Below, in pieces: positions 1 through 42,942 of a DNA stretch of 42,942 bases. Both the position numbers and the translations under genes were made by a program. The DNA is taken from IMG/VR virus record IMGVR_UViG_3300027733_000088, positions 1 through 42,942 of that record. The stretch is one strand, 5' to 3'. The notes beneath the pieces are model-generated. The model saw only the letters and a program-made list of their open reading frames with translations, searched no databases and was not told the DNA's origin. Position 1 is the first letter of the stretch, and every line of letters starts with the position of its first letter. Source of the DNA: a virus.

Positions 1-1096
1 TTACTGACATTAAGTCAAATGAAACCTCACCAATTCTATCTTCGAATTCTAAGTTCTTATAGATTCTATAAGTTGCTGTGAACGCATTGTCAGTAGCAGT
101 AGAAGAAGAGAATGTTGAACCTGTGTAACCGTCCATAGAACCACCACAAGTAATACATACTGGTACTTGTAAATCAACTTCTAAGTAGATTTTACCTTGA
201 GCATCACATAAGTTGTCATATTGACCACCGTCAGTTTTACTGTTAGGGAATACTAAAGTAGAGTTGTTGTTACCATAGTTTACAATACCTTTACCATATC
301 TTTGAGTTACAACTCTGAATAAGTAAGGGTTTGATGTGTTTGCAGAAGTTGTTGTGTTTCCAGCCGCTCCGTAAACAGTTAAATCAGATAAGAAAGCTTC
401 GTTATCCATTGGTTGACCATCTGGACCGATTAATTTACCTGCTCCATCAGATGCGAAACCTGACATAACGATAAGTACTTTTCTGTAATCAGATAAAGTA
501 TACGCTGAAGCAACTAATTGGTCAGCTAACCATGCTACAGTAGCAACGTTCGCTGTAATAGCAGAATATTGTCCTTTAGAATAGTCAAATAAACCTGGTG
601 GGTCTAATGCTGGTTCGTTACCTTCATAGAATCTATCGTAAAGGTCTTTAGTGTTGTTATAGTCGTAACCGCTGTTTGGAGTTTGGTCCGCAGCTGCGTT
701 TGGTGAACCATAAGGAGGGTAGTGAATACCTGTGTTCGCCAAGTTTGCAGGGTCAGTGTACGCCTGAATGTTAGGTACGAAGTAGAATAATTTACCAATT
801 GGTAAGTTCATTGCTTGTACTGAAACGATGTCGTTTGCTAATAATTTAGAGAATACACGTCTAACAATTGGGAAAACCACAGTTTCAAATGCACCTGTAT
901 CAGATGTAGATGATGCTTCATTAATTAAAAATGATGCTTGGTTTTCGTATAATTGAGCTACGTTTTCTCTCATGTGACCTTTAAGACCTTCTAAAAAGCC
1001 TAATTTGTCCCATTTGTTGATTGTATCTTCTTTGATAACTTTAAGGTGCTTAAGACCGATGTTACCAACAAGACCTGATTCTAATAATGCTCCCAT
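1..1096 (-). CDS. gp23: Major capsid protein, T4 gp23-like (C-terminus outside window)
   Basis: The ATG is at 1096 and the frame stays open to the window edge, so the C-terminal part is missing. The N-terminus reads MGALLESGLVGNIGLKHLKV, and residues 45-90 (NVAQLYENQASF, FPIVRRVFSKLLANDIVSVQ, AMNLPIG) match the T4 gp23 layout of an 'LLENQ' segment followed by 'LVRR..P.LIA.DI.GVQPM'. A likely prohead-protease site is I58-N59-E60 before Ala61, close to where T4 gp23 is cut (about residue 65), so about 60 residues are probably removed on maturation. It lies just downstream of the scaffold gene, as in T4. Family call is firm. Confidence 0.93.
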   Translation of the reverse strand, partial: MGALLESGLVGNIGLKHLKVIKEDTINKWDKLGFLEGLKGHMRENVAQLYENQASFLINEASSTSDTGAFETVVFPIVRRVFSKLLANDIVSVQAMNLPIGKLFYFVPNIQAYTDPANLANTGIHYPPYGSPNAAADQTPNSGYDYNNTKDLYDRFYEGNEPALDPPGLFDYSKGQYSAITANVATVAWLADQLVASAYTLSDYRKVLIVMSGFASDGAGKLIGPDGQPMDNEAFLSDLTVYGAAGNTTTSANTSNPYLFRVVTQRYGKGIVNYGNNNSTLVFPNSKTDGGQYDNLCDAQGKIYLEVDLQVPVCITCGGSMDGYTGSTFSSSTATDNAFTATYRIYKNLEFEDRIGEVSFDLMSV

Positions 1097-1133
1097 TTTA
1101 AAATATTTGTTTTTGTTTTATTTATTTTATGTT

Positions 1134-2735
1134 TTACCCTAATTTACTCATCAAGTCCTTCATTCTCATGAATTGAGGATTCTCGTAAGTTTTTGATTCA
1201 ATTAAGGTAGTAGATGAACCTGAAGTAACTTGTTTAGTTAATTTTGTTTCAACTGATTCATTCATTGATTTTGCTTCACCTTTAGATAATTCACCTTTGA
1301 TTGACTGATAAAGATTTTTAGATTCTTTTAAAGTTTCAACATCGTCAAATCTTCTTAAGATATTAATTTTCTCTTTTTTAGTAGTCGAATGTTCAGTGAA
1401 CAATCTTGTAGCATATGCCAAGTTTGAGTTGAAGATAGCAACTTCGTTAAGTTTTTCTCTGAAAACATTTAACGCTTTTCTATATTCTTCATTCTTTTCT
1501 CTCAACATATTAACTTCTTCTTGAGTAGATTCTACTTTAACACCACCTTTACCATAAACATAGTTTCTGTTGTTTGTGATGCCTTTTCTTAGACCTCTAC
1601 CTTCTTTGGAACCCATTCCATAAGTTCTAGCAGCTTCTTTAGTTTCTTCCTTTTCGAAAGCTTTTCTTTTTAAAGTGTCACCTTTTTTAGTCGTGTAGTC
1701 TTTATCACCTTTAACAGTTTTTGACATATCACCCTTGTTCATTCCGTAATCACCTTCTTTTGTTTCTGCCTTTACAACTTTGGATTTTCCTTCCATATTT
1801 GCTCCTTTTTTGTATTGGAATTTACTAGCTTTACCAGTACCCACTGATTTAGGACCTTCTTTTTTGTCCTCTTTAAATCCACCCGCAGCTTTATCTTTGT
1901 AAGTGAATTTAGGTCCTGAGCCAATTCCAACACCTTTAGGTTTTACTGTAGATTTTGCCTCTCTAACAGTTCTTCTTTGGTTGTAAGATTCGTCCAAATC
2001 TTCGTCATCTTCTTCCATCATGTCGTCATCTTCTTGTTCCATCATGTCGTCATCTTCTTCTTCGTCAAGGTCTTCTTCTTGTTCGTCAAGGTCTTCCTCT
2101 TCGTCTAAGTCTTCTTCCTCTTCTTCGTCGAATTCAATTTCGTACATAACTTCATCTTCATCTTCATCTTGGTCTACTTCGATATCTGAAGCGTCACCGT
2201 CTTTACTAAAAATAGCATTAATCACATCTTCTGTGTCAATATCCATTTCGTCGATTTCATCTACATTCATAGTTTCATCTAAATTTGTGTCTTCTTCAGA
2301 CTCACCAAGCTTAACAAGATATTCTTCGTCAGTGTCGCTGTCAGTTAAGTGAATATCGTCACCATCTCTTTTAACGATGATTCCGTCTTCTTCACCCATT
2401 GCTTTGAACACCTTAAGAATTTCTTCGTCAGAAGCGTCAGTTAAATCTATTGGACTTTCTTCAGAATCCATGTCCATGTCTAAATCTAAGTCCATGTTCA
2501 TATCATCTTCATTATCAGCATCCATATCAACGTCCACATCTTCTGTGTCGTCATCCATGTCTACATCTATGTCAACCTCGTCTTCATCCTGTTCTGATAG
2601 AGATTCTTTTACTAATTGATTGATTTCTTCCTTCATAGTTGAAGCAAGTATTCCTTTTGCATTTTCGGCAATAGCCTCTTCAACATTTTTCATTTGAATG
2701 AGTGCCTCCTGTACTAATGATTTATTTTCTTGCAT
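1134..2735 (-). CDS. Acidic prohead core/scaffold protein, gp22 position
   Basis: A 533-residue protein between the prohead protease region and the capsid gene, which is the place of the T4 scaffold gene 22. Residues about 45-250 are extremely rich in Asp and Glu, with long runs of E and D. The middle is basic and Gly/Lys-rich. The C-terminal ~120 residues (from EEVNMLREKNEEYRKAL onward) look helical and coiled-coil. Several (I/L)-x-E sites suit digestion by gp21. I see no direct sequence match to T4 gp22, so the role rests on position and composition. A TATTTAT box on the minus strand (2760-2766) lies 24 nt upstream of the start. Confidence 0.7.
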   Translation of the reverse strand: MQENKSLVQEALIQMKNVEEAIAENAKGILASTMKEEINQLVKESLSEQDEDEVDIDVDMDDDTEDVDVDMDADNEDDMNMDLDLDMDMDSEESPIDLTDASDEEILKVFKAMGEEDGIIVKRDGDDIHLTDSDTDEEYLVKLGESEEDTNLDETMNVDEIDEMDIDTEDVINAIFSKDGDASDIEVDQDEDEDEVMYEIEFDEEEEEDLDEEEDLDEQEEDLDEEEDDDMMEQEDDDMMEEDDEDLDESYNQRRTVREAKSTVKPKGVGIGSGPKFTYKDKAAGGFKEDKKEGPKSVGTGKASKFQYKKGANMEGKSKVVKAETKEGDYGMNKGDMSKTVKGDKDYTTKKGDTLKRKAFEKEETKEAARTYGMGSKEGRGLRKGITNNRNYVYGKGGVKVESTQEEVNMLREKNEEYRKALNVFREKLNEVAIFNSNLAYATRLFTEHSTTKKEKINILRRFDDVETLKESKNLYQSIKGELSKGEAKSMNESVETKLTKQVTSGSSTTLIESKTYENPQFMRMKDLMSKLG

Positions 2736-2794
2736 GAAAAAATTGGTTATATTTAACTAATAAATAGTACCAAAATGAAAAAAATTCATTTTGA

Positions 2795-3118
2795 TTATAC
2801 TGTTACGTAAAGTTTATTTGAAAATTGTATGTTTTGTAACACAGGATTTGTTAAAGATTCAAACCATGTATTAAAGGAATCAAAACTATTTGCCCATACA
2901 AAATATTGAGTAGCGACACCGTTAACTTTAATTGTCCCCTGATAACAGTCAGTAGTCTCGGTACTTAGTTGTACAATATTTACTGAGGGTAATGTTTGGA
3001 TGGACACAATAGTTAATCCAGTGCCTTCACAATAGGCAAGACATGATGACCATGAAGATGCATCAACTATCCTTTGCTCTTGAGTTGACCCACTAGTTAA
3101 ATTTACTTGGAAGTTCAT
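2795..3118 (-). CDS. Hypothetical protein in the capsid gene block
   Basis: A 107-residue protein I do not recognise. It starts MNFQVNLTSGSTQEQRIVDA and is rich in Ser, Thr, Val and aromatic residues with three Cys, suggesting a small beta-rich fold. It appears to be its own transcription unit: a terminator hairpin (3152-3176) separates it from the gene upstream, and a minus-strand TATTTAT box (3132-3138) lies 13 nt before the ATG. Its position between protease and scaffold genes suggests a minor head component or decoration protein, but that is inference only. Confidence 0.65.
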   Translation of the reverse strand: MNFQVNLTSGSTQEQRIVDASSWSSCLAYCEGTGLTIVSIQTLPSVNIVQLSTETTDCYQGTIKVNGVATQYFVWANSFDSFNTWFESLTNPVLQNIQFSNKLYVTV

Positions 3119-3151
3119 ATTATTTTTATTTATAAATATCTACCAAACAAA

Positions 3152-3176
3152 AAAAGTGGTCACATGGACCACTTTT
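3152..3176 (-). terminator. Hairpin terminator after the 3199-3408 gene
   Basis: AAAAGTGGTC pairs with GACCACTTTT around a 5-nt loop. In the minus direction the stem is followed by a T-rich run, so it would end transcription coming from the gp21 side. Confidence 0.75.
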
Positions 3177-3198
3177 ATTAAATTGTTTCTTAAATCAA

Positions 3199-3408
3199 TT
3201 ATTCAATTACTTCATCAATTTTACTTTCTGAAACCGATGTGATTCTCCAATCATGGGTGAACCCTTCGTATTTCTTAGTAACTTTTGCTTCAACGTCTGT
3301 TACTGAGTAACCTTTAACTAATTTTTCTTCTCTAATTTTTTTGATTTTACCTGTGTTTTCATCAGGTAAATCGTACTGAATTTTCGCTACAAAATATTTT
3401 TCTTCCAT
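3199..3408 (-). CDS. DUF4494-like small protein
   Basis: 69 residues, MEEKYFVAKIQYDLPDENTG at the start. The pattern 'YFVAKIQYD...GKIKKIREEKLVKGYSVTDVEAKV...W.ITSVSESKIDEVI' resembles the DUF4494 family of Bacteroidota and their phages (a short beta-rich protein with 'K..YLV.A.S.TEAEA'). Function unknown. It lies 6 nt after the end of the gp21 gene on the same strand and has no promoter of its own that I can see, so it is probably cotranscribed with gp21; a terminator follows it. Confidence 0.7.
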   Translation of the reverse strand: MEEKYFVAKIQYDLPDENTGKIKKIREEKLVKGYSVTDVEAKVTKKYEGFTHDWRITSVSESKIDEVIE

Positions 3409-3414
3409 GTTTTA

Positions 3415-4131
3415 TTATTTTCCTAAATAATCGTTTAATTTTTTCATTAAGTCAACCGACTTCTCAACATATCCGTTATTTTGTTTATGATTTTTTTCTT
3501 CTTCTAAGTTTTCCTCGTATTTTGTTCTATCTTCAGGGTTTGAAAATAAGTAAGCTCCAGGTGTAGATGGCGACGATACTAAGTCAAAACAAATTAATTC
3601 AAAGTCATCTTGTACCTCATTTCTTTCTCCAACTTTTTTAAGTGAACCAACACCTCTTGAAGAAACTCCCATGGTAACCCCTTGTCTCATTAAGTTTGCC
3701 GCTTGGTCTCCCTTTGTTGACACAATACCTCTTTCGTGAAATCCTGGTGAAGTTAATAGTTTTAACTTACCCATTAAGATGTTTCCTTCCCACCAAATGT
3801 CTGTAATTAAATGAGCAACTCTATCTAAGTCAATTAACGAAGATTCAGGGTGATTTAACTCTGAAGTTGATAAACCTTTTTCAATGGCCTTTTTGTAATT
3901 CTCGGCTTCTCTCTTAAGGATTCTTTCAGGATATGTTCTACCATTTCTATTTGGAGTATCGTATTTTTGTAAAACAGCGTAAAATTCAAATGGATTTCTA
4001 TAATCCATATCTTTAGCTTCTCTTAACATTTTTTCATTACGAGAATCTTTAGGTGATACCCAACCCGCGTCAGCCTCGACTAAGATACCGTGACCTGATT
4101 CGCTTGCCTCTAATATTCTTAAATTTTTCAT
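3415..4131 (-). CDS. gp21: Prohead core protease, T4 gp21-like
   Basis: 238 residues. Family hallmarks are all visible: 'NRNGRTYP' (61-68), the catalytic-type His in 'ELNHPESS' (H94), the serine motif 'MGVSSRGVGS' (S157/S158) and 'DLVSSPSTPGAY' near 183-194. This is the herpesvirus-assemblin-like serine protease that matures T4-type proheads by cutting after (I/L)-x-E. Its own N-terminus contains I-L-E (residues 6-8), a possible self-processing site. A minus-strand TATTTAT box (4145-4151) lies 13 nt upstream. Its presence supports the finding that several proteins here carry matching cleavage sites. Confidence 0.92.
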   Translation of the reverse strand: MKNLRILEASESGHGILVEADAGWVSPKDSRNEKMLREAKDMDYRNPFEFYAVLQKYDTPNRNGRTYPERILKREAENYKKAIEKGLSTSELNHPESSLIDLDRVAHLITDIWWEGNILMGKLKLLTSPGFHERGIVSTKGDQAANLMRQGVTMGVSSRGVGSLKKVGERNEVQDDFELICFDLVSSPSTPGAYLFSNPEDRTKYEENLEEEKNHKQNNGYVEKSVDLMKKLNDYLGK

Positions 4132-4167
4132 CTAATCTTTTAAGATAAATATACCGTTCTAGATAGT

Positions 4168-4608
4168 TTATTGGTCATCAGTCTTTTTTGAAGTTGAAAA
4201 TTCAAAGTATTTGTTTGGTTGAATGTTGTTTCTGAATATTGATTTGACAATAGTTTTAATTGAATCTTTAATCTCAGTTGACTTAAAATCCAATTCAGAG
4301 TTGGTGTATAAGTTAATTTCTAAATTGAAGAATGATTTCTTTCCGTGTGAGATTCCACTTGTTCGGAGGTCCAAATCAACTATACTTCTTTCTTGAAATA
4401 ATTTGGTGTTTATAGATTCGAATACTGAATGTTTTATTTCTCGTCCTAAGTTTGAGACGACTCTATTCCAATTGTCATATTCTTTTTTTGGGGTTACCCA
4501 TGATTGGATGTTGATGTATACTGATTTTAGGTTTTTTGAATCGACAGTTCCGTATACGGACTTAATTGGATTGTATAAATTTAACTTTACACTTTTTCCT
4601 TTTTTCAT
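4168..4608 (-). CDS. Hypothetical protein between protease and bS21
   Basis: 146 residues, basic N-terminus (MKKGKSVKLNLYNPIKS) followed by an alternating hydrophobic pattern with few Cys and no membrane segment. I recognise no motif. It is in line with the minus-strand head genes, 36 nt upstream of gp21. Its start region is divergent from the bS21 gene (start 4690), and the 81-nt gap between them must hold promoters for both directions. Possibly a minor head or completion protein, but this is only positional. Confidence 0.6.
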   Translation of the reverse strand: MKKGKSVKLNLYNPIKSVYGTVDSKNLKSVYINIQSWVTPKKEYDNWNRVVSNLGREIKHSVFESINTKLFQERSIVDLDLRTSGISHGKKSFFNLEINLYTNSELDFKSTEIKDSIKTIVKSIFRNNIQPNKYFEFSTSKKTDDQ

Positions 4609-4677
4609 TAATGTTCATGATTATGTATGTTTATTTTCTATTAAAGAATAGAGTATTTATACTTAATAGTCAAAAAA

Positions 4678-4684
4678 TATTTAT
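4678..4684 (+). promoter_or_regulatory. TATTTAT box before bS21
   Basis: TATTTAT followed by 5 nt and the ATG of the bS21 gene; part of the recurring box described in the findings. Confidence 0.5.
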
Positions 4685-4689
4685 AATAT

Positions 4690-4875
4690 ATGATAATCGT
4701 AAACATTAAGAGTGGGGACAACATTGAAAGAGCTCTAAAAACTCTTAAGTCCAAAGTAATTAAAACAAAACAAAATCAAAAACTAAACGAGAGAAAGGAA
4801 TATACAAAAAAATCTGTGGTCAGAAGAGCACAGATTTTAAAGGCAAAATATATTCAAAGTAAAAAAAATAATTAA
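4690..4875 (+). CDS. rpsU: Ribosomal protein bS21 (phage-encoded)
   Basis: 61 residues, full length for bS21. The N-terminal strand 'MIIVNIKSGDNIERALKTLK' and the later 'KKSVVRRAQILKAKYIQS' follow the Bacteroidota bS21 pattern ('P.KEGENI.RALKR.K..', 'F.KPSVVRRAEI.KA.YIQ'). bS21 sits on the 30S platform beside the anti-Shine-Dalgarno end of 16S rRNA; in Flavobacteriia it is known to help hide that sequence. A phage copy could replace the host protein and retune initiation toward phage mRNAs. It is the only plus-strand gene inside the minus-strand head block, and its stop overlaps the convergent stop of the next gene. Basic, no added domains. Confidence 0.93.
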   Translation: MIIVNIKSGDNIERALKTLKSKVIKTKQNQKLNERKEYTKKSVVRRAQILKAKYIQSKKNN

Positions 4876-5579
4876 ATTGATTCTTCAAGATTTTTTAATC
4901 TTAAAAAATTCATTTGGTCAAACTTTTCATCTTTTAATTTATCAATAGTTTCAGAAATTCTTGTTTTAATTTCAAATTCATTTTCATTTTCCATAATAGT
5001 TTGCAATTTATTAATCGCACTTTCACGGATAACTTCAAATTTTGATTCAAGAGTTTTTGTGTCTTCAGAAACAATTTGAATAAATTCTTTCTTAGAATTT
5101 TCATCTAAAGTATCGAGATAATTCCTTAATGTTTGGTTTGCTATGCTAACCATTGATTTAACTGGAATGTTAATAGATTCTTTAACACTGTTAGGTTTTG
5201 AAGTAAGTACTGCAACGATATTTTTCTTTGCATTCACTCTTTCCATTAAATCTAATTTTTGTGTATAAACCAACGTGTCAATATCGCCATAACCATTTTT
5301 AACTGACTCAGACACTGTTCTTGGTAATTTTATACTTGGCAAAACTCTCTGTAATAATAATATCCCTTCTTCTAAAAACTCTTTAGCATCATGTTCATTT
5401 AACCCTTGAGGAGTACTCAATTGGTCATATAAAGCATACGCTTTTGACATAGATTTATTGTTCAACACGTTGTGCTTGAACTCTCTCAATGTCTTCTTGA
5501 ATTCCTTTTCATTTTTGTAGGATTCTAGTAGATTGTTCTCAATTAGGGATTTAATGGTTCCGAAGGTCATTTTGCTCAT
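4872..5579 (-). CDS. Probable prohead core protein between portal and protease genes
   Basis: 235 residues from the ATG at 5579 (MSKMTFGTIKSLIENNLLES); the longer reading would need a TTG start. The ATG is preferred because a minus-strand TATTTAT box (5586-5592) ends 6 nt before it. The protein is highly charged, helical and Ser/Lys/Glu-rich, with L-I-E and L-L-E sites in the first 20 residues that fit gp21 cleavage. In T4 the interval between genes 20 and 21 holds the small core proteins 67 and 68, so this is probably their counterpart by position. No clear sequence match. Confidence 0.65.
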   Translation of the reverse strand: MSKMTFGTIKSLIENNLLESYKNEKEFKKTLREFKHNVLNNKSMSKAYALYDQLSTPQGLNEHDAKEFLEEGILLLQRVLPSIKLPRTVSESVKNGYGDIDTLVYTQKLDLMERVNAKKNIVAVLTSKPNSVKESINIPVKSMVSIANQTLRNYLDTLDENSKKEFIQIVSEDTKTLESKFEVIRESAINKLQTIMENENEFEIKTRISETIDKLKDEKFDQMNFLRLKNLEESI

Positions 5580-5585
5580 TTTCAA

Positions 5586-5592
5586 ATAAATA
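5586..5592 (-). promoter_or_regulatory. TATTTAT box before the 4872-5579 gene
   Basis: Box read on the minus strand, 6 nt before the ATG at 5579; it supports the shorter start of this gene. Confidence 0.45.
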
Positions 5593-7455
5593 TTATGAAT
5601 TTAATAACTTATCCAATTCTTTTGAAATTTCTCCTAAAGATTCTTGAGCTTGACCTAAGTCAATCATTCGAGACCCCTCAATTAAGTTGTTTTCAACTAA
5701 AATGTTCATGTCTTTTTTCTTAGACTCAGGTGCTAATTCTGGTTCACCTGTTGGTGGTGGTGGAGCCTCTCCTCCTGCAGGTGCTGGTTCTGCCCCTAAG
5801 TCAGGCGCTGGTTCAGACCCTCCTCCAAATGATGGTGGAGCGCCTAATTCTTCAGTACCTCCTGGTGTAGTTGCCGCTCCTGCCGCAGGTGTCGCACCTG
5901 TTGCACTTCCGTATAATTTATCTATGTTATCAAATAATCCTGTTTTAGTAATAACTGTAGGAGTCGCTTTAAGTTCCTCACCAACAGCTCTTTCAATTCT
6001 TTGTTGTTGTAAATCCAAACGAACTTCTTCATCAGACCAACCAAAGATATGTTTCTTAGCCCATGTAGATGAAGTTGCTTGGATACCATTTCCTGGGTCA
6101 GATACTAAGTCTTTGTATAATAATACTTTTTCTTTCCAAACATCAATCTTTAATAAATCCGCTTGAGTTGATGGGTTTGTAAGACCGATAGTAAAGTTTG
6201 AAAGTTCATCTTCAAATCCTAATAAGAATAAATGAACAATCGCAATTTTATTTAACTCGGCCAACATACTCTTTTGGATTCTGTTGATTGTACGAGCAAA
6301 TCTAATGTCTTGTAATGCCAAGTTTTTACCATCACCGACAACTTCTTCAAAACCTAAGAAAGCCTTAGGAACACGAAGTGCGGTTAATAATTTCTTTTGG
6401 ATGTATTCAATATCCGCAATCTCTGATAAGTTAGTTGCTCCAGGTAATGTTGTAATTGGGTCTGGCGCTGCTGGGTCTCTTACAGGAATAAAGTAATCTT
6501 GGTCAACCGCCATTTGGTTGAATCTCATATCTACGTTACCTGTATTTTTGTCAACAATTTGTTCTCTTTTGAATTTGTTGGCAACACGGTTTACGTATGC
6601 TTCAACATCATCATCGTTCATATTACCTACAAACACTTTAAACATTCTTCTTTCAGGTGCTCTTGATGTACGATAAATTAACATCGCATCTTCTGATAGT
6701 AATAATTGTTTCCAAATTCTTCTGGCCTTTTCTAACATAGAAGTACCATAAGGAAGTTTTCTATCATCACCTAATAATCTAAAGTGAGCAACTTCCCATG
6801 ATTGGAATTCCATGTTTTTATTCTTCCAAGTAAAATGAAGGGCTTTTTTGTCTTTGTCTAACTCTTGTGTAATATCCACAGATATTTTTGCGGTAACACC
6901 AACCTCATGTCTTTCGATTTCAATTGTAGGTAATTGTTGTACACCAACCACACCCTTCTCAGGGTCTAATTTTAGGTAAACAAAGTTGTCACCATACTTA
7001 CAAGTGTTTCTTGTCCACATTGGTAAGTTGGTGTTGATATCAAGAGCATTGTTAAATAAGTCGGCTAATACACCTTTAATTCTTTTTGACTCAGAATATA
7101 TCTGTAGGATGAATCCATCTTCATTTGTTGTTGTAGATTCTTCGGCATAAATGTCTAAAGCTGCAGAAATTTCTGGAGTATATTCCATCGATTCATAATC
7201 GTACTGTGCCGATAATCTTGATGGTTCATAATAAATCGCTTGTGAGTAAAGATTGTTTTCAACTTTAGCCCATTGATTTGTTAGGTAAAAAGTTTGTTGC
7301 GCTTGTAACTTTTCTCTTTCGTATTCTTCTCTGCTTTTGGTACGTAACAATTCCTTCTTATCAAACTTAAAAGTTGGATAATCTTGTTGAAGAAGTGAGT
7401 TCGGACCAAATGTTTGCGACAGTCGTTGCCAAACCGTCATATTTTGTTCTGCCAT
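5593..7455 (-). CDS. gp20: Portal vertex protein, T4 gp20-like
   Basis: 620 residues. The core carries the portal signature of T4-type phages: 'YESMEYTPEISAALDIYAEES' near 95-115, 'WTRNTCKYGDNFVYLKLD', 'APERRMFKVFVGNM' and 'IEYIQKKLLTALRVPKAFLG', with 'DIRFARTINRIQKSML' following. The dodecameric portal forms the DNA entry channel, nucleates the prohead and docks the terminase. The C-terminal ~120 residues are an unusual Ala/Pro/Gly-rich tail ending in a charged helix, not needed for the portal fold and probably flexible. It lies between terminase and core genes as in T4. A TATTTAT box (7485-7491) is 29 nt upstream. Confidence 0.93.
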   Translation of the reverse strand: MAEQNMTVWQRLSQTFGPNSLLQQDYPTFKFDKKELLRTKSREEYEREKLQAQQTFYLTNQWAKVENNLYSQAIYYEPSRLSAQYDYESMEYTPEISAALDIYAEESTTTNEDGFILQIYSESKRIKGVLADLFNNALDINTNLPMWTRNTCKYGDNFVYLKLDPEKGVVGVQQLPTIEIERHEVGVTAKISVDITQELDKDKKALHFTWKNKNMEFQSWEVAHFRLLGDDRKLPYGTSMLEKARRIWKQLLLSEDAMLIYRTSRAPERRMFKVFVGNMNDDDVEAYVNRVANKFKREQIVDKNTGNVDMRFNQMAVDQDYFIPVRDPAAPDPITTLPGATNLSEIADIEYIQKKLLTALRVPKAFLGFEEVVGDGKNLALQDIRFARTINRIQKSMLAELNKIAIVHLFLLGFEDELSNFTIGLTNPSTQADLLKIDVWKEKVLLYKDLVSDPGNGIQATSSTWAKKHIFGWSDEEVRLDLQQQRIERAVGEELKATPTVITKTGLFDNIDKLYGSATGATPAAGAATTPGGTEELGAPPSFGGGSEPAPDLGAEPAPAGGEAPPPPTGEPELAPESKKKDMNILVENNLIEGSRMIDLGQAQESLGEISKELDKLLNS

Positions 7456-7498
7456 AATGTAAATTTACTTGTTACCTTGATAATATAAATACTTATCG

Positions 7499-9253
7499 TT
7501 AACGAAATAACCAAGAGTATTTTTCATAGTCGGCACGAGATGGACCTTGATTTATTGGGTGTTGTCTCCCCATCTGAGGAACCATAGGATTGAAATATTC
7601 TGATGTATTTTTGTTTTCACTAATAGCTGTAGACCAAGAGTTTAACATAGCCTTTGTATGGTTTACAACTTTTTCTAATGATTGGAACGATTTTTCGGCA
7701 ACGTAAATTGCCATGGCAATACTCATGATACAGTCATCGTGGTGTCCTTTCTGATGGTCAGGTCTACCGTTAACATAAATAAATGTATTCATTTCATTAT
7801 ATAATCTACTTGAATAAATTCTAAACTTATGTCTCATAGATTCTTCGAAAGATGCGATAATTTGAACCCTTTTATTATTAAAATTAATACCAGGTATTTT
7901 TTCATTTAATTTAGGGTCAAATTTCCATTTGTTTGTTGTATCAACATTATCAACATACATTCCAGATTGATATCCCATTTCTTGCATTTTTCTAGCGGTT
8001 GCAACCCCCATACCTCCTGTTAAATCAACTACACAGTATGCGTTGTACATTGTACCCCATTTGTAGGCAATCTCCGCCAAGATGTCGGGAGGTACCTTAC
8101 CAACGTATTCTAAAACTTGTTCTCTTGAATCAAAATCAATAATTTGAACACATGAGAAATCTTCGGAGTCTCCTCTTGATACGTCGACACCCATAACATA
8201 CTTATGTCCGTTAACAGGTTCTTTAAAAATCCAAAGTCCTCCACCCATCATTTTAGCTTGTGGCTCTTTAACTTGGTTTTGGGCAATGTCTGTCATCATT
8301 TCAGAATCAAATACGTTATCCCCTGAACCCAAGAAGTTACATTCCAACTCCTGAGCCACTTTACGTCTATCGTATTTTAATTTCTTAACCATTCCCTCAA
8401 ACCACGCAGAACACGGTTTGTACCCTTGTTCAATGTAGTCATTGACAATACTATGGTCTCTATCGTATGGATTTGGCATCGATAAATCAACAATCACTTC
8501 GTCAAGATTATATTCTTCTCTATTCAAAAGGAAGTGAACCAAATCATTAGTCTTAACCATATACAAATCTTTTGTATATCGTGGGTCACGATACCAAAAC
8601 ATTTCAGTTATTTTGAAATCATTCATACCTCTCAACGATTGGTCATAGATTTCATAGTATATTGGGTCATATCCGTTTGGAGTAGATACTACAATTACTT
8701 TACCCCCTGTAGATAGGGACGCCATACAGGCAGCCCAAAAATCTCCGTCAGCTTCAATATAAGCGGCCTCGTCAAATATCAGGATGGTTGGGGTGTAACC
8801 CCTCAGTGCATCTCGTGATGTTGCAACGGCTTTAACTTCACAACCATTTGTTAATTTGAAATGTCTTTGAGCGTTTTTCTCAGGTGAGAAAGTAACTCCG
8901 ACCCATGAAGGCCATTGTTCAGTAAACCCTCTAATCTTATTCGCCATCTCCACCGCAGTATCTAACTTGTTGGCAATAACGAGTATTTTTTCAGGTTTAG
9001 TTTTTTTGGCGAAAACTAATCGTTTTGAAGCCCAAGCAGCGGTAACTGTTGAAACCCCTGCCTGTCTATATTTTAGGGCAACGTTTTCGTTGTAGTTATC
9101 GTAATCTTCGATTAAAGTTACTTGGTCGGGGAATAAGTCTAACGGAACGTATTTGGATACGGTGTTATCGTAGGTCTGTAAATAAGTACGAAGTGCATAA
9201 GGAGTATTCCTCATACACTTCGTTACTTCTATAATTAATTGTTCTCTATTCAC
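7499..9253 (-). CDS. gp17: Terminase large subunit, T4 gp17-like
   Basis: 584 residues. The ATPase domain has Walker A-like 'KYRQAGVST' (61-69), Walker B 'ILIFDEAAYIE' (157-167) and the coupling motif 'VVSTPNG'. The C-terminal RNase H-like nuclease has 'MGVDVSRGDSED', 'YCVVDLTGGMG' and 'HHDDCIMSIAMAI', which supply the acidic metal-binding residues. It drives DNA packaging through the portal and cuts the concatemer. The start is a GTG at 9253; no in-frame ATG is available before conserved sequence. I see no small terminase subunit in the window. Confidence 0.95.
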   Translation of the reverse strand: MNREQLIIEVTKCMRNTPYALRTYLQTYDNTVSKYVPLDLFPDQVTLIEDYDNYNENVALKYRQAGVSTVTAAWASKRLVFAKKTKPEKILVIANKLDTAVEMANKIRGFTEQWPSWVGVTFSPEKNAQRHFKLTNGCEVKAVATSRDALRGYTPTILIFDEAAYIEADGDFWAACMASLSTGGKVIVVSTPNGYDPIYYEIYDQSLRGMNDFKITEMFWYRDPRYTKDLYMVKTNDLVHFLLNREEYNLDEVIVDLSMPNPYDRDHSIVNDYIEQGYKPCSAWFEGMVKKLKYDRRKVAQELECNFLGSGDNVFDSEMMTDIAQNQVKEPQAKMMGGGLWIFKEPVNGHKYVMGVDVSRGDSEDFSCVQIIDFDSREQVLEYVGKVPPDILAEIAYKWGTMYNAYCVVDLTGGMGVATARKMQEMGYQSGMYVDNVDTTNKWKFDPKLNEKIPGINFNNKRVQIIASFEESMRHKFRIYSSRLYNEMNTFIYVNGRPDHQKGHHDDCIMSIAMAIYVAEKSFQSLEKVVNHTKAMLNSWSTAISENKNTSEYFNPMVPQMGRQHPINQGPSRADYEKYSWLFR

Positions 9254-9263
9254 GAGAGTTAGG

Positions 9264-10583
9264 TTATTTAGGTCTCGATATACCTAAACTACCTAAGAAA
9301 TCATCTAAATCGTCATTATCGTCGTCACCAAAATCGTCATTTGAATCATCGTCAGAACCACCTTCTTCTTCTTGATAATTTTCGAAGTCACTTTTTAACT
9401 GTTGAGCTTCTTTCATTATTTCTTTGAATTTTGCAGTTGCTTTTTTCACTTTTGATTCATCTTCAGATATTGCAAGTCCAATAAGTTCTAAAAATTCTTG
9501 TGCTGGTATTTGGTACAGTAAAGTATGAAACCAGTTTATTAGACCTTTGTTTGATTCGTCATACATTTCATCAGGTAATGCGAATCTAAGTTTTTCTACA
9601 ATTTCAGGTCCTATTCTAAGTTGCATTGGTTCGTTAGATAAAACATCTACTTGACCTTGAACTTTTTGACGTAATGAAGGGTCTTTAGGTAGACCATATC
9701 TTCCTTTACCCTCTTCAATTCCTTTAATAATTTCGTGACATAAAATTGGGAAAATCATACCTTCAGCAACAATTTTTGTGTCTGGTTTTTCTTCTCCTTC
9801 TTCTCCTTCTTCTTCACCCTCGTCATCATTATTTTTCAATTCAACTTTACCAGCAACTCCTTGTCCTGTTTGACTCATCATTTCAATCATCTGTTCCATA
9901 CTAAAATATAGGAAGTCGTTGATTGCCATAATACCCAAATAGTCTCTGTATAGAGATGGGTTGATTTCATCTAATCTTGCTTTAATGTCAGGTTTTTGAA
10001 AAATGTAATGTCCTTTCTTTGCCGCTCCTTGAATAATGGCGTTGATTATGTTTCTTTTGTGTTTTTCTAACTCAAGGAGTTCTTCGTCCGTTAAGTCTTC
10101 AACATCAAACGATGGGATTTCAGGAGTTTCGTTTTCATCTTCTTCTTCCTCTTCTTCATCTTCAGGTTTCATTCTAAAATTACCTGTGTTGATAGGTTGT
10201 CTATTAAGTAACGCCTCAATTTCATACCAATCAGCAGGAACCTCAGTTTCTTCTAATGCCGCCTCTTTGGCTAATTCTTCTAACTCTTCTCTATGTTGAC
10301 CTTCGATTCTCATAATTGAAGGTAGTTTTCTCATCATCTCTTGGTAAATCATACCCTGAGTTTGTTGAGAACTTAAATTCTCGATTCCTGTAACCTGACT
10401 TAATTTTTCGGCAACTTTTTGAAATCTATTACTTACCAATCTTTGAACATCAGAAGTCCCTTTTTTCATGGCAGGATTTTGAGCATATAAATTTTCAGGA
10501 CTAGCCAATTTTCTTTCTAAATTTGGGTCCATTCTTTCGGGTCTATCCCCGTAATTCAATTGTTCTTTAATCTTATTTGCCAT
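9264..10583 (-). CDS. Large acidic hypothetical protein next to terminase
   Basis: 439 residues, not recognised. It begins MANKIKEQLNYGDRPERMDP, has a helical N-terminal half, two acidic linkers (a run of E/D around 142-152 and another near 255) and a very acidic Gly/Asp-rich tail ending in LDDFLGSLGISRPK. No Cys-rich, membrane or enzymatic motif. It sits 10 nt upstream of terminase and its ATG nearly overlaps the stop of the next gene, so it belongs to the same late transcript. A role in packaging or the head is possible by context only. Confidence 0.7.
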   Translation of the reverse strand: MANKIKEQLNYGDRPERMDPNLERKLASPENLYAQNPAMKKGTSDVQRLVSNRFQKVAEKLSQVTGIENLSSQQTQGMIYQEMMRKLPSIMRIEGQHREELEELAKEAALEETEVPADWYEIEALLNRQPINTGNFRMKPEDEEEEEEDENETPEIPSFDVEDLTDEELLELEKHKRNIINAIIQGAAKKGHYIFQKPDIKARLDEINPSLYRDYLGIMAINDFLYFSMEQMIEMMSQTGQGVAGKVELKNNDDEGEEEGEEGEEKPDTKIVAEGMIFPILCHEIIKGIEEGKGRYGLPKDPSLRQKVQGQVDVLSNEPMQLRIGPEIVEKLRFALPDEMYDESNKGLINWFHTLLYQIPAQEFLELIGLAISEDESKVKKATAKFKEIMKEAQQLKSDFENYQEEEGGSDDDSNDDFGDDDNDDLDDFLGSLGISRPK

Positions 10584-10584
10584 T

Positions 10585-11574
10585 TTACTTTTGTAGGAGG
10601 TTTAATATTACATCAATTACTTTATCTTTTGTTTCTTCCGCAGATGGTGTTTTAGCCTTAGGTGCTGGTTGTTCACCAGGATTAGGGTTTTTACCAGGGT
10701 GTGCAGGTCTTTGTGGTTTTGTACCAGGTTTTGTCGTTGGACTTGTCTTTGGTTTTGTTGGAGCCACAGCAGGTTCACTTTCACCAACTTCTTTCTTTGC
10801 CTTAGGAGCTGGTTGTTCTCCAGGGTTTGGATTTTTTCCAGGGTGAGCTGGTTTACTTGGTTTTGTACCAGGTTTTGTTGTTGGACTTGTTTTTGGTTTC
10901 GCAGGTGCCGTTTCAGTATTAGAACTTTTACCAAATGATTGTAAGTGTTTTGTGGCAAAATTTTCACCTTCAGATAAATGTCTGATTAAATCGCCCTTAG
11001 TAATTCTTGGTGGTAAGTTCTTTTCTACTATTTTCATAATTTGATTTTCAATAAACAAAGATACAGGATTTTTTCCTTCTTCCAATTGTTTTTTTACAGA
11101 TTGTACACATCTTTCAAATTTTCTTGTCCTTTTAGGTCCAACTTGAGCATGGCATATTGCCCATGGGTTTGGTTGTCCTGGCTTAAGGTCAGACTCACTT
11201 TCAAACATACCCATACCATCATTTTCATCACCAAATCCATCATCTGATGATGGGCCTACTTGTTGTGGGTCTTGAGTTTCAGTTTCTTTATTAGGGTCAG
11301 TAGTTACTTCAACATCTTCTTCCAATTCAGATTCATTTGGAGTTGCAACAACACCCCCATCGGTTGGTTTTATATTATATCCTTTTTGAGCGGGTGGTAA
11401 ATTCCCACCGTCTTGTCCAACTTTATAACTTTTCTTAGCAGGCATTTCTTGAACTTGTTCCCCTAAAAATAATTTCTTATGTAGAACATTAATTTGGGAT
11501 TCGTCTAATTTACTAACGGTGTTAGATGACAATCCTTTTTCGATAAGTTCTAATGCTTTTTTATTAATTTTCAT
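10585..11574 (-). CDS. Repeat-containing structural-type protein
   Basis: 329 residues. The N-terminus (MKINKKALELIEKGLSSN) contains an L-I-E site. Residues about 145-185 carry 'NPWAICHAQVG...R.FERCVQSVKKQ', a motif I have seen repeatedly in T4-like environmental phage proteins of unknown role. The C-terminal third is a duplicated Pro/Lys/Thr segment of about 45 residues ('PKTSPTTKPGTKP', 'PAHPGKNPNPGEQPAPKAK'), followed by a short helix. It overlaps the next gene's stop by a few bases, consistent with an operon. Probably a virion or core protein with a flexible linker; the function is unknown. Confidence 0.7.
   Translation of the reverse strand: MKINKKALELIEKGLSSNTVSKLDESQINVLHKKLFLGEQVQEMPAKKSYKVGQDGGNLPPAQKGYNIKPTDGGVVATPNESELEEDVEVTTDPNKETETQDPQQVGPSSDDGFGDENDGMGMFESESDLKPGQPNPWAICHAQVGPKRTRKFERCVQSVKKQLEEGKNPVSLFIENQIMKIVEKNLPPRITKGDLIRHLSEGENFATKHLQSFGKSSNTETAPAKPKTSPTTKPGTKPSKPAHPGKNPNPGEQPAPKAKKEVGESEPAVAPTKPKTSPTTKPGTKPQRPAHPGKNPNPGEQPAPKAKTPSAEETKDKVIDVILNLLQK
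10650..10901. repeat. Imperfect direct repeat inside the 10585-11574 gene
   Basis: About 105-bp copies at roughly 10650-10755 and 10796-10901 encode the duplicated Pro/Lys/Thr block. The copies differ at scattered third-codon positions, so the duplication is not recent. Confidence 0.75.
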
Positions 11575-11959
11575 AAACTACTTTCTTTTCGAATTCCAAA
11601 ATCAAATCTTTTTCATAGAGTTTGTCTTTTATTTCTTGTTCTGTCATTCCGAATCTAAAAACCATACGTTTCTGTCCGTTTTCTTCATCATGTTCCCAGG
11701 CTAATGCGACAACATCGTCAATCGCATCTATCATACAAAAAAAATCGGAGTTCTGAATCAATTCCAATTTTATATCAGTATTTCTCAGAACTCCTACTTT
11801 TTTAATATATTTTAATTCAGGAGGGGTTGGATAACCATTAGATGGTTTACTTTCCCAAGACTCTCCCCACACATCAAGACTGTCAGAGAATATGAATTCG
11901 TAAAGATTGTCTCCCTTATAGTTGGGTCCTAAACCATTTACGTATATCAGATTACTCAT
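11564..11959 (-). CDS. Hypothetical protein
   Basis: 131 residues, MSNLIYVNGLGPNYKGDNLYE at the start, with several Trp, Tyr and Phe residues and a charged C-terminal helix. No recognised motif. It overlaps the upstream end of the 10585-11574 gene and follows the next gene's stop by 3 nt, so it is part of one tightly packed late operon (9264-13207). Composition suggests a small folded virion protein; it could also be a tail completion or neck protein. Confidence 0.65.
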   Translation of the reverse strand: MSNLIYVNGLGPNYKGDNLYEFIFSDSLDVWGESWESKPSNGYPTPPELKYIKKVGVLRNTDIKLELIQNSDFFCMIDAIDDVVALAWEHDEENGQKRMVFRFGMTEQEIKDKLYEKDLILEFEKKVVYEN

Positions 11960-11962
11960 AGA

Positions 11963-13207
11963 TTACAAAATTTGTCCTTCAGGTGTTATTTTAACTTGTT
12001 TTCCTCTGTTTTCAAACACTAAATTTTTCTTATTTGTTTTACCAACAATTTTAGCTGAAGAATTTTTTGTTAAGAAATTTTGTGATGCTAATTCTTGTTC
12101 AATAGTTTCAGTTAATTTAACAATATCTTTCATTTGTTTTCTAACTTCAGAAATTTTAGCTAATTTTTTATTAGCAACCTTTTCTCTACTTTCCATTATT
12201 TCTTTTTTAGAAATTTCAAAATATTTTGAAATAACTCTATCAACTTTTGATTCTCCAAAAATATGGTCTAAGATTGCTCCGTTTCCAAAATCATCTTCTT
12301 CATCCATTTCACTTTCAACGGCAACATCCATGTTAGCTTGGATATCTTCAACTTCACTGTCATCAGTTAAGTCTTCTCCACCCATATCGTCACCACCCAT
12401 ATCATCACCAATAAAATCATTCTCGTCTTCTTCAAGTTTATCAATGATGTCGTCTTTATCTTCTTCACTTAATGAACCTAATGATAAAGATGATATAACC
12501 ATATTAATAACATATTTGATATTCTCAGAAGTCATTCCTTCTTCATTCTCTAATGTTCTAATTTTTTGAGTTAATTTACCTGTAAGTTTTTGAATTGTTT
12601 TAAAAGTAACTTTTTCGTCTTCTCCTTCAGGTGATTCCATATCCATATCTGCATTGATATCGATATCTTCTCCTTCAGGTCCCATTTCTGCGTCAATGTC
12701 TAATGAATCCATTCCCATACCCTCATCTCCAATTGGTGACGCTGGTAACTCAGGTGAAGGTACTGCTGGAGGTGCCATAGGTGGAACCGCAGCTTCCATT
12801 GGTGCTGGTGCAGGTGCTGGAGCAGGTTTAGGAGTTTTTAACGTAAATTTTTTTTGTTCTCCAAATAATGAAGTACCTTCTTCGTTTTCGTTAAGTCTAT
12901 TCAATTCACCTGCAACTAAATTCAATCTTTTTAAAGCTTGTGAATATGAAGAATAGTACTTTCTATTTTTCATTGGCTCGATGTAATCAGTTTCAGATTC
13001 AGAGATAGTTTTTTTAATAATATAACCTTGTCTTTCTTTAATAATTTCATAGTTACCGCCATCCGCTAAAGTTCTTGAATATTCAGATTTTGAGGTTTCA
13101 TTTATAGTTGATGGAATAGTCTCGTTAAAACGAGCGATTTCCATTATTCTTCTTAATTTATCTTGGCCTTGAAGTTTTTCACTACCAATTGGTTTTAAAT
13201 CTGCCAT
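11963..13207 (-). CDS. Acidic, Ala/Pro-rich hypothetical protein
   Basis: 414 residues, unrecognised. The N-terminal ~115 residues are helical (MADLKPIGSEKLQGQDKLRR) with an I-M-E site at 21-23. An Ala/Pro linker follows (around 130-160), then a Gly/Met/Asp/Glu acidic region, a helical block, another acidic 'DDMGGDDMGGEDLTDD' stretch, and a basic C-terminal tail. The layout (helix, acidic linker, helix) resembles other assembly-core proteins in this block. In the gene direction a TATAAATA sequence, the T4 late-promoter form, lies about 13 nt before the ATG. Confidence 0.65.
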   Translation of the reverse strand: MADLKPIGSEKLQGQDKLRRIMEIARFNETIPSTINETSKSEYSRTLADGGNYEIIKERQGYIIKKTISESETDYIEPMKNRKYYSSYSQALKRLNLVAGELNRLNENEEGTSLFGEQKKFTLKTPKPAPAPAPAPMEAAVPPMAPPAVPSPELPASPIGDEGMGMDSLDIDAEMGPEGEDIDINADMDMESPEGEDEKVTFKTIQKLTGKLTQKIRTLENEEGMTSENIKYVINMVISSLSLGSLSEEDKDDIIDKLEEDENDFIGDDMGGDDMGGEDLTDDSEVEDIQANMDVAVESEMDEEDDFGNGAILDHIFGESKVDRVISKYFEISKKEIMESREKVANKKLAKISEVRKQMKDIVKLTETIEQELASQNFLTKNSSAKIVGKTNKKNLVFENRGKQVKITPEGQIL

Positions 13208-13226
13208 ATATGTTTTTATTTATATT

Positions 13227-14045
13227 TTAATTATTTAATCCGTTAAATCCACCTATTGTGATTGCGTTTAATTGTTGTACCGCTTCACCCAATTGATTTG
13301 TAAATACAGGGTGAGGTGCGTAAGCCCCACTAAAATCTGCACTTCCACCACTGAAACTTCCTAAAATATCAAGAGTGTAAGCATATTGTTGGTCAGCAGA
13401 AAATCCTGTAAATCCTGGTGTTTGTGATGGTGTAGGTGTAACCGTTGGAGTTACTCCTGCTGTTCCTGTTGGTGTTGGAGTTACTCCTGCTGTTCCTGTT
13501 GGTGTTGGAGTCGGTGTCTTTGTTGCAGTGTTAGTTGGCGTTTGAGTTTGTGTCGTAGTAACTGTTGGAGTCGGTGTCTTTGTTGCAGTGTTAGTTGGCG
13601 TTTGAGTTTGTGTCGTAGTAACTGTTGGAGTCGGTGTCTTTGTTGCAGTGTTAGTTGGCGTTGGTGTTGATGTTACACTTGCCGTTCTTGTCGGTGTTGG
13701 AGTTGGTGTAACGGCCGCGGTTCCTGTTGGTGTTGGTGTAGATGTTACACTTGCGGTTCCTGTTGGTGTTGGTGTTTTTGTTGGAGTTGTTGTTACTGTT
13801 GGCGTTGGAGTCACAATAGCTTGGCAAGTAGCGCAATCAGTATAATCTATTGACATAGTTAGTACTTTGTCAATTCCAGTTGATGGTTCTGCATTATCAA
13901 TAATGTCATAACATCCCTGAGTTGTCCCGCCAGTAAATGTTAAATAATAATTTCCATTAACCGCAGGCAGTGATGAACTATCAAAATCAACTAATATTGA
14001 AGCTCCGCCAGCACAAGGACCTATAAGATATGTTACTAATGCCAT
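13227..14045 (-). CDS. Thr/Pro-repeat virion surface-type protein
   Basis: 272 residues. An N-terminal beta-rich domain (about 1-80, four Cys including 'DCATC') is followed by about 120 residues of TPT-type repeats resembling mucin-like linkers, then a C-terminal segment of about 70 residues ([17 protein letters not shown] onward). Part of the repeat is encoded by near-identical 60-bp units (see repeat). Such stalks usually separate an anchoring domain from an exposed tip, so a head fibre or decoration protein is plausible; the repeats could also be glycosylated by the host. A TATTTAT box (14061-14067) is 15 nt upstream. Confidence 0.7.
13506..13660. repeat. 60-bp tandem repeat, about 2.6 copies
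   Basis: Units beginning near 13506, 13566 and 13626 are identical or nearly so over at least 40-60 bp. Each full unit encodes 20 residues of Thr/Pro/Gln repeat. Copy number probably varies by recombination or slippage. Confidence 0.85.
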
Positions 14046-14082
14046 CTAATTTTTTTCTTTATAAATATATGACTAATACTAA

Positions 14083-14835
14083 TTATTTACGGATTTCTTG
14101 AATTTGTCCTTCTATGGACAACTCTTTATCCTTGATTTTAGTCTTTTCGTCAAAAAGTTTACCAATATGCCCAGACCTTCTTAAATATTTGAAAACCAAG
14201 TTCTCATAAGAAAATTCTCCATCTTTGTCTAACCCTGACTGTCTATAGTCTTTTAGTTTGTCTTTTAATTTTTTTAATGTCTCAACATTTCCTTCAGATT
14301 TAGCATCTTCAATTGCGTCATCAATCTTATCTGTCCAACTTTTAATTTTGGTTTTTAAAACTGACATGTCCAAATCTTTACTTGTTCTTTTAGGTTTGTG
14401 AATCCATTCATTATTCATTACAGAATAAACACCATCACTATGAGATTCATCTGCAATACCTTGGGCATAAACTTCTACATCATATCCAAAAATTTTAATA
14501 TTATGTTTGTCATTAAAAAGTTTCTTTTTTAAATCAAAAAGTTCTTTATATAAATCTTCTTGATTTTCATATTTTTCAAAATCAACAATAACATGTAAAT
14601 CAAAGTCTGAATATTCAGACCAATTAAAATTAGCCAATGAACCCATTAGATAAACGTCTTCAACAAAAACATCTTCTCCTAAGTCATCAACAAATTCAAC
14701 TGCGATGCGTTCAAGAGCTTTCCTAACTTTAGGAATCATCGTAGCCTTTTTAGGGTCTTCAGGATTTTCCCAAACTTTTGGATTTAAAGTTTCTTTAATT
14801 GAAAAACTATGTAAAATTTTTTCGAAGTTGCTCAT
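14083..14835 (-). CDS. Nucleotidyltransferase-fold protein
   Basis: 250 residues. 'YLMGSLANFNWSEYSDFDLHVIVDF' (residues 62-86) gives the pol-beta/MNT nucleotidyltransferase signature: G65-S66, then D77-x-D79 in a hydrophobic strand, with a later acidic strand 'YDVEVYAQG' as the probable third carboxylate. Members transfer NMPs to RNA, proteins or small molecules. The C-terminal part is helical. The N-terminus (MSNFEKILHSFSIKETLNPK) has I-K-E at 13-15, a possible prohead protease site, so it may be carried in the capsid. A TATTTAT box (14841-14847) lies 5 nt before the ATG. Substrate unknown. Confidence 0.8.
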   Translation of the reverse strand: MSNFEKILHSFSIKETLNPKVWENPEDPKKATMIPKVRKALERIAVEFVDDLGEDVFVEDVYLMGSLANFNWSEYSDFDLHVIVDFEKYENQEDLYKELFDLKKKLFNDKHNIKIFGYDVEVYAQGIADESHSDGVYSVMNNEWIHKPKRTSKDLDMSVLKTKIKSWTDKIDDAIEDAKSEGNVETLKKLKDKLKDYRQSGLDKDGEFSYENLVFKYLRRSGHIGKLFDEKTKIKDKELSIEGQIQEIRK

Positions 14836-14840
14836 CCTAA

Positions 14841-14847
14841 ATAAATA
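14841..14847 (-). promoter_or_regulatory. TATTTAT box before the nucleotidyltransferase
   Basis: Minus-strand TATTTAT, 5 nt before the ATG at 14835. Confidence 0.5.
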
Positions 14848-14856
14848 GTAGGATAA

Positions 14857-15099
14857 CTATAGTTTTTTATACTTATACTTTTTTGAAATATCTGTGGTAA
14901 AATACTTTCCCTGTGATTCGGATTTTCTGAAGGCAGTGTACGACTGATGAGGTACTCCCTCGTATTCATATCTATGTCCGTTATTAAACTCAACGACTAA
15001 TGATTTAGTCTCAGTGTCGTATTCTGTTTTCTTAATGTTTGACGATTTTATTTCATTAATAATCTTCGTCCCCTTGATTTCCTCTTTCGTTATTGCCAT
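14857..15099 (-). CDS. KTSC-domain protein
   Basis: 80 residues with the KTSC pattern: 'SSNIKKTEYDTETKSLVVEF', 'GHRYEYEGVP', 'Y.AF..SES.GKYF...I...Y'. The domain is a small beta-barrel-like fold found in bacteria, phages and fused to nucleases or lysyl-tRNA synthetases; its function is not established. Its start overlaps the end of the upstream gene by 44 nt, and no other in-frame ATG exists, so translation is probably coupled. Confidence 0.8.
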   Translation of the reverse strand: MAITKEEIKGTKIINEIKSSNIKKTEYDTETKSLVVEFNNGHRYEYEGVPHQSYTAFRKSESQGKYFTTDISKKYKYKKL

Positions 15100-15388
15100 C
15101 GCTTAATGGTATTAATTCATCTATTTTATTTAATAACGGCATGATGTACTCATTTAAATCATCCATTTGTATTTCAAAACCATAATCTTTAATTTGTCTA
15201 AATAAAGCATTTTTTTTGTTGGTAAACCTTTCACGTAATGACATCATCTTATATGTAGGTTGCATAAACCTACTCAATTGTTCTTGGCTAAATCCACTCT
15301 CCTGTAGGAGTTGCCTTAGTTCAAGGTAAGTGTCAAGTAATTCTCTTAGAGTGACGCTGCTTTCTAAAAATTTTTCAAACGGTTTCAT
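15056..15388 (-). CDS. Hypothetical helical protein
   Basis: 110 residues from the ATG at 15388 (MKPFEKFLESSVTLRELLDT). An upstream start would add residues that overlap the divergent gene, so the shorter form is chosen; a minus-strand TATTTAT box (15393-15399) lies exactly 4 nt before this ATG. All-helical, charged, with L-R-E at 14-16 and an acidic Gly/Asn tail. It is unrecognised and lies upstream of, and overlapping, the KTSC gene. Confidence 0.65.
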   Translation of the reverse strand: MKPFEKFLESSVTLRELLDTYLELRQLLQESGFSQEQLSRFMQPTYKMMSLRERFTNKKNALFRQIKDYGFEIQMDDLNEYIMPLLNKIDELIPLSDGNNERGNQGDEDY

Positions 15389-15392
15389 ATAT

Positions 15393-15399
15393 ATAAATA
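15393..15399 (-). promoter_or_regulatory. TATTTAT box before the 15056-15388 gene
   Basis: Minus-strand box 4 nt before the ATG at 15388. Read on the plus strand it is part of TATAAATA, 20 nt before the divergent ATG at 15420, so it may serve both directions. Confidence 0.5.
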
Positions 15400-15419
15400 T
15401 AGTTACAAAATTAAATACG

Positions 15420-16016
15420 ATGCCAACAATTTCTATTTTATTAAAACAAAACGATGAAAGAGCCATATGTTCTTTCTCTTGTGTTAATGTGGTTCTTCCT
15501 AATATGAATATTGTTGGTGAAGGTTATATGGGGGTTACCCAATCTATTTTTACCCAAGAAAATACAGATTTACTCCATAACTACATTAAAGAAAATAATA
15601 CAATAAATGGATTTGAATCGTTAAACCCAAATTTTAGACAATACGGTTTTTTATTTAATGATAGGTATGAGTTTTATCATGGTGAAAATTGTTTAAACGA
15701 TTACGGACATTACGGTAATGATAATTTATTGGTAATAGGTAATAGAGTTAAAAATAAAAATAGTCTTTTAAAACTTTTTAATGATTTAAACGACTCTAAA
15801 GGTTCGGTCAACGATAGAATTATTGAATCTCTTAGTAAGAATAAAATAGTTGGATTTGATAAGAGTTGTACTAACTACGGAGTAAGTTCTTCTTCAATCT
15901 CTTTTAGGAAATATAATAACAAAGGAGATAACACTTATTACGAATACTATCTTGGTACCAAGATGGACCCAATAGATTACTTATATGATAAATTAAAAAC
16001 CCCCACCGTTGAGTGA
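15420..16016 (+). CDS. Hypothetical protein, Asn/Tyr-rich
   Basis: 198 residues from the ATG at 15420 (MPTISILLKQNDERAICSFS). The longer open frame begins inside the divergent gene and is not supported. The protein is rich in Asn, Tyr and Gly, with 'GNRVKNKNSLLKLFNDL' and a Ser-rich beta-like C-terminus; I recognise no family. Its stop codon lies inside a bidirectional terminator shared with the convergent UVR-motif gene. It has no visible link to the neighbouring head genes. Confidence 0.65.
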   Translation: MPTISILLKQNDERAICSFSCVNVVLPNMNIVGEGYMGVTQSIFTQENTDLLHNYIKENNTINGFESLNPNFRQYGFLFNDRYEFYHGENCLNDYGHYGNDNLLVIGNRVKNKNSLLKLFNDLNDSKGSVNDRIIESLSKNKIVGFDKSCTNYGVSSSSISFRKYNNKGDNTYYEYYLGTKMDPIDYLYDKLKTPTVE

Positions 16017-16022
16017 GGGTTT
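15997..16022. terminator. Bidirectional terminator between convergent genes
   Basis: AAACCC pairs with GGGTTT, extended inward by CAC/GTG after one mismatch. T-rich sequence follows on the plus side, and A/T-rich sequence on the other. Confidence 0.65.
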
Positions 16023-16026
16023 GATT

Positions 16027-16407
16027 TTACTTTTTCAAGTTTTTGATTTGGTCTCTAAGTTCAATAGATTTTTCAAACTCTTGGTTTTCAATCGACTTCT
16101 TTAATTCCAATTCAAGTTTCTCAATAGACTTTTGATTTTTCTCAAAGGTTTTGATTTGGTCTCTAAGTTTAACCGCAGATTCAAAATCTTCATTCTCAAT
16201 TGCTATGTCAAGTTGAGACTTTAAAGACTGTAATCCTCCCGTTTCTTTAGGTGAGTCACCTCCTCTATAATAAGTTGTTACTTTTATCGTACCGTCATCA
16301 GATACTCTACTTTGTGATTTCCATTCCCCTTGGGTTAAATCAAAATGAGAGAACATTTCATCGAATGCTCTAAAGATGTCATTGTAGTTTCTTCTGTTTC
16401 CAAACAT
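16027..16407 (-). CDS. Double UVR-motif protein, possible ClpC adaptor
   Basis: 126 residues from the ATG at 16407 (MFGNRRNYNDIFRAF). Two UVR motifs are clear: residues about 62-88 ('LKSQLDIAIENEDFESAVKLRDQI') and 98-126 ('LELELKKSIENQEFEKSIELRDQI'). They are also similar at the DNA level, so the second copy arose by duplication. UVR motifs mediate UvrB-UvrC contact and occur in McsA, an adaptor and activator of ClpC. There are no McsA zinc-finger cysteines. The gene is divergent from the ClpC-like gene across a 172-nt shared control region, so a ClpC-adaptor role is the favoured inference. Confidence 0.8.
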   Translation of the reverse strand: MFGNRRNYNDIFRAFDEMFSHFDLTQGEWKSQSRVSDDGTIKVTTYYRGGDSPKETGGLQSLKSQLDIAIENEDFESAVKLRDQIKTFEKNQKSIEKLELELKKSIENQEFEKSIELRDQIKNLKK

Positions 16408-16410
16408 AAT

Positions 16411-16445
16411 TTTGTTTTTTAATTCAATTTTATTTATTACCTTTG
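16411..16445 (+). promoter_or_regulatory. Candidate Bacteroidota-type promoter for the clpC-like gene
   Basis: TTTG (16411-16414), a 23-nt spacer and TACCTTTG (16438-16445). This would give a leader of about 130 nt before the ATG at 16580. Confidence 0.5.
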
Positions 16446-16522
16446 TGGTATTCAAATAATATACCAACTGAATCTTTATGTCAAGATGTCAGGTAAAATA
16501 ATTATAACCTGACAATTTGTCA
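16446..16522. promoter_or_regulatory. Three inverted repeats in the clpC leader
   Basis: TGGTAT/ATACCA (16446-16466), GTCAGGT/ACCTGAC (16488-16513) and TGACAA/TTGTCA (16510-16522) lie directly downstream of the candidate promoter. The last two overlap and are mutually exclusive. They could be operators or a structured leader. Confidence 0.55.
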
Positions 16523-16579
16523 AAAGATTTGGAGAAGTTCAATATTTGATATTACTTTGTAAAATAAATATAGAAACAT

Positions 16580-18592
16580 ATGAACGACTTAATGGACGAC
16601 GACGACAAAATGATGAGTAAGAAACAAAAGCAGTCTGATAGCAGTACTCCTGTTTTAGACAACTTTAGTCGAGACTTAAATAAACTTGCAGAAGAAGGTA
16701 AGTTAGACCCTGTTATTGGTCGTGACCGAGAGATTTTGAGAATTGCTCAAATTTTATCTCGTAGAAAGAAAAACAATCCAATTATTCTTGGAGAACCTGG
16801 TTGTGGTAAGACCGCGATTGTTGAAGGTTTGGCCATGAAGATTGTTAGTGGTGAATGTCCTCGTAATTTAGTGGACAAAAGATTAGTCAATCTTGATTTA
16901 ACTTCTGTTGTTGCTGGTACCAAATACCGTGGACAATTTGAAGAAAGAATGAAGGTTATTATTGAAGAACTTACTGCGAATCCACATATCATTGTGTTTA
17001 TTGATGAGGTTCATACTTTAGTAGGTTCAGGTAACTCTTCAGGTTCTATGGATGGTTCCAACATCTTTAAACCAGCATTATCTCGTGGTGAATTACAAAT
17101 CATCGGAGCAACAACTCTTGATGAGTTCCGTAAGAACATCGAGAAGGATGGGGCGTTGGAACGTAGATTCCAAAAAGTAGTTGTGGATGCGTCAACAGTT
17201 GACGAGACAATTCAAATCCTTAAGAATGTTCGTGATAAGTATGAGTCTTATCACAAGGTGACTTACAGTGATGAAGTAATTGAGGCTTGTGTTAAATTGG
17301 CTGACCGTTACATCACAGACCGTGAGTTTCCTGATAAAGCGTTTGATATCTTGGATGAAGTAGGAGCTCGTATGCAAACCGAACTTAAAGTTCCCGAGTC
17401 AATCGAAACTTTAAAGAAGGCGGCGTCTGACATCAGACAACAAAAGATTGACGTGGTTAAAAAACAAAACTACGAACAAGCTGCTCAGTTGAGAGACAAG
17501 GAGAAAAAAGTGTTGGATAAATTAGAAGCTGAAAAACGTAAGTTTGAGGAGTCTATGGCACAGAACAAACAAACTATCCTATTGGAGAATGTTTATGATG
17601 TAGTTTCCAACATGGTTAAAATCCCTGTTAGTAAAATGAGTGTTGATGACACTAAAGCTTTATTGAACTTGGACAAAGAGTTAATCGGTAAAGTAATTGG
17701 TCAGGACGCAGCAGTTGTTAAGATTGCAAAATCTATCAAGAGAAACCGTTTGGGTATTAAGGACCCGAACCGTCCGATTGGTTCTTTTGTATTCTTAGGT
17801 TCAACAGGTGTAGGTAAAACTCACTTGGCAAAACAGTTGGCAAAAGAAATGTTTGGTACCGAAGATTCACTTATCCGTGTGGACATGTCTGAGTACCAAG
17901 AGAAACACACTGTATCTAAATTGGTTGGAGCGCCTCCAGGTTATGTTGGATATGAAGAAGGTGGTTTATTGACTGAGAAAGTTAAAAACAAACCATATTC
18001 AGTTATCTTGTTTGACGAGGTAGAGAAGGCTCACAAAGACGTGTTTACTATCTTACTTCAAATCTTAGATGACGGTCATGTTACAGATAGTTTAGGTAGA
18101 AAGATTAACTTCAAGAATACCTTAATCATCTTAACTTCAAACTTAGGTGTGAAGAAGTTACAAGACTTTGGTACAGGTATCGGTTTCTCTAACAGTCCTT
18201 ACGCTAATGAGGAGGCCAAAAAAGAAGTGTTAATGAAAGAGATGAAGAAATTCTTCTCACCTGAATTTATCAACCGTATCGATGATACGATTGTATTCAA
18301 CTCATTAACTCCTGAGGACATCAAGAAAATCACTGTGATTGAATTGGCGAAATTAGGTAAACGTCTTAAGGACATGAAGTACACTCTAAACTTCGATGAT
18401 ACTTTAGTTGATTATTTGGCTAAGATTGGATTCGACGAGATGTACGGAGCAAGACCACTTAAGAGAGCAATCCAAGACAAAGTTGAGGATTTGTTATCTG
18501 AAGAAGTTCTAACAGGTAAGATGATTGAGGGTAAAACCTACACCATCAAAGTTGAGAACGACGAGGTTAAAGTTCAGAAAAAAGGACGATAA
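16580..18592 (+). CDS. clpC: ClpC-like AAA+ unfoldase (Hsp100), lacking the N-domain
   Basis: 670 residues with two AAA+ modules. D1 has Walker A GEPGCGKT (71-78), pore-loop '[10 protein letters not shown]' (115-124) and Walker B 'VFIDEV' (139-144). The middle region has a UVR-like segment '[21 protein letters not shown]' (about 298-318), as in ClpC. D2 has GSTGVGKT (407-414), pore-loop 'PPGYVGY' (453-459) and '[10 protein letters not shown]'. 'GIGF' (533-536) fits the [LIV]-G-[FL] loop that docks ClpP, which ClpB lacks. The usual ~150-residue N-domain is missing and replaced by a short Asp-rich leader. It could feed host ClpP or act as a disaggregase. Confidence 0.93.
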
Positions 18593-18597
18593 TAAAG

Positions 18598-18624
18598 AAG
18601 GGGGATTTATTTCCCCCTTTTTTT
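18598..18624 (+). terminator. Terminator after the clpC-like gene
   Basis: AAGGGGG/CCCCCTT stem with an 8-nt loop and a run of Ts. Confidence 0.9.
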
Positions 18625-18625
18625 G

Positions 18626-18632
18626 TATTTAT
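18626..18632 (+). promoter_or_regulatory. TATTTAT box before the zincin gene
   Basis: 4 nt before the ATG at 18637, directly after the T-run of the preceding terminator, so the transcript would be leaderless or nearly so. Confidence 0.55.
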
Positions 18633-18636
18633 AACT

Positions 18637-19305
18637 ATGAAAGATTTGATTAGACAGATAGTTAGGGAGTCAGTTAAGGGTAATACGCAAATTACTCAAT
18701 CAAATCTTGATAGACTTATGGACCAATTTAAGTATCAATTTCCTGACAATCTACAATCTAAAGTACCTGTAATTGGTAAGTTTGTTTCTGACTATATCAA
18801 AAAAAACAACATCAATATTAAATTCCTCAATTCTTGTTTTGCAGGATTTTCAGGGGTTAGGACTAAAGACCAAGTAATAATTTGTGCTCCGTCACAAATG
18901 TCAACTATAGGGGATTTCCTTTACACCGTATTTCACGAAATTAGACACGAGCATCAGATTCGTGATATTAAAATGTCAAACCCATTAACAGAATTTGATT
19001 TGGAAGATTTTGAGAGTCTTGCGGACCAATACTGGGAAATGGAGTTAGACGCTGACCAATTTGCTAAAAATATGGTTGCCAAAATTGTAATTAAATTAGG
19101 TATACCGATTGATGTTGCCTCAAGATTATTTTCACTATCCCACTATATTCAGAATTATCCATCCGCGTCAAAAATGATTAGAGGACATTTAGCTCAAATC
19201 GTTAACGGTATTAAAGAAATAAAAAAATCGGGGGCCAAATATGAAGATATTCAAGACCACCCGATGGTTAAACGTCATATTGATAAATTAGAAGATTTTA
19301 TCTAA
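18637..19305 (+). CDS. Zincin metallopeptidase-like protein
   Basis: 222 residues. 'FLYTVFHEIRHEHQ' contains HExxH (H100-E-I-R-H104), and 'EMELDADQFA' (134-142) supplies a downstream acidic residue typical of gluzincins of the ImmA/M48 type. No signal peptide or membrane segment. The N-terminus MKDLIRQIVRESVKG has V-R-E at 9-11, like the capsid-targeting peptides of T4 internal proteins, so it may be packaged and injected. The gene has its own TATTTAT box and converges with the M20 peptidase gene, overlapping by 8 nt. Substrate unknown. Confidence 0.8.
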   Translation: MKDLIRQIVRESVKGNTQITQSNLDRLMDQFKYQFPDNLQSKVPVIGKFVSDYIKKNNINIKFLNSCFAGFSGVRTKDQVIICAPSQMSTIGDFLYTVFHEIRHEHQIRDIKMSNPLTEFDLEDFESLADQYWEMELDADQFAKNMVAKIVIKLGIPIDVASRLFSLSHYIQNYPSASKMIRGHLAQIVNGIKEIKKSGAKYEDIQDHPMVKRHIDKLEDFI

Positions 19306-20140
19306 TGTATCTTTGCATTGGGTCGTATTGAACCGACTCCTTGTAGTGTAACTTATACCCTAATTCTGAAATCATTTTTCTACCCATTTCAATCCCGTTG
19401 AAAACGTCTTCAATTACAACATACTCATTTCTTGTATGGTAGTCGTAATATCCGATTGAAAAGTTAATACAAGAGAAATCAAATTTATTTCTCAATGCAT
19501 ATACGTCAGTATACGGGTGAACCATGTATTGCATACTTTCATTTACCATACCTTCAGTTAATACCTTATCAACTTTTTCAAAGAATTCACTATCTCTGTC
19601 AAACAATACTTGTCCAAAACATTTTTCAGTAATCATCCAGTTTTCAGGTGCGTCAAATTGAATTCCATATCCAACATTCTCAAAGAAAGATTCGTCAGCC
19701 TTTCTTGAACCATGGCATCCAGTCTCTTCAGAAACAAAAAATGAAGCTTTCAAGTAAGGTAATTCTTTAAGTAATGTTAAACAGGCAAATACACCACATT
19801 TATCATCACCGCCAATCCCTGTTGGCATTCCGTGTTGGTTATACGCTTTTAGTGAGTCTTTAATCTGTCCTTGGGCGTTAGGTAATTGTTCTTCACGAAC
19901 AAGGATAGTATCTAACTCGTGTACAGTATCAGTGTGAGCTATCACACATGGGAAATGAAAATCTTCTGGTAATTCAGGTGTTTCTTGTTTCGTCGCATAA
20001 ACATTGCTATGCTCGTCTACATAGTGTTCGATGTTGTTCTCCGTTAACCAATTAACGAGAAATTCGACCATAAGGTCCTCTTTGTATGTTTTACTTGGAA
20101 CGCTGAGTACCTCTTTTAGTAAGTCTATATTTTGTGTCAT
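19298..20140 (-). CDS. M20-family metallopeptidase (PepT-like)
   Basis: 280 residues. Metal ligands and catalytic residues are visible: 'AHTDTV' (H69, D71), 'GIGGDDKCGV' (D112/D113), 'VSEETGCHGSRKA' (E138/E139) and a late 'DYHTRNEYV' segment. It is shorter than typical M20 enzymes because the dimerisation (lid) domain is reduced. It would trim short peptides in the cytoplasm. A Bacteroidota promoter ends 4 nt before the ATG, so its mRNA is probably leaderless and made early by host RNA polymerase. It is unusual in a phage, and sits beside the clpC-like gene and the zincin. Confidence 0.88.
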   Translation of the reverse strand: MTQNIDLLKEVLSVPSKTYKEDLMVEFLVNWLTENNIEHYVDEHSNVYATKQETPELPEDFHFPCVIAHTDTVHELDTILVREEQLPNAQGQIKDSLKAYNQHGMPTGIGGDDKCGVFACLTLLKELPYLKASFFVSEETGCHGSRKADESFFENVGYGIQFDAPENWMITEKCFGQVLFDRDSEFFEKVDKVLTEGMVNESMQYMVHPYTDVYALRNKFDFSCINFSIGYYDYHTRNEYVVIEDVFNGIEMGRKMISELGYKLHYKESVQYDPMQRYIR

Positions 20141-20144
20141 GGCA

Positions 20145-20175
20145 CAAAGATAAACAATTAATACATATCATCCAA
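20145..20175 (-). promoter_or_regulatory. Bacteroidota-type promoter for the M20 peptidase
   Basis: On the minus strand TTG (20173-20175), a 20-nt spacer and TATCTTTG (20145-20152), then only TGCC before the ATG. Confidence 0.7.
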
Positions 20176-21300
20176 CTTAAATAATGAAGGTTGGTGTAAA
20201 AATTGGGTAAAATTCTCTTCGTCCATTGTAATATCTTTAAGTAATTGAGTTCCTCTATCTTTAACTGTCAACTGCACGGTCATCTTTGTAGGGTCAAAAT
20301 CTTGAATTGCAAATATAATATCTTTGTCTTTAGGAGTTTCGTACCATGTTTTCATTTTAAACTTATTTAAAACACGAGCTCTGAATTCAATATAATCTTT
20401 AACTGTGTATTCTGATTCACTATCCTCATCCATTTTTTCCAGTATTTTTTCAAATTGATTTTCAACGGTTCTGTTGAATGATTCTTCGTCAAACTTATCA
20501 CTATCCCTATATTCGTAGTTATTTTCATACCAACCACCAATATTACTACCCAATTTATTTGAGATGATTTTGATAACCATTTCTTGGGCGCTTGAATTGA
20601 ATAAGTTTAGTTGTAAGGCTTCTGAGAATAAATCTGCTAAAGTAATTGTAACTTCGTCCATGTCATAACTAAGGTCGACACCCATCTCATCTAACTTATC
20701 GTCAAACTCAGCTTTAATAGATTCTTTAGCAACTTGATTCATCTCATTGTCTTTTTCTATAGTGTAGTCATTAAGAATGTAATCAAGTTCCCTTGGGAAT
20801 ATATCTAACATTATCCCATGTAATTTTTGTCGGTATTCTTCGTCCTCAAGATTAACCTCTTCACCAGGTATTAATCTTCCAGCAATTTCTTTAAGAGTTT
20901 TGGTATTTTCCTCATTCAACTCAAATTCAAAAATATAACCTTCTATGAAATCCTGTTCCATAGTGTAAGCGTCGGTAAATTCAAATCCATTACCATAAGA
21001 AGACATTACAACATCTCTAAACCAAGCATCATCAGTACTTAATCCAATTTCTTCTAAAAACTTTTCTTTTTCACCTAACTTAATTGTGATTAATGATTGA
21101 CCTAATGGATTTCTAACACGAATATCTTCAATGGTGATATCCATCCCATATAAATCATTTTTTGTAATTTTACCTTTTGAGAAATTTCTGAGAGCAAGTA
21201 ACGTATTACTATCATTTTCAACCTCATCTGTTTTTTCCGTTAAAATGACTTTCTTAACCAAACGTACAAGGTCTGATTCCGTTAATTTTATTACCCTCAT
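20158..21300 (-). CDS. Large acidic hypothetical protein with packaging-like N-terminus
   Basis: 380 residues, unrecognised, highly charged with many Asp/Glu and helical prediction throughout; no membrane segment or Cys motif. The N-terminus MRVIKLTESDLVRLVKKVIL followed by T-E-K is of the 'KLTESDL..L..KVI.E' type common at the start of phage proteins, and offers L-T-E sites at 6-8 and 20-22. It is divergent from the tmRNA gene; a minus-strand TATTTAT box (21315-21321) lies 14 nt before the ATG. A virion-internal protein is the favoured guess. Confidence 0.65.
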   Translation of the reverse strand: MRVIKLTESDLVRLVKKVILTEKTDEVENDSNTLLALRNFSKGKITKNDLYGMDITIEDIRVRNPLGQSLITIKLGEKEKFLEEIGLSTDDAWFRDVVMSSYGNGFEFTDAYTMEQDFIEGYIFEFELNEENTKTLKEIAGRLIPGEEVNLEDEEYRQKLHGIMLDIFPRELDYILNDYTIEKDNEMNQVAKESIKAEFDDKLDEMGVDLSYDMDEVTITLADLFSEALQLNLFNSSAQEMVIKIISNKLGSNIGGWYENNYEYRDSDKFDEESFNRTVENQFEKILEKMDEDSESEYTVKDYIEFRARVLNKFKMKTWYETPKDKDIIFAIQDFDPTKMTVQLTVKDRGTQLLKDITMDEENFTQFLHQPSLFKLDDMY

Positions 21301-21331
21301 TAAAGTTTTTTTAAATAAATATCTTTTCTGT

Positions 21332-21361
21332 TTGGATTATACATATTTATCCTTATCTTTG
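21332..21361 (+). promoter_or_regulatory. Promoter of the tmRNA gene
   Basis: TTG (21332-21334), a 19-nt spacer and TATCTTTG (21354-21361), about 40 nt upstream of the mature tmRNA 5' end. Confidence 0.75.
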
Positions 21362-21402
21362 TACTCACAAACAACGAGATATGTTTGTTTCTTTGAAATT
21401 AT

Positions 21403-21799
21403 GGGGATGACACGGTAATTGATTGGTATGCAATTGCTTAGGTGGCACGTCGGAGCTGAATTAACTCCGTTATCAACTGGTTTAAAACAATTAAATGGCA
21501 ATACTTTTGCTAAGCTTTCTGCTTTAGGTTTAACTAGAGAAGAAGCTGTTGTTACTATCTAAGATAGGGAACAATACTCGGGTCGGTTAGGACATACACC
21601 TAGGAACAGAAGTCCAACATACGGGTGACAGGTTAGAGCTCGTTTAAAATAATTCTAAGACCAAGTTGTTTGCAGGTAGGGTTCTCACATACATCAAACC
21701 TGATATTTTGGAACATTGAGAACCAATGTTATACTAAGCGTGTAGTCACTTACGTTATTCGTAAACAAGACGAGGGTTCGAATCCCTCCATCTCCACCA
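21403..21799 (+). ncRNA. ssrA: Transfer-messenger RNA (tmRNA), phage-encoded
   Basis: 397 nt. The 5' end GGGGATG pairs with CATCTCC at the 3' end, including the G3:U pair needed for alanine charging, and ACCA is encoded. The 5' sequence ('GGGGATGACACGG', 'TTGATTGG') and the 3' sequence ('ACTAAGCGTGTAG', then a T-arm with GGTTCGAATCC) match tmRNA consensus. The best tag frame runs from GGC (21497) to TAA (21560-21562): 21 codons, reading GNTFAKLSALGLTREEAVVT plus a final I. It does not end in the usual LAA. tmRNA with SmpB frees stalled ribosomes. Promoter and perfect terminator flank it; no smpB gene is seen in the window. Confidence 0.93.
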
Positions 21800-21802
21800 A
21801 AT

Positions 21803-21828
21803 AAAGGGACTCAATTGAGTCCCTTTTT
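21803..21828 (+). terminator. Terminator of the tmRNA gene
   Basis: A perfect 24-nt palindrome (AAAGGGACTCAA/TTGAGTCCCTTT) followed by extra Ts. Confidence 0.9.
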
Positions 21829-21839
21829 ATAGTTTATTT

Positions 21840-22229
21840 ATGGGTACAGATTGTAATATATGTAGTAACAAGTGTTATGGTATACCAGGACACCACGGAA
21901 GTTGTTGTACGATTGAGGATAGAGATTTTATAATCGGACCTCATCTCGACTCCGAAGAATTCATCGAATTGTTATCTGATAAGTTAGGTAGGGAAATCGA
22001 ATGGAGAGAGGTGTTTGTTGATTATGAAGAAGGTAAGACTTTATTTCCAAACAAATCAACTTGGCAGAACCCTGGTTCGTATCCAGCATTTAGAGTCGAT
22101 TTTTATAATCCAAGACTCCCATGTATTTTTTATAATACTAAAGTTAAGGCATGTTCTATGTACGACATTAGACCAAAAACTTGTCAAGAATATGAGTGTG
22201 AATATCTCTCAAATAGTTTGGCACAATAA
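21840..22229 (+). CDS. YkgJ-like Cys-rich metal-cluster protein
   Basis: 129 residues with 'CNICSNKC' near the N-terminus, 'GSCC', and a C-terminal 'PCIFYN...ACSMYDIRPKTCQEYEC'. This is the pattern of the YkgJ/UPF0153 family (CxxCxxxCC plus 'C.FL....C.IY..RP..CR.F.C'), thought to bind zinc or an iron-sulfur cluster. Function not established. It starts 40 nt after the tmRNA and ends at its own terminator. TTTATTTATGG surrounds the start, so the recurring box overlaps the ATG. Confidence 0.8.
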   Translation: MGTDCNICSNKCYGIPGHHGSCCTIEDRDFIIGPHLDSEEFIELLSDKLGREIEWREVFVDYEEGKTLFPNKSTWQNPGSYPAFRVDFYNPRLPCIFYNTKVKACSMYDIRPKTCQEYECEYLSNSLAQ

Positions 22230-22234
22230 TGATT

Positions 22235-22266
22235 AAACCCCACATCTTTTAGGTGTGGGGTTTTTT
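22235..22266 (+). terminator. Terminator after the YkgJ-like gene
   Basis: AAACCCCACA/TGTGGGGTTT stem followed by a T run. Confidence 0.9.
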
Positions 22267-22294
22267 ATTGTTAAAAATGTACTATCATTAAAGA

Positions 22295-22642
22295 ATGAAT
22301 ATAACAAAATTAATAATTGCAACCCTACTAATGATTTTAGGTCAAGTAGGTTCTTTCTTGCAATTACAGGGAGGGATTAAGTTCGGTTGGTATGAAAAGT
22401 ATTTATGGGTTATCTTATTGTGTAGTGTACCAATAAGTTACATATACATTAGAGCGGTAAATTTATATGTTGACGCATTTGAAGGTCAAATATGGCCAAG
22501 TAGGTTAATTGGGTTTGCTCTTGGTATTATGGTCTTTACCCTACTATCAACTCTTTTGTTTAAAGAAGATATAACACTTAAAACAGGTGTATGTCTTGCT
22601 TTATCAGTTTCTATTGTTGCCATTCAATTGTTTTGGAAATAA
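22295..22642 (+). CDS. Small four-helix membrane protein
   Basis: 115 residues with four hydrophobic segments (about 5-27, 37-57, 70-90 and 95-113) and few charges. 'GQVGSFLQLQGG' and the overall size resemble half of a drug/metabolite-transporter-type fold, but I cannot assign a family. It would sit in the inner membrane. It lies between a terminator and the EF-hand gene and probably has its own promoter, which I cannot define. Confidence 0.65.
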   Translation: MNITKLIIATLLMILGQVGSFLQLQGGIKFGWYEKYLWVILLCSVPISYIYIRAVNLYVDAFEGQIWPSRLIGFALGIMVFTLLSTLLFKEDITLKTGVCLALSVSIVAIQLFWK

Positions 22643-22646
22643 TGGG

Positions 22647-22653
22647 TATTTAT
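22647..22653 (+). promoter_or_regulatory. TATTTAT box before the EF-hand/KWC gene
   Basis: 4 nt before the ATG at 22658. Confidence 0.55.
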
Positions 22654-22657
22654 CTAT

Positions 22658-24151
22658 ATGAAATTCATAGGTATTTTATTAAAGGAGGGTCGTAAAGAAG
22701 ATTTAAAGAAAAAATATTCTACAAAGTTCAATGAACAAGATTTAGAATTTATTTTGAATATTTCCGATTTAAAAGATTTCAATCACAAGTACACTGATTT
22801 TGTATTAAAAAATACAGATGGTGATGGAGAATTGGATACCGATGAATTAGAACACCTTGTAGACCTTATAAAAGATTTTGATAAGTATCAATCTCAATTT
22901 CCCAAAAAAGATATAAATCAATACGTATCAGTTAACGAACTTGAAAAATTAATTCTTTATGTTAGGTCGAAAAATCAAGAAAAGGAGTTAGAAAAACAAG
23001 CGGATAAAATTTACGAAGACGATAAGTTTCTTGTAATAAAACCAAAAACTGAAGAATCTTCTTGTAAATACGGTTCGAATACAAAATGGTGTGTTACATC
23101 AAAAGGTTCAGGGCATTTTGGTAGATATACTGCAGGACGCCAAGCATTATATTTCATAATTAACAAAGCCAAATCAACAAATGCAAACTACTCAAAGGTC
23201 GCCATTCATTTTGACGATGGTGGAGAAATGAGATATTGGGACACACAAGATTCACCATTAAGCCAAAGAGAAACAGATATATTTGAATATGCGTTTCCTG
23301 AAATGATTGACACAATTAAAGATAACTATAAATTATACGTTGGTTCAATGGCGGATAGAGTTTTAGCTCAAATTTTTAATTCTATTGGGGAAACTTCTGT
23401 TGGAACGTCAAATTATCTAAATTCACGTAATGACTTGTCGGTACATATTAAAGGATTTCAAAATCTAACTGATTTAGGTTTTGGTCGTTCAGAAGCTGAA
23501 TTGTCAATATCATTATTCTCTGTTGACGGAGCTAAGTTAATTGATGAATATAGAGTTTTTATAACATACAAATCTAAAGACAGTAATTCATTCTCCGCTA
23601 GTATAGGATTTATGGGGAATGATGAAGTATCAGGAGATGATTTAACAGACCTTGGTCTTGAAGATTGGGGAATTGATGTGACATTTGAAATTGGTAAAAA
23701 TCCTGCAGGGACCGCTGAAGGAATCAGAAGATACATTTGTAGCCAAGTATTAAACTATATTCAGAAAAATCCTGTGCTTGTACAAAAAATTGCAGGAACA
23801 TCAAAAGTTTGGAAACCCGATAGATTTAACTACGGTTATACTTTTGGAAAAAACAAAGGGTTCATTAAAAAATTAGTTGACTACTTAGATGCTGGTACTA
23901 TAGGAACAAAATTAGATTTTTTAGAGTCTCTTGGTAAACTTAAATCAAAAGTTGTTGATGGTAAAAAATTATATTCTCGTTCAGGTGACAATTATGAACC
24001 ATCTTCTCGATTCAGAGGACAATTCTCATCTTTCTTCTCATCTGCAAAATTAGCAGGCATTTTAAATTACAGAAAAATCGGTAAAGATTATTTCTTAACT
24101 AAAGGTCCAAATTTTGAAGCATTCAAATCAGGAGAACTTAAAGCCCTTTAA
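22658..24151 (+). CDS. Large protein with EF-hand and 'KWC' region, possibly packaged
   Basis: 497 residues. The N-terminus MKFIGILLKEGRKED has L8-K9-E10, the same positions as I-A-E in the T4 internal-protein peptide MKTYQEFIAEA. Residues 52-63 (NTDGDGELDTDE) form a textbook EF-hand loop with ligands at 1, 3, 5, 9 and 12, flanked by helices. Residues 135-185 carry 'SSCKYGSNTKWCVTS', 'ALYFIINK' and 'KVAIHFDDGGEMRYWD', a region I have seen in many phage proteins of unknown function. The C-terminal half is unrecognised. It may bind calcium and be delivered with DNA; both are inference. Confidence 0.75.
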   Translation: MKFIGILLKEGRKEDLKKKYSTKFNEQDLEFILNISDLKDFNHKYTDFVLKNTDGDGELDTDELEHLVDLIKDFDKYQSQFPKKDINQYVSVNELEKLILYVRSKNQEKELEKQADKIYEDDKFLVIKPKTEESSCKYGSNTKWCVTSKGSGHFGRYTAGRQALYFIINKAKSTNANYSKVAIHFDDGGEMRYWDTQDSPLSQRETDIFEYAFPEMIDTIKDNYKLYVGSMADRVLAQIFNSIGETSVGTSNYLNSRNDLSVHIKGFQNLTDLGFGRSEAELSISLFSVDGAKLIDEYRVFITYKSKDSNSFSASIGFMGNDEVSGDDLTDLGLEDWGIDVTFEIGKNPAGTAEGIRRYICSQVLNYIQKNPVLVQKIAGTSKVWKPDRFNYGYTFGKNKGFIKKLVDYLDAGTIGTKLDFLESLGKLKSKVVDGKKLYSRSGDNYEPSSRFRGQFSSFFSSAKLAGILNYRKIGKDYFLTKGPNFEAFKSGELKAL

Positions 24152-24369
24152 CGATTAGATAACTTGCGAAAGTAGATATATAATCCAAAGAAAAGCCCCG
24201 CAATACAATACAAGACGAAGTTCGCTTTCCATAAACTTCCTGTCAGTAATATTAGGGAATACTGCACGGCATCGAATCCAAAAGGATTGAAGAATAACGC
24301 GAGCATTAAAAATACCTGCGATAGGTTGTCTTGGAGGGTCCTTCTCCACGTTTTCATTCTTTTCACCAT
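24148..24369 (-). CDS. Small two-helix membrane protein
   Basis: 73 residues, MVKRMKTWRRTLQDNLSQVF at the start; a second start, MKTWRR, is also possible. Two hydrophobic segments (about 18-40 and 46-66) with basic flanks point to an inner-membrane protein. A frame overlapping almost the whole gene is less convincing because it loses the regular hydrophobic spacing. Its stop overlaps the convergent stop of the EF-hand gene. Confidence 0.5.
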   Translation of the reverse strand: MVKRMKTWRRTLQDNLSQVFLMLALFFNPFGFDAVQYSLILLTGSLWKANFVLYCIAGLFFGLYIYFRKLSNR

Positions 24370-24409
24370 CTTCCATATTTCGGTATTTAAATTTTATGCC
24401 CGTAGACCG

Positions 24410-24438
24410 TTGTTTTTCTTATAAATATCTTATCTTTG
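24410..24438 (+). promoter_or_regulatory. Bacteroidota-type promoter for the 24443 operon
   Basis: TTG (24410-24412), an 18-nt spacer and TATCTTTG (24431-24438), only 4 nt before the ATG, implying a leaderless mRNA. Confidence 0.7.
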
Positions 24439-24442
24439 CATT

Positions 24443-24892
24443 ATGGGAACGCCTAAAAACAAAGAAGACTTCAAAACTTGGGTTAAGTTAAATACTGAAA
24501 CCAAAGAGGAGAGGGATGCCCGTATAAAAGAGTGGTGGATGAACTTAAAACCATTTAAAAATCGACACGATGTCCCAACCTTACCAAGAGTAGAGAAAGA
24601 AGAATGGGAGGAATTTTACGTACCTAAATTAATTGGCGCAGGGGCCATACCTAAGAAAGATTTAGTTATTGGTGAATACTACATCGGAAATCATAGATGT
24701 ACAGGAATCGCAAGATGGAATGGTAAAGTGTTTGAGTATTGGAAGTGGGAGTTTTTTCCTATGGAAGACGAGTGTAATCATTTTGAAGATGATGATGGGT
24801 TTGCGTTATTTGTACCAATAGGAATTGGTACCAAAGAAGAGTTTGATAAATACAATTACGAAAATTGGAAAAAAGAAAAAGATAAAAAATGA
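24443..24892 (+). CDS. Conserved phage-type hypothetical protein
   Basis: 149 residues rich in Trp, Lys and Glu. 'GEYYIGNHRCTGIARWNGKVFEYWKWEF' and 'HFEDDDGFALFVPIG' look like a compact beta-rich domain; I cannot name the family. It heads a small operon driven by a Bacteroidota-type promoter and overlaps the HAD gene by ATGA, so the two are translationally coupled. Confidence 0.75.
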   Translation: MGTPKNKEDFKTWVKLNTETKEERDARIKEWWMNLKPFKNRHDVPTLPRVEKEEWEEFYVPKLIGAGAIPKKDLVIGEYYIGNHRCTGIARWNGKVFEYWKWEFFPMEDECNHFEDDDGFALFVPIGIGTKEEFDKYNYENWKKEKDKK

Positions 24893-25503
24893 AAGTAATA
24901 TTTTTAGATAATGATGGGGTAATCTGTCTATATAATAACTGGGGAGGTCGTTCCAAAAAATGGTCGAAGTATCGTTCTGAGAATCCTGAATCAAGTAAGT
25001 CAATTAGTGATGGACCTGTGAACGTAAGATTTGATGACTTTGACCAAAAAGCCATCAAGGTTTTAAATGAAATTTTAGAAGAAACAGGAGCTGAAATTGT
25101 GGTGTCTTCTGATTGGAGATATCATGCAACCTTAGAAGAATTAGGTGAATATTACCTATCTCAAGGAATCTTAAAGAAACCTATTGGTTTCACAAAAAGA
25201 TTAAAAGAATGTGATGTACCTGAAAACTTCATATGGTCTCGCCAGTTTGATTTAGAACAGTCAAGGTCCTTAGAGATACTTCAATACCTTCGAGACAATC
25301 CTGAGGTCACAGAATGGGTTGCCGTGGACGATTTAAACATGGGTATCCCACAGACTCACGAGAGTTGGGGAGAAATGGAGATGGATTGGGGTTTAACCAA
25401 TTTTGTCTTAACTCCAAAAAGTACTGAAGGAATCAAACAATCGGGGATAAAAGAAAAAATAACCAAGTATTTAATTAATGACAGTACTAAACCAAATAGT
25501 TAA
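24889..25503 (+). CDS. HAD-superfamily hydrolase (nucleic-acid-repair type)
   Basis: 204 residues. HAD motif I is 'VIFLDNDGVI' (D6-N-D8), motif II is 'IVVSSDWR', and motif IV is 'WVAVDDLNMG'. The pattern 'SSDWR' plus 'W.A.DD' fits the HAD branch often fused to, or found with, phage RNA/DNA repair enzymes, so a nucleotide or polynucleotide 3'-phosphatase is plausible. It overlaps the upstream gene by 4 nt and contains the start of the next small membrane-protein gene in another frame. Confidence 0.85.
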   Translation: MKVIFLDNDGVICLYNNWGGRSKKWSKYRSENPESSKSISDGPVNVRFDDFDQKAIKVLNEILEETGAEIVVSSDWRYHATLEELGEYYLSQGILKKPIGFTKRLKECDVPENFIWSRQFDLEQSRSLEILQYLRDNPEVTEWVAVDDLNMGIPQTHESWGEMEMDWGLTNFVLTPKSTEGIKQSGIKEKITKYLINDSTKPNS

Positions 25504-25597
25504 CCTTATAGTTGGTCTTGTCTTAGTAGTATTAATAATTTTCATTATTGTTAGTGTTGCGTTTTGGCTTGGAAATAAATTGAGTAAAGATGATTGA
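25478..25597 (+). CDS. Overlapping 39-residue single-span membrane peptide
   Basis: Reads MTVLNQIVNLIVGLVLVVLI then a further hydrophobic stretch and a charged tail ending KLSKDD. One membrane span with a short cytoplasmic end. It starts 26 nt inside the HAD gene and its stop overlaps the next start (25590), so three genes are chained by overlaps. Candidates include a small holin-like or membrane-regulatory peptide; too short to assign. Confidence 0.6.
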   Translation: MTVLNQIVNLIVGLVLVVLIIFIIVSVAFWLGNKLSKDD

Positions 25598-25781
25598 TAT
25601 TTTAAAAATAATTAAAGAAGGAGGACCTATTAGAAAATTTGATGGTATTGCACCTGAAGGGTTTGTTTTGGTCCATGAGGATACTTTAGAAGAATTAAAA
25701 GATTTTGAGGTTTGGAAAGAATGGAAACATAACCAAATTTCTATTAGAGATTTAAATAATAAACACTTGGATAAAGTATAA
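25590..25781 (+). CDS. Small protein with packaging-like N-terminus
   Basis: 63 residues. MIDILKIIKEGGPIRKFDGI has I8-K9-E10, exactly the position of the I-A-E cleavage site in T4 internal proteins; the rest is acidic and helical. The start overlaps the end of the membrane-peptide gene. Function unknown. Its last codons overlap the promoter of the following non-coding RNA. Confidence 0.6.
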   Translation: MIDILKIIKEGGPIRKFDGIAPEGFVLVHEDTLEELKDFEVWKEWKHNQISIRDLNNKHLDKV

Positions 25782-25797
25782 AAAATTGTTACATTTG
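25767..25797 (+). promoter_or_regulatory. Promoter of the 25.8-kb non-coding RNA
   Basis: TTG (25767-25769), a 20-nt spacer and TACATTTG (25790-25797), followed by a long gene-free structured stretch. Confidence 0.7.
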
Positions 25798-25803
25798 TAA
25801 CAC

Positions 25804-25973
25804 AATTAAAGGCGTTAGGTATATGTGAATTTGAATTGAGGTAGAACTCAACAAGGTAAACCATAAAACCTTAACGTATGGTGGTCAAACTATTGTAGTT
25901 GTCTGCAGCGACGAACGGAAGTGCACTCTCAGGGGATACCCCAATAGTCACTGACCACCTTTTTTATTTTTTT
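25804..25973 (+). ncRNA. Structured non-coding RNA of unknown class
   Basis: About 165 nt between a host-type promoter and a T-run, with no open frame of note. Domain 1: CGTTAGG (25813-25819) pairs with CCTTAACG (25869-25876, one bulge), enclosing the hairpin TTGAG/CTCAA (25836-25851). Domain 2: GGTGGTCA (25880-25887) pairs with TGACCACC (25952-25959), and inside it ACTATTG (25889-25895) pairs with CAATAGT (25942-25948). A GGGG-ATA-CCCC hairpin lies within. The last stem plus T-run serves as terminator. Size and long helix could suit a 6S-type RNA, or it may be a leader of the PspC gene, whose ATG follows 5 nt later. Confidence 0.75.
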
Positions 25974-25978
25974 AAATT

Positions 25979-26167
25979 ATGAAAAAAGAATTATTAAGAA
26001 AAAGAGAATCCAGACTTGGAGGAGTTTGTGGGGGATTAGAGGATTATTTTGGAGTTGACGAAACCATATTTCGTGTTCTTTTTTTAGTCGGGATTTTTAC
26101 ACCTTTTCCATCAATTTTTACATATCTTTTACTTTGGGCGGTAATCCCAAAAGAACCAAAATATTAA
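25979..26167 (+). CDS. PspC-domain membrane protein
   Basis: 62 residues: 'RLGGVCGGLEDYFGVDETIFRVLFLVG' followed by a second hydrophobic helix and 'LLLWAVIPKEP' is the whole PspC domain. Host PspC proteins sense or stabilise the inner membrane during phage-shock stress. A phage copy may damp that response or bind host partners. The start lies 5 nt after the T-run of the preceding RNA. Confidence 0.88.
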   Translation: MKKELLRKRESRLGGVCGGLEDYFGVDETIFRVLFLVGIFTPFPSIFTYLLLWAVIPKEPKY

Positions 26168-26168
26168 T

Positions 26169-26564
26169 ATGAACAAAGTAATTAAAAACCCAACACTATT
26201 TGTGGATATTGACGGTACTTTAGTTAAGTATAGGAAGTTCAGTGAACTTGCCGAGTCAACATTAACTCCAATTCAAGATGTTATTGATTATGTTAATAGT
26301 CATCATGATAATGGTTCTGTTGTTGTAATTACAACCGCTCGTCCTGAGAGTTATAGATTATTTACTAAACAAGAACTTGACACCCTTGGTGTTAGATATA
26401 GCCAATTAATTATGGAGATGGGAAGAGGTACAAGAGTAATCTTGAATGACATTGACCCTGAAAATCCTGAATTACCAAGAGCAATTGGTATAAACTTAGA
26501 AAGAGATGGTGGATTAAAAGATATCACAATCCCATCTTATATTAGTCCTTATGAATCAGATTAA
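26169..26564 (+). CDS. HAD-superfamily phosphatase
   Basis: 131 residues. Motif I 'LFVDIDGTLV' (D-I-D), motif II-like 'VVVITTARPESY', and a late 'VILNDIDPENPE' acidic motif. It resembles the small HAD phosphatases of phages and polynucleotide kinase 3'-phosphatase domains, without a kinase. It starts 1 nt after the PspC stop and overlaps the DUF2061 gene by 14 nt, so the three form an operon. Substrate unknown. Confidence 0.85.
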   Translation: MNKVIKNPTLFVDIDGTLVKYRKFSELAESTLTPIQDVIDYVNSHHDNGSVVVITTARPESYRLFTKQELDTLGVRYSQLIMEMGRGTRVILNDIDPENPELPRAIGINLERDGGLKDITIPSYISPYESD

Positions 26565-26886
26565 AGTATCCGCTAAACGACATTTAGCAAAAACAATAAG
26601 TTATCGAATAATCAGTACCGCAGTTGGTTTTTTAATCATGTGGTGGGCAACTGGAAATATAACATTTGGAGCGGCGTTTGGCGTTGCCGAATTATTATAT
26701 AAACCAATACAATATTACATCCACGAAAGAATTTGGTACCGTTTCATTAAATTTGGATTAGTTGAAGTTAAGCCAACTAAAAAACCAAAACCTGTTAAAG
26801 AAGAGGAATCAACCTTATTAACGGGTTTACCTGAAGAAACTCAAGTTAAAATTAAAAGACTTACTTATACAAAGAAAACCGATTAA
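26551..26886 (+). CDS. DUF2061 membrane protein
   Basis: 111 residues. 'KRHLAKTISYRIISTAVGFLIMWWATGN...GAAFGVAELLYKPIQYYIHERIWYRF' is the DUF2061 signature, a two-helix membrane domain of unknown role. The C-terminal 45 residues are a Lys/Pro/Glu-rich cytoplasmic tail. Cotranscribed with PspC and the HAD gene; ends at a strong terminator. Confidence 0.88.
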   Translation: MNQIKVSAKRHLAKTISYRIISTAVGFLIMWWATGNITFGAAFGVAELLYKPIQYYIHERIWYRFIKFGLVEVKPTKKPKPVKEEESTLLTGLPEETQVKIKRLTYTKKTD

Positions 26887-26904
26887 TAGAATCGGTTTTT
26901 TTTT
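26875..26904 (+). terminator. Terminator after the DUF2061 gene
   Basis: AAAACCGATT/AATCGGTTTT stem with a long T run; the stop codon lies inside the hairpin. Confidence 0.9.
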
Positions 26905-26916
26905 ATCTAATTCAGG

Positions 26917-26923
26917 TATTTAT
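26917..26923 (+). promoter_or_regulatory. TATTTAT box before the M15-type peptidase gene
   Basis: 6 nt before the ATG at 26930, just after a terminator. Confidence 0.5.
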
Positions 26924-26929
26924 TAATAC

Positions 26930-28234
26930 ATGAAAGTAAATAAAGACATATTATCAATATATGAAGAGATTCTAACCAACAATAAGAATATCTTAAGTGA
27001 ATTAGAGTTAGTTAAACTCAACGACACAAATTACAGTAATCTTAAATATGATAATGACGGAACTCAGTCTGATTCGGTTAACAAACCGTTATTAGATGAT
27101 ATTAATGCTGCTGCAAAGGCTGCAGGTATAACCGCTACCGTAACAACTGCAAGTACAGGTCACTCTGACAAAACAGTTACAGGTAATAAAAGTAGACATG
27201 GTCAACAGACTGCAGTTGATATAGCCATATTAAATAACATTGGAGCTGGAGGAGCAAGTAATTCATCTAACGGTAATGCCGAGTTTAGAACTTTTGGAAA
27301 CAAATTAAAAGATGCTTTGGTATCTATGGGATACACATGGAATACTGAGTCTGGTAACAGTAAAGCTGTATTATGGCAAACTGATACAGGTGGTAATCAT
27401 TATAATCACTTACACGTATCAAATAATTCAGGAGAGTCAGGAACTGCTCCTACAGTGGATTCAAACGCAAGTGAAACCGCATATAACGCAGCAACCGCAG
27501 ACAAAACACAAGGTGGAGCGTCTGTTTTTAACGCATCAGGAGTTAAAAGAGACGATTATTTATTAAGTGTTGGACAACAATTAGCCAATAAATTTGTTAA
27601 AACTGAAAGTACTCAGATTGAAGAACAAAAGAAATTTGGTAAAGATGTGACTAATCGATATGGTAGACTTATTTTACCAAAAGATTCAAATCCAAAGATT
27701 AAAAGTCCAATTTCAGGGACAGTATATAATAAAAGATATTCATCAAGTTGTTTAAATCAAATAACCATAATGAATACTGATAATAAAAAATTCTATCTAC
27801 AATTTTGTGGTATAAGTAATCCTAAAGTTAGAGATGGTCAAACTATTTCTGTTGGGGATATTTTAGGTAATACAGATACTGATGTTGAGATTACAATGTA
27901 CGACAGTTCTTGGAACACAATTCAAATTAGACCCGAAGGTATTGACAAATACACTGAAAAGAAAAAAGAATCTGAAGAAAAAGGTAAGAAAAAAAATAGT
28001 TCTGAAAAATATTACGCAGACCCATTAACTGCAATGGCTGCATCGATACCAGCAAAAATATTAGATAAAGTATTTGGAGACAAATATGACAAATCAGGTA
28101 ATATGACTCAGAAAAGATGGGGCGGGGTTGCGGATGAAAAACCTGTAGACCCATGGTTATTGGACTTAATTAAAAGTCCGTTTACATCTAAAAAAGTTAA
28201 CGAGAATATAGAAAGAATCAAAAAGTTACTATAA
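26930..28234 (+). CDS. M15-like peptidase fused to an M23-like fold
   Basis: 434 residues. 'SRHGQQTAVDIAI' (H90, D97) and 'HYNHLHVS' (H160, H162) give the zinc ligands of M15/VanY-type D,D-peptidases. Residues about 235-305 ('SPISGTVYN', 'ITIMNTDNKKFYLQF', 'V.DGQTISVGDILGNTDTD') resemble an M23 lysostaphin barrel without its metal ligands, so that part may only bind the wall. The N-terminus (MKVNKDILSIYEEILTNN) has I-Y-E at 10-12. No signal peptide, so a virion-associated wall hydrolase is more likely than a free endolysin. Ends at a terminator. Confidence 0.78.
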   Translation: MKVNKDILSIYEEILTNNKNILSELELVKLNDTNYSNLKYDNDGTQSDSVNKPLLDDINAAAKAAGITATVTTASTGHSDKTVTGNKSRHGQQTAVDIAILNNIGAGGASNSSNGNAEFRTFGNKLKDALVSMGYTWNTESGNSKAVLWQTDTGGNHYNHLHVSNNSGESGTAPTVDSNASETAYNAATADKTQGGASVFNASGVKRDDYLLSVGQQLANKFVKTESTQIEEQKKFGKDVTNRYGRLILPKDSNPKIKSPISGTVYNKRYSSSCLNQITIMNTDNKKFYLQFCGISNPKVRDGQTISVGDILGNTDTDVEITMYDSSWNTIQIRPEGIDKYTEKKKESEEKGKKKNSSEKYYADPLTAMAASIPAKILDKVFGDKYDKSGNMTQKRWGGVADEKPVDPWLLDLIKSPFTSKKVNENIERIKKLL

Positions 28235-28239
28235 TAAAA

Positions 28240-28268
28240 AAACCCACCAATAGGTGGGTTTTATTTTT
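28240..28268 (+). terminator. Terminator after the M15-type peptidase gene
   Basis: AAACCCACC/GGTGGGTTT stem with a 4-nt loop, then TTATTTTT. On the minus strand it could also serve the small lipoprotein gene. Confidence 0.85.
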
Positions 28269-28282
28269 CCAATAGAATGTAA

Positions 28283-28465
28283 TTATTTTTTTTCTTCTAC
28301 TGATGCAGGTGCTTCAGCTTTTACAGAATCTACAGCCACTGCTGCTGAATCTACTTTTACTGAATCTACTGCCACTACAGTTGAGTCAGAGTTAACTTCA
28401 GTTGATTTTCCGTTACCACAAGAGGCCAATGCTACGATTGCAAAAATTGCTAATACTTTTTTCAT
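28283..28465 (-). CDS. Small lipoprotein
   Basis: 60 residues. Signal peptide MKKVLAIFAIVALAS precedes the lipobox Cys16 (ALASC), and 'CGNGKSTE' follows. The mature part is a repeat of 'VDSVKVDSAAVAVDSVKAE', acidic and probably unstructured. The signal sequence is very like those of small flavobacterial lipoproteins, which suggests acquisition from the host. It may coat the outer membrane or serve as a spanin-like or exclusion protein; none of these is shown. Confidence 0.8.
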   Translation of the reverse strand: MKKVLAIFAIVALASCGNGKSTEVNSDSTVVAVDSVKVDSAAVAVDSVKAEAPASVEEKK

Positions 28466-28556
28466 GTTTTTTTCTTTTTTTTTGTTAATTAATTAATAGA
28501 CTATAAATATACAATAACCATTCCATTTTGTCAATTTTTTTTACATTTTTTTTCTG

Positions 28557-28642
28557 CGGAAGATGAGAGGCTCGAACTCTCGCGGCTTTGACACCCTACT
28601 TGTTTAGCAAACAAGCCCCTTCACCAACTTGGGTAATCTTCC
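28557..28642 (-). tRNA. tRNA-Ser (GCT)
   Basis: 86 nt class II tRNA with a long variable arm. Acceptor GGAAGAT/ATCTTCC, anticodon loop TTGCTAA with GCT, T-arm GTTCGAG, discriminator G. CCA not encoded. Reads AGC/AGT. Confidence 0.95.
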
Positions 28643-28647
28643 TTTTT

Positions 28648-28983
28648 TTACAATAATTGTAAAAGGTAATATGATAATTTATATCCCGTAAATGCTCCTA
28701 AAGCCGATGGTATTGGGAAAACTATCATTCTTCCTAAATCTGTTACATATTTGGGACGGTTAACTATTTTACCCATAAAAAAGTAATACGTTAGATAACC
28801 TAATAACACCGCCAAATCCGCTCTTGTTGCAATAAACACAACAATAGTCGCACCAATAAACCCAAAAGTAAAATTATCCCTAACTCCTTCCCAAATTTCT
28901 GAAGTAGTTGCGTCTTTATACTCTTTTACAATTTTCTTAAACTTGGCTCTATTGCCAGTTTTCTTTTTAATTTCATTTTCCAT
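28648..28983 (-). CDS. Small membrane protein
   Basis: 111 residues from the ATG at 28983 (MENEIKKKTGNRAKFKKIVK); an upstream start would run into the tRNA-Ile gene. A basic cytoplasmic N-terminus is followed by hydrophobic segments at about 43-70 and 80-108. The ATG lies 3 nt after the tRNA-Ile 3' end, so it is probably cotranscribed with the tRNA and released by tRNA processing. No family recognised. Confidence 0.65.
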   Translation of the reverse strand: MENEIKKKTGNRAKFKKIVKEYKDATTSEIWEGVRDNFTFGFIGATIVVFIATRADLAVLLGYLTYYFFMGKIVNRPKYVTDLGRMIVFPIPSALGAFTGYKLSYYLLQLL

Positions 28984-28985
28984 TG

Positions 28986-29059
28986 TTGGAATAGATGGAC
29001 TCGAACCATCGACTTTCACCGTATCAGGATGACACTCTAACCAACTGAGTTATATTCCA
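28986..29059 (-). tRNA. tRNA-Ile (GAT)
   Basis: Acceptor TGGAATA/TATTCCA, loop CTGATAC with GAT, T-arm GTTCGAG, discriminator A. Reads ATT/ATC. Confidence 0.94.
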
Positions 29060-29101
29060 TTGTTATTGGTACAAATATAGTTATTTTGTACGAGAAAAAA
29101 A

Positions 29102-29130
29102 AATCCCCCTGACTTTTAATCAGAGGGATT
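29102..29130 (-). terminator. Terminator after the 29154-29603 gene
   Basis: AATCCCTCTGA pairs with TCAGGGGGATT (one mismatch); on the minus strand a run of eight or more Ts follows. Confidence 0.85.
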
Positions 29131-29153
29131 CAGTATTAGATTTTAACAGTATA

Positions 29154-29603
29154 TTATTTTAAGAATCTTAATTTATACACTGTGGAGAATATTAATTCCT
29201 GAACCGTATCAATCTGATTTTGAATGAATGATTCTTTAACGTTTTTTCTAACTTTCTCAATCATAGTATCTAATGATTTGAAATAATTAATTACTTGCTC
29301 AGAACTCTTATAGTCCTCAGTTTTAAGCGAGTCATAATTTTTAATAATATCGTACTTACCTTGATAACTTTCGATAATACCGTCCACTAACGCATCAATT
29401 CCTTCATAGTATCCTTGTAATGCTTTATGTTCAGAATATGACTTAGTCTGTAAATGAAAGATGTGTACTTGAGTTTGAGAATGTAATAGTGTTGACACCA
29501 TATTCTTAAATCCTGAGTTACCTTTAGTTTCAGGCTTATTTTCCTGTTCATTCAGGTGCATTACCTTGAATAGTTGCTCTCTTGTTAATGTTACTTTTTC
29601 CAT
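29154..29603 (-). CDS. Hypothetical helical protein with packaging-like N-terminus
   Basis: 149 residues, MEKVTLTREQLFKVMHLNEQ at the start, with L-N-E at 17-19 followed by Q. The remainder is helical and charged with many Ser, Tyr and Lys residues; no motif known. The minus-strand TATTTAT box (29608-29614) is exactly 4 nt from the ATG and a strong terminator follows, so it is a single-gene unit between two tRNA genes. Possibly a packaged internal protein. Confidence 0.65.
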   Translation of the reverse strand: MEKVTLTREQLFKVMHLNEQENKPETKGNSGFKNMVSTLLHSQTQVHIFHLQTKSYSEHKALQGYYEGIDALVDGIIESYQGKYDIIKNYDSLKTEDYKSSEQVINYFKSLDTMIEKVRKNVKESFIQNQIDTVQELIFSTVYKLRFLK

Positions 29604-29607
29604 AGTG

Positions 29608-29614
29608 ATAAATA
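29608..29614 (-). promoter_or_regulatory. TATTTAT box before the 29154-29603 gene
   Basis: 4 nt before the ATG at 29603. Confidence 0.55.
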
Positions 29615-29635
29615 GTCATAACTATGGAAATGTTG

Positions 29636-29721
29636 CGGAAGGAGTAGGATTCGAACCCACGGTACCTTGCAGTACTTCAGTTTTCAAGACTGACGCAATA
29701 GACCAACTCTGCCATCCTTCC
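29636..29721 (-). tRNA. tRNA-Ser (TGA)
   Basis: 86 nt class II. Acceptor GGAAGGA/TCCTTCC, loop CTTGAAA with TGA, long variable arm, discriminator G. Reads TCN. Confidence 0.95.
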
Positions 29722-29726
29722 GTAAT

Positions 29727-29853
29727 AAGTGTTTTGGTCAACCACTCGCATCCCACCAATCTGTTGTATCAAACTTTCTGTAGTCCAAACGATTAAATCT
29801 CCTACTACTCATTCTCAACTCACTTGCCTAAGCCTTGTCCGTTGTAAACACTT
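29727..29853 (-). ncRNA. Structured non-tRNA spacer RNA 1
   Basis: The whole interval between tRNA-His and tRNA-Ser(TGA) is closed by a perfect 8-bp inverted repeat, AAGTGTTT/AAACACTT. Inside is a TTGGT/ACCAA hairpin and no open frame. Unknown class. Confidence 0.5.
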
Positions 29854-29855
29854 TG

Positions 29856-29929
29856 GGTAACTAACGGGAATCGAACCCGTGACAACTTGAACCACAATCA
29901 AGCGCTCTACCTACTGAGCTATAGCCACC
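29856..29929 (-). tRNA. tRNA-His (GTG)
   Basis: Acceptor GTGGCTA/TAGTTAC with the extra G at -1 facing C73, the histidine identity pair. Loop TTGTGGT with GTG. Confidence 0.94.
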
Positions 29930-29934
29930 ATATG

Positions 29935-30004
29935 TTGCGTGTTCGGGGTTTGAACCCGATTGACCATCCTTATGAGAGATAGTTCTTTTCCTCTAAGCCA
30001 CGCA
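29935..30004 (-). tRNA. tRNA with CAT anticodon (Met, copy 1)
   Basis: 70 nt. Acceptor TGCGTGG/ACACGCA with one mismatch at the inner pair, loop CTCATAA, weak anticodon stem with G:U pairs, T-arm GTTCAAA. No initiator features (no triple GC pairs in the anticodon stem). Could be elongator Met or lysidine-modified Ile2. Confidence 0.85.
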
Positions 30005-30010
30005 GTTTAG

Positions 30011-30082
30011 AGGTTCTATTAGGATTCGAACCTAAACTCCAAAATCCGTAGTTTTGTGTGCTATCCGTTACACCATAAAACC
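30011..30082 (-). tRNA. tRNA-Arg (ACG)
   Basis: Acceptor GGTTTTA/TAGAACC, anticodon stem CAAAA/TTTTG, loop CTACGGA with ACG (A34 normally edited to inosine to read CGT/CGC/CGA). The discriminator is T, which is unusual for Arg. Confidence 0.9.
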
Positions 30083-30160
30083 CTAATCGCGGTCATTGTC
30101 CCATTTGACAACAATCATCAAAATAACCCATACCAATAAAAACCACATATTTTTTTCCAT
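30083..30160 (-). CDS. 25-residue membrane micropeptide between tRNAs
   Basis: Reads MEKNMWFLLVWVILMIVVKW then DNDRD. A single hydrophobic span with charged ends; its stop codon abuts the 5' end of tRNA-Arg. No promoter of its own is clear. The regular membrane pattern supports a real gene, but size makes this uncertain. Confidence 0.45.
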   Translation of the reverse strand: MEKNMWFLLVWVILMIVVKWDNDRD

Positions 30161-30169
30161 TTTATTTAG

Positions 30170-30240
30170 TTACCCGAGCTGGATTCGAACCAACCCTAAA
30201 TGCACCAAAAACATTTGTGCTACCGCTACACCATCGGGCA
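30170..30240 (-). tRNA. tRNA-Gln (TTG)
   Basis: Acceptor TGCCCGA/TCGGGTA, anticodon stem AATGT/GCATT, loop TTTTGGT with TTG, T-arm GTTCGAA, discriminator A. Confidence 0.92.
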
Positions 30241-30246
30241 ATATTG

Positions 30247-30320
30247 TGGACCAGCCTGGGCTCGAACCAGGGACCTACGCATTATGAGTGCGGCGCTCTA
30301 ACCAACTGAGCTACAAGTCC
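30247..30320 (-). tRNA. tRNA with CAT anticodon (copy 2; Met or Ile2)
   Basis: Acceptor GGACTTG/CTGGTCC with one T:T mismatch, loop CTCATAA, T-arm GTTCGAG. Its body (GTAGCTCAGTTGGTTAGAGC) is like bacterial elongator Met and Ile2 tRNAs. If it is Ile2, it would read ATA and complete decoding. Confidence 0.88.
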
Positions 30321-30326
30321 AAAATG

Positions 30327-30408
30327 TGGGAGTAGTAGGACTCGAACCTACGAACTCAAAAGAGGGAAGATTTACAGTCTTCTGCAATTGCCGCTATGCG
30401 ATACTCCC
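30327..30408 (-). tRNA. tRNA-Tyr (GTA)
   Basis: 82 nt class II. Acceptor GGGAGTA/TACTCCC, loop CTGTAAA with GTA, discriminator A. Confidence 0.95.
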
Positions 30409-30413
30409 AAAGT

Positions 30414-30540
30414 AAGGAAAGGAGAAGATGGTTCAGTGGACAACTCCTTTTATGATTGGCATTACTATAGTAGTTCAAACTCCGACGATACTAACTTCCC
30501 ACCTCTACCAGGTATTTCATATCATCATTCCCCAATCAAC
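30414..30540 (-). ncRNA. Tandem structured RNA, unit A
   Basis: Closed stem AAAGGAG (30418-30424) with CTCCTTT (30444-30450), then GATTGG (30454-30459) pairing with CCAATC (30532-30537). It shares sequence and layout with unit B 137 nt further on. Strand is assumed from the flanking tRNAs. Confidence 0.65.
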
Positions 30541-30550
30541 CTAATATTTT

Positions 30551-30672
30551 AAGGAAAGTAGAAGATGGGTGCGTGGACATCTACTTTTATGATTGGCATT
30601 TCTTTGACTTCATTCAGTCCCCTCGCTTACATTCCAACTCCTTAGAGAAGGTGTAAGGCTTTCCAATCAACC
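30551..30672 (-). ncRNA. Tandem structured RNA, unit B
   Basis: Same fold as unit A: AAAGTAG (30555-30561) with CTACTTT (30581-30587), GATTGG (30591-30596) with CCAATC (30663-30668). The G-C pair of unit A's stem is a T-A pair here, a compensatory change. Inner hairpins (GACT/AGTC, CTTACA/TGTAAG) differ from unit A. Confidence 0.65.
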
Positions 30673-30677
30673 TTTAG

Positions 30678-30750
30678 CACGCATGAAAGGATTCGAACCT
30701 CTGACACATAGTTTTGGAGACTACTGCTCTACCGTCTGAGCTACACACGT
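30678..30750 (-). tRNA. tRNA-Trp (CCA)
   Basis: Acceptor ACGTGTG/CATGCGT with two G:U pairs, loop CTCCAAA with CCA, discriminator G as expected for Trp. Confidence 0.94.
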
Positions 30751-30751
30751 A

Positions 30752-30871
30752 TTATTTTTTTATAATTCCTGCCTTAATAAGAAACTTACGAGCAGATTTC
30801 TTATTTTTACAAGCTTTTTTTGTTGTTTTTCTAATGGCTTTAACCATTTTGTCAATTTCTTTCTTTGTCAT
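30752..30871 (-). CDS. 39-residue basic protein between tRNAs
   Basis: Begins MTKKEIDKMVKAIRKTTKKA and ends with 'KSARKFLIKAGIIKK'. About a third Lys/Arg. The C-terminal 'SARKFLIKAGI' resembles the short ends of many small phage and plasmid proteins. The ATG lies 1 nt after the tRNA-Cys 3' end and the stop is next to tRNA-Trp, so it is made from the tRNA transcript. Nucleic-acid binding is plausible from charge. Confidence 0.7.
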   Translation of the reverse strand: MTKKEIDKMVKAIRKTTKKACKNKKSARKFLIKAGIIKK

Positions 30872-30872
30872 G

Positions 30873-30944
30873 AGGTCGGTACAGGAATCGAACCTGTGTA
30901 GATAGTTTTGCAGACTACCGCCTAAACCACTCGGCCAACCGACC
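30873..30944 (-). tRNA. tRNA-Cys (GCA)
   Basis: Acceptor GGTCGGT/ACCGACC, loop CTGCAAA with GCA, discriminator T as expected for Cys. Confidence 0.95.
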
Positions 30945-31079
30945 CTACTTATTCAACTTAATGTCTTTCAACGCCTCCTCAATCTGTTTCCCCAACCATT
31001 CTTTCCACTCCTCAAAGGTAATCTTAGAATCTGGATTATCCAAGAGAAAGTTTTTATATTGTGTTTCTAAAGTTGCCAT
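30945..31079 (-). CDS. 44-residue acidic phage protein
   Basis: Reads MATLETQYKNFLLDNPDSKI, then 'TFEEWKEWLGKQIEEALKDIK'. The 'F..DNPDS..TFEEWKEW' pattern is familiar from small proteins of many T4-like phages, function unknown. The start lies 2 nt after the primase-like gene's stop and the stop abuts tRNA-Cys. Helical, soluble. Confidence 0.75.
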   Translation of the reverse strand: MATLETQYKNFLLDNPDSKITFEEWKEWLGKQIEEALKDIKLNK

Positions 31080-31081
31080 AA

Positions 31082-31705
31082 TTAATCTAAACTATTTGGG
31101 TAATACAATAATGTCGGGTTCTTTTTTTGGATATCAACCTCGGGATATCTTTCCTTAAATTTCATCACATTAAAAGGTTGAGTTATGATGTGGAATCCAC
31201 TTCTTGTTTTAACAAAAGTCATTCCTTGTTCTTTTCCCGCCTCTTTCTGTAACTCGTTTATATATTCTCTCAATGATACTTGGTATGGGTCATGATTGAA
31301 TCCATCCATTGATACGTTATCAATATCGATAATCCATCTTTTCTCTTGAGTCTTAATCTGTCCAACAACCGAATCAAATAATCCCTTTTGGTTCTGAACT
31401 CCATTCTTAATTCTCTCAACCAAACTTGACAACATATCCAAAGACACATCTCTGTGGTTTTGTTTCTGAACATGGATATAAGCTCTTGCCTTGAACATCT
31501 CACATAACTGCTTTACCTCATCATATCTCCTTTCCAAATGGTCAATTGATTCAATGCAATATGTTTTGATAGTTCTAACCGATTGATGGTTATCTCTCTC
31601 ACCTTCAGGTTGGTCCTTCTTACGTTTGAAGACATACAACATATAGAAGTCTCCCTTCTCCTCGAAGTTTAATAACGGTTTTATTATGTTTATGTTATCT
31701 ATCAT
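31082..31705 (-). CDS. Conserved phage protein with primase-polymerase-like motifs
   Basis: 207 residues. 'RWIIDIDNVSMDG' (D127-x-D129) and 'VKTRSGFHIITQPF' (S169, H172) resemble motifs I (hDhD) and II (s-x-H) of archaeo-eukaryotic primases, and 'NPTLLYYP' follows. It is short for a full primase and the third acidic motif is not clear, so the enzymatic role is tentative. It lies in the tRNA array between tRNA-Lys and tRNA-Cys, near two other small genes. It could alternatively be a nuclease or an RNA-end-processing protein. Confidence 0.6.
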   Translation of the reverse strand: MIDNINIIKPLLNFEEKGDFYMLYVFKRKKDQPEGERDNHQSVRTIKTYCIESIDHLERRYDEVKQLCEMFKARAYIHVQKQNHRDVSLDMLSSLVERIKNGVQNQKGLFDSVVGQIKTQEKRWIIDIDNVSMDGFNHDPYQVSLREYINELQKEAGKEQGMTFVKTRSGFHIITQPFNVMKFKERYPEVDIQKKNPTLLYYPNSLD

Positions 31706-31716
31706 CTTATTGTTTT

Positions 31717-31950
31717 TTATTTAACCATGTCAAAATTAATATTATTGTCCGACATTAACTCACGAAGTTCATCCCTTATTTCTTGATAAGCGTCGTACTT
31801 ATCCTGAGGTAAATTGTCGGGAGCATATTTTGTTTTAGACCTCAAAGATTGGTCTAAATCAAATAATACAGACCAAAATTTCATACCACTAACGGCTAAA
31901 TCAAAATCTTGTTGGTCATCAGGTAAATTAAATTCAAGTATTGCTTTCAT
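31717..31950 (-). CDS. Conserved small phage protein
   Basis: 77 residues from the ATG at 31950 (MKAILEFNLPDDQQDFDLAV). A longer reading would run through the tRNA-Lys gene. 'LPDDQQDF..AVSGMKFWSVLFDLDQSLRSKTKYAPDNL' and 'DELRELMSDNNINFDMV' form a pattern I have seen in many unrelated phages, always without a known function. It lies 15 nt downstream of tRNA-Lys. Confidence 0.8.
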   Translation of the reverse strand: MKAILEFNLPDDQQDFDLAVSGMKFWSVLFDLDQSLRSKTKYAPDNLPQDKYDAYQEIRDELRELMSDNNINFDMVK

Positions 31951-31965
31951 AATATATGTTTTTAG

Positions 31966-32039
31966 TGACCCCGCCGAGATTCGAACTCGGGACTCCTTCA
32001 TTAAAAGTGAAGTGCTCTAGCCAACTGAGCTACGAAGTC
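31966..32039 (-). tRNA. tRNA-Lys (TTT)
   Basis: Acceptor GACTTCG/CGGGGTC, anticodon stem CTTCA/TGAAG, loop CTTTTAA with TTT, discriminator A. Confidence 0.95.
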
Positions 32040-32043
32040 AAAT

Positions 32044-32109
32044 ACCCCACTTCACCAGCTTAACGGACTGGCTGCCATATGGGAGTGGGGGTTTCCCGTT
32101 AATTCGGGA
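32044..32109 (-). ncRNA. Structured non-tRNA spacer RNA 2
   Basis: Fills the gap between tRNA-Phe and tRNA-Lys. CCCCACT (32045-32051) pairs with AGTGGGG (32084-32090), with CCAG/CTGG inside; a second hairpin TCCCG/CGGGA spans 32094-32109. Confidence 0.5.
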
Positions 32110-32114
32110 CTCCG

Positions 32115-32187
32115 TGGTAACGGTCGGAATCGAACCGACGACACCTTGCTCTTCAGGCAAGTGCTCTACCAACTGAGCTACGTCACC
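32115..32187 (-). tRNA. tRNA-Phe (GAA)
   Basis: Acceptor GGTGACG/CGTTACC, anticodon stem CTTGC/GCAAG, loop CTGAAGA with GAA, discriminator A. Confidence 0.95.
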
Positions 32188-32192
32188 TAATG

Positions 32193-32264
32193 TAGTTCCT
32201 GTAGGATTCGAACCTACGACTACTTGCATGTAAGGCAAGGACTCTTCCACTGAGCTAAGGAACT
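32193..32264 (-). tRNA. tRNA-Val (TAC)
   Basis: Acceptor AGTTCCT/AGGAACT, anticodon stem CTTGC/GCAAG, loop CTTACAT with TAC, discriminator A. Confidence 0.95.
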
Positions 32265-32268
32265 GTAT

Positions 32269-32403
32269 GATGATGTTGGAGTACCCGTCTCGCTCCAATC
32301 TTAACTGCTTCATCAGAGTTTTCTCTGGGCCCCAGGCAGAGGGTGCTGTCCATATAATAGTTATTGAGTTAGTCGACAACGACAATAACATCAGACCATC
32401 ATC
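32269..32403 (-). ncRNA. Structured non-tRNA spacer RNA 3
   Basis: Fills the gap between tRNA-Glu and tRNA-Val. Closed by GATGATG/CATCATC (32269-32275, 32397-32403), with inner hairpins TTGGAG/CTCCAA (32276-32298) and GTTATTG/CAATAAC (32360-32389). No convincing reading frame; a multi-branched fold is likely. Confidence 0.55.
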
Positions 32404-32406
32404 TTG

Positions 32407-32480
32407 TATCGCGTACGGGGTTCGAACCCGTAATCTTCACCGTGAAAGGGTGACGACTTAACCAATTTGTCCAACGCGAC
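32407..32480 (-). tRNA. tRNA-Glu (TTC)
   Basis: Acceptor GTCGCGT/ACGCGAT, anticodon stem TCACC/GGTGA, loop CTTTCAC with TTC, discriminator A. A TAATTTTG box 15-22 nt upstream may be its promoter. Confidence 0.94.
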
Positions 32481-32543
32481 ATTTAAATTGAGTACAAAAT
32501 TACAACCAATATTTCAAAGAACCTAATAATTTTAAAACAAAAA

Positions 32544-32571
32544 ACCCCGAACCTTTTTACGAGTTCGGGGT
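32544..32571 (-). terminator. Terminator of the small unit at 32.6 kb
   Basis: ACCCCGAAC/GTTCGGGGT stem; on the minus strand a T-rich run follows. Confidence 0.88.
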
Positions 32572-32605
32572 ATATGAAAAATTAGTTTATTTTTATCTTA
32601 AAAAA

Positions 32606-32707
32606 TTATCCTACATCAGTGTCCGAACCACAATCGTGCATACGCTCATACCAACAAATCGATTTTTGCTGTGTACTAAAGACCATATGTTTTATTGTAG
32701 TTTTCAT
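32606..32707 (-). CDS. 33-residue peptide in its own transcription unit
   Basis: Begins MKTTIKHMVFSTQQKSICWY and ends with 'HDCGSDTDVG'. Flanked by a clear Bacteroidota-type promoter (32726-32756) and a strong terminator, so the unit is expressed; whether as peptide or RNA is unclear. The promoter region resembles that of the small RNA at 33.2 kb. Confidence 0.5.
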   Translation of the reverse strand: MKTTIKHMVFSTQQKSICWYERMHDCGSDTDVG

Positions 32708-32725
32708 TATTTCTAATATATAGTT

Positions 32726-32756
32726 CAAAGATAGTAAAAATCTCTGAGTTATCAAA
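32726..32756 (-). promoter_or_regulatory. Promoter of the 32.6-kb small unit
   Basis: Minus strand TTTG (32753-32756), a 19-nt spacer and TATCTTTG (32726-32733). Confidence 0.75.
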
Positions 32757-32769
32757 TTATTTTTCCAAC

Positions 32770-32776
32770 TATTTAT
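32770..32776 (+). promoter_or_regulatory. TATTTAT box before the 32783 gene
   Basis: 6 nt before the ATG at 32783. Confidence 0.5.
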
Positions 32777-32782
32777 AAAAAG

Positions 32783-33202
32783 ATGAAAACATTAAGACAA
32801 ATTATTAAAGAAGAGTTGTTATTTGAAAAGAGAATAACTCAGGTTAGCTCATCTTTGGAAGTTTCATTTTTATTTGATGTTAATAGAACTTCTCACGCCT
32901 TTGATAGGTCAGTTAGAGATGATATTGTAGGTTATAATACAAGACCAATTATGAATGCCGAAATTCGAGAGATTATTGGTATGACAAAAAAAGAAATAGC
33001 CGAAAAAATAGTAACGAGAGAAATTCTTCCTGAAGAAGATTTTGTAATAAAATCTTTAAAATGGGAATTGGCAATTGCAATAACACCCGTTCATATGGGA
33101 GGAACTCATTGGCAATTAATTATTAAAACTGTATTCAGAGAATCTAAATATGACCCTTTTAGAGTTGGTGAAAACCAATTGGTTATTTACGCTGATATAT
33201 AA
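32783..33202 (+). CDS. Probable packaged internal protein
   Basis: 139 residues. MKTLRQIIKEELLFEKRITQ aligns with the T4 internal-protein targeting peptide MKTYQEFIAEA, with I8-K9-E10 in the same place as I8-A9-E10. The mature part is an alpha/beta domain with 'TSHAFDRSVRDDI' and 'WELAIAITPVHMGGTHWQLIIKTVFRESKYDPF'. The His/Arg pattern is loosely like small RNase-type toxins, but I cannot support that. It is the only plus-strand gene in the tRNA region and has its own TATTTAT box. Confidence 0.72.
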   Translation: MKTLRQIIKEELLFEKRITQVSSSLEVSFLFDVNRTSHAFDRSVRDDIVGYNTRPIMNAEIREIIGMTKKEIAEKIVTREILPEEDFVIKSLKWELAIAITPVHMGGTHWQLIIKTVFRESKYDPFRVGENQLVIYADI

Positions 33203-33204
33203 TA

Positions 33205-33290
33205 AAAAAGGGTAACACTAGTATCTGAATCGTTCCCGTGTTACCCCGTTTGTAATTGAGCTTGTGTATCTAAATCGTGCTCCTCAATCA
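33205..33290 (-). ncRNA. Small RNA with two hairpins sharing a loop motif
   Basis: About 90 nt from a promoter at 33296-33325 to a terminator stem GGGTAACAC/GTGTTACCC with a T-run. The first hairpin is ATTGAG/CTCAAT. Both hairpins carry nearly the same 13-mer in the loop (plus-strand GTATCTAAATCGT at 33266-33278 and GTATCTGAATCGT at 33221-33233). Only a doubtful 16-codon GTG frame is present. Confidence 0.65.
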
Positions 33291-33295
33291 CAGTA

Positions 33296-33325
33296 CAAAG
33301 ATACAAAAATATTTGAATTATCAAA
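33296..33325 (-). promoter_or_regulatory. Promoter of the 33.2-kb small RNA
   Basis: Minus strand TTTG (33322-33325), an 18-nt spacer and TATCTTTG (33296-33303); the TAATTTGATAA context matches that of the 32.7-kb promoter. Confidence 0.75.
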
Positions 33326-33880
33326 TTATTTTATTTCGTGGTCTTGAGGTTGTGGTAAAATTTGTCCTACCAAAACATCCCTAACACCATTTGTTGTTGG
33401 ACTAACAAAGTGAGGATGAGTTAATCCACCAGGGAATAAAACAAGGTCACCTTTTTTTAATCTAATATGTTCATTCTGTCTTGGGAATGATAAGTCTCCT
33501 CCTTCATAATCATCGGTTAAACAAATTACAAAGGTAAATTGACTGAAATCCCAATGTAACATTTTGTGCGAATTTGACGAACTCTCAACCGTATATCGAT
33601 AGAAATAAATTTCTCGCCATTTAAACTTCACATATTCTTTTAACCCGTCTCCATTCAAAAACATATTTTCCTCAGGAATATAATACTGGAGAAAATATTT
33701 CATAATCATTGGTTCAAATTCTTTTTCCCACCAATTTTTAAAAATATTAAATTCTCTTTCATGATGATTTAATTCAAACCTGATATCTTCTTTAGTTGCC
33801 CTTAAATTATTAAGAGTATTAATAATTCTATTGGGTACCTCATTCTCAAATAATAATATGTCCTTACTTAGTTCCTTCAT
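33326..33880 (-). CDS. 2OG-Fe(II) oxygenase, second of a pair
   Basis: 184 residues from the ATG at 33880 (MKELSKDILLFENEVPNRII). 'HKMLHWDFSQFTFVICLTDDYEGGDLSFP' supplies H-x-D, 'LKKGDLVLFPGGLTHPHFV' the distal His, and 'GVRDVLVGQI' the 2-oxoglutarate-binding Arg, as in prolyl-4-hydroxylase-type dioxygenases. It overlaps the upstream oxygenase gene by 17 nt, so the two are coupled. Substrate unknown; hydroxylation of a protein or nucleic acid is possible. Confidence 0.88.
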   Translation of the reverse strand: MKELSKDILLFENEVPNRIINTLNNLRATKEDIRFELNHHEREFNIFKNWWEKEFEPMIMKYFLQYYIPEENMFLNGDGLKEYVKFKWREIYFYRYTVESSSNSHKMLHWDFSQFTFVICLTDDYEGGDLSFPRQNEHIRLKKGDLVLFPGGLTHPHFVSPTTNGVRDVLVGQILPQPQDHEIK

Positions 33881-34586
33881 CTTGAATATTGAAATTAATG
33901 ACACATCTATGTGTTTTTCCGTAAAATGGTTTAACTGAGTGTACAATGTCGTACGGCCAAATGATTAACATACCTTTTTTAGGTCTGATAAAGTGCGACA
34001 TCCCTCTAATGTGGAATGTGAAAACTCCACTGTAAGGATGGTCCGCAATTGGGTCACCATCAGATAGATAATAACCTCCCGAAAAGTTTAAAGTTGTTTC
34101 TTCGTTTGGTTGCCATCTACAATGGTTATGAGCATTATGACCTCTACCTTCTGTTGGGTTGTAGTATTGAATCCAACTTTCAGTAATATTAGGTTTTCTA
34201 TTGTGCTGGAAACCTAACATATCTAATAACTCCATATAACCACTCTCAACCCTTCGTCTAATCTTCTTTACGTTCTCATTGTCTATGTCAAGAAAGTCGT
34301 TAGGAGGGGTCCAAAAACGACTACCAATAGGATTGTACTCTGTAGGCTCCACCCACATTTCTCTCTTATCGTAATTCACAGAATAATTTGACTGTCTGTT
34401 AATGTCGTATTGTTCAGGAAGCTCCTGACCCATTAACTTTTGTTGGGGAGTTAGATTCTCAAACCCAAACGTGTATACCTCATCATGAAACTCATCGTCA
34501 CCGAAAACTTTCATGTATACAGGAATTGGAGCCAAATGAAATAAATTCGGTTGACTCGTTGGAACTAAAGGTCTTTGTACGTACAT
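33864..34586 (-). CDS. 2OG-Fe(II) oxygenase-like protein, first of a pair
   Basis: 240 residues. 'ESWIQYYNPTEGRGHNAHNHCRW', 'NFSGGYYLSDGDP', 'RPKKGMLIIWPYDIVHSVKPFYG' and 'HRCVINFNI' follow the 2OG-FeII oxygenase pattern seen in phage and cyanophage proteins (P...H...H, distal His near 'HSV.P', Arg before the last strand). The N-terminal 100 residues are less conserved. It starts 15 nt from tRNA-Leu(TAG) and overlaps its partner; the two may act on the same substrate. Confidence 0.82.
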   Translation of the reverse strand: MYVQRPLVPTSQPNLFHLAPIPVYMKVFGDDEFHDEVYTFGFENLTPQQKLMGQELPEQYDINRQSNYSVNYDKREMWVEPTEYNPIGSRFWTPPNDFLDIDNENVKKIRRRVESGYMELLDMLGFQHNRKPNITESWIQYYNPTEGRGHNAHNHCRWQPNEETTLNFSGGYYLSDGDPIADHPYSGVFTFHIRGMSHFIRPKKGMLIIWPYDIVHSVKPFYGKTHRCVINFNIQDEGTK

Positions 34587-34600
34587 AATTTACTTTATTG

Positions 34601-34681
34601 TACCCCAAGTCGGACTCGAACCGACACGACCGAAGTCACAAGTTCCTAAGACTTGCGCGGCTACCATTACGCCATCGGGGT
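34601..34681 (-). tRNA. tRNA-Leu (TAG)
   Basis: 81 nt class II. Acceptor ACCCCGA/TTGGGGT, anticodon stem CAAGT/ACTTG, loop CTTAGGA with TAG, discriminator A. Reads CTN. Confidence 0.95.
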
Positions 34682-34686
34682 AAATC

Positions 34687-34778
34687 TCATTATCGCTTCA
34701 GCCACATCGGGAAAGGCGCCTCTCCCGCGTTGTTTAAGTGTGTATCTTGCGCCGTATCTCACTGAGCTACGATAATGA
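34687..34778 (-). ncRNA. tRNA-like or degenerate tRNA RNA
   Basis: A perfect 9-bp terminal pair (TCATTATCG/CGATAATGA) encloses about 74 nt. On the minus strand the 5' half reads like a tRNA (TCGTAGCTCAGTGAGATACGG), but there is no standard T-loop; a CGGGA/TCCCG hairpin takes its place and no normal anticodon arm is seen. Confidence 0.6.
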
Positions 34779-34781
34779 TTG

Positions 34782-34855
<74 letters not shown>

Positions 34856-34863
34856 AAATTTTG

Positions 34864-34945
34864 TATCAGAGGTGGGACTCGAACCCACACGGGCAAAGCC
34901 CAACAGATTTTAAGTCTGTCTTGTATACCATTCCAACACTCTGAC
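34864..34945 (-). tRNA. tRNA-Leu (TAA)
   Basis: 82 nt class II. Acceptor GTCAGAG/CTCTGAT, anticodon stem ACAGA/TCTGT, loop CTTAAAA with TAA, discriminator A. Confidence 0.95.
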
Positions 34946-34954
34946 ATTGTTTTA

Positions 34955-34962
34955 CAAAGATA
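34955..34962 (-). promoter_or_regulatory. -7 box upstream of tRNA-Leu(TAA)
   Basis: TATCTTTG on the minus strand, 9 nt from the tRNA 5' end; the -33 element is weak. It probably starts the tRNA run that includes Leu, Arg and Leu. Confidence 0.55.
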
Positions 34963-34991
34963 ACGAATATCTCTGATAAAGTCATAAAAAA

Positions 34992-35016
34992 ACCCCGAAC
35001 TTTTTTGGTTCAGGGT
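34992..35016 (-). terminator. Terminator of the 35.05-kb small unit
   Basis: ACCCTGAAC pairs with GTTCGGGGT (one G:T pair); on the minus strand TTTTTTT follows. Confidence 0.85.
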
Positions 35017-35052
35017 GAATATCTATAAACGTAGAAACTGGCTCTGAACAAA

Positions 35053-35121
35053 TTACGGCATAAGTCTTCTTAATAGACCTTGTCTATCAAGTAATAACGT
35101 ATTTAATAATGTTGTTCTCAT
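35053..35121 (-). CDS. 22-residue peptide or short RNA unit
   Basis: Reads MRTTLLNTLLLDRQGLLRRL then MP. A minus-strand TATTTAT box (35127-35133) lies 5 nt before the ATG and a terminator follows, so it is laid out like a gene. The peptide would be an amphipathic basic helix. Expression as peptide is uncertain. Confidence 0.4.
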   Translation of the reverse strand: MRTTLLNTLLLDRQGLLRRLMP

Positions 35122-35126
35122 GTTTA

Positions 35127-35133
35127 ATAAATA
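35127..35133 (-). promoter_or_regulatory. TATTTAT box before the 22-residue peptide
   Basis: 5 nt before the ATG at 35121. Confidence 0.45.
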
Positions 35134-35137
35134 TATC

Positions 35138-35851
35138 TTAATTTGCGAAGCTCTGCTCAAAATAAGTGTCACTTGCGTTTTCTTCAATGTTCTCTGTATG
35201 ATTTAATGTAACTATTTTTGTATTAAAGTCAAATATAAAGTTACCATCAGACCCTTCATTAATTTCCCATCCACCATAATTTCTTGATAATTCTCCGTAA
35301 CACCAATCTTCAATACCTGCAGGAACTTGACTACCATTCTCTTCAAAAGAACTTTCTAAATAACCTGAATCACCTGACCCATTATAGGTTACAGTTAGGA
35401 TGCCATCATTTGGAATTTCAACATCAGAAAAATCAGTTTCCATCCAACGTTCAAATCTTTCAATATCATCTTCAGAATCATATTCGGTTGAACTACCATC
35501 TCCTCTATCATAAAAAGACCACCAATGAGAGAACATAATTACTTTATTATCAACATCAATGTCGTACTCTAATCTCTGATAGTTTATATCCTCATCATGT
35601 TCCTTAATTAATCCCTCATCATCACAATATTTCATGATTTTTTGAAGTATTGGTATTAATCCTGATGGAATATCCGCATTATAGTTATTAGTGAAATGTG
35701 TAATATAATCCCAATTAATATCATCATAACTAAATGTCCATCCGTTGTCTATGTCAATTTCAATATTACCGTCCTGCATCCCCATTGAACCTAAGTAATT
35801 GGACACTCTTCTTAAATATTGTTTTTCTTCTGGTGTTAAAAGTTCTTTCAT
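35138..35851 (-). CDS. Acidic hypothetical protein
   Basis: 237 residues rich in Asp, Asn, Glu, Tyr and Ser. 'MKELLTPEEKQYLRRVSNYLG' at the start, then a beta-rich body ('DNGWTFSYDDINWDYITHF', 'ILTVTYNGSGDSGYLESSFEENG'). No catalytic motif recognised. A minus-strand TATTTAT box (35856-35862) lies exactly 4 nt before the ATG. It lies between the DUF6915-like gene and the small unit at 35.05 kb. Confidence 0.65.
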   Translation of the reverse strand: MKELLTPEEKQYLRRVSNYLGSMGMQDGNIEIDIDNGWTFSYDDINWDYITHFTNNYNADIPSGLIPILQKIMKYCDDEGLIKEHDEDINYQRLEYDIDVDNKVIMFSHWWSFYDRGDGSSTEYDSEDDIERFERWMETDFSDVEIPNDGILTVTYNGSGDSGYLESSFEENGSQVPAGIEDWCYGELSRNYGGWEINEGSDGNFIFDFNTKIVTLNHTENIEENASDTYFEQSFAN

Positions 35852-35855
35852 AGTT

Positions 35856-35862
35856 ATAAATA
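35856..35862 (-). promoter_or_regulatory. TATTTAT box before the 35138-35851 gene
   Basis: 4 nt before the ATG at 35851. Confidence 0.55.
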
Positions 35863-36216
35863 TCAGTCAGTGAATTCTAATTTCATTGTTTTTAACATCC
35901 ACTGAGGTCGTTGATTTGTAGATATATTATTAACCCATTCTTTGGCTGACGGAATGTAGTTATTACAATCTTCTTTAACATGTTGTTCTCCAACATATCT
36001 TGTGTAAACAGTAGTACCGTCACTGTTTTTAAATTCAACACCAAATCGTTTTTCCATCTCAAAAATACCCTCACTATGATGTCTAAACATTCTATGAAGG
36101 GAGTCCCCAAACCATCCTTTGGTTTCATCTAACCATTCGTGTAAATGAATATAATCCTCAGGTTTTCCACCAAATTTTTTGGCAGATGATTTTGCGTGTA
36201 AGTTTGGATGTGCCAT
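35863..36216 (-). CDS. DUF6915-like protein
   Basis: 117 residues. 'MAHPNLHAKSSAKKFGGKPEDYIHLHEWLDETKGW', 'HRMFRHHSEGIFEMEKRFG' and 'VGEQHVKEDCNNYIPSAKEWV' follow the DUF6915 family, small His-rich proteins of bacteria and phages with no known function. The clustered His residues suggest metal binding. The start is 15 nt downstream of tRNA-Ala. Confidence 0.8.
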   Translation of the reverse strand: MAHPNLHAKSSAKKFGGKPEDYIHLHEWLDETKGWFGDSLHRMFRHHSEGIFEMEKRFGVEFKNSDGTTVYTRYVGEQHVKEDCNNYIPSAKEWVNNISTNQRPQWMLKTMKLEFTD

Positions 36217-36230
36217 CGTTTATTTGTTTG

Positions 36231-36302
36231 TGGAGAATAAGAGACTCGAACTCTTGTCCCCGCCGTGCAAGGGCGGTGCTAAACCAACTCAGCTAAATCC
36301 CC
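36231..36302 (-). tRNA. tRNA-Ala (TGC)
   Basis: Acceptor GGGGATT/ATTCTCC with the G3:T70 pair that identifies alanine tRNA and one T:T mismatch. Anticodon stem CCGCC/GGCGG, loop CTTGCAC with TGC. Confidence 0.94.
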
Positions 36303-36310
36303 TAAAGTGG

Positions 36311-36383
36311 AGCCTCCTGTCGGAATCGAACCAACGACCACTTGTTTACAAAACAAGAGCTCTACCAACTGAGCTAAGGAGGC
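36311..36383 (-). tRNA. tRNA-Thr (TGT)
   Basis: Acceptor GCCTCCT/AGGAGGC, anticodon stem CTTGT/ACAAG, loop TTTGTAA with TGT, discriminator T. The stop codon of the HNH gene abuts its 5' end. Confidence 0.95.
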
Positions 36384-36788
36384 TTATTTCCTGTAAGTTC
36401 TTGCCGACTTTCTACTACCTATATTTTTATAGGTCTTAGTTAAAGAGTGACAATTTGGACAGATTACTTTTAAATTTTTTTTCAAATTATTATAAGCGTC
36501 TCCGTCTATATGGTCAATTTCCAAAGGGATTAGATTTGAATATTGATTTGTTTCTCCCCAACCACAACAAGAACATTTATTGCCAGATTCATGTAGCAAG
36601 TGTCTTCTCATCCAAGGAGGAACTGAAGTCCCCCCCTTTATTGAAATGTTTTTACCTGCTAACCATTCATCTAATTTCTGTTTAACCTGATATTCATTTT
36701 GACACTTATTATCACAATATTCGTTCCTATTAGGGATAGAATTACCACAGTTTAAACAATTTTTTTCTTTTTTTTCTCTACTTCTCAT
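36384..36788 (-). CDS. HNH endonuclease inserted in the tRNA array
   Basis: 134 residues from the ATG at 36788 (MRSREKKEKNCLNCGNSIPN); a longer reading would run through tRNA sequence. It has an N-terminal zinc ribbon (CLNC...YCDNKC), a second pair 'CSCCG', and the HNH core 'LIPLEIDHIDGDAYNNLKKNLKVICPNCHSLTKTY'. This is the layout of free-standing phage homing-type nucleases. It abuts tRNA-Thr with no spacer, and could spread by cutting phages whose tRNA cluster lacks it. Confidence 0.9.
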   Translation of the reverse strand: MRSREKKEKNCLNCGNSIPNRNEYCDNKCQNEYQVKQKLDEWLAGKNISIKGGTSVPPWMRRHLLHESGNKCSCCGWGETNQYSNLIPLEIDHIDGDAYNNLKKNLKVICPNCHSLTKTYKNIGSRKSARTYRK

Positions 36789-36844
36789 GGACAACCGATT
36801 TATAATTATAAATATAGGTATACCAAACAAAAAAATCAAATTTG

Positions 36845-36916
36845 AGCAGATGAGAGGAATCGAACCTCCGTCTCCTACTTGGAAGGAAGGAGTAATGACC
36901 ATTATACGACATCTGC
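36845..36916 (-). tRNA. tRNA-Gly (TCC)
   Basis: Acceptor GCAGATG/CATCTGC, loop CTTCCAA with TCC, anticodon stem CCTTC/GTAGG with one T:T mismatch, discriminator T as usual for Gly. Confidence 0.9.
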
Positions 36917-36968
36917 GTGGAGTGCAGTGGGAGGTACCTTCCCTGTGGTTACTGCACATATACTCCAC
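36917..36968 (-). ncRNA. Structured non-tRNA spacer RNA 4
   Basis: Nearly fills the gap between tRNA-Asp and tRNA-Gly. GTGGAGT (36917-36923) pairs with ACTCCAC (36962-36968), then TGCAGT with ACTGCA (36923-36928, 36951-36956; the T at 36923 can pair in only one of the two stems), with GGGA/TCCC at the tip. Confidence 0.5.
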
Positions 36969-36973
36969 TTTAG

Positions 36974-37046
36974 CGGTCCCGACGGGATTCGAACCCGTAT
37001 CTCGCACCGTGACAGGGTGGAATTGTAACCATTCAACCACGGGACC
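36974..37046 (-). tRNA. tRNA-Asp (GTC)
   Basis: Acceptor GGTCCCG/CGGGACC, loop CTGTCAC with GTC, four-pair anticodon stem CACC/GGTG, discriminator G as expected. Confidence 0.94.
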
Positions 37047-37075
37047 AAATTATGGGGAGTTTCACCCCAAACTTT

Positions 37076-37564
37076 TTATTGTGTTAAGATATGTTGGTGG
37101 TCACCGATTACTCGTTTCAAACTACTAACATATCTCTTATCAGATGCATATACCCTTCCCAGTAGTGCAAGATACTCTTTTTTTGTTAAATCACTTTTGT
37201 TTCTTAACATAAAATTTTGCCATAAAGAGTAATCGTATACACTAAAGTTCCAATCTTCATAACTTGAGTATCCACTTTTGGTTTTACCATTTGCTGATGA
37301 CTCCCTTCTTGTTGGTATTTTCATACCAAATAAGTTGTTTGCTGATTTGAACAACTTGGAGGTAAATTGACCTGACTCTAATACCGCTTGTGCGAATACC
37401 ACATCAGGGAACTTAATCCCGTACTTCATTATCTGCTCATACAAACTTTCTTTTGTAATACTTTCTTTAGTATTTGAATCAATCTGTACTTGCGTCTCTT
37501 GTGCTTTGGTTGCCATTGTTCCTAACAATAACATCCCAGTCAATAAGAATGTTTTTAACTTCAT
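37076..37564 (-). CDS. Secreted GH73-type glucosaminidase (candidate endolysin)
   Basis: 162 residues. A cleavable signal peptide (MKLKTFLLTGMLLLGTMATK, cut near A-Q) is followed by the GH73 core: 'FPDVVFAQAVLESGQFTSKLF' with catalytic-type E63, 'ANNLFGMK' (75-82) and 'YSSYEDWNFSVYDYSLWQNFM'. It would cut glycan strands of peptidoglycan after Sec export, an unusual but known endolysin route. No holin is obvious nearby. The domain occurs widely in Bacteroidota, so host origin is possible. Confidence 0.88.
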   Translation of the reverse strand: MKLKTFLLTGMLLLGTMATKAQETQVQIDSNTKESITKESLYEQIMKYGIKFPDVVFAQAVLESGQFTSKLFKSANNLFGMKIPTRRESSANGKTKSGYSSYEDWNFSVYDYSLWQNFMLRNKSDLTKKEYLALLGRVYASDKRYVSSLKRVIGDHQHILTQ

Positions 37565-37644
37565 TTTTTTCTTTTTGTCTGTTTATGCTTCAGGATTTCT
37601 CCATCCACGATACTACAACATTGGAATTTTTCCACCCACCACAG

Positions 37645-37716
37645 CTGCTCCACCAAGATTCGAACTTGGATAAATTGATTAACAGTCAACCGTAATAACC
37701 CTTATACGATAGAGCA
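37645..37716 (-). tRNA. tRNA-Asn (GTT)
   Basis: Acceptor TGCTCTA/TGGAGCA, anticodon stem GTTGA/TCAAT, loop CTGTTAA with GTT, discriminator G as expected. Confidence 0.93.
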
Positions 37717-37756
37717 ATATAATAATAATCAAACTTTTCCATAAGGAAAACTTTTG

Positions 37757-37830
37757 TCGGGATAGCTGGATTCGAACCAACGGCCTCCACGTCCCAAACG
37801 TGGCGCGATACCTGACTACGCTACATCCCG
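37757..37830 (-). tRNA. tRNA-Pro (TGG)
   Basis: Acceptor CGGGATG/TATCCCG, anticodon stem CCACG/CGTGG, loop TTTGGGA with TGG, discriminator A. Confidence 0.95.
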
Positions 37831-37839
37831 TACATAAAA

Positions 37840-37866
37840 AAACCCTGAAGTATTAGTTCAGGGTTT
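37840..37866 (-). terminator. Terminator of the 37.9-kb small unit
   Basis: AAACCCTGAA/TTCAGGGTTT stem; T-rich on the minus strand. It separates the unit from tRNA-Pro. Confidence 0.88.
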
Positions 37867-37887
37867 AGATAATTGGCTATAATATTG

Positions 37888-37986
37888 TTACCAACCACTC
37901 GCTTCTGAACTTACGCAAATAGTGCCCGCATCCCCATTAGGAGTTGTCGGTGTATCTAAATTCGTATTTGTGTTCATAGTTTTCAT
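37888..37986 (-). CDS. 32-residue peptide or small RNA unit
   Basis: Begins MKTMNTNTNLDTPTTPNGDA and ends with 'ICVSSEASGW'. A terminator follows. It contains the 12-mer ATTTAGATACAC (minus strand of 37950-37961) that is also in the loop of the small RNA at 33.2 kb. A TATTTAT-like box lies upstream. Peptide or RNA product cannot be decided. Confidence 0.45.
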   Translation of the reverse strand: MKTMNTNTNLDTPTTPNGDAGTICVSSEASGW

Positions 37987-38028
37987 AGTACAATATTACA
38001 ATAAATATATTAAAAATCAAATAAATCC

Positions 38029-38796
38029 CTATAAAATTCCGTTACCTCTAAGATAAACGTCATTTGTAGTATTAAAAGTTATTCTCAATCCTGTTCCTGG
38101 ATACGTACCATATAGTCGATACAGACCCTTAGGAATACGATTACCTTGATAATTGATGATAGTGCTATACACCACATTATCCATGTTACGGTTTAGATTT
38201 AACACCGTAACTCCGTTTTTTATTTCGTAATGATTTACGGTTCTTTGTCTTTTTGTGTCTCCATTCATGGCATTTACAGGGATTAAAATGTTAACCCAAG
38301 CAAGACCACCAACGGTATTTTTTGAAATCTTAATAGTTTTAAAATTATATGCAACCACAGGATTACCGTAAGAATCTACTCCACCACTTGTTTGAGGAAT
38401 GTCAGATTCAATAATTGCTGGTAGTGTACCGTCATTCCAATATGGCATATCCACATAGTTTTGAAATGTATTTATCCAAGAACCTGCATTAACACCAAAA
38501 AATCCTGTAAAAGTAATTGGTGATGTTGATGTTTTTGGTAGACCTAACAAATACGATTTAACTATTGGGGTTTTTGAGTTTGTTTCAATAAAGATATAAG
38601 CTTTATTAACTGTCCCACTAACAATTGTAGTTGTTGACATCACTCTCATATTTGACGATTCGCTCGTTACCGTAGATGTCGGTTCATTCGTTACTGTAGA
38701 TTTCGGTTTAATTGGTTCGTACACGTCATCTTTACTACAAGATACGAATAATACCGATGTTGCGAAAATCGCAAGAAATAGTTGTTTAAGTTTCAT
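38029..38796 (-). CDS. Large outer-membrane-type lipoprotein
   Basis: 255 residues from MKLKQLFLAIFATSVLFVSC; an ATG two codons earlier is also possible. Lipobox 'LFVSC' is followed by SKDD, an acidic tag like the surface-export signal of Bacteroidota lipoproteins, so it is probably exposed on the outer membrane. The mature part has a Ser/Thr/Pro linker, then a beta-rich domain ('TVNKAYIFIETNS' to 'LRGNGIL'). A phage lipoprotein of this kind could block receptors against superinfection. Unlike its neighbours it looks host-derived. TATCTTTG lies 24-31 nt upstream. Confidence 0.8.
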   Translation of the reverse strand: MKLKQLFLAIFATSVLFVSCSKDDVYEPIKPKSTVTNEPTSTVTSESSNMRVMSTTTIVSGTVNKAYIFIETNSKTPIVKSYLLGLPKTSTSPITFTGFFGVNAGSWINTFQNYVDMPYWNDGTLPAIIESDIPQTSGGVDSYGNPVVAYNFKTIKISKNTVGGLAWVNILIPVNAMNGDTKRQRTVNHYEIKNGVTVLNLNRNMDNVVYSTIINYQGNRIPKGLYRLYGTYPGTGLRITFNTTNDVYLRGNGIL

Positions 38797-38825
38797 GGTC
38801 ATTGTTTTATATTTTTAATTCTTGA

Positions 38826-38833
38826 CAAAGATA
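38826..38833 (-). promoter_or_regulatory. -7 box upstream of the large lipoprotein
   Basis: TATCTTTG on the minus strand; I see no clear -33 partner. Confidence 0.45.
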
Positions 38834-38867
38834 TCAAAAGAATTTGATTTTGGAAAATATTTTTAGA

Positions 38868-38874
38868 TATTTAT
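38868..38874 (+). promoter_or_regulatory. TATTTAT box before the 34-residue ORF
   Basis: 4 nt before the ATG at 38879. Confidence 0.5.
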
Positions 38875-38878
38875 TATT

Positions 38879-38983
38879 ATGATGATAGACAAATTTATTA
38901 CGTGTCTTTTGGGAATTAACCAAAAATATGAGAACTCGGGAGCTTTGAGATGTGGAAAACCTCGAACCATAAACTATTGCTAA
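38879..38983 (+). CDS. 34-residue peptide
   Basis: Begins MMIDKFITCLLGINQKYENS and ends 'RTINYC'. Box and terminator flank it as for a single-gene unit. Three Cys and a basic C-terminus; no family. It occupies most of the otherwise empty 270-nt gap between the lipoprotein and the HNH gene. Confidence 0.4.
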   Translation: MMIDKFITCLLGINQKYENSGALRCGKPRTINYC

Positions 38984-39000
38984 ATCATTAGTATATTAGA

Positions 39001-39027
39001 AAGGGGTCGAAGTTCGTCCCCTTTTTT
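39001..39027 (+). terminator. Terminator before the 39073 gene
   Basis: AAGGGG/CCCCTT stem with a GAA/TTC inner pair and a T run. The T-run also supplies the TTTG of the next promoter. Confidence 0.85.
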
Positions 39028-39056
39028 GTTTTTATTGATTAAATAAACTATGTTTG
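39025..39056 (+). promoter_or_regulatory. Bacteroidota-type promoter for the HNH/carbamoyltransferase run
   Basis: TTTG (39025-39028), a 20-nt spacer and TATGTTTG (39049-39056), 16 nt before the ATG. Confidence 0.7.
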
Positions 39057-39072
39057 TAAAAATTGGATTAAA

Positions 39073-39561
39073 ATGAGTACGGTATTAGTATTAAATTACG
39101 ACTATACCCCGCTAAATGTTACGAGTGTTAGAAGGGGATTTGTATTGGTAGACAAGGGAAAAGCTGAGGTTGTAAAATCAGATGAGAACCCTATTGTCGC
39201 TGGTTACAATGCCTACGTACGTCCAGTTATTATCCGACTTCTAAAATACATAAAATTTCAAGTTAGGAAATTAAGGGCGAACAGGACAAGAATATATAAG
39301 AGAGATAACCACGAATGTGTTTATTGCGGGTCAAAAAAAGATTTGACTTTAGACCACGTTATTCCTAAATCAAGAGGTGGTGGAAACGAATGGACTAATC
39401 TTGTAACGTCTTGTTTTAAATGTAACCTTAGAAAAGGTAATAGAACACCTGATGAAGCAAAAATGATAATGAAACATAAAACTTACGCACCTACGTTAAT
39501 AAATGAGAACGCGGGAATGCAAAAGATTTGGAATGATTATCAAAAATCATTTGTTTATTAG
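39073..39561 (+). CDS. HNH endonuclease
   Basis: 162 residues. '[31 protein letters not shown]' at the start and '[45 protein letters not shown]' form the widespread HNH_5-type nuclease found in Bacteroidota, cyanobacteria and phages. CxxC pairs hold zinc; DHV supplies the catalytic His. Many members are chromosomal, so the role may be in phage DNA processing rather than homing. First gene of a plus-strand run that leads to the carbamoyltransferases. Confidence 0.92.
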
Positions 39562-39590
39562 ATTTTTTTACTAAAATTAAACATACAGTT

Positions 39591-39863
39591 ATGACAACGG
39601 AAACTAAACTAAGGGGAGGAATTGTATTATCATTATTAACATTATTGTGGGTGACAGTTATGTGGAGTAATAATGCCATAATTGTAAAAGAACAAAAAGC
39701 CACAATAGACAGTTTAACAAACATATCTGATAGTCTTCGTGACGAATCATTTATTCATTTTGTCGAAGCTGGTAGATATGAAATGGCTTTAGAAATTTAT
39801 AAAGACAAAAATCCCAAGGCGGTTGAAGAAATCGAATTAATAAAAATAACACAAACAGAATAA
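39591..39863 (+). CDS. Single-span membrane protein with coiled coil
   Basis: 90 residues. One hydrophobic helix (about 11-26) is followed by a helical, coiled-coil-like region ('KEQKATIDSLTNISDSLRDES') and a charged tail. It has N-in, C-out topology if it inserts as a signal anchor, which would suit a spanin or membrane-tethered factor. No family recognised. It ends 1 nt before the next start. Confidence 0.65.
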   Translation: MTTETKLRGGIVLSLLTLLWVTVMWSNNAIIVKEQKATIDSLTNISDSLRDESFIHFVEAGRYEMALEIYKDKNPKAVEEIELIKITQTE

Positions 39864-39864
39864 A

Positions 39865-40170
39865 ATGCAAGAAGTAAATTACACAAACCCAAAAAACGCA
39901 GGTGAAGGACAAAATCCTCAAGACCTAATTAACGCATCTTTAATTTTCGCAAGAGCTTTAGGATTAATCTTAAAGGACGGTGAAGGTATTGTAGTTGATA
40001 TCGTAGGTGATATCAATTTAGGAGAAGAAGTTAAAAAAGTGATTGTATTTGAATACAACGACCAAGTTCATATCTACAAATGTGAAGAAGATTTAGCAGA
40101 AGGAACTGCAGTAAACATGGACAGAAAGAATGATGGTCCTGAAACCACTGAAGTCGCTGAGGAAGCATAA
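39865..40170 (+). CDS. Conserved small phage protein
   Basis: 101 residues. 'NASLIFARALGLILKDGEGIVVDIVGDINLGEEVKKVIVFEYNDQVHIYKCEEDLAEGTAVNM' is a pattern I have seen in several T4-like phages without a known function. Acidic, soluble. It is tightly spaced with both neighbours, suggesting one transcript from the promoter at 39.03 kb. Confidence 0.75.
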   Translation: MQEVNYTNPKNAGEGQNPQDLINASLIFARALGLILKDGEGIVVDIVGDINLGEEVKKVIVFEYNDQVHIYKCEEDLAEGTAVNMDRKNDGPETTEVAEEA

Positions 40171-40192
40171 TCATTTTTAAAAAATATAATAA

Positions 40193-41860
40193 ATGAGGGT
40201 ATTAGGATTTTCAGTTGGGCATGACAAAGGTGCTGTCATTATTGAGAACGGTAAAGTTGTTGTTGGTATAACCCAGGAAAGACTTACCAGAATAAAACAT
40301 GACGGTGCATATCAAGGTGGTATAATACCATTTGAATCAATTAATTATTGTTTAAATGCTCTTAGTATTACACATAAAGACATTGATTATTATGTGTATA
40401 GTACAACCGAGATTGAAGATACCGTAGGTACTCAATTCTTTTCAAAATACAGTAACCTTAAGAGAGAAATATTATACTTTATTCCTCATCATTTGGCTCA
40501 CGCATATTCGGCATTCTTTAGCTCAGGTCTTGAAGAATCTGCCGTTGTTGTTGCGGATGCATCGGGAAGTATCTTAAATTTTAAAAACAAATTAAATCTT
40601 TGGTACGAAAAAAATAAAGATACTTTAGACACCAATGAAGATTGGACAGAGGGAATTTCAATTTATAATTTTAATAAAAAAGAATATTCCGAAGTTTATA
40701 AAAAATGGATAAAATATCCCGTTCCTATTAATACAAATGAAGGAGTTTCGTTAGGTACCATGTACTCGACAGGTTCTCTTCAATTAATTTACGAACCAAA
40801 CACCCAAACATGGCCCGCAGGAAAATTAATGGGGTTGGCATCTTATGCCAATCAAGATATTGTAAATGAGGCTCCATTATTTGTTGAGGAAAAAGAAGAC
40901 GATATTTACATTTCTAACAATAATATATACCCGAAAGTTTCTTGGAAATCTGATTTTTATTCGAGAGCTTGTGTTGCAGGAATTTACCAACGAGAACAAG
41001 AAAGAGCGTCTTTAATATTGGCAAATATGGCCAAGAAATTTACAGATTCTAAAAACATATGTGTTGTTGGTGGGTCTTTCTTAAACTGTAATTCAAATGA
41101 AAAAATTTTGAATTCAGGTCTTTTTGAAAACTGTTACTTTTTACCTCCAAGTGATGATAGCGGAATACCGTTAGGTTGTGCTTGGTTTGCATATCAAAAA
41201 TTAATTGATATTGAAGAAACCAATATGTTAAGTCCTTACTTTGGTAAGACTTATTCTAAAAATGAAATTTTTGAGGCTCTTAACGAACATCCTTCACTGG
41301 TTTATACTGAATATGAAAATTTTGACGATTTAGTTGAAAACGTGAGTTTTTCATTAAGTCAAAATAGAGTTATTGGTTGGTTCCAAGGAGGGTCAGAAAT
41401 TGGTCCAAGGGCGTTAGGAAATCGTTCAATTATTGCTTCCCCAATTAACTCGTGGATGACAGGCCATATTAATAGTGATATTAAACACAGAGAATGGTAT
41501 CGACCTTTCGCTCCTGCAGTTTTATTTGAGTATCAAGGAGATGTATTTGAAAGTTCTGTCTATTCCCCATACATGTTGGTAACAACAACTGTTAAAGAAG
41601 AGTGGAGAAATAAAGTACCTGCAATTACCCACATTGATAATTCGTCAAGACATCAATCTGTTACGGTAGAAAATAATCCAAGGTTCCATTCGTTAATTTC
41701 TAAATTTTATGAAAAAACAGGAGTTCCTGTTTTATTAAATACAAGTTTTAACGGACCTCATGAACCTATTGTTGAAACCCCGATGAACGCTATTGAAACT
41801 TTTTTACGTAACAACTTAGATATCTTAGTACTCAATAATATTGTAATCACAAAAGGTTAA
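40193..41860 (+). CDS. Carbamoyltransferase, NodU/CmcH type (first of pair)
   Basis: 555 residues. The N-terminal Kae1-like domain has 'GFSVGHDKGAVIIENG' (H10-D11), 'ERLTRIKHDG' and the metal motif 'PHHLAHAYSAFF' (98-109) with D122 in 'VVVADASGS'. The C-terminal domain has the hallmark 'GGSEIGPRALGNRSIIA' and 'HREWYRPFAPAVL'. These enzymes use carbamoyl phosphate and ATP to carbamoylate hydroxyl groups. Related phage enzymes have been linked to carbamoylated hydroxymethylcytosine in DNA, so DNA hypermodification is the leading guess here. Confidence 0.93.
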   Translation: MRVLGFSVGHDKGAVIIENGKVVVGITQERLTRIKHDGAYQGGIIPFESINYCLNALSITHKDIDYYVYSTTEIEDTVGTQFFSKYSNLKREILYFIPHHLAHAYSAFFSSGLEESAVVVADASGSILNFKNKLNLWYEKNKDTLDTNEDWTEGISIYNFNKKEYSEVYKKWIKYPVPINTNEGVSLGTMYSTGSLQLIYEPNTQTWPAGKLMGLASYANQDIVNEAPLFVEEKEDDIYISNNNIYPKVSWKSDFYSRACVAGIYQREQERASLILANMAKKFTDSKNICVVGGSFLNCNSNEKILNSGLFENCYFLPPSDDSGIPLGCAWFAYQKLIDIEETNMLSPYFGKTYSKNEIFEALNEHPSLVYTEYENFDDLVENVSFSLSQNRVIGWFQGGSEIGPRALGNRSIIASPINSWMTGHINSDIKHREWYRPFAPAVLFEYQGDVFESSVYSPYMLVTTTVKEEWRNKVPAITHIDNSSRHQSVTVENNPRFHSLISKFYEKTGVPVLLNTSFNGPHEPIVETPMNAIETFLRNNLDILVLNNIVITKG

Positions 41861-41861
41861 C

Positions 41862-42942
41862 ATGAGTTCAATTTATGGATGTTTTACTGGGTCTCACAGT
41901 GCTACCGTTGCGTTAATGGTCGATGGAAAAGTTGTATCCGTAATCGAAGAGGAGAGAATTACCCGAATAAAGGCAGGAGATAATTACGATGTAAATGCAG
42001 ATTTATCCTTAGACTCAATTCAAAAATACACAGGGTTAAAAATGACTGACGCAGATTATAATGTGTTCGCATTACCAACTCCTGATGGATTTGCTCGAAA
42101 AGTAACCAATAATCGTTACGAAACTATAAGTCATCACACCGCACACGCCTACGGAGCTTATTATACAAGTGGTATGGAAGGTAAAACCATGACAATCACT
42201 TATGATGGTGGAGGTGACACCAGTGTTATGAAAATATTTCTATGTGATGAGGGTAAAATGACCCTCTTACATAGTTTTCCAATGTCTTCATATGGTAGTC
42301 TTTCGCATGTTTGGGGTTTCAGTACATCTTCAATTATGGGTTATGATATTTTTGGTGTGGGAGTTTGGAAGATGTGTAAGGATGAGGGTAAACTTATGGG
42401 TATGGCTGCGAATGGTCATTATGATGAAAGAATTTACAATGAACTGAAATCTTGTATCAACTACGAAAACTTAAGATTTTATCCATCATCCAATAATGCT
42501 AAAACTCAATTTGTTGTGGACATGATGAAACTCAAAGGTTTATTGGATACGCCACGCCAAAGAGAAATCTTTTCTTTTAACTTACAAAAATTAACTGAAG
42601 ATTTATTTTTAAATTTTTTGGATGATTTACATAAATTATATCCTGATTATAAAAACTTATGTTTTGCTGGTGGGTTATTTGCGAATGTTAAATTAAATCA
42701 AAAGATTAATGAATTAGAATGGTTAGATGAAATGTATGTTTACCCTCCTATGGGAGATGAAGGACTTGCTTTAGGTTCTTGTATATACAAATCGGTTGAA
42801 CTTGGAGAGATAACTAAACCGTTTAAGTTTGATAATATGTTTTTTGGGATGAGATATTCTAATGATGACATATTTGAAACTTCTAAGAGATTTAAATTGG
42901 CTAGGGAACCTTATGTACCATCTAAAATTGCAGAAGAAATTA
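41862..42942 (+). CDS. Carbamoyltransferase, NodU/CmcH type (second of pair, incomplete)
   Basis: Starts at the ATG 2 nt after the previous gene's stop and is open to the window edge, so only the first 360 residues are seen. 'CFTGSHSATVALMVDGKVVS', 'EEERITRIKAGDNYD', 'ISHHTAHAYGAYYTSGM' (metal motif), 'ITYDGGGDTSV', and 'LCFAGGLFANVKLNQKI' fit the Kae1-like domain and its follow-on. It is clearly different from the first copy, so this is an old duplication or a heteromeric pair, not a recent repeat. Its C-terminal 'GPRALG' domain is outside the window. Confidence 0.92.
   Translation, partial: MSSIYGCFTGSHSATVALMVDGKVVSVIEEERITRIKAGDNYDVNADLSLDSIQKYTGLKMTDADYNVFALPTPDGFARKVTNNRYETISHHTAHAYGAYYTSGMEGKTMTITYDGGGDTSVMKIFLCDEGKMTLLHSFPMSSYGSLSHVWGFSTSSIMGYDIFGVGVWKMCKDEGKLMGMAANGHYDERIYNELKSCINYENLRFYPSSNNAKTQFVVDMMKLKGLLDTPRQREIFSFNLQKLTEDLFLNFLDDLHKLYPDYKNLCFAGGLFANVKLNQKINELEWLDEMYVYPPMGDEGLALGSCIYKSVELGEITKPFKFDNMFFGMRYSNDDIFETSKRFKLAREPYVPSKIAEEI

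Follow-up and report, generated by a model that had tools for sequence, protein, structure and literature searches.

The analysed stretch of DNA, referred to as the window throughout, comprises the 42,942 bases of an IMG/VR virus record that is probably a fragment of a larger genome, and carries a complete one-piece tmRNA gene. The Infernal search with the tmRNA model RF00023, proposed as a check together with the original prediction, was carried out with cmscan on the window and gave a match of 86.2 bits (gathering cutoff 47, E-value 3.1e-32). This match covers the model from position 1 to 374 of 374 without truncation and has the same ends as the predicted gene. In contrast, the tmRNA is absent from the ARAGORN output for the whole window, which contains only tRNAs. 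The features of the gene and its surroundings are compiled in Table 1.

Table 1. Features of the tmRNA locus and of associated genes in the window.
Feature	Position	Strand	Basis or remark
One-piece tmRNA gene (ssrA), mature form	21403..21799	+	RF00023 full length; covarying relatives
Acceptor stem P1, 5' strand GGGGATG	21403..21409	+	pairs with 21789-21795, 7/7 pairs
Acceptor 3' strand CATCTCC, discriminator A, encoded CCA	21789..21799	+	ACCA = 21796-21799
T-arm GAGGG-TTCGAAT-CCCTC	21772..21788	+	5/5 pairs; both-side changes among relatives
Pseudoknot PK1	21451..21484	+	compensatory variants in relatives
Bacteroidetes-type promoter TTTG-N19-TATCTTTG	21331..21361	+	conserved in clade
Second promoter match TTTG-N18-TATGTTTG	21358..21387	+	
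Intrinsic terminator	21803..21829	+	hairpin 21803-21826 + T run
Tag frame GNTFAKLSALGLTREEAVVTI + stop TAA	21497..21562	+	conserved frame; same frame called by ARAGORN in relatives
Invariant A, 4 bases before resume codon	21493	+	A in 36/36 distinct sequences
ClpC-type AAA+ unfoldase without N domain	16580..18592	+	Pfam scan, alignments, structure relatives
UVR-motif protein, weakly McsA-like	16027..16467	-	43.9 bits, below cutoff of 210
23 tRNA genes, all 20 amino acids	28556..37830	-	ARAGORN, cmscan
bS21 (matched part)	4699..4851	+	PF01165, 38.2 bits; strand opposite head genes

The tRNA-like ends, the alanine identity pair and the encoded CCA that had been noticed in the sequence were all recovered. 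Both strands of the acceptor stem pair completely, with the G3-U70 wobble in place, and the tRNA-like domain contains the TTCGA of the T-loop as well. A CGGAG/CTCCG hairpin had also been described near the 5' end; its pairing was confirmed, but it is not a simple hairpin, because a second stem (TGAATTA, 21457-21463, with TGGTTTA, 21478-21484) interlocks with it. It thus forms stem 1 (21451-21455 with 21465-21469) of the pseudoknot PK1, located upstream of the resume codon. On folding, neither the acceptor nor the pseudoknot pairs were found disrupted, and both covary in relatives. The PK2-PK4 region aligned weakly in cmscan, and RNAalifold recovered only one helix of 4 pairs there.

Relatives were collected through a terminase search of IMG/VR, which detected at least 599 related stretches, the best 80 of which were kept. 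Among 32 longer terminase-related records, 14 gave an RF00023 match above cutoff, and those lacking one are, as far as this could be checked, truncated or lack coverage of the locus: G002 stops 1.6 kb past ClpC and G024, which may be cut before the tmRNA, 3.5 kb past it, and the others are cut within the ClpC gene or have none. All nine records in which the ClpC gene is whole and followed by sufficient sequence contain the tmRNA. A pattern search added 38 further contigs, and all loci together yielded 36 distinct tmRNA sequences. The description of phage tmRNAs as rare has to be qualified: a 2021 survey gives 402 of 18,146 phage genomes (PMC9004378), and in this clade every record that clearly covers the locus has the gene. 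A nucleotide search with the locus against 50,697 phage records gave no match, and a pattern search of 84,980 genomes of bacteria and archaea returned only one Ralstonia and one Chthoniobacterales contig and none from Bacteroidota.

P1 is fully paired in all 36 distinct sequences, with G-U at the third pair in every case. Since the locus finder demanded at least 6 of 7 P1 pairs and at least 4 of 5 T-arm pairs, complete pairing of these stems is partly an artefact of selection; this requirement does not account for the both-side changes or for the fixed G-U. Pairs 4-7 of P1 and the T-arm pairs vary among G-C, A-U, C-G and U-A, and for stem 1 of PK1 at least six compensatory forms were seen (CGGAG/CTCCG, AGGAG/CTCCT, CGGAA/TTCCG, GGAGA/TCTCC, AGTGA/TCACT and AGTCA/TGACT). 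RNAalifold detected both-side changes in 12 of 24 pairs (25 sequences). The T-loop, which normally has 7 bases in tRNAs, has 6 (TTCGAA) in the relatives L238, L258, L090 and L098, with P1 and the T-stem still paired. Furthermore, a short second piece resembling a tmRNA 3' end (GAGTCCC..CACCTCCA) lies downstream of the gene in L241, L250, L254 and L277 and is reminiscent of a replaced or duplicated 3' end.

The gene had been predicted to possess its own promoter and terminator, and both are borne out in the clade. TTTG-N18..21-TANNTTTG is the pattern of the Bacteroidetes primary sigma factor, and such a promoter was found in 29 of the 35 distinct upstream regions, compared to 0.2 in shuffles. 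No sigma-70 site was found upstream of the window tmRNA. A terminator equivalent to that of the window is present in 32 of 35 distinct regions (5.2 in shuffles). In L117 and L193, a common unrelated segment (CTGACCTTAAGCATCTGAC...) stands in place of the conserved promoter.

The predicted tag frame is likewise present; it starts at the resume codon GGC and encodes 21 residues up to the stop at 21560-21562. The invariant A in front of it is the equivalent of A86 of E. coli, which sets the frame (PMC2481249). All 23 distinct tag-coding sequences of the clade have 21-22 codons, examples among relatives being GNTFAKMAAIGLIAEEATVVA, GNVLDKLSAVGFIRTEEVAVA and GNVLNKMALVGLVRQDELVNVA. Across the three codon positions, their entropy is 0.71, 0.53 and 1.11. 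The pN/pS ratio amounts to 0.59 in this frame versus 0.95 and 1.17 in the two alternatives, and is confounded by RNA structure and relatedness; the alternative frames run into stops at varying places. From these patterns we infer that the tag is under amino-acid constraint. ARAGORN calls the long frame in L120, L148, L152 and L174 and gives just the last eight tag residues in L088, L089, L093 and L094.

Tags of Bacteroidetes hosts are generally expected to be short and to end in ALAA. The window tag ends in -VVTI, as do those of several contigs of its subgroup, and does not match the canonical ssrA degron end (ALAA or a close variant, VAA/MAA). Most other clade tags end in -VA, -GA or -AA and one in -VAA, and an ALAA end occurs in none. 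Elsewhere in the window, a search for tag-like peptides gave just short chance-like matches. In other viral contigs (L142, L157, L175, L149 and L222), tags of 23-28 residues end in AVAA, AMAA, LVAA or ALAA.

Two features go beyond the original prediction, namely the conserved tag of 21-22 residues without ALAA and a linked ClpC-type unfoldase with ClpP. The unfoldase gene lies 2.8 kb upstream of the tmRNA in the window and 2-5 kb upstream in relatives. Its product consists of two AAA modules with a short UVR-type middle domain and has pore loops KYRG and GYVG as well as a ClpP-docking IGF within GIGF at residues 533-536; [ILV]GF is found in all 35 distinct ClpC relatives, in which the pore loops are kept. 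The best solved relatives are ClpC structures. Pfam gave no Clp_N match in the window unfoldase, and alignments to full-length ClpC start near ClpC residue 147. ClpC-family unfoldases usually need adaptors (PMC8138137), and the UVR-motif protein encoded by the adjoining gene on the opposite strand is a possible candidate for such a role. ClpP is encoded in 15 of 19 longer related records, and its Ser (AASMGS), His (MLHQ) and Asp (TRD or SRD) motifs are visible in the sequences inspected. The closest relatives have ClpP about 22 kb downstream of the tmRNA, the distance being 22.5 kb in G010 (ClpC about 98% identical); from this spacing, the ClpP gene of the window phage is expected at about 44.3 kb, just past the window end. 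In agreement, the last partial gene of the window matches a G010 gene located two positions ahead of ClpP. The right end of the window also holds two consecutive carbamoyltransferase-like genes (40193-41860 and 41862-42941, judged from their translations).

SmpB was detected above the NCBIfam cutoff in 9 of 19 related records, with a distance of about 0.9-1.1 kb to the tmRNA wherever this was measured; it was not found in the window fragment, in G001, G010 and G022 or in the 321 kb record G021. An identical tag, GNILNKMALVGLVRQDELVNVA, accompanies ClpC genes that share about 86% and about 69% identity with that of the window. Tag and unfoldase are therefore not closely fitted to one another, which argues against their co-evolution as a tight pair.

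The bS21 gene (above the Pfam cutoff) and the full tRNA set described alongside the tmRNA were both confirmed. In the window, bS21 runs antisense among the terminase, portal and prohead protease genes, an arrangement known from the bS21 phages (Chen 2022, PMC9723584), which are described with genomes of 293-331 kb, a Clp protease and 5-25 tRNAs, called with tRNAscan-SE. Because of this arrangement and the size of its relatives (about 310-320 kb), the window phage is placed in, or beside, the group of bS21 phages of freshwater Bacteroidetes with genomes of about 300-330 kb. It differs from their published description in the tmRNA itself, since the main text of that study mentions neither tmRNA, ssrA nor SmpB.

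In comparison with bacterial one-piece tmRNAs, the window RNA shares the whole model, P1, P2, the T-arm, PK1, G3-U70 and the resume signal; it differs in the length and end of its tag and in escaping ARAGORN. Phage-borne tmRNAs, often together with many tRNAs, are described for the mycobacteriophages of the Bxz1 group, Bacillus phage G, Streptomyces BE phages, the OM43 phage Melnitz and the Maribacter phage Panino; that of Melnitz is two-piece and riboswitch-linked, and the portions of these accounts covered here mention no linked set of ClpC, ClpP and SmpB. Huge phages with tmRNA and SmpB are known as well (Al-Shayeb 2020, PMC7162821), and by the present reading long tags also occur in the huge phages LR756508, LR756504 and LR756501, the last below cutoff. 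In the huge phages L302, L303 and L312 (484, 636 and 735 kb), which have tmRNA hits, apparent tags comprise about 25-35 residues, and ARAGORN miscalls or misses the genes. Prevotella Lak phages also combine tmRNA with SmpB, but their tags appear to end in RMAA and their SmpB is only about 48% identical; L304 and L305 match the model at 54 and 48 bits, just above cutoff, with an apparent tag end FRMAA and an encoded SmpB. A long ssrA tag is read by Lon in Mesoplasma florum, which resembles the present case in its extended tag and, putatively, in a protease other than ClpXP. That system is bacterial and Lon-based, whereas here the receiving protease is only a candidate. Since phage tmRNAs and huge phages with tmRNA and SmpB are already known, and long tags also appear in other huge phages, the novelty lies not in the tmRNA itself; what is new is the clade-wide conserved in-frame tag of 21-22 residues without ALAA, together with the linked Clp set.

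Several other readings of the locus were weighed. If the tmRNA served only to free ribosomes, the tag would be no degron and its long form without ALAA could have evolved to escape host ClpXP. We consider this unlikely: the lack of ALAA throughout the clade and the -VVTI of the window's subgroup agree with it, but most clade tags have nonpolar ends that resemble known degron ends, amino-acid constraint acts on the tag and ClpC and ClpP are co-encoded. It is far less probable that the RNA acts as a decoy which occupies host SmpB, AlaRS or EF-Tu and so blocks host trans-translation. A suggested precedent is the mycobacteriophage DS6A, described as encoding little beyond the tRNA-like domain (PMC4131195); in the present clade, however, selection has maintained the mRNA half together with the resume signal and the tag frame, and about half of the records examined encode their own SmpB.

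Misreading of the tag frame was considered too, with the short GCA frame AILLLSFLL as the true tag. Its length looks usual, although in the window alone; in 23 of 36 sequences it runs for just 3 codons before a stop. The A at -4 indicates GGC instead, four relatives have the long frame called by ARAGORN, and the short frame was rejected as highly improbable. Least can be said for an integration scar or a relic of ssrA from a host. Elements often integrate in ssrA, and the second 3'-end-like piece in some relatives could recall such an event, but the gene is complete and has covarying stems, its own promoter and its own terminator in phages reported to be without detectable integrases (PMC9723584). 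Full-length conservation and covariation contradict this reading, and a pseudogene was rejected as well.

Comparative evidence establishes an intact tmRNA under selection, equipped with host-type expression signals and a long tag that is itself selected. We therefore regard it as quite probable that the locus encodes a functional, phage-owned one-piece tmRNA which would be expressed at infection, rescue ribosomes and add the long tag. The Bacteroidetes RNA polymerase would transcribe the gene during infection, and the RNA would be trimmed and charged with alanine, working with the alanyl-tRNA synthetase and EF-Tu of the host. SmpB, supplied by the host in the window's lineage and by the phage in sister lineages, would deliver it to ribosomes stalled on broken mRNA, where translation would resume at GGC and add alanine plus the encoded tag. 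Most likely, the tmRNA of the window thus acts with host SmpB, freeing ribosomes and adding a phage-specific tag, and the benefit would be a supply of free ribosomes while mRNA is being broken by host defence or phage nucleases. The takeover of ribosome rescue suggested originally is a reasonable reading in this respect, but it would need the host's SmpB, none having been found in the window or its nearest relatives.

Whether the tagged fragments would go to a Clp protease appears evenly balanced; the obvious candidates for receiving them would be the phage's own ClpP and ClpC-type unfoldase. Degradation by this pair is plausible, although the -VVTI end of the window tag is no classical degron end. 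More tentatively, the phages might possess a private tag-and-destroy line made up of their own tmRNA with its long tag, the ClpC-type unfoldase, ClpP and, in some lineages, SmpB, in which the phage protease and not host ClpXP would read the tagged proteins; we hold this to be possible, if somewhat doubtful.

A tmRNA selected throughout a clade of abundant lake phages is of interest in itself, as it goes unmentioned in the main text of PMC9723584 and as ARAGORN can miss such genes. Its presence fits reports, discussed in the same study, of Bacteroidetes blocking phages by stalled phage protein synthesis. With a long tag under constraint and Clp genes of the phage nearby, it becomes testable whether these phages, besides the rescue itself, redirect the rescued fragments; the phage may run its own line of ribosome rescue and clean-up.
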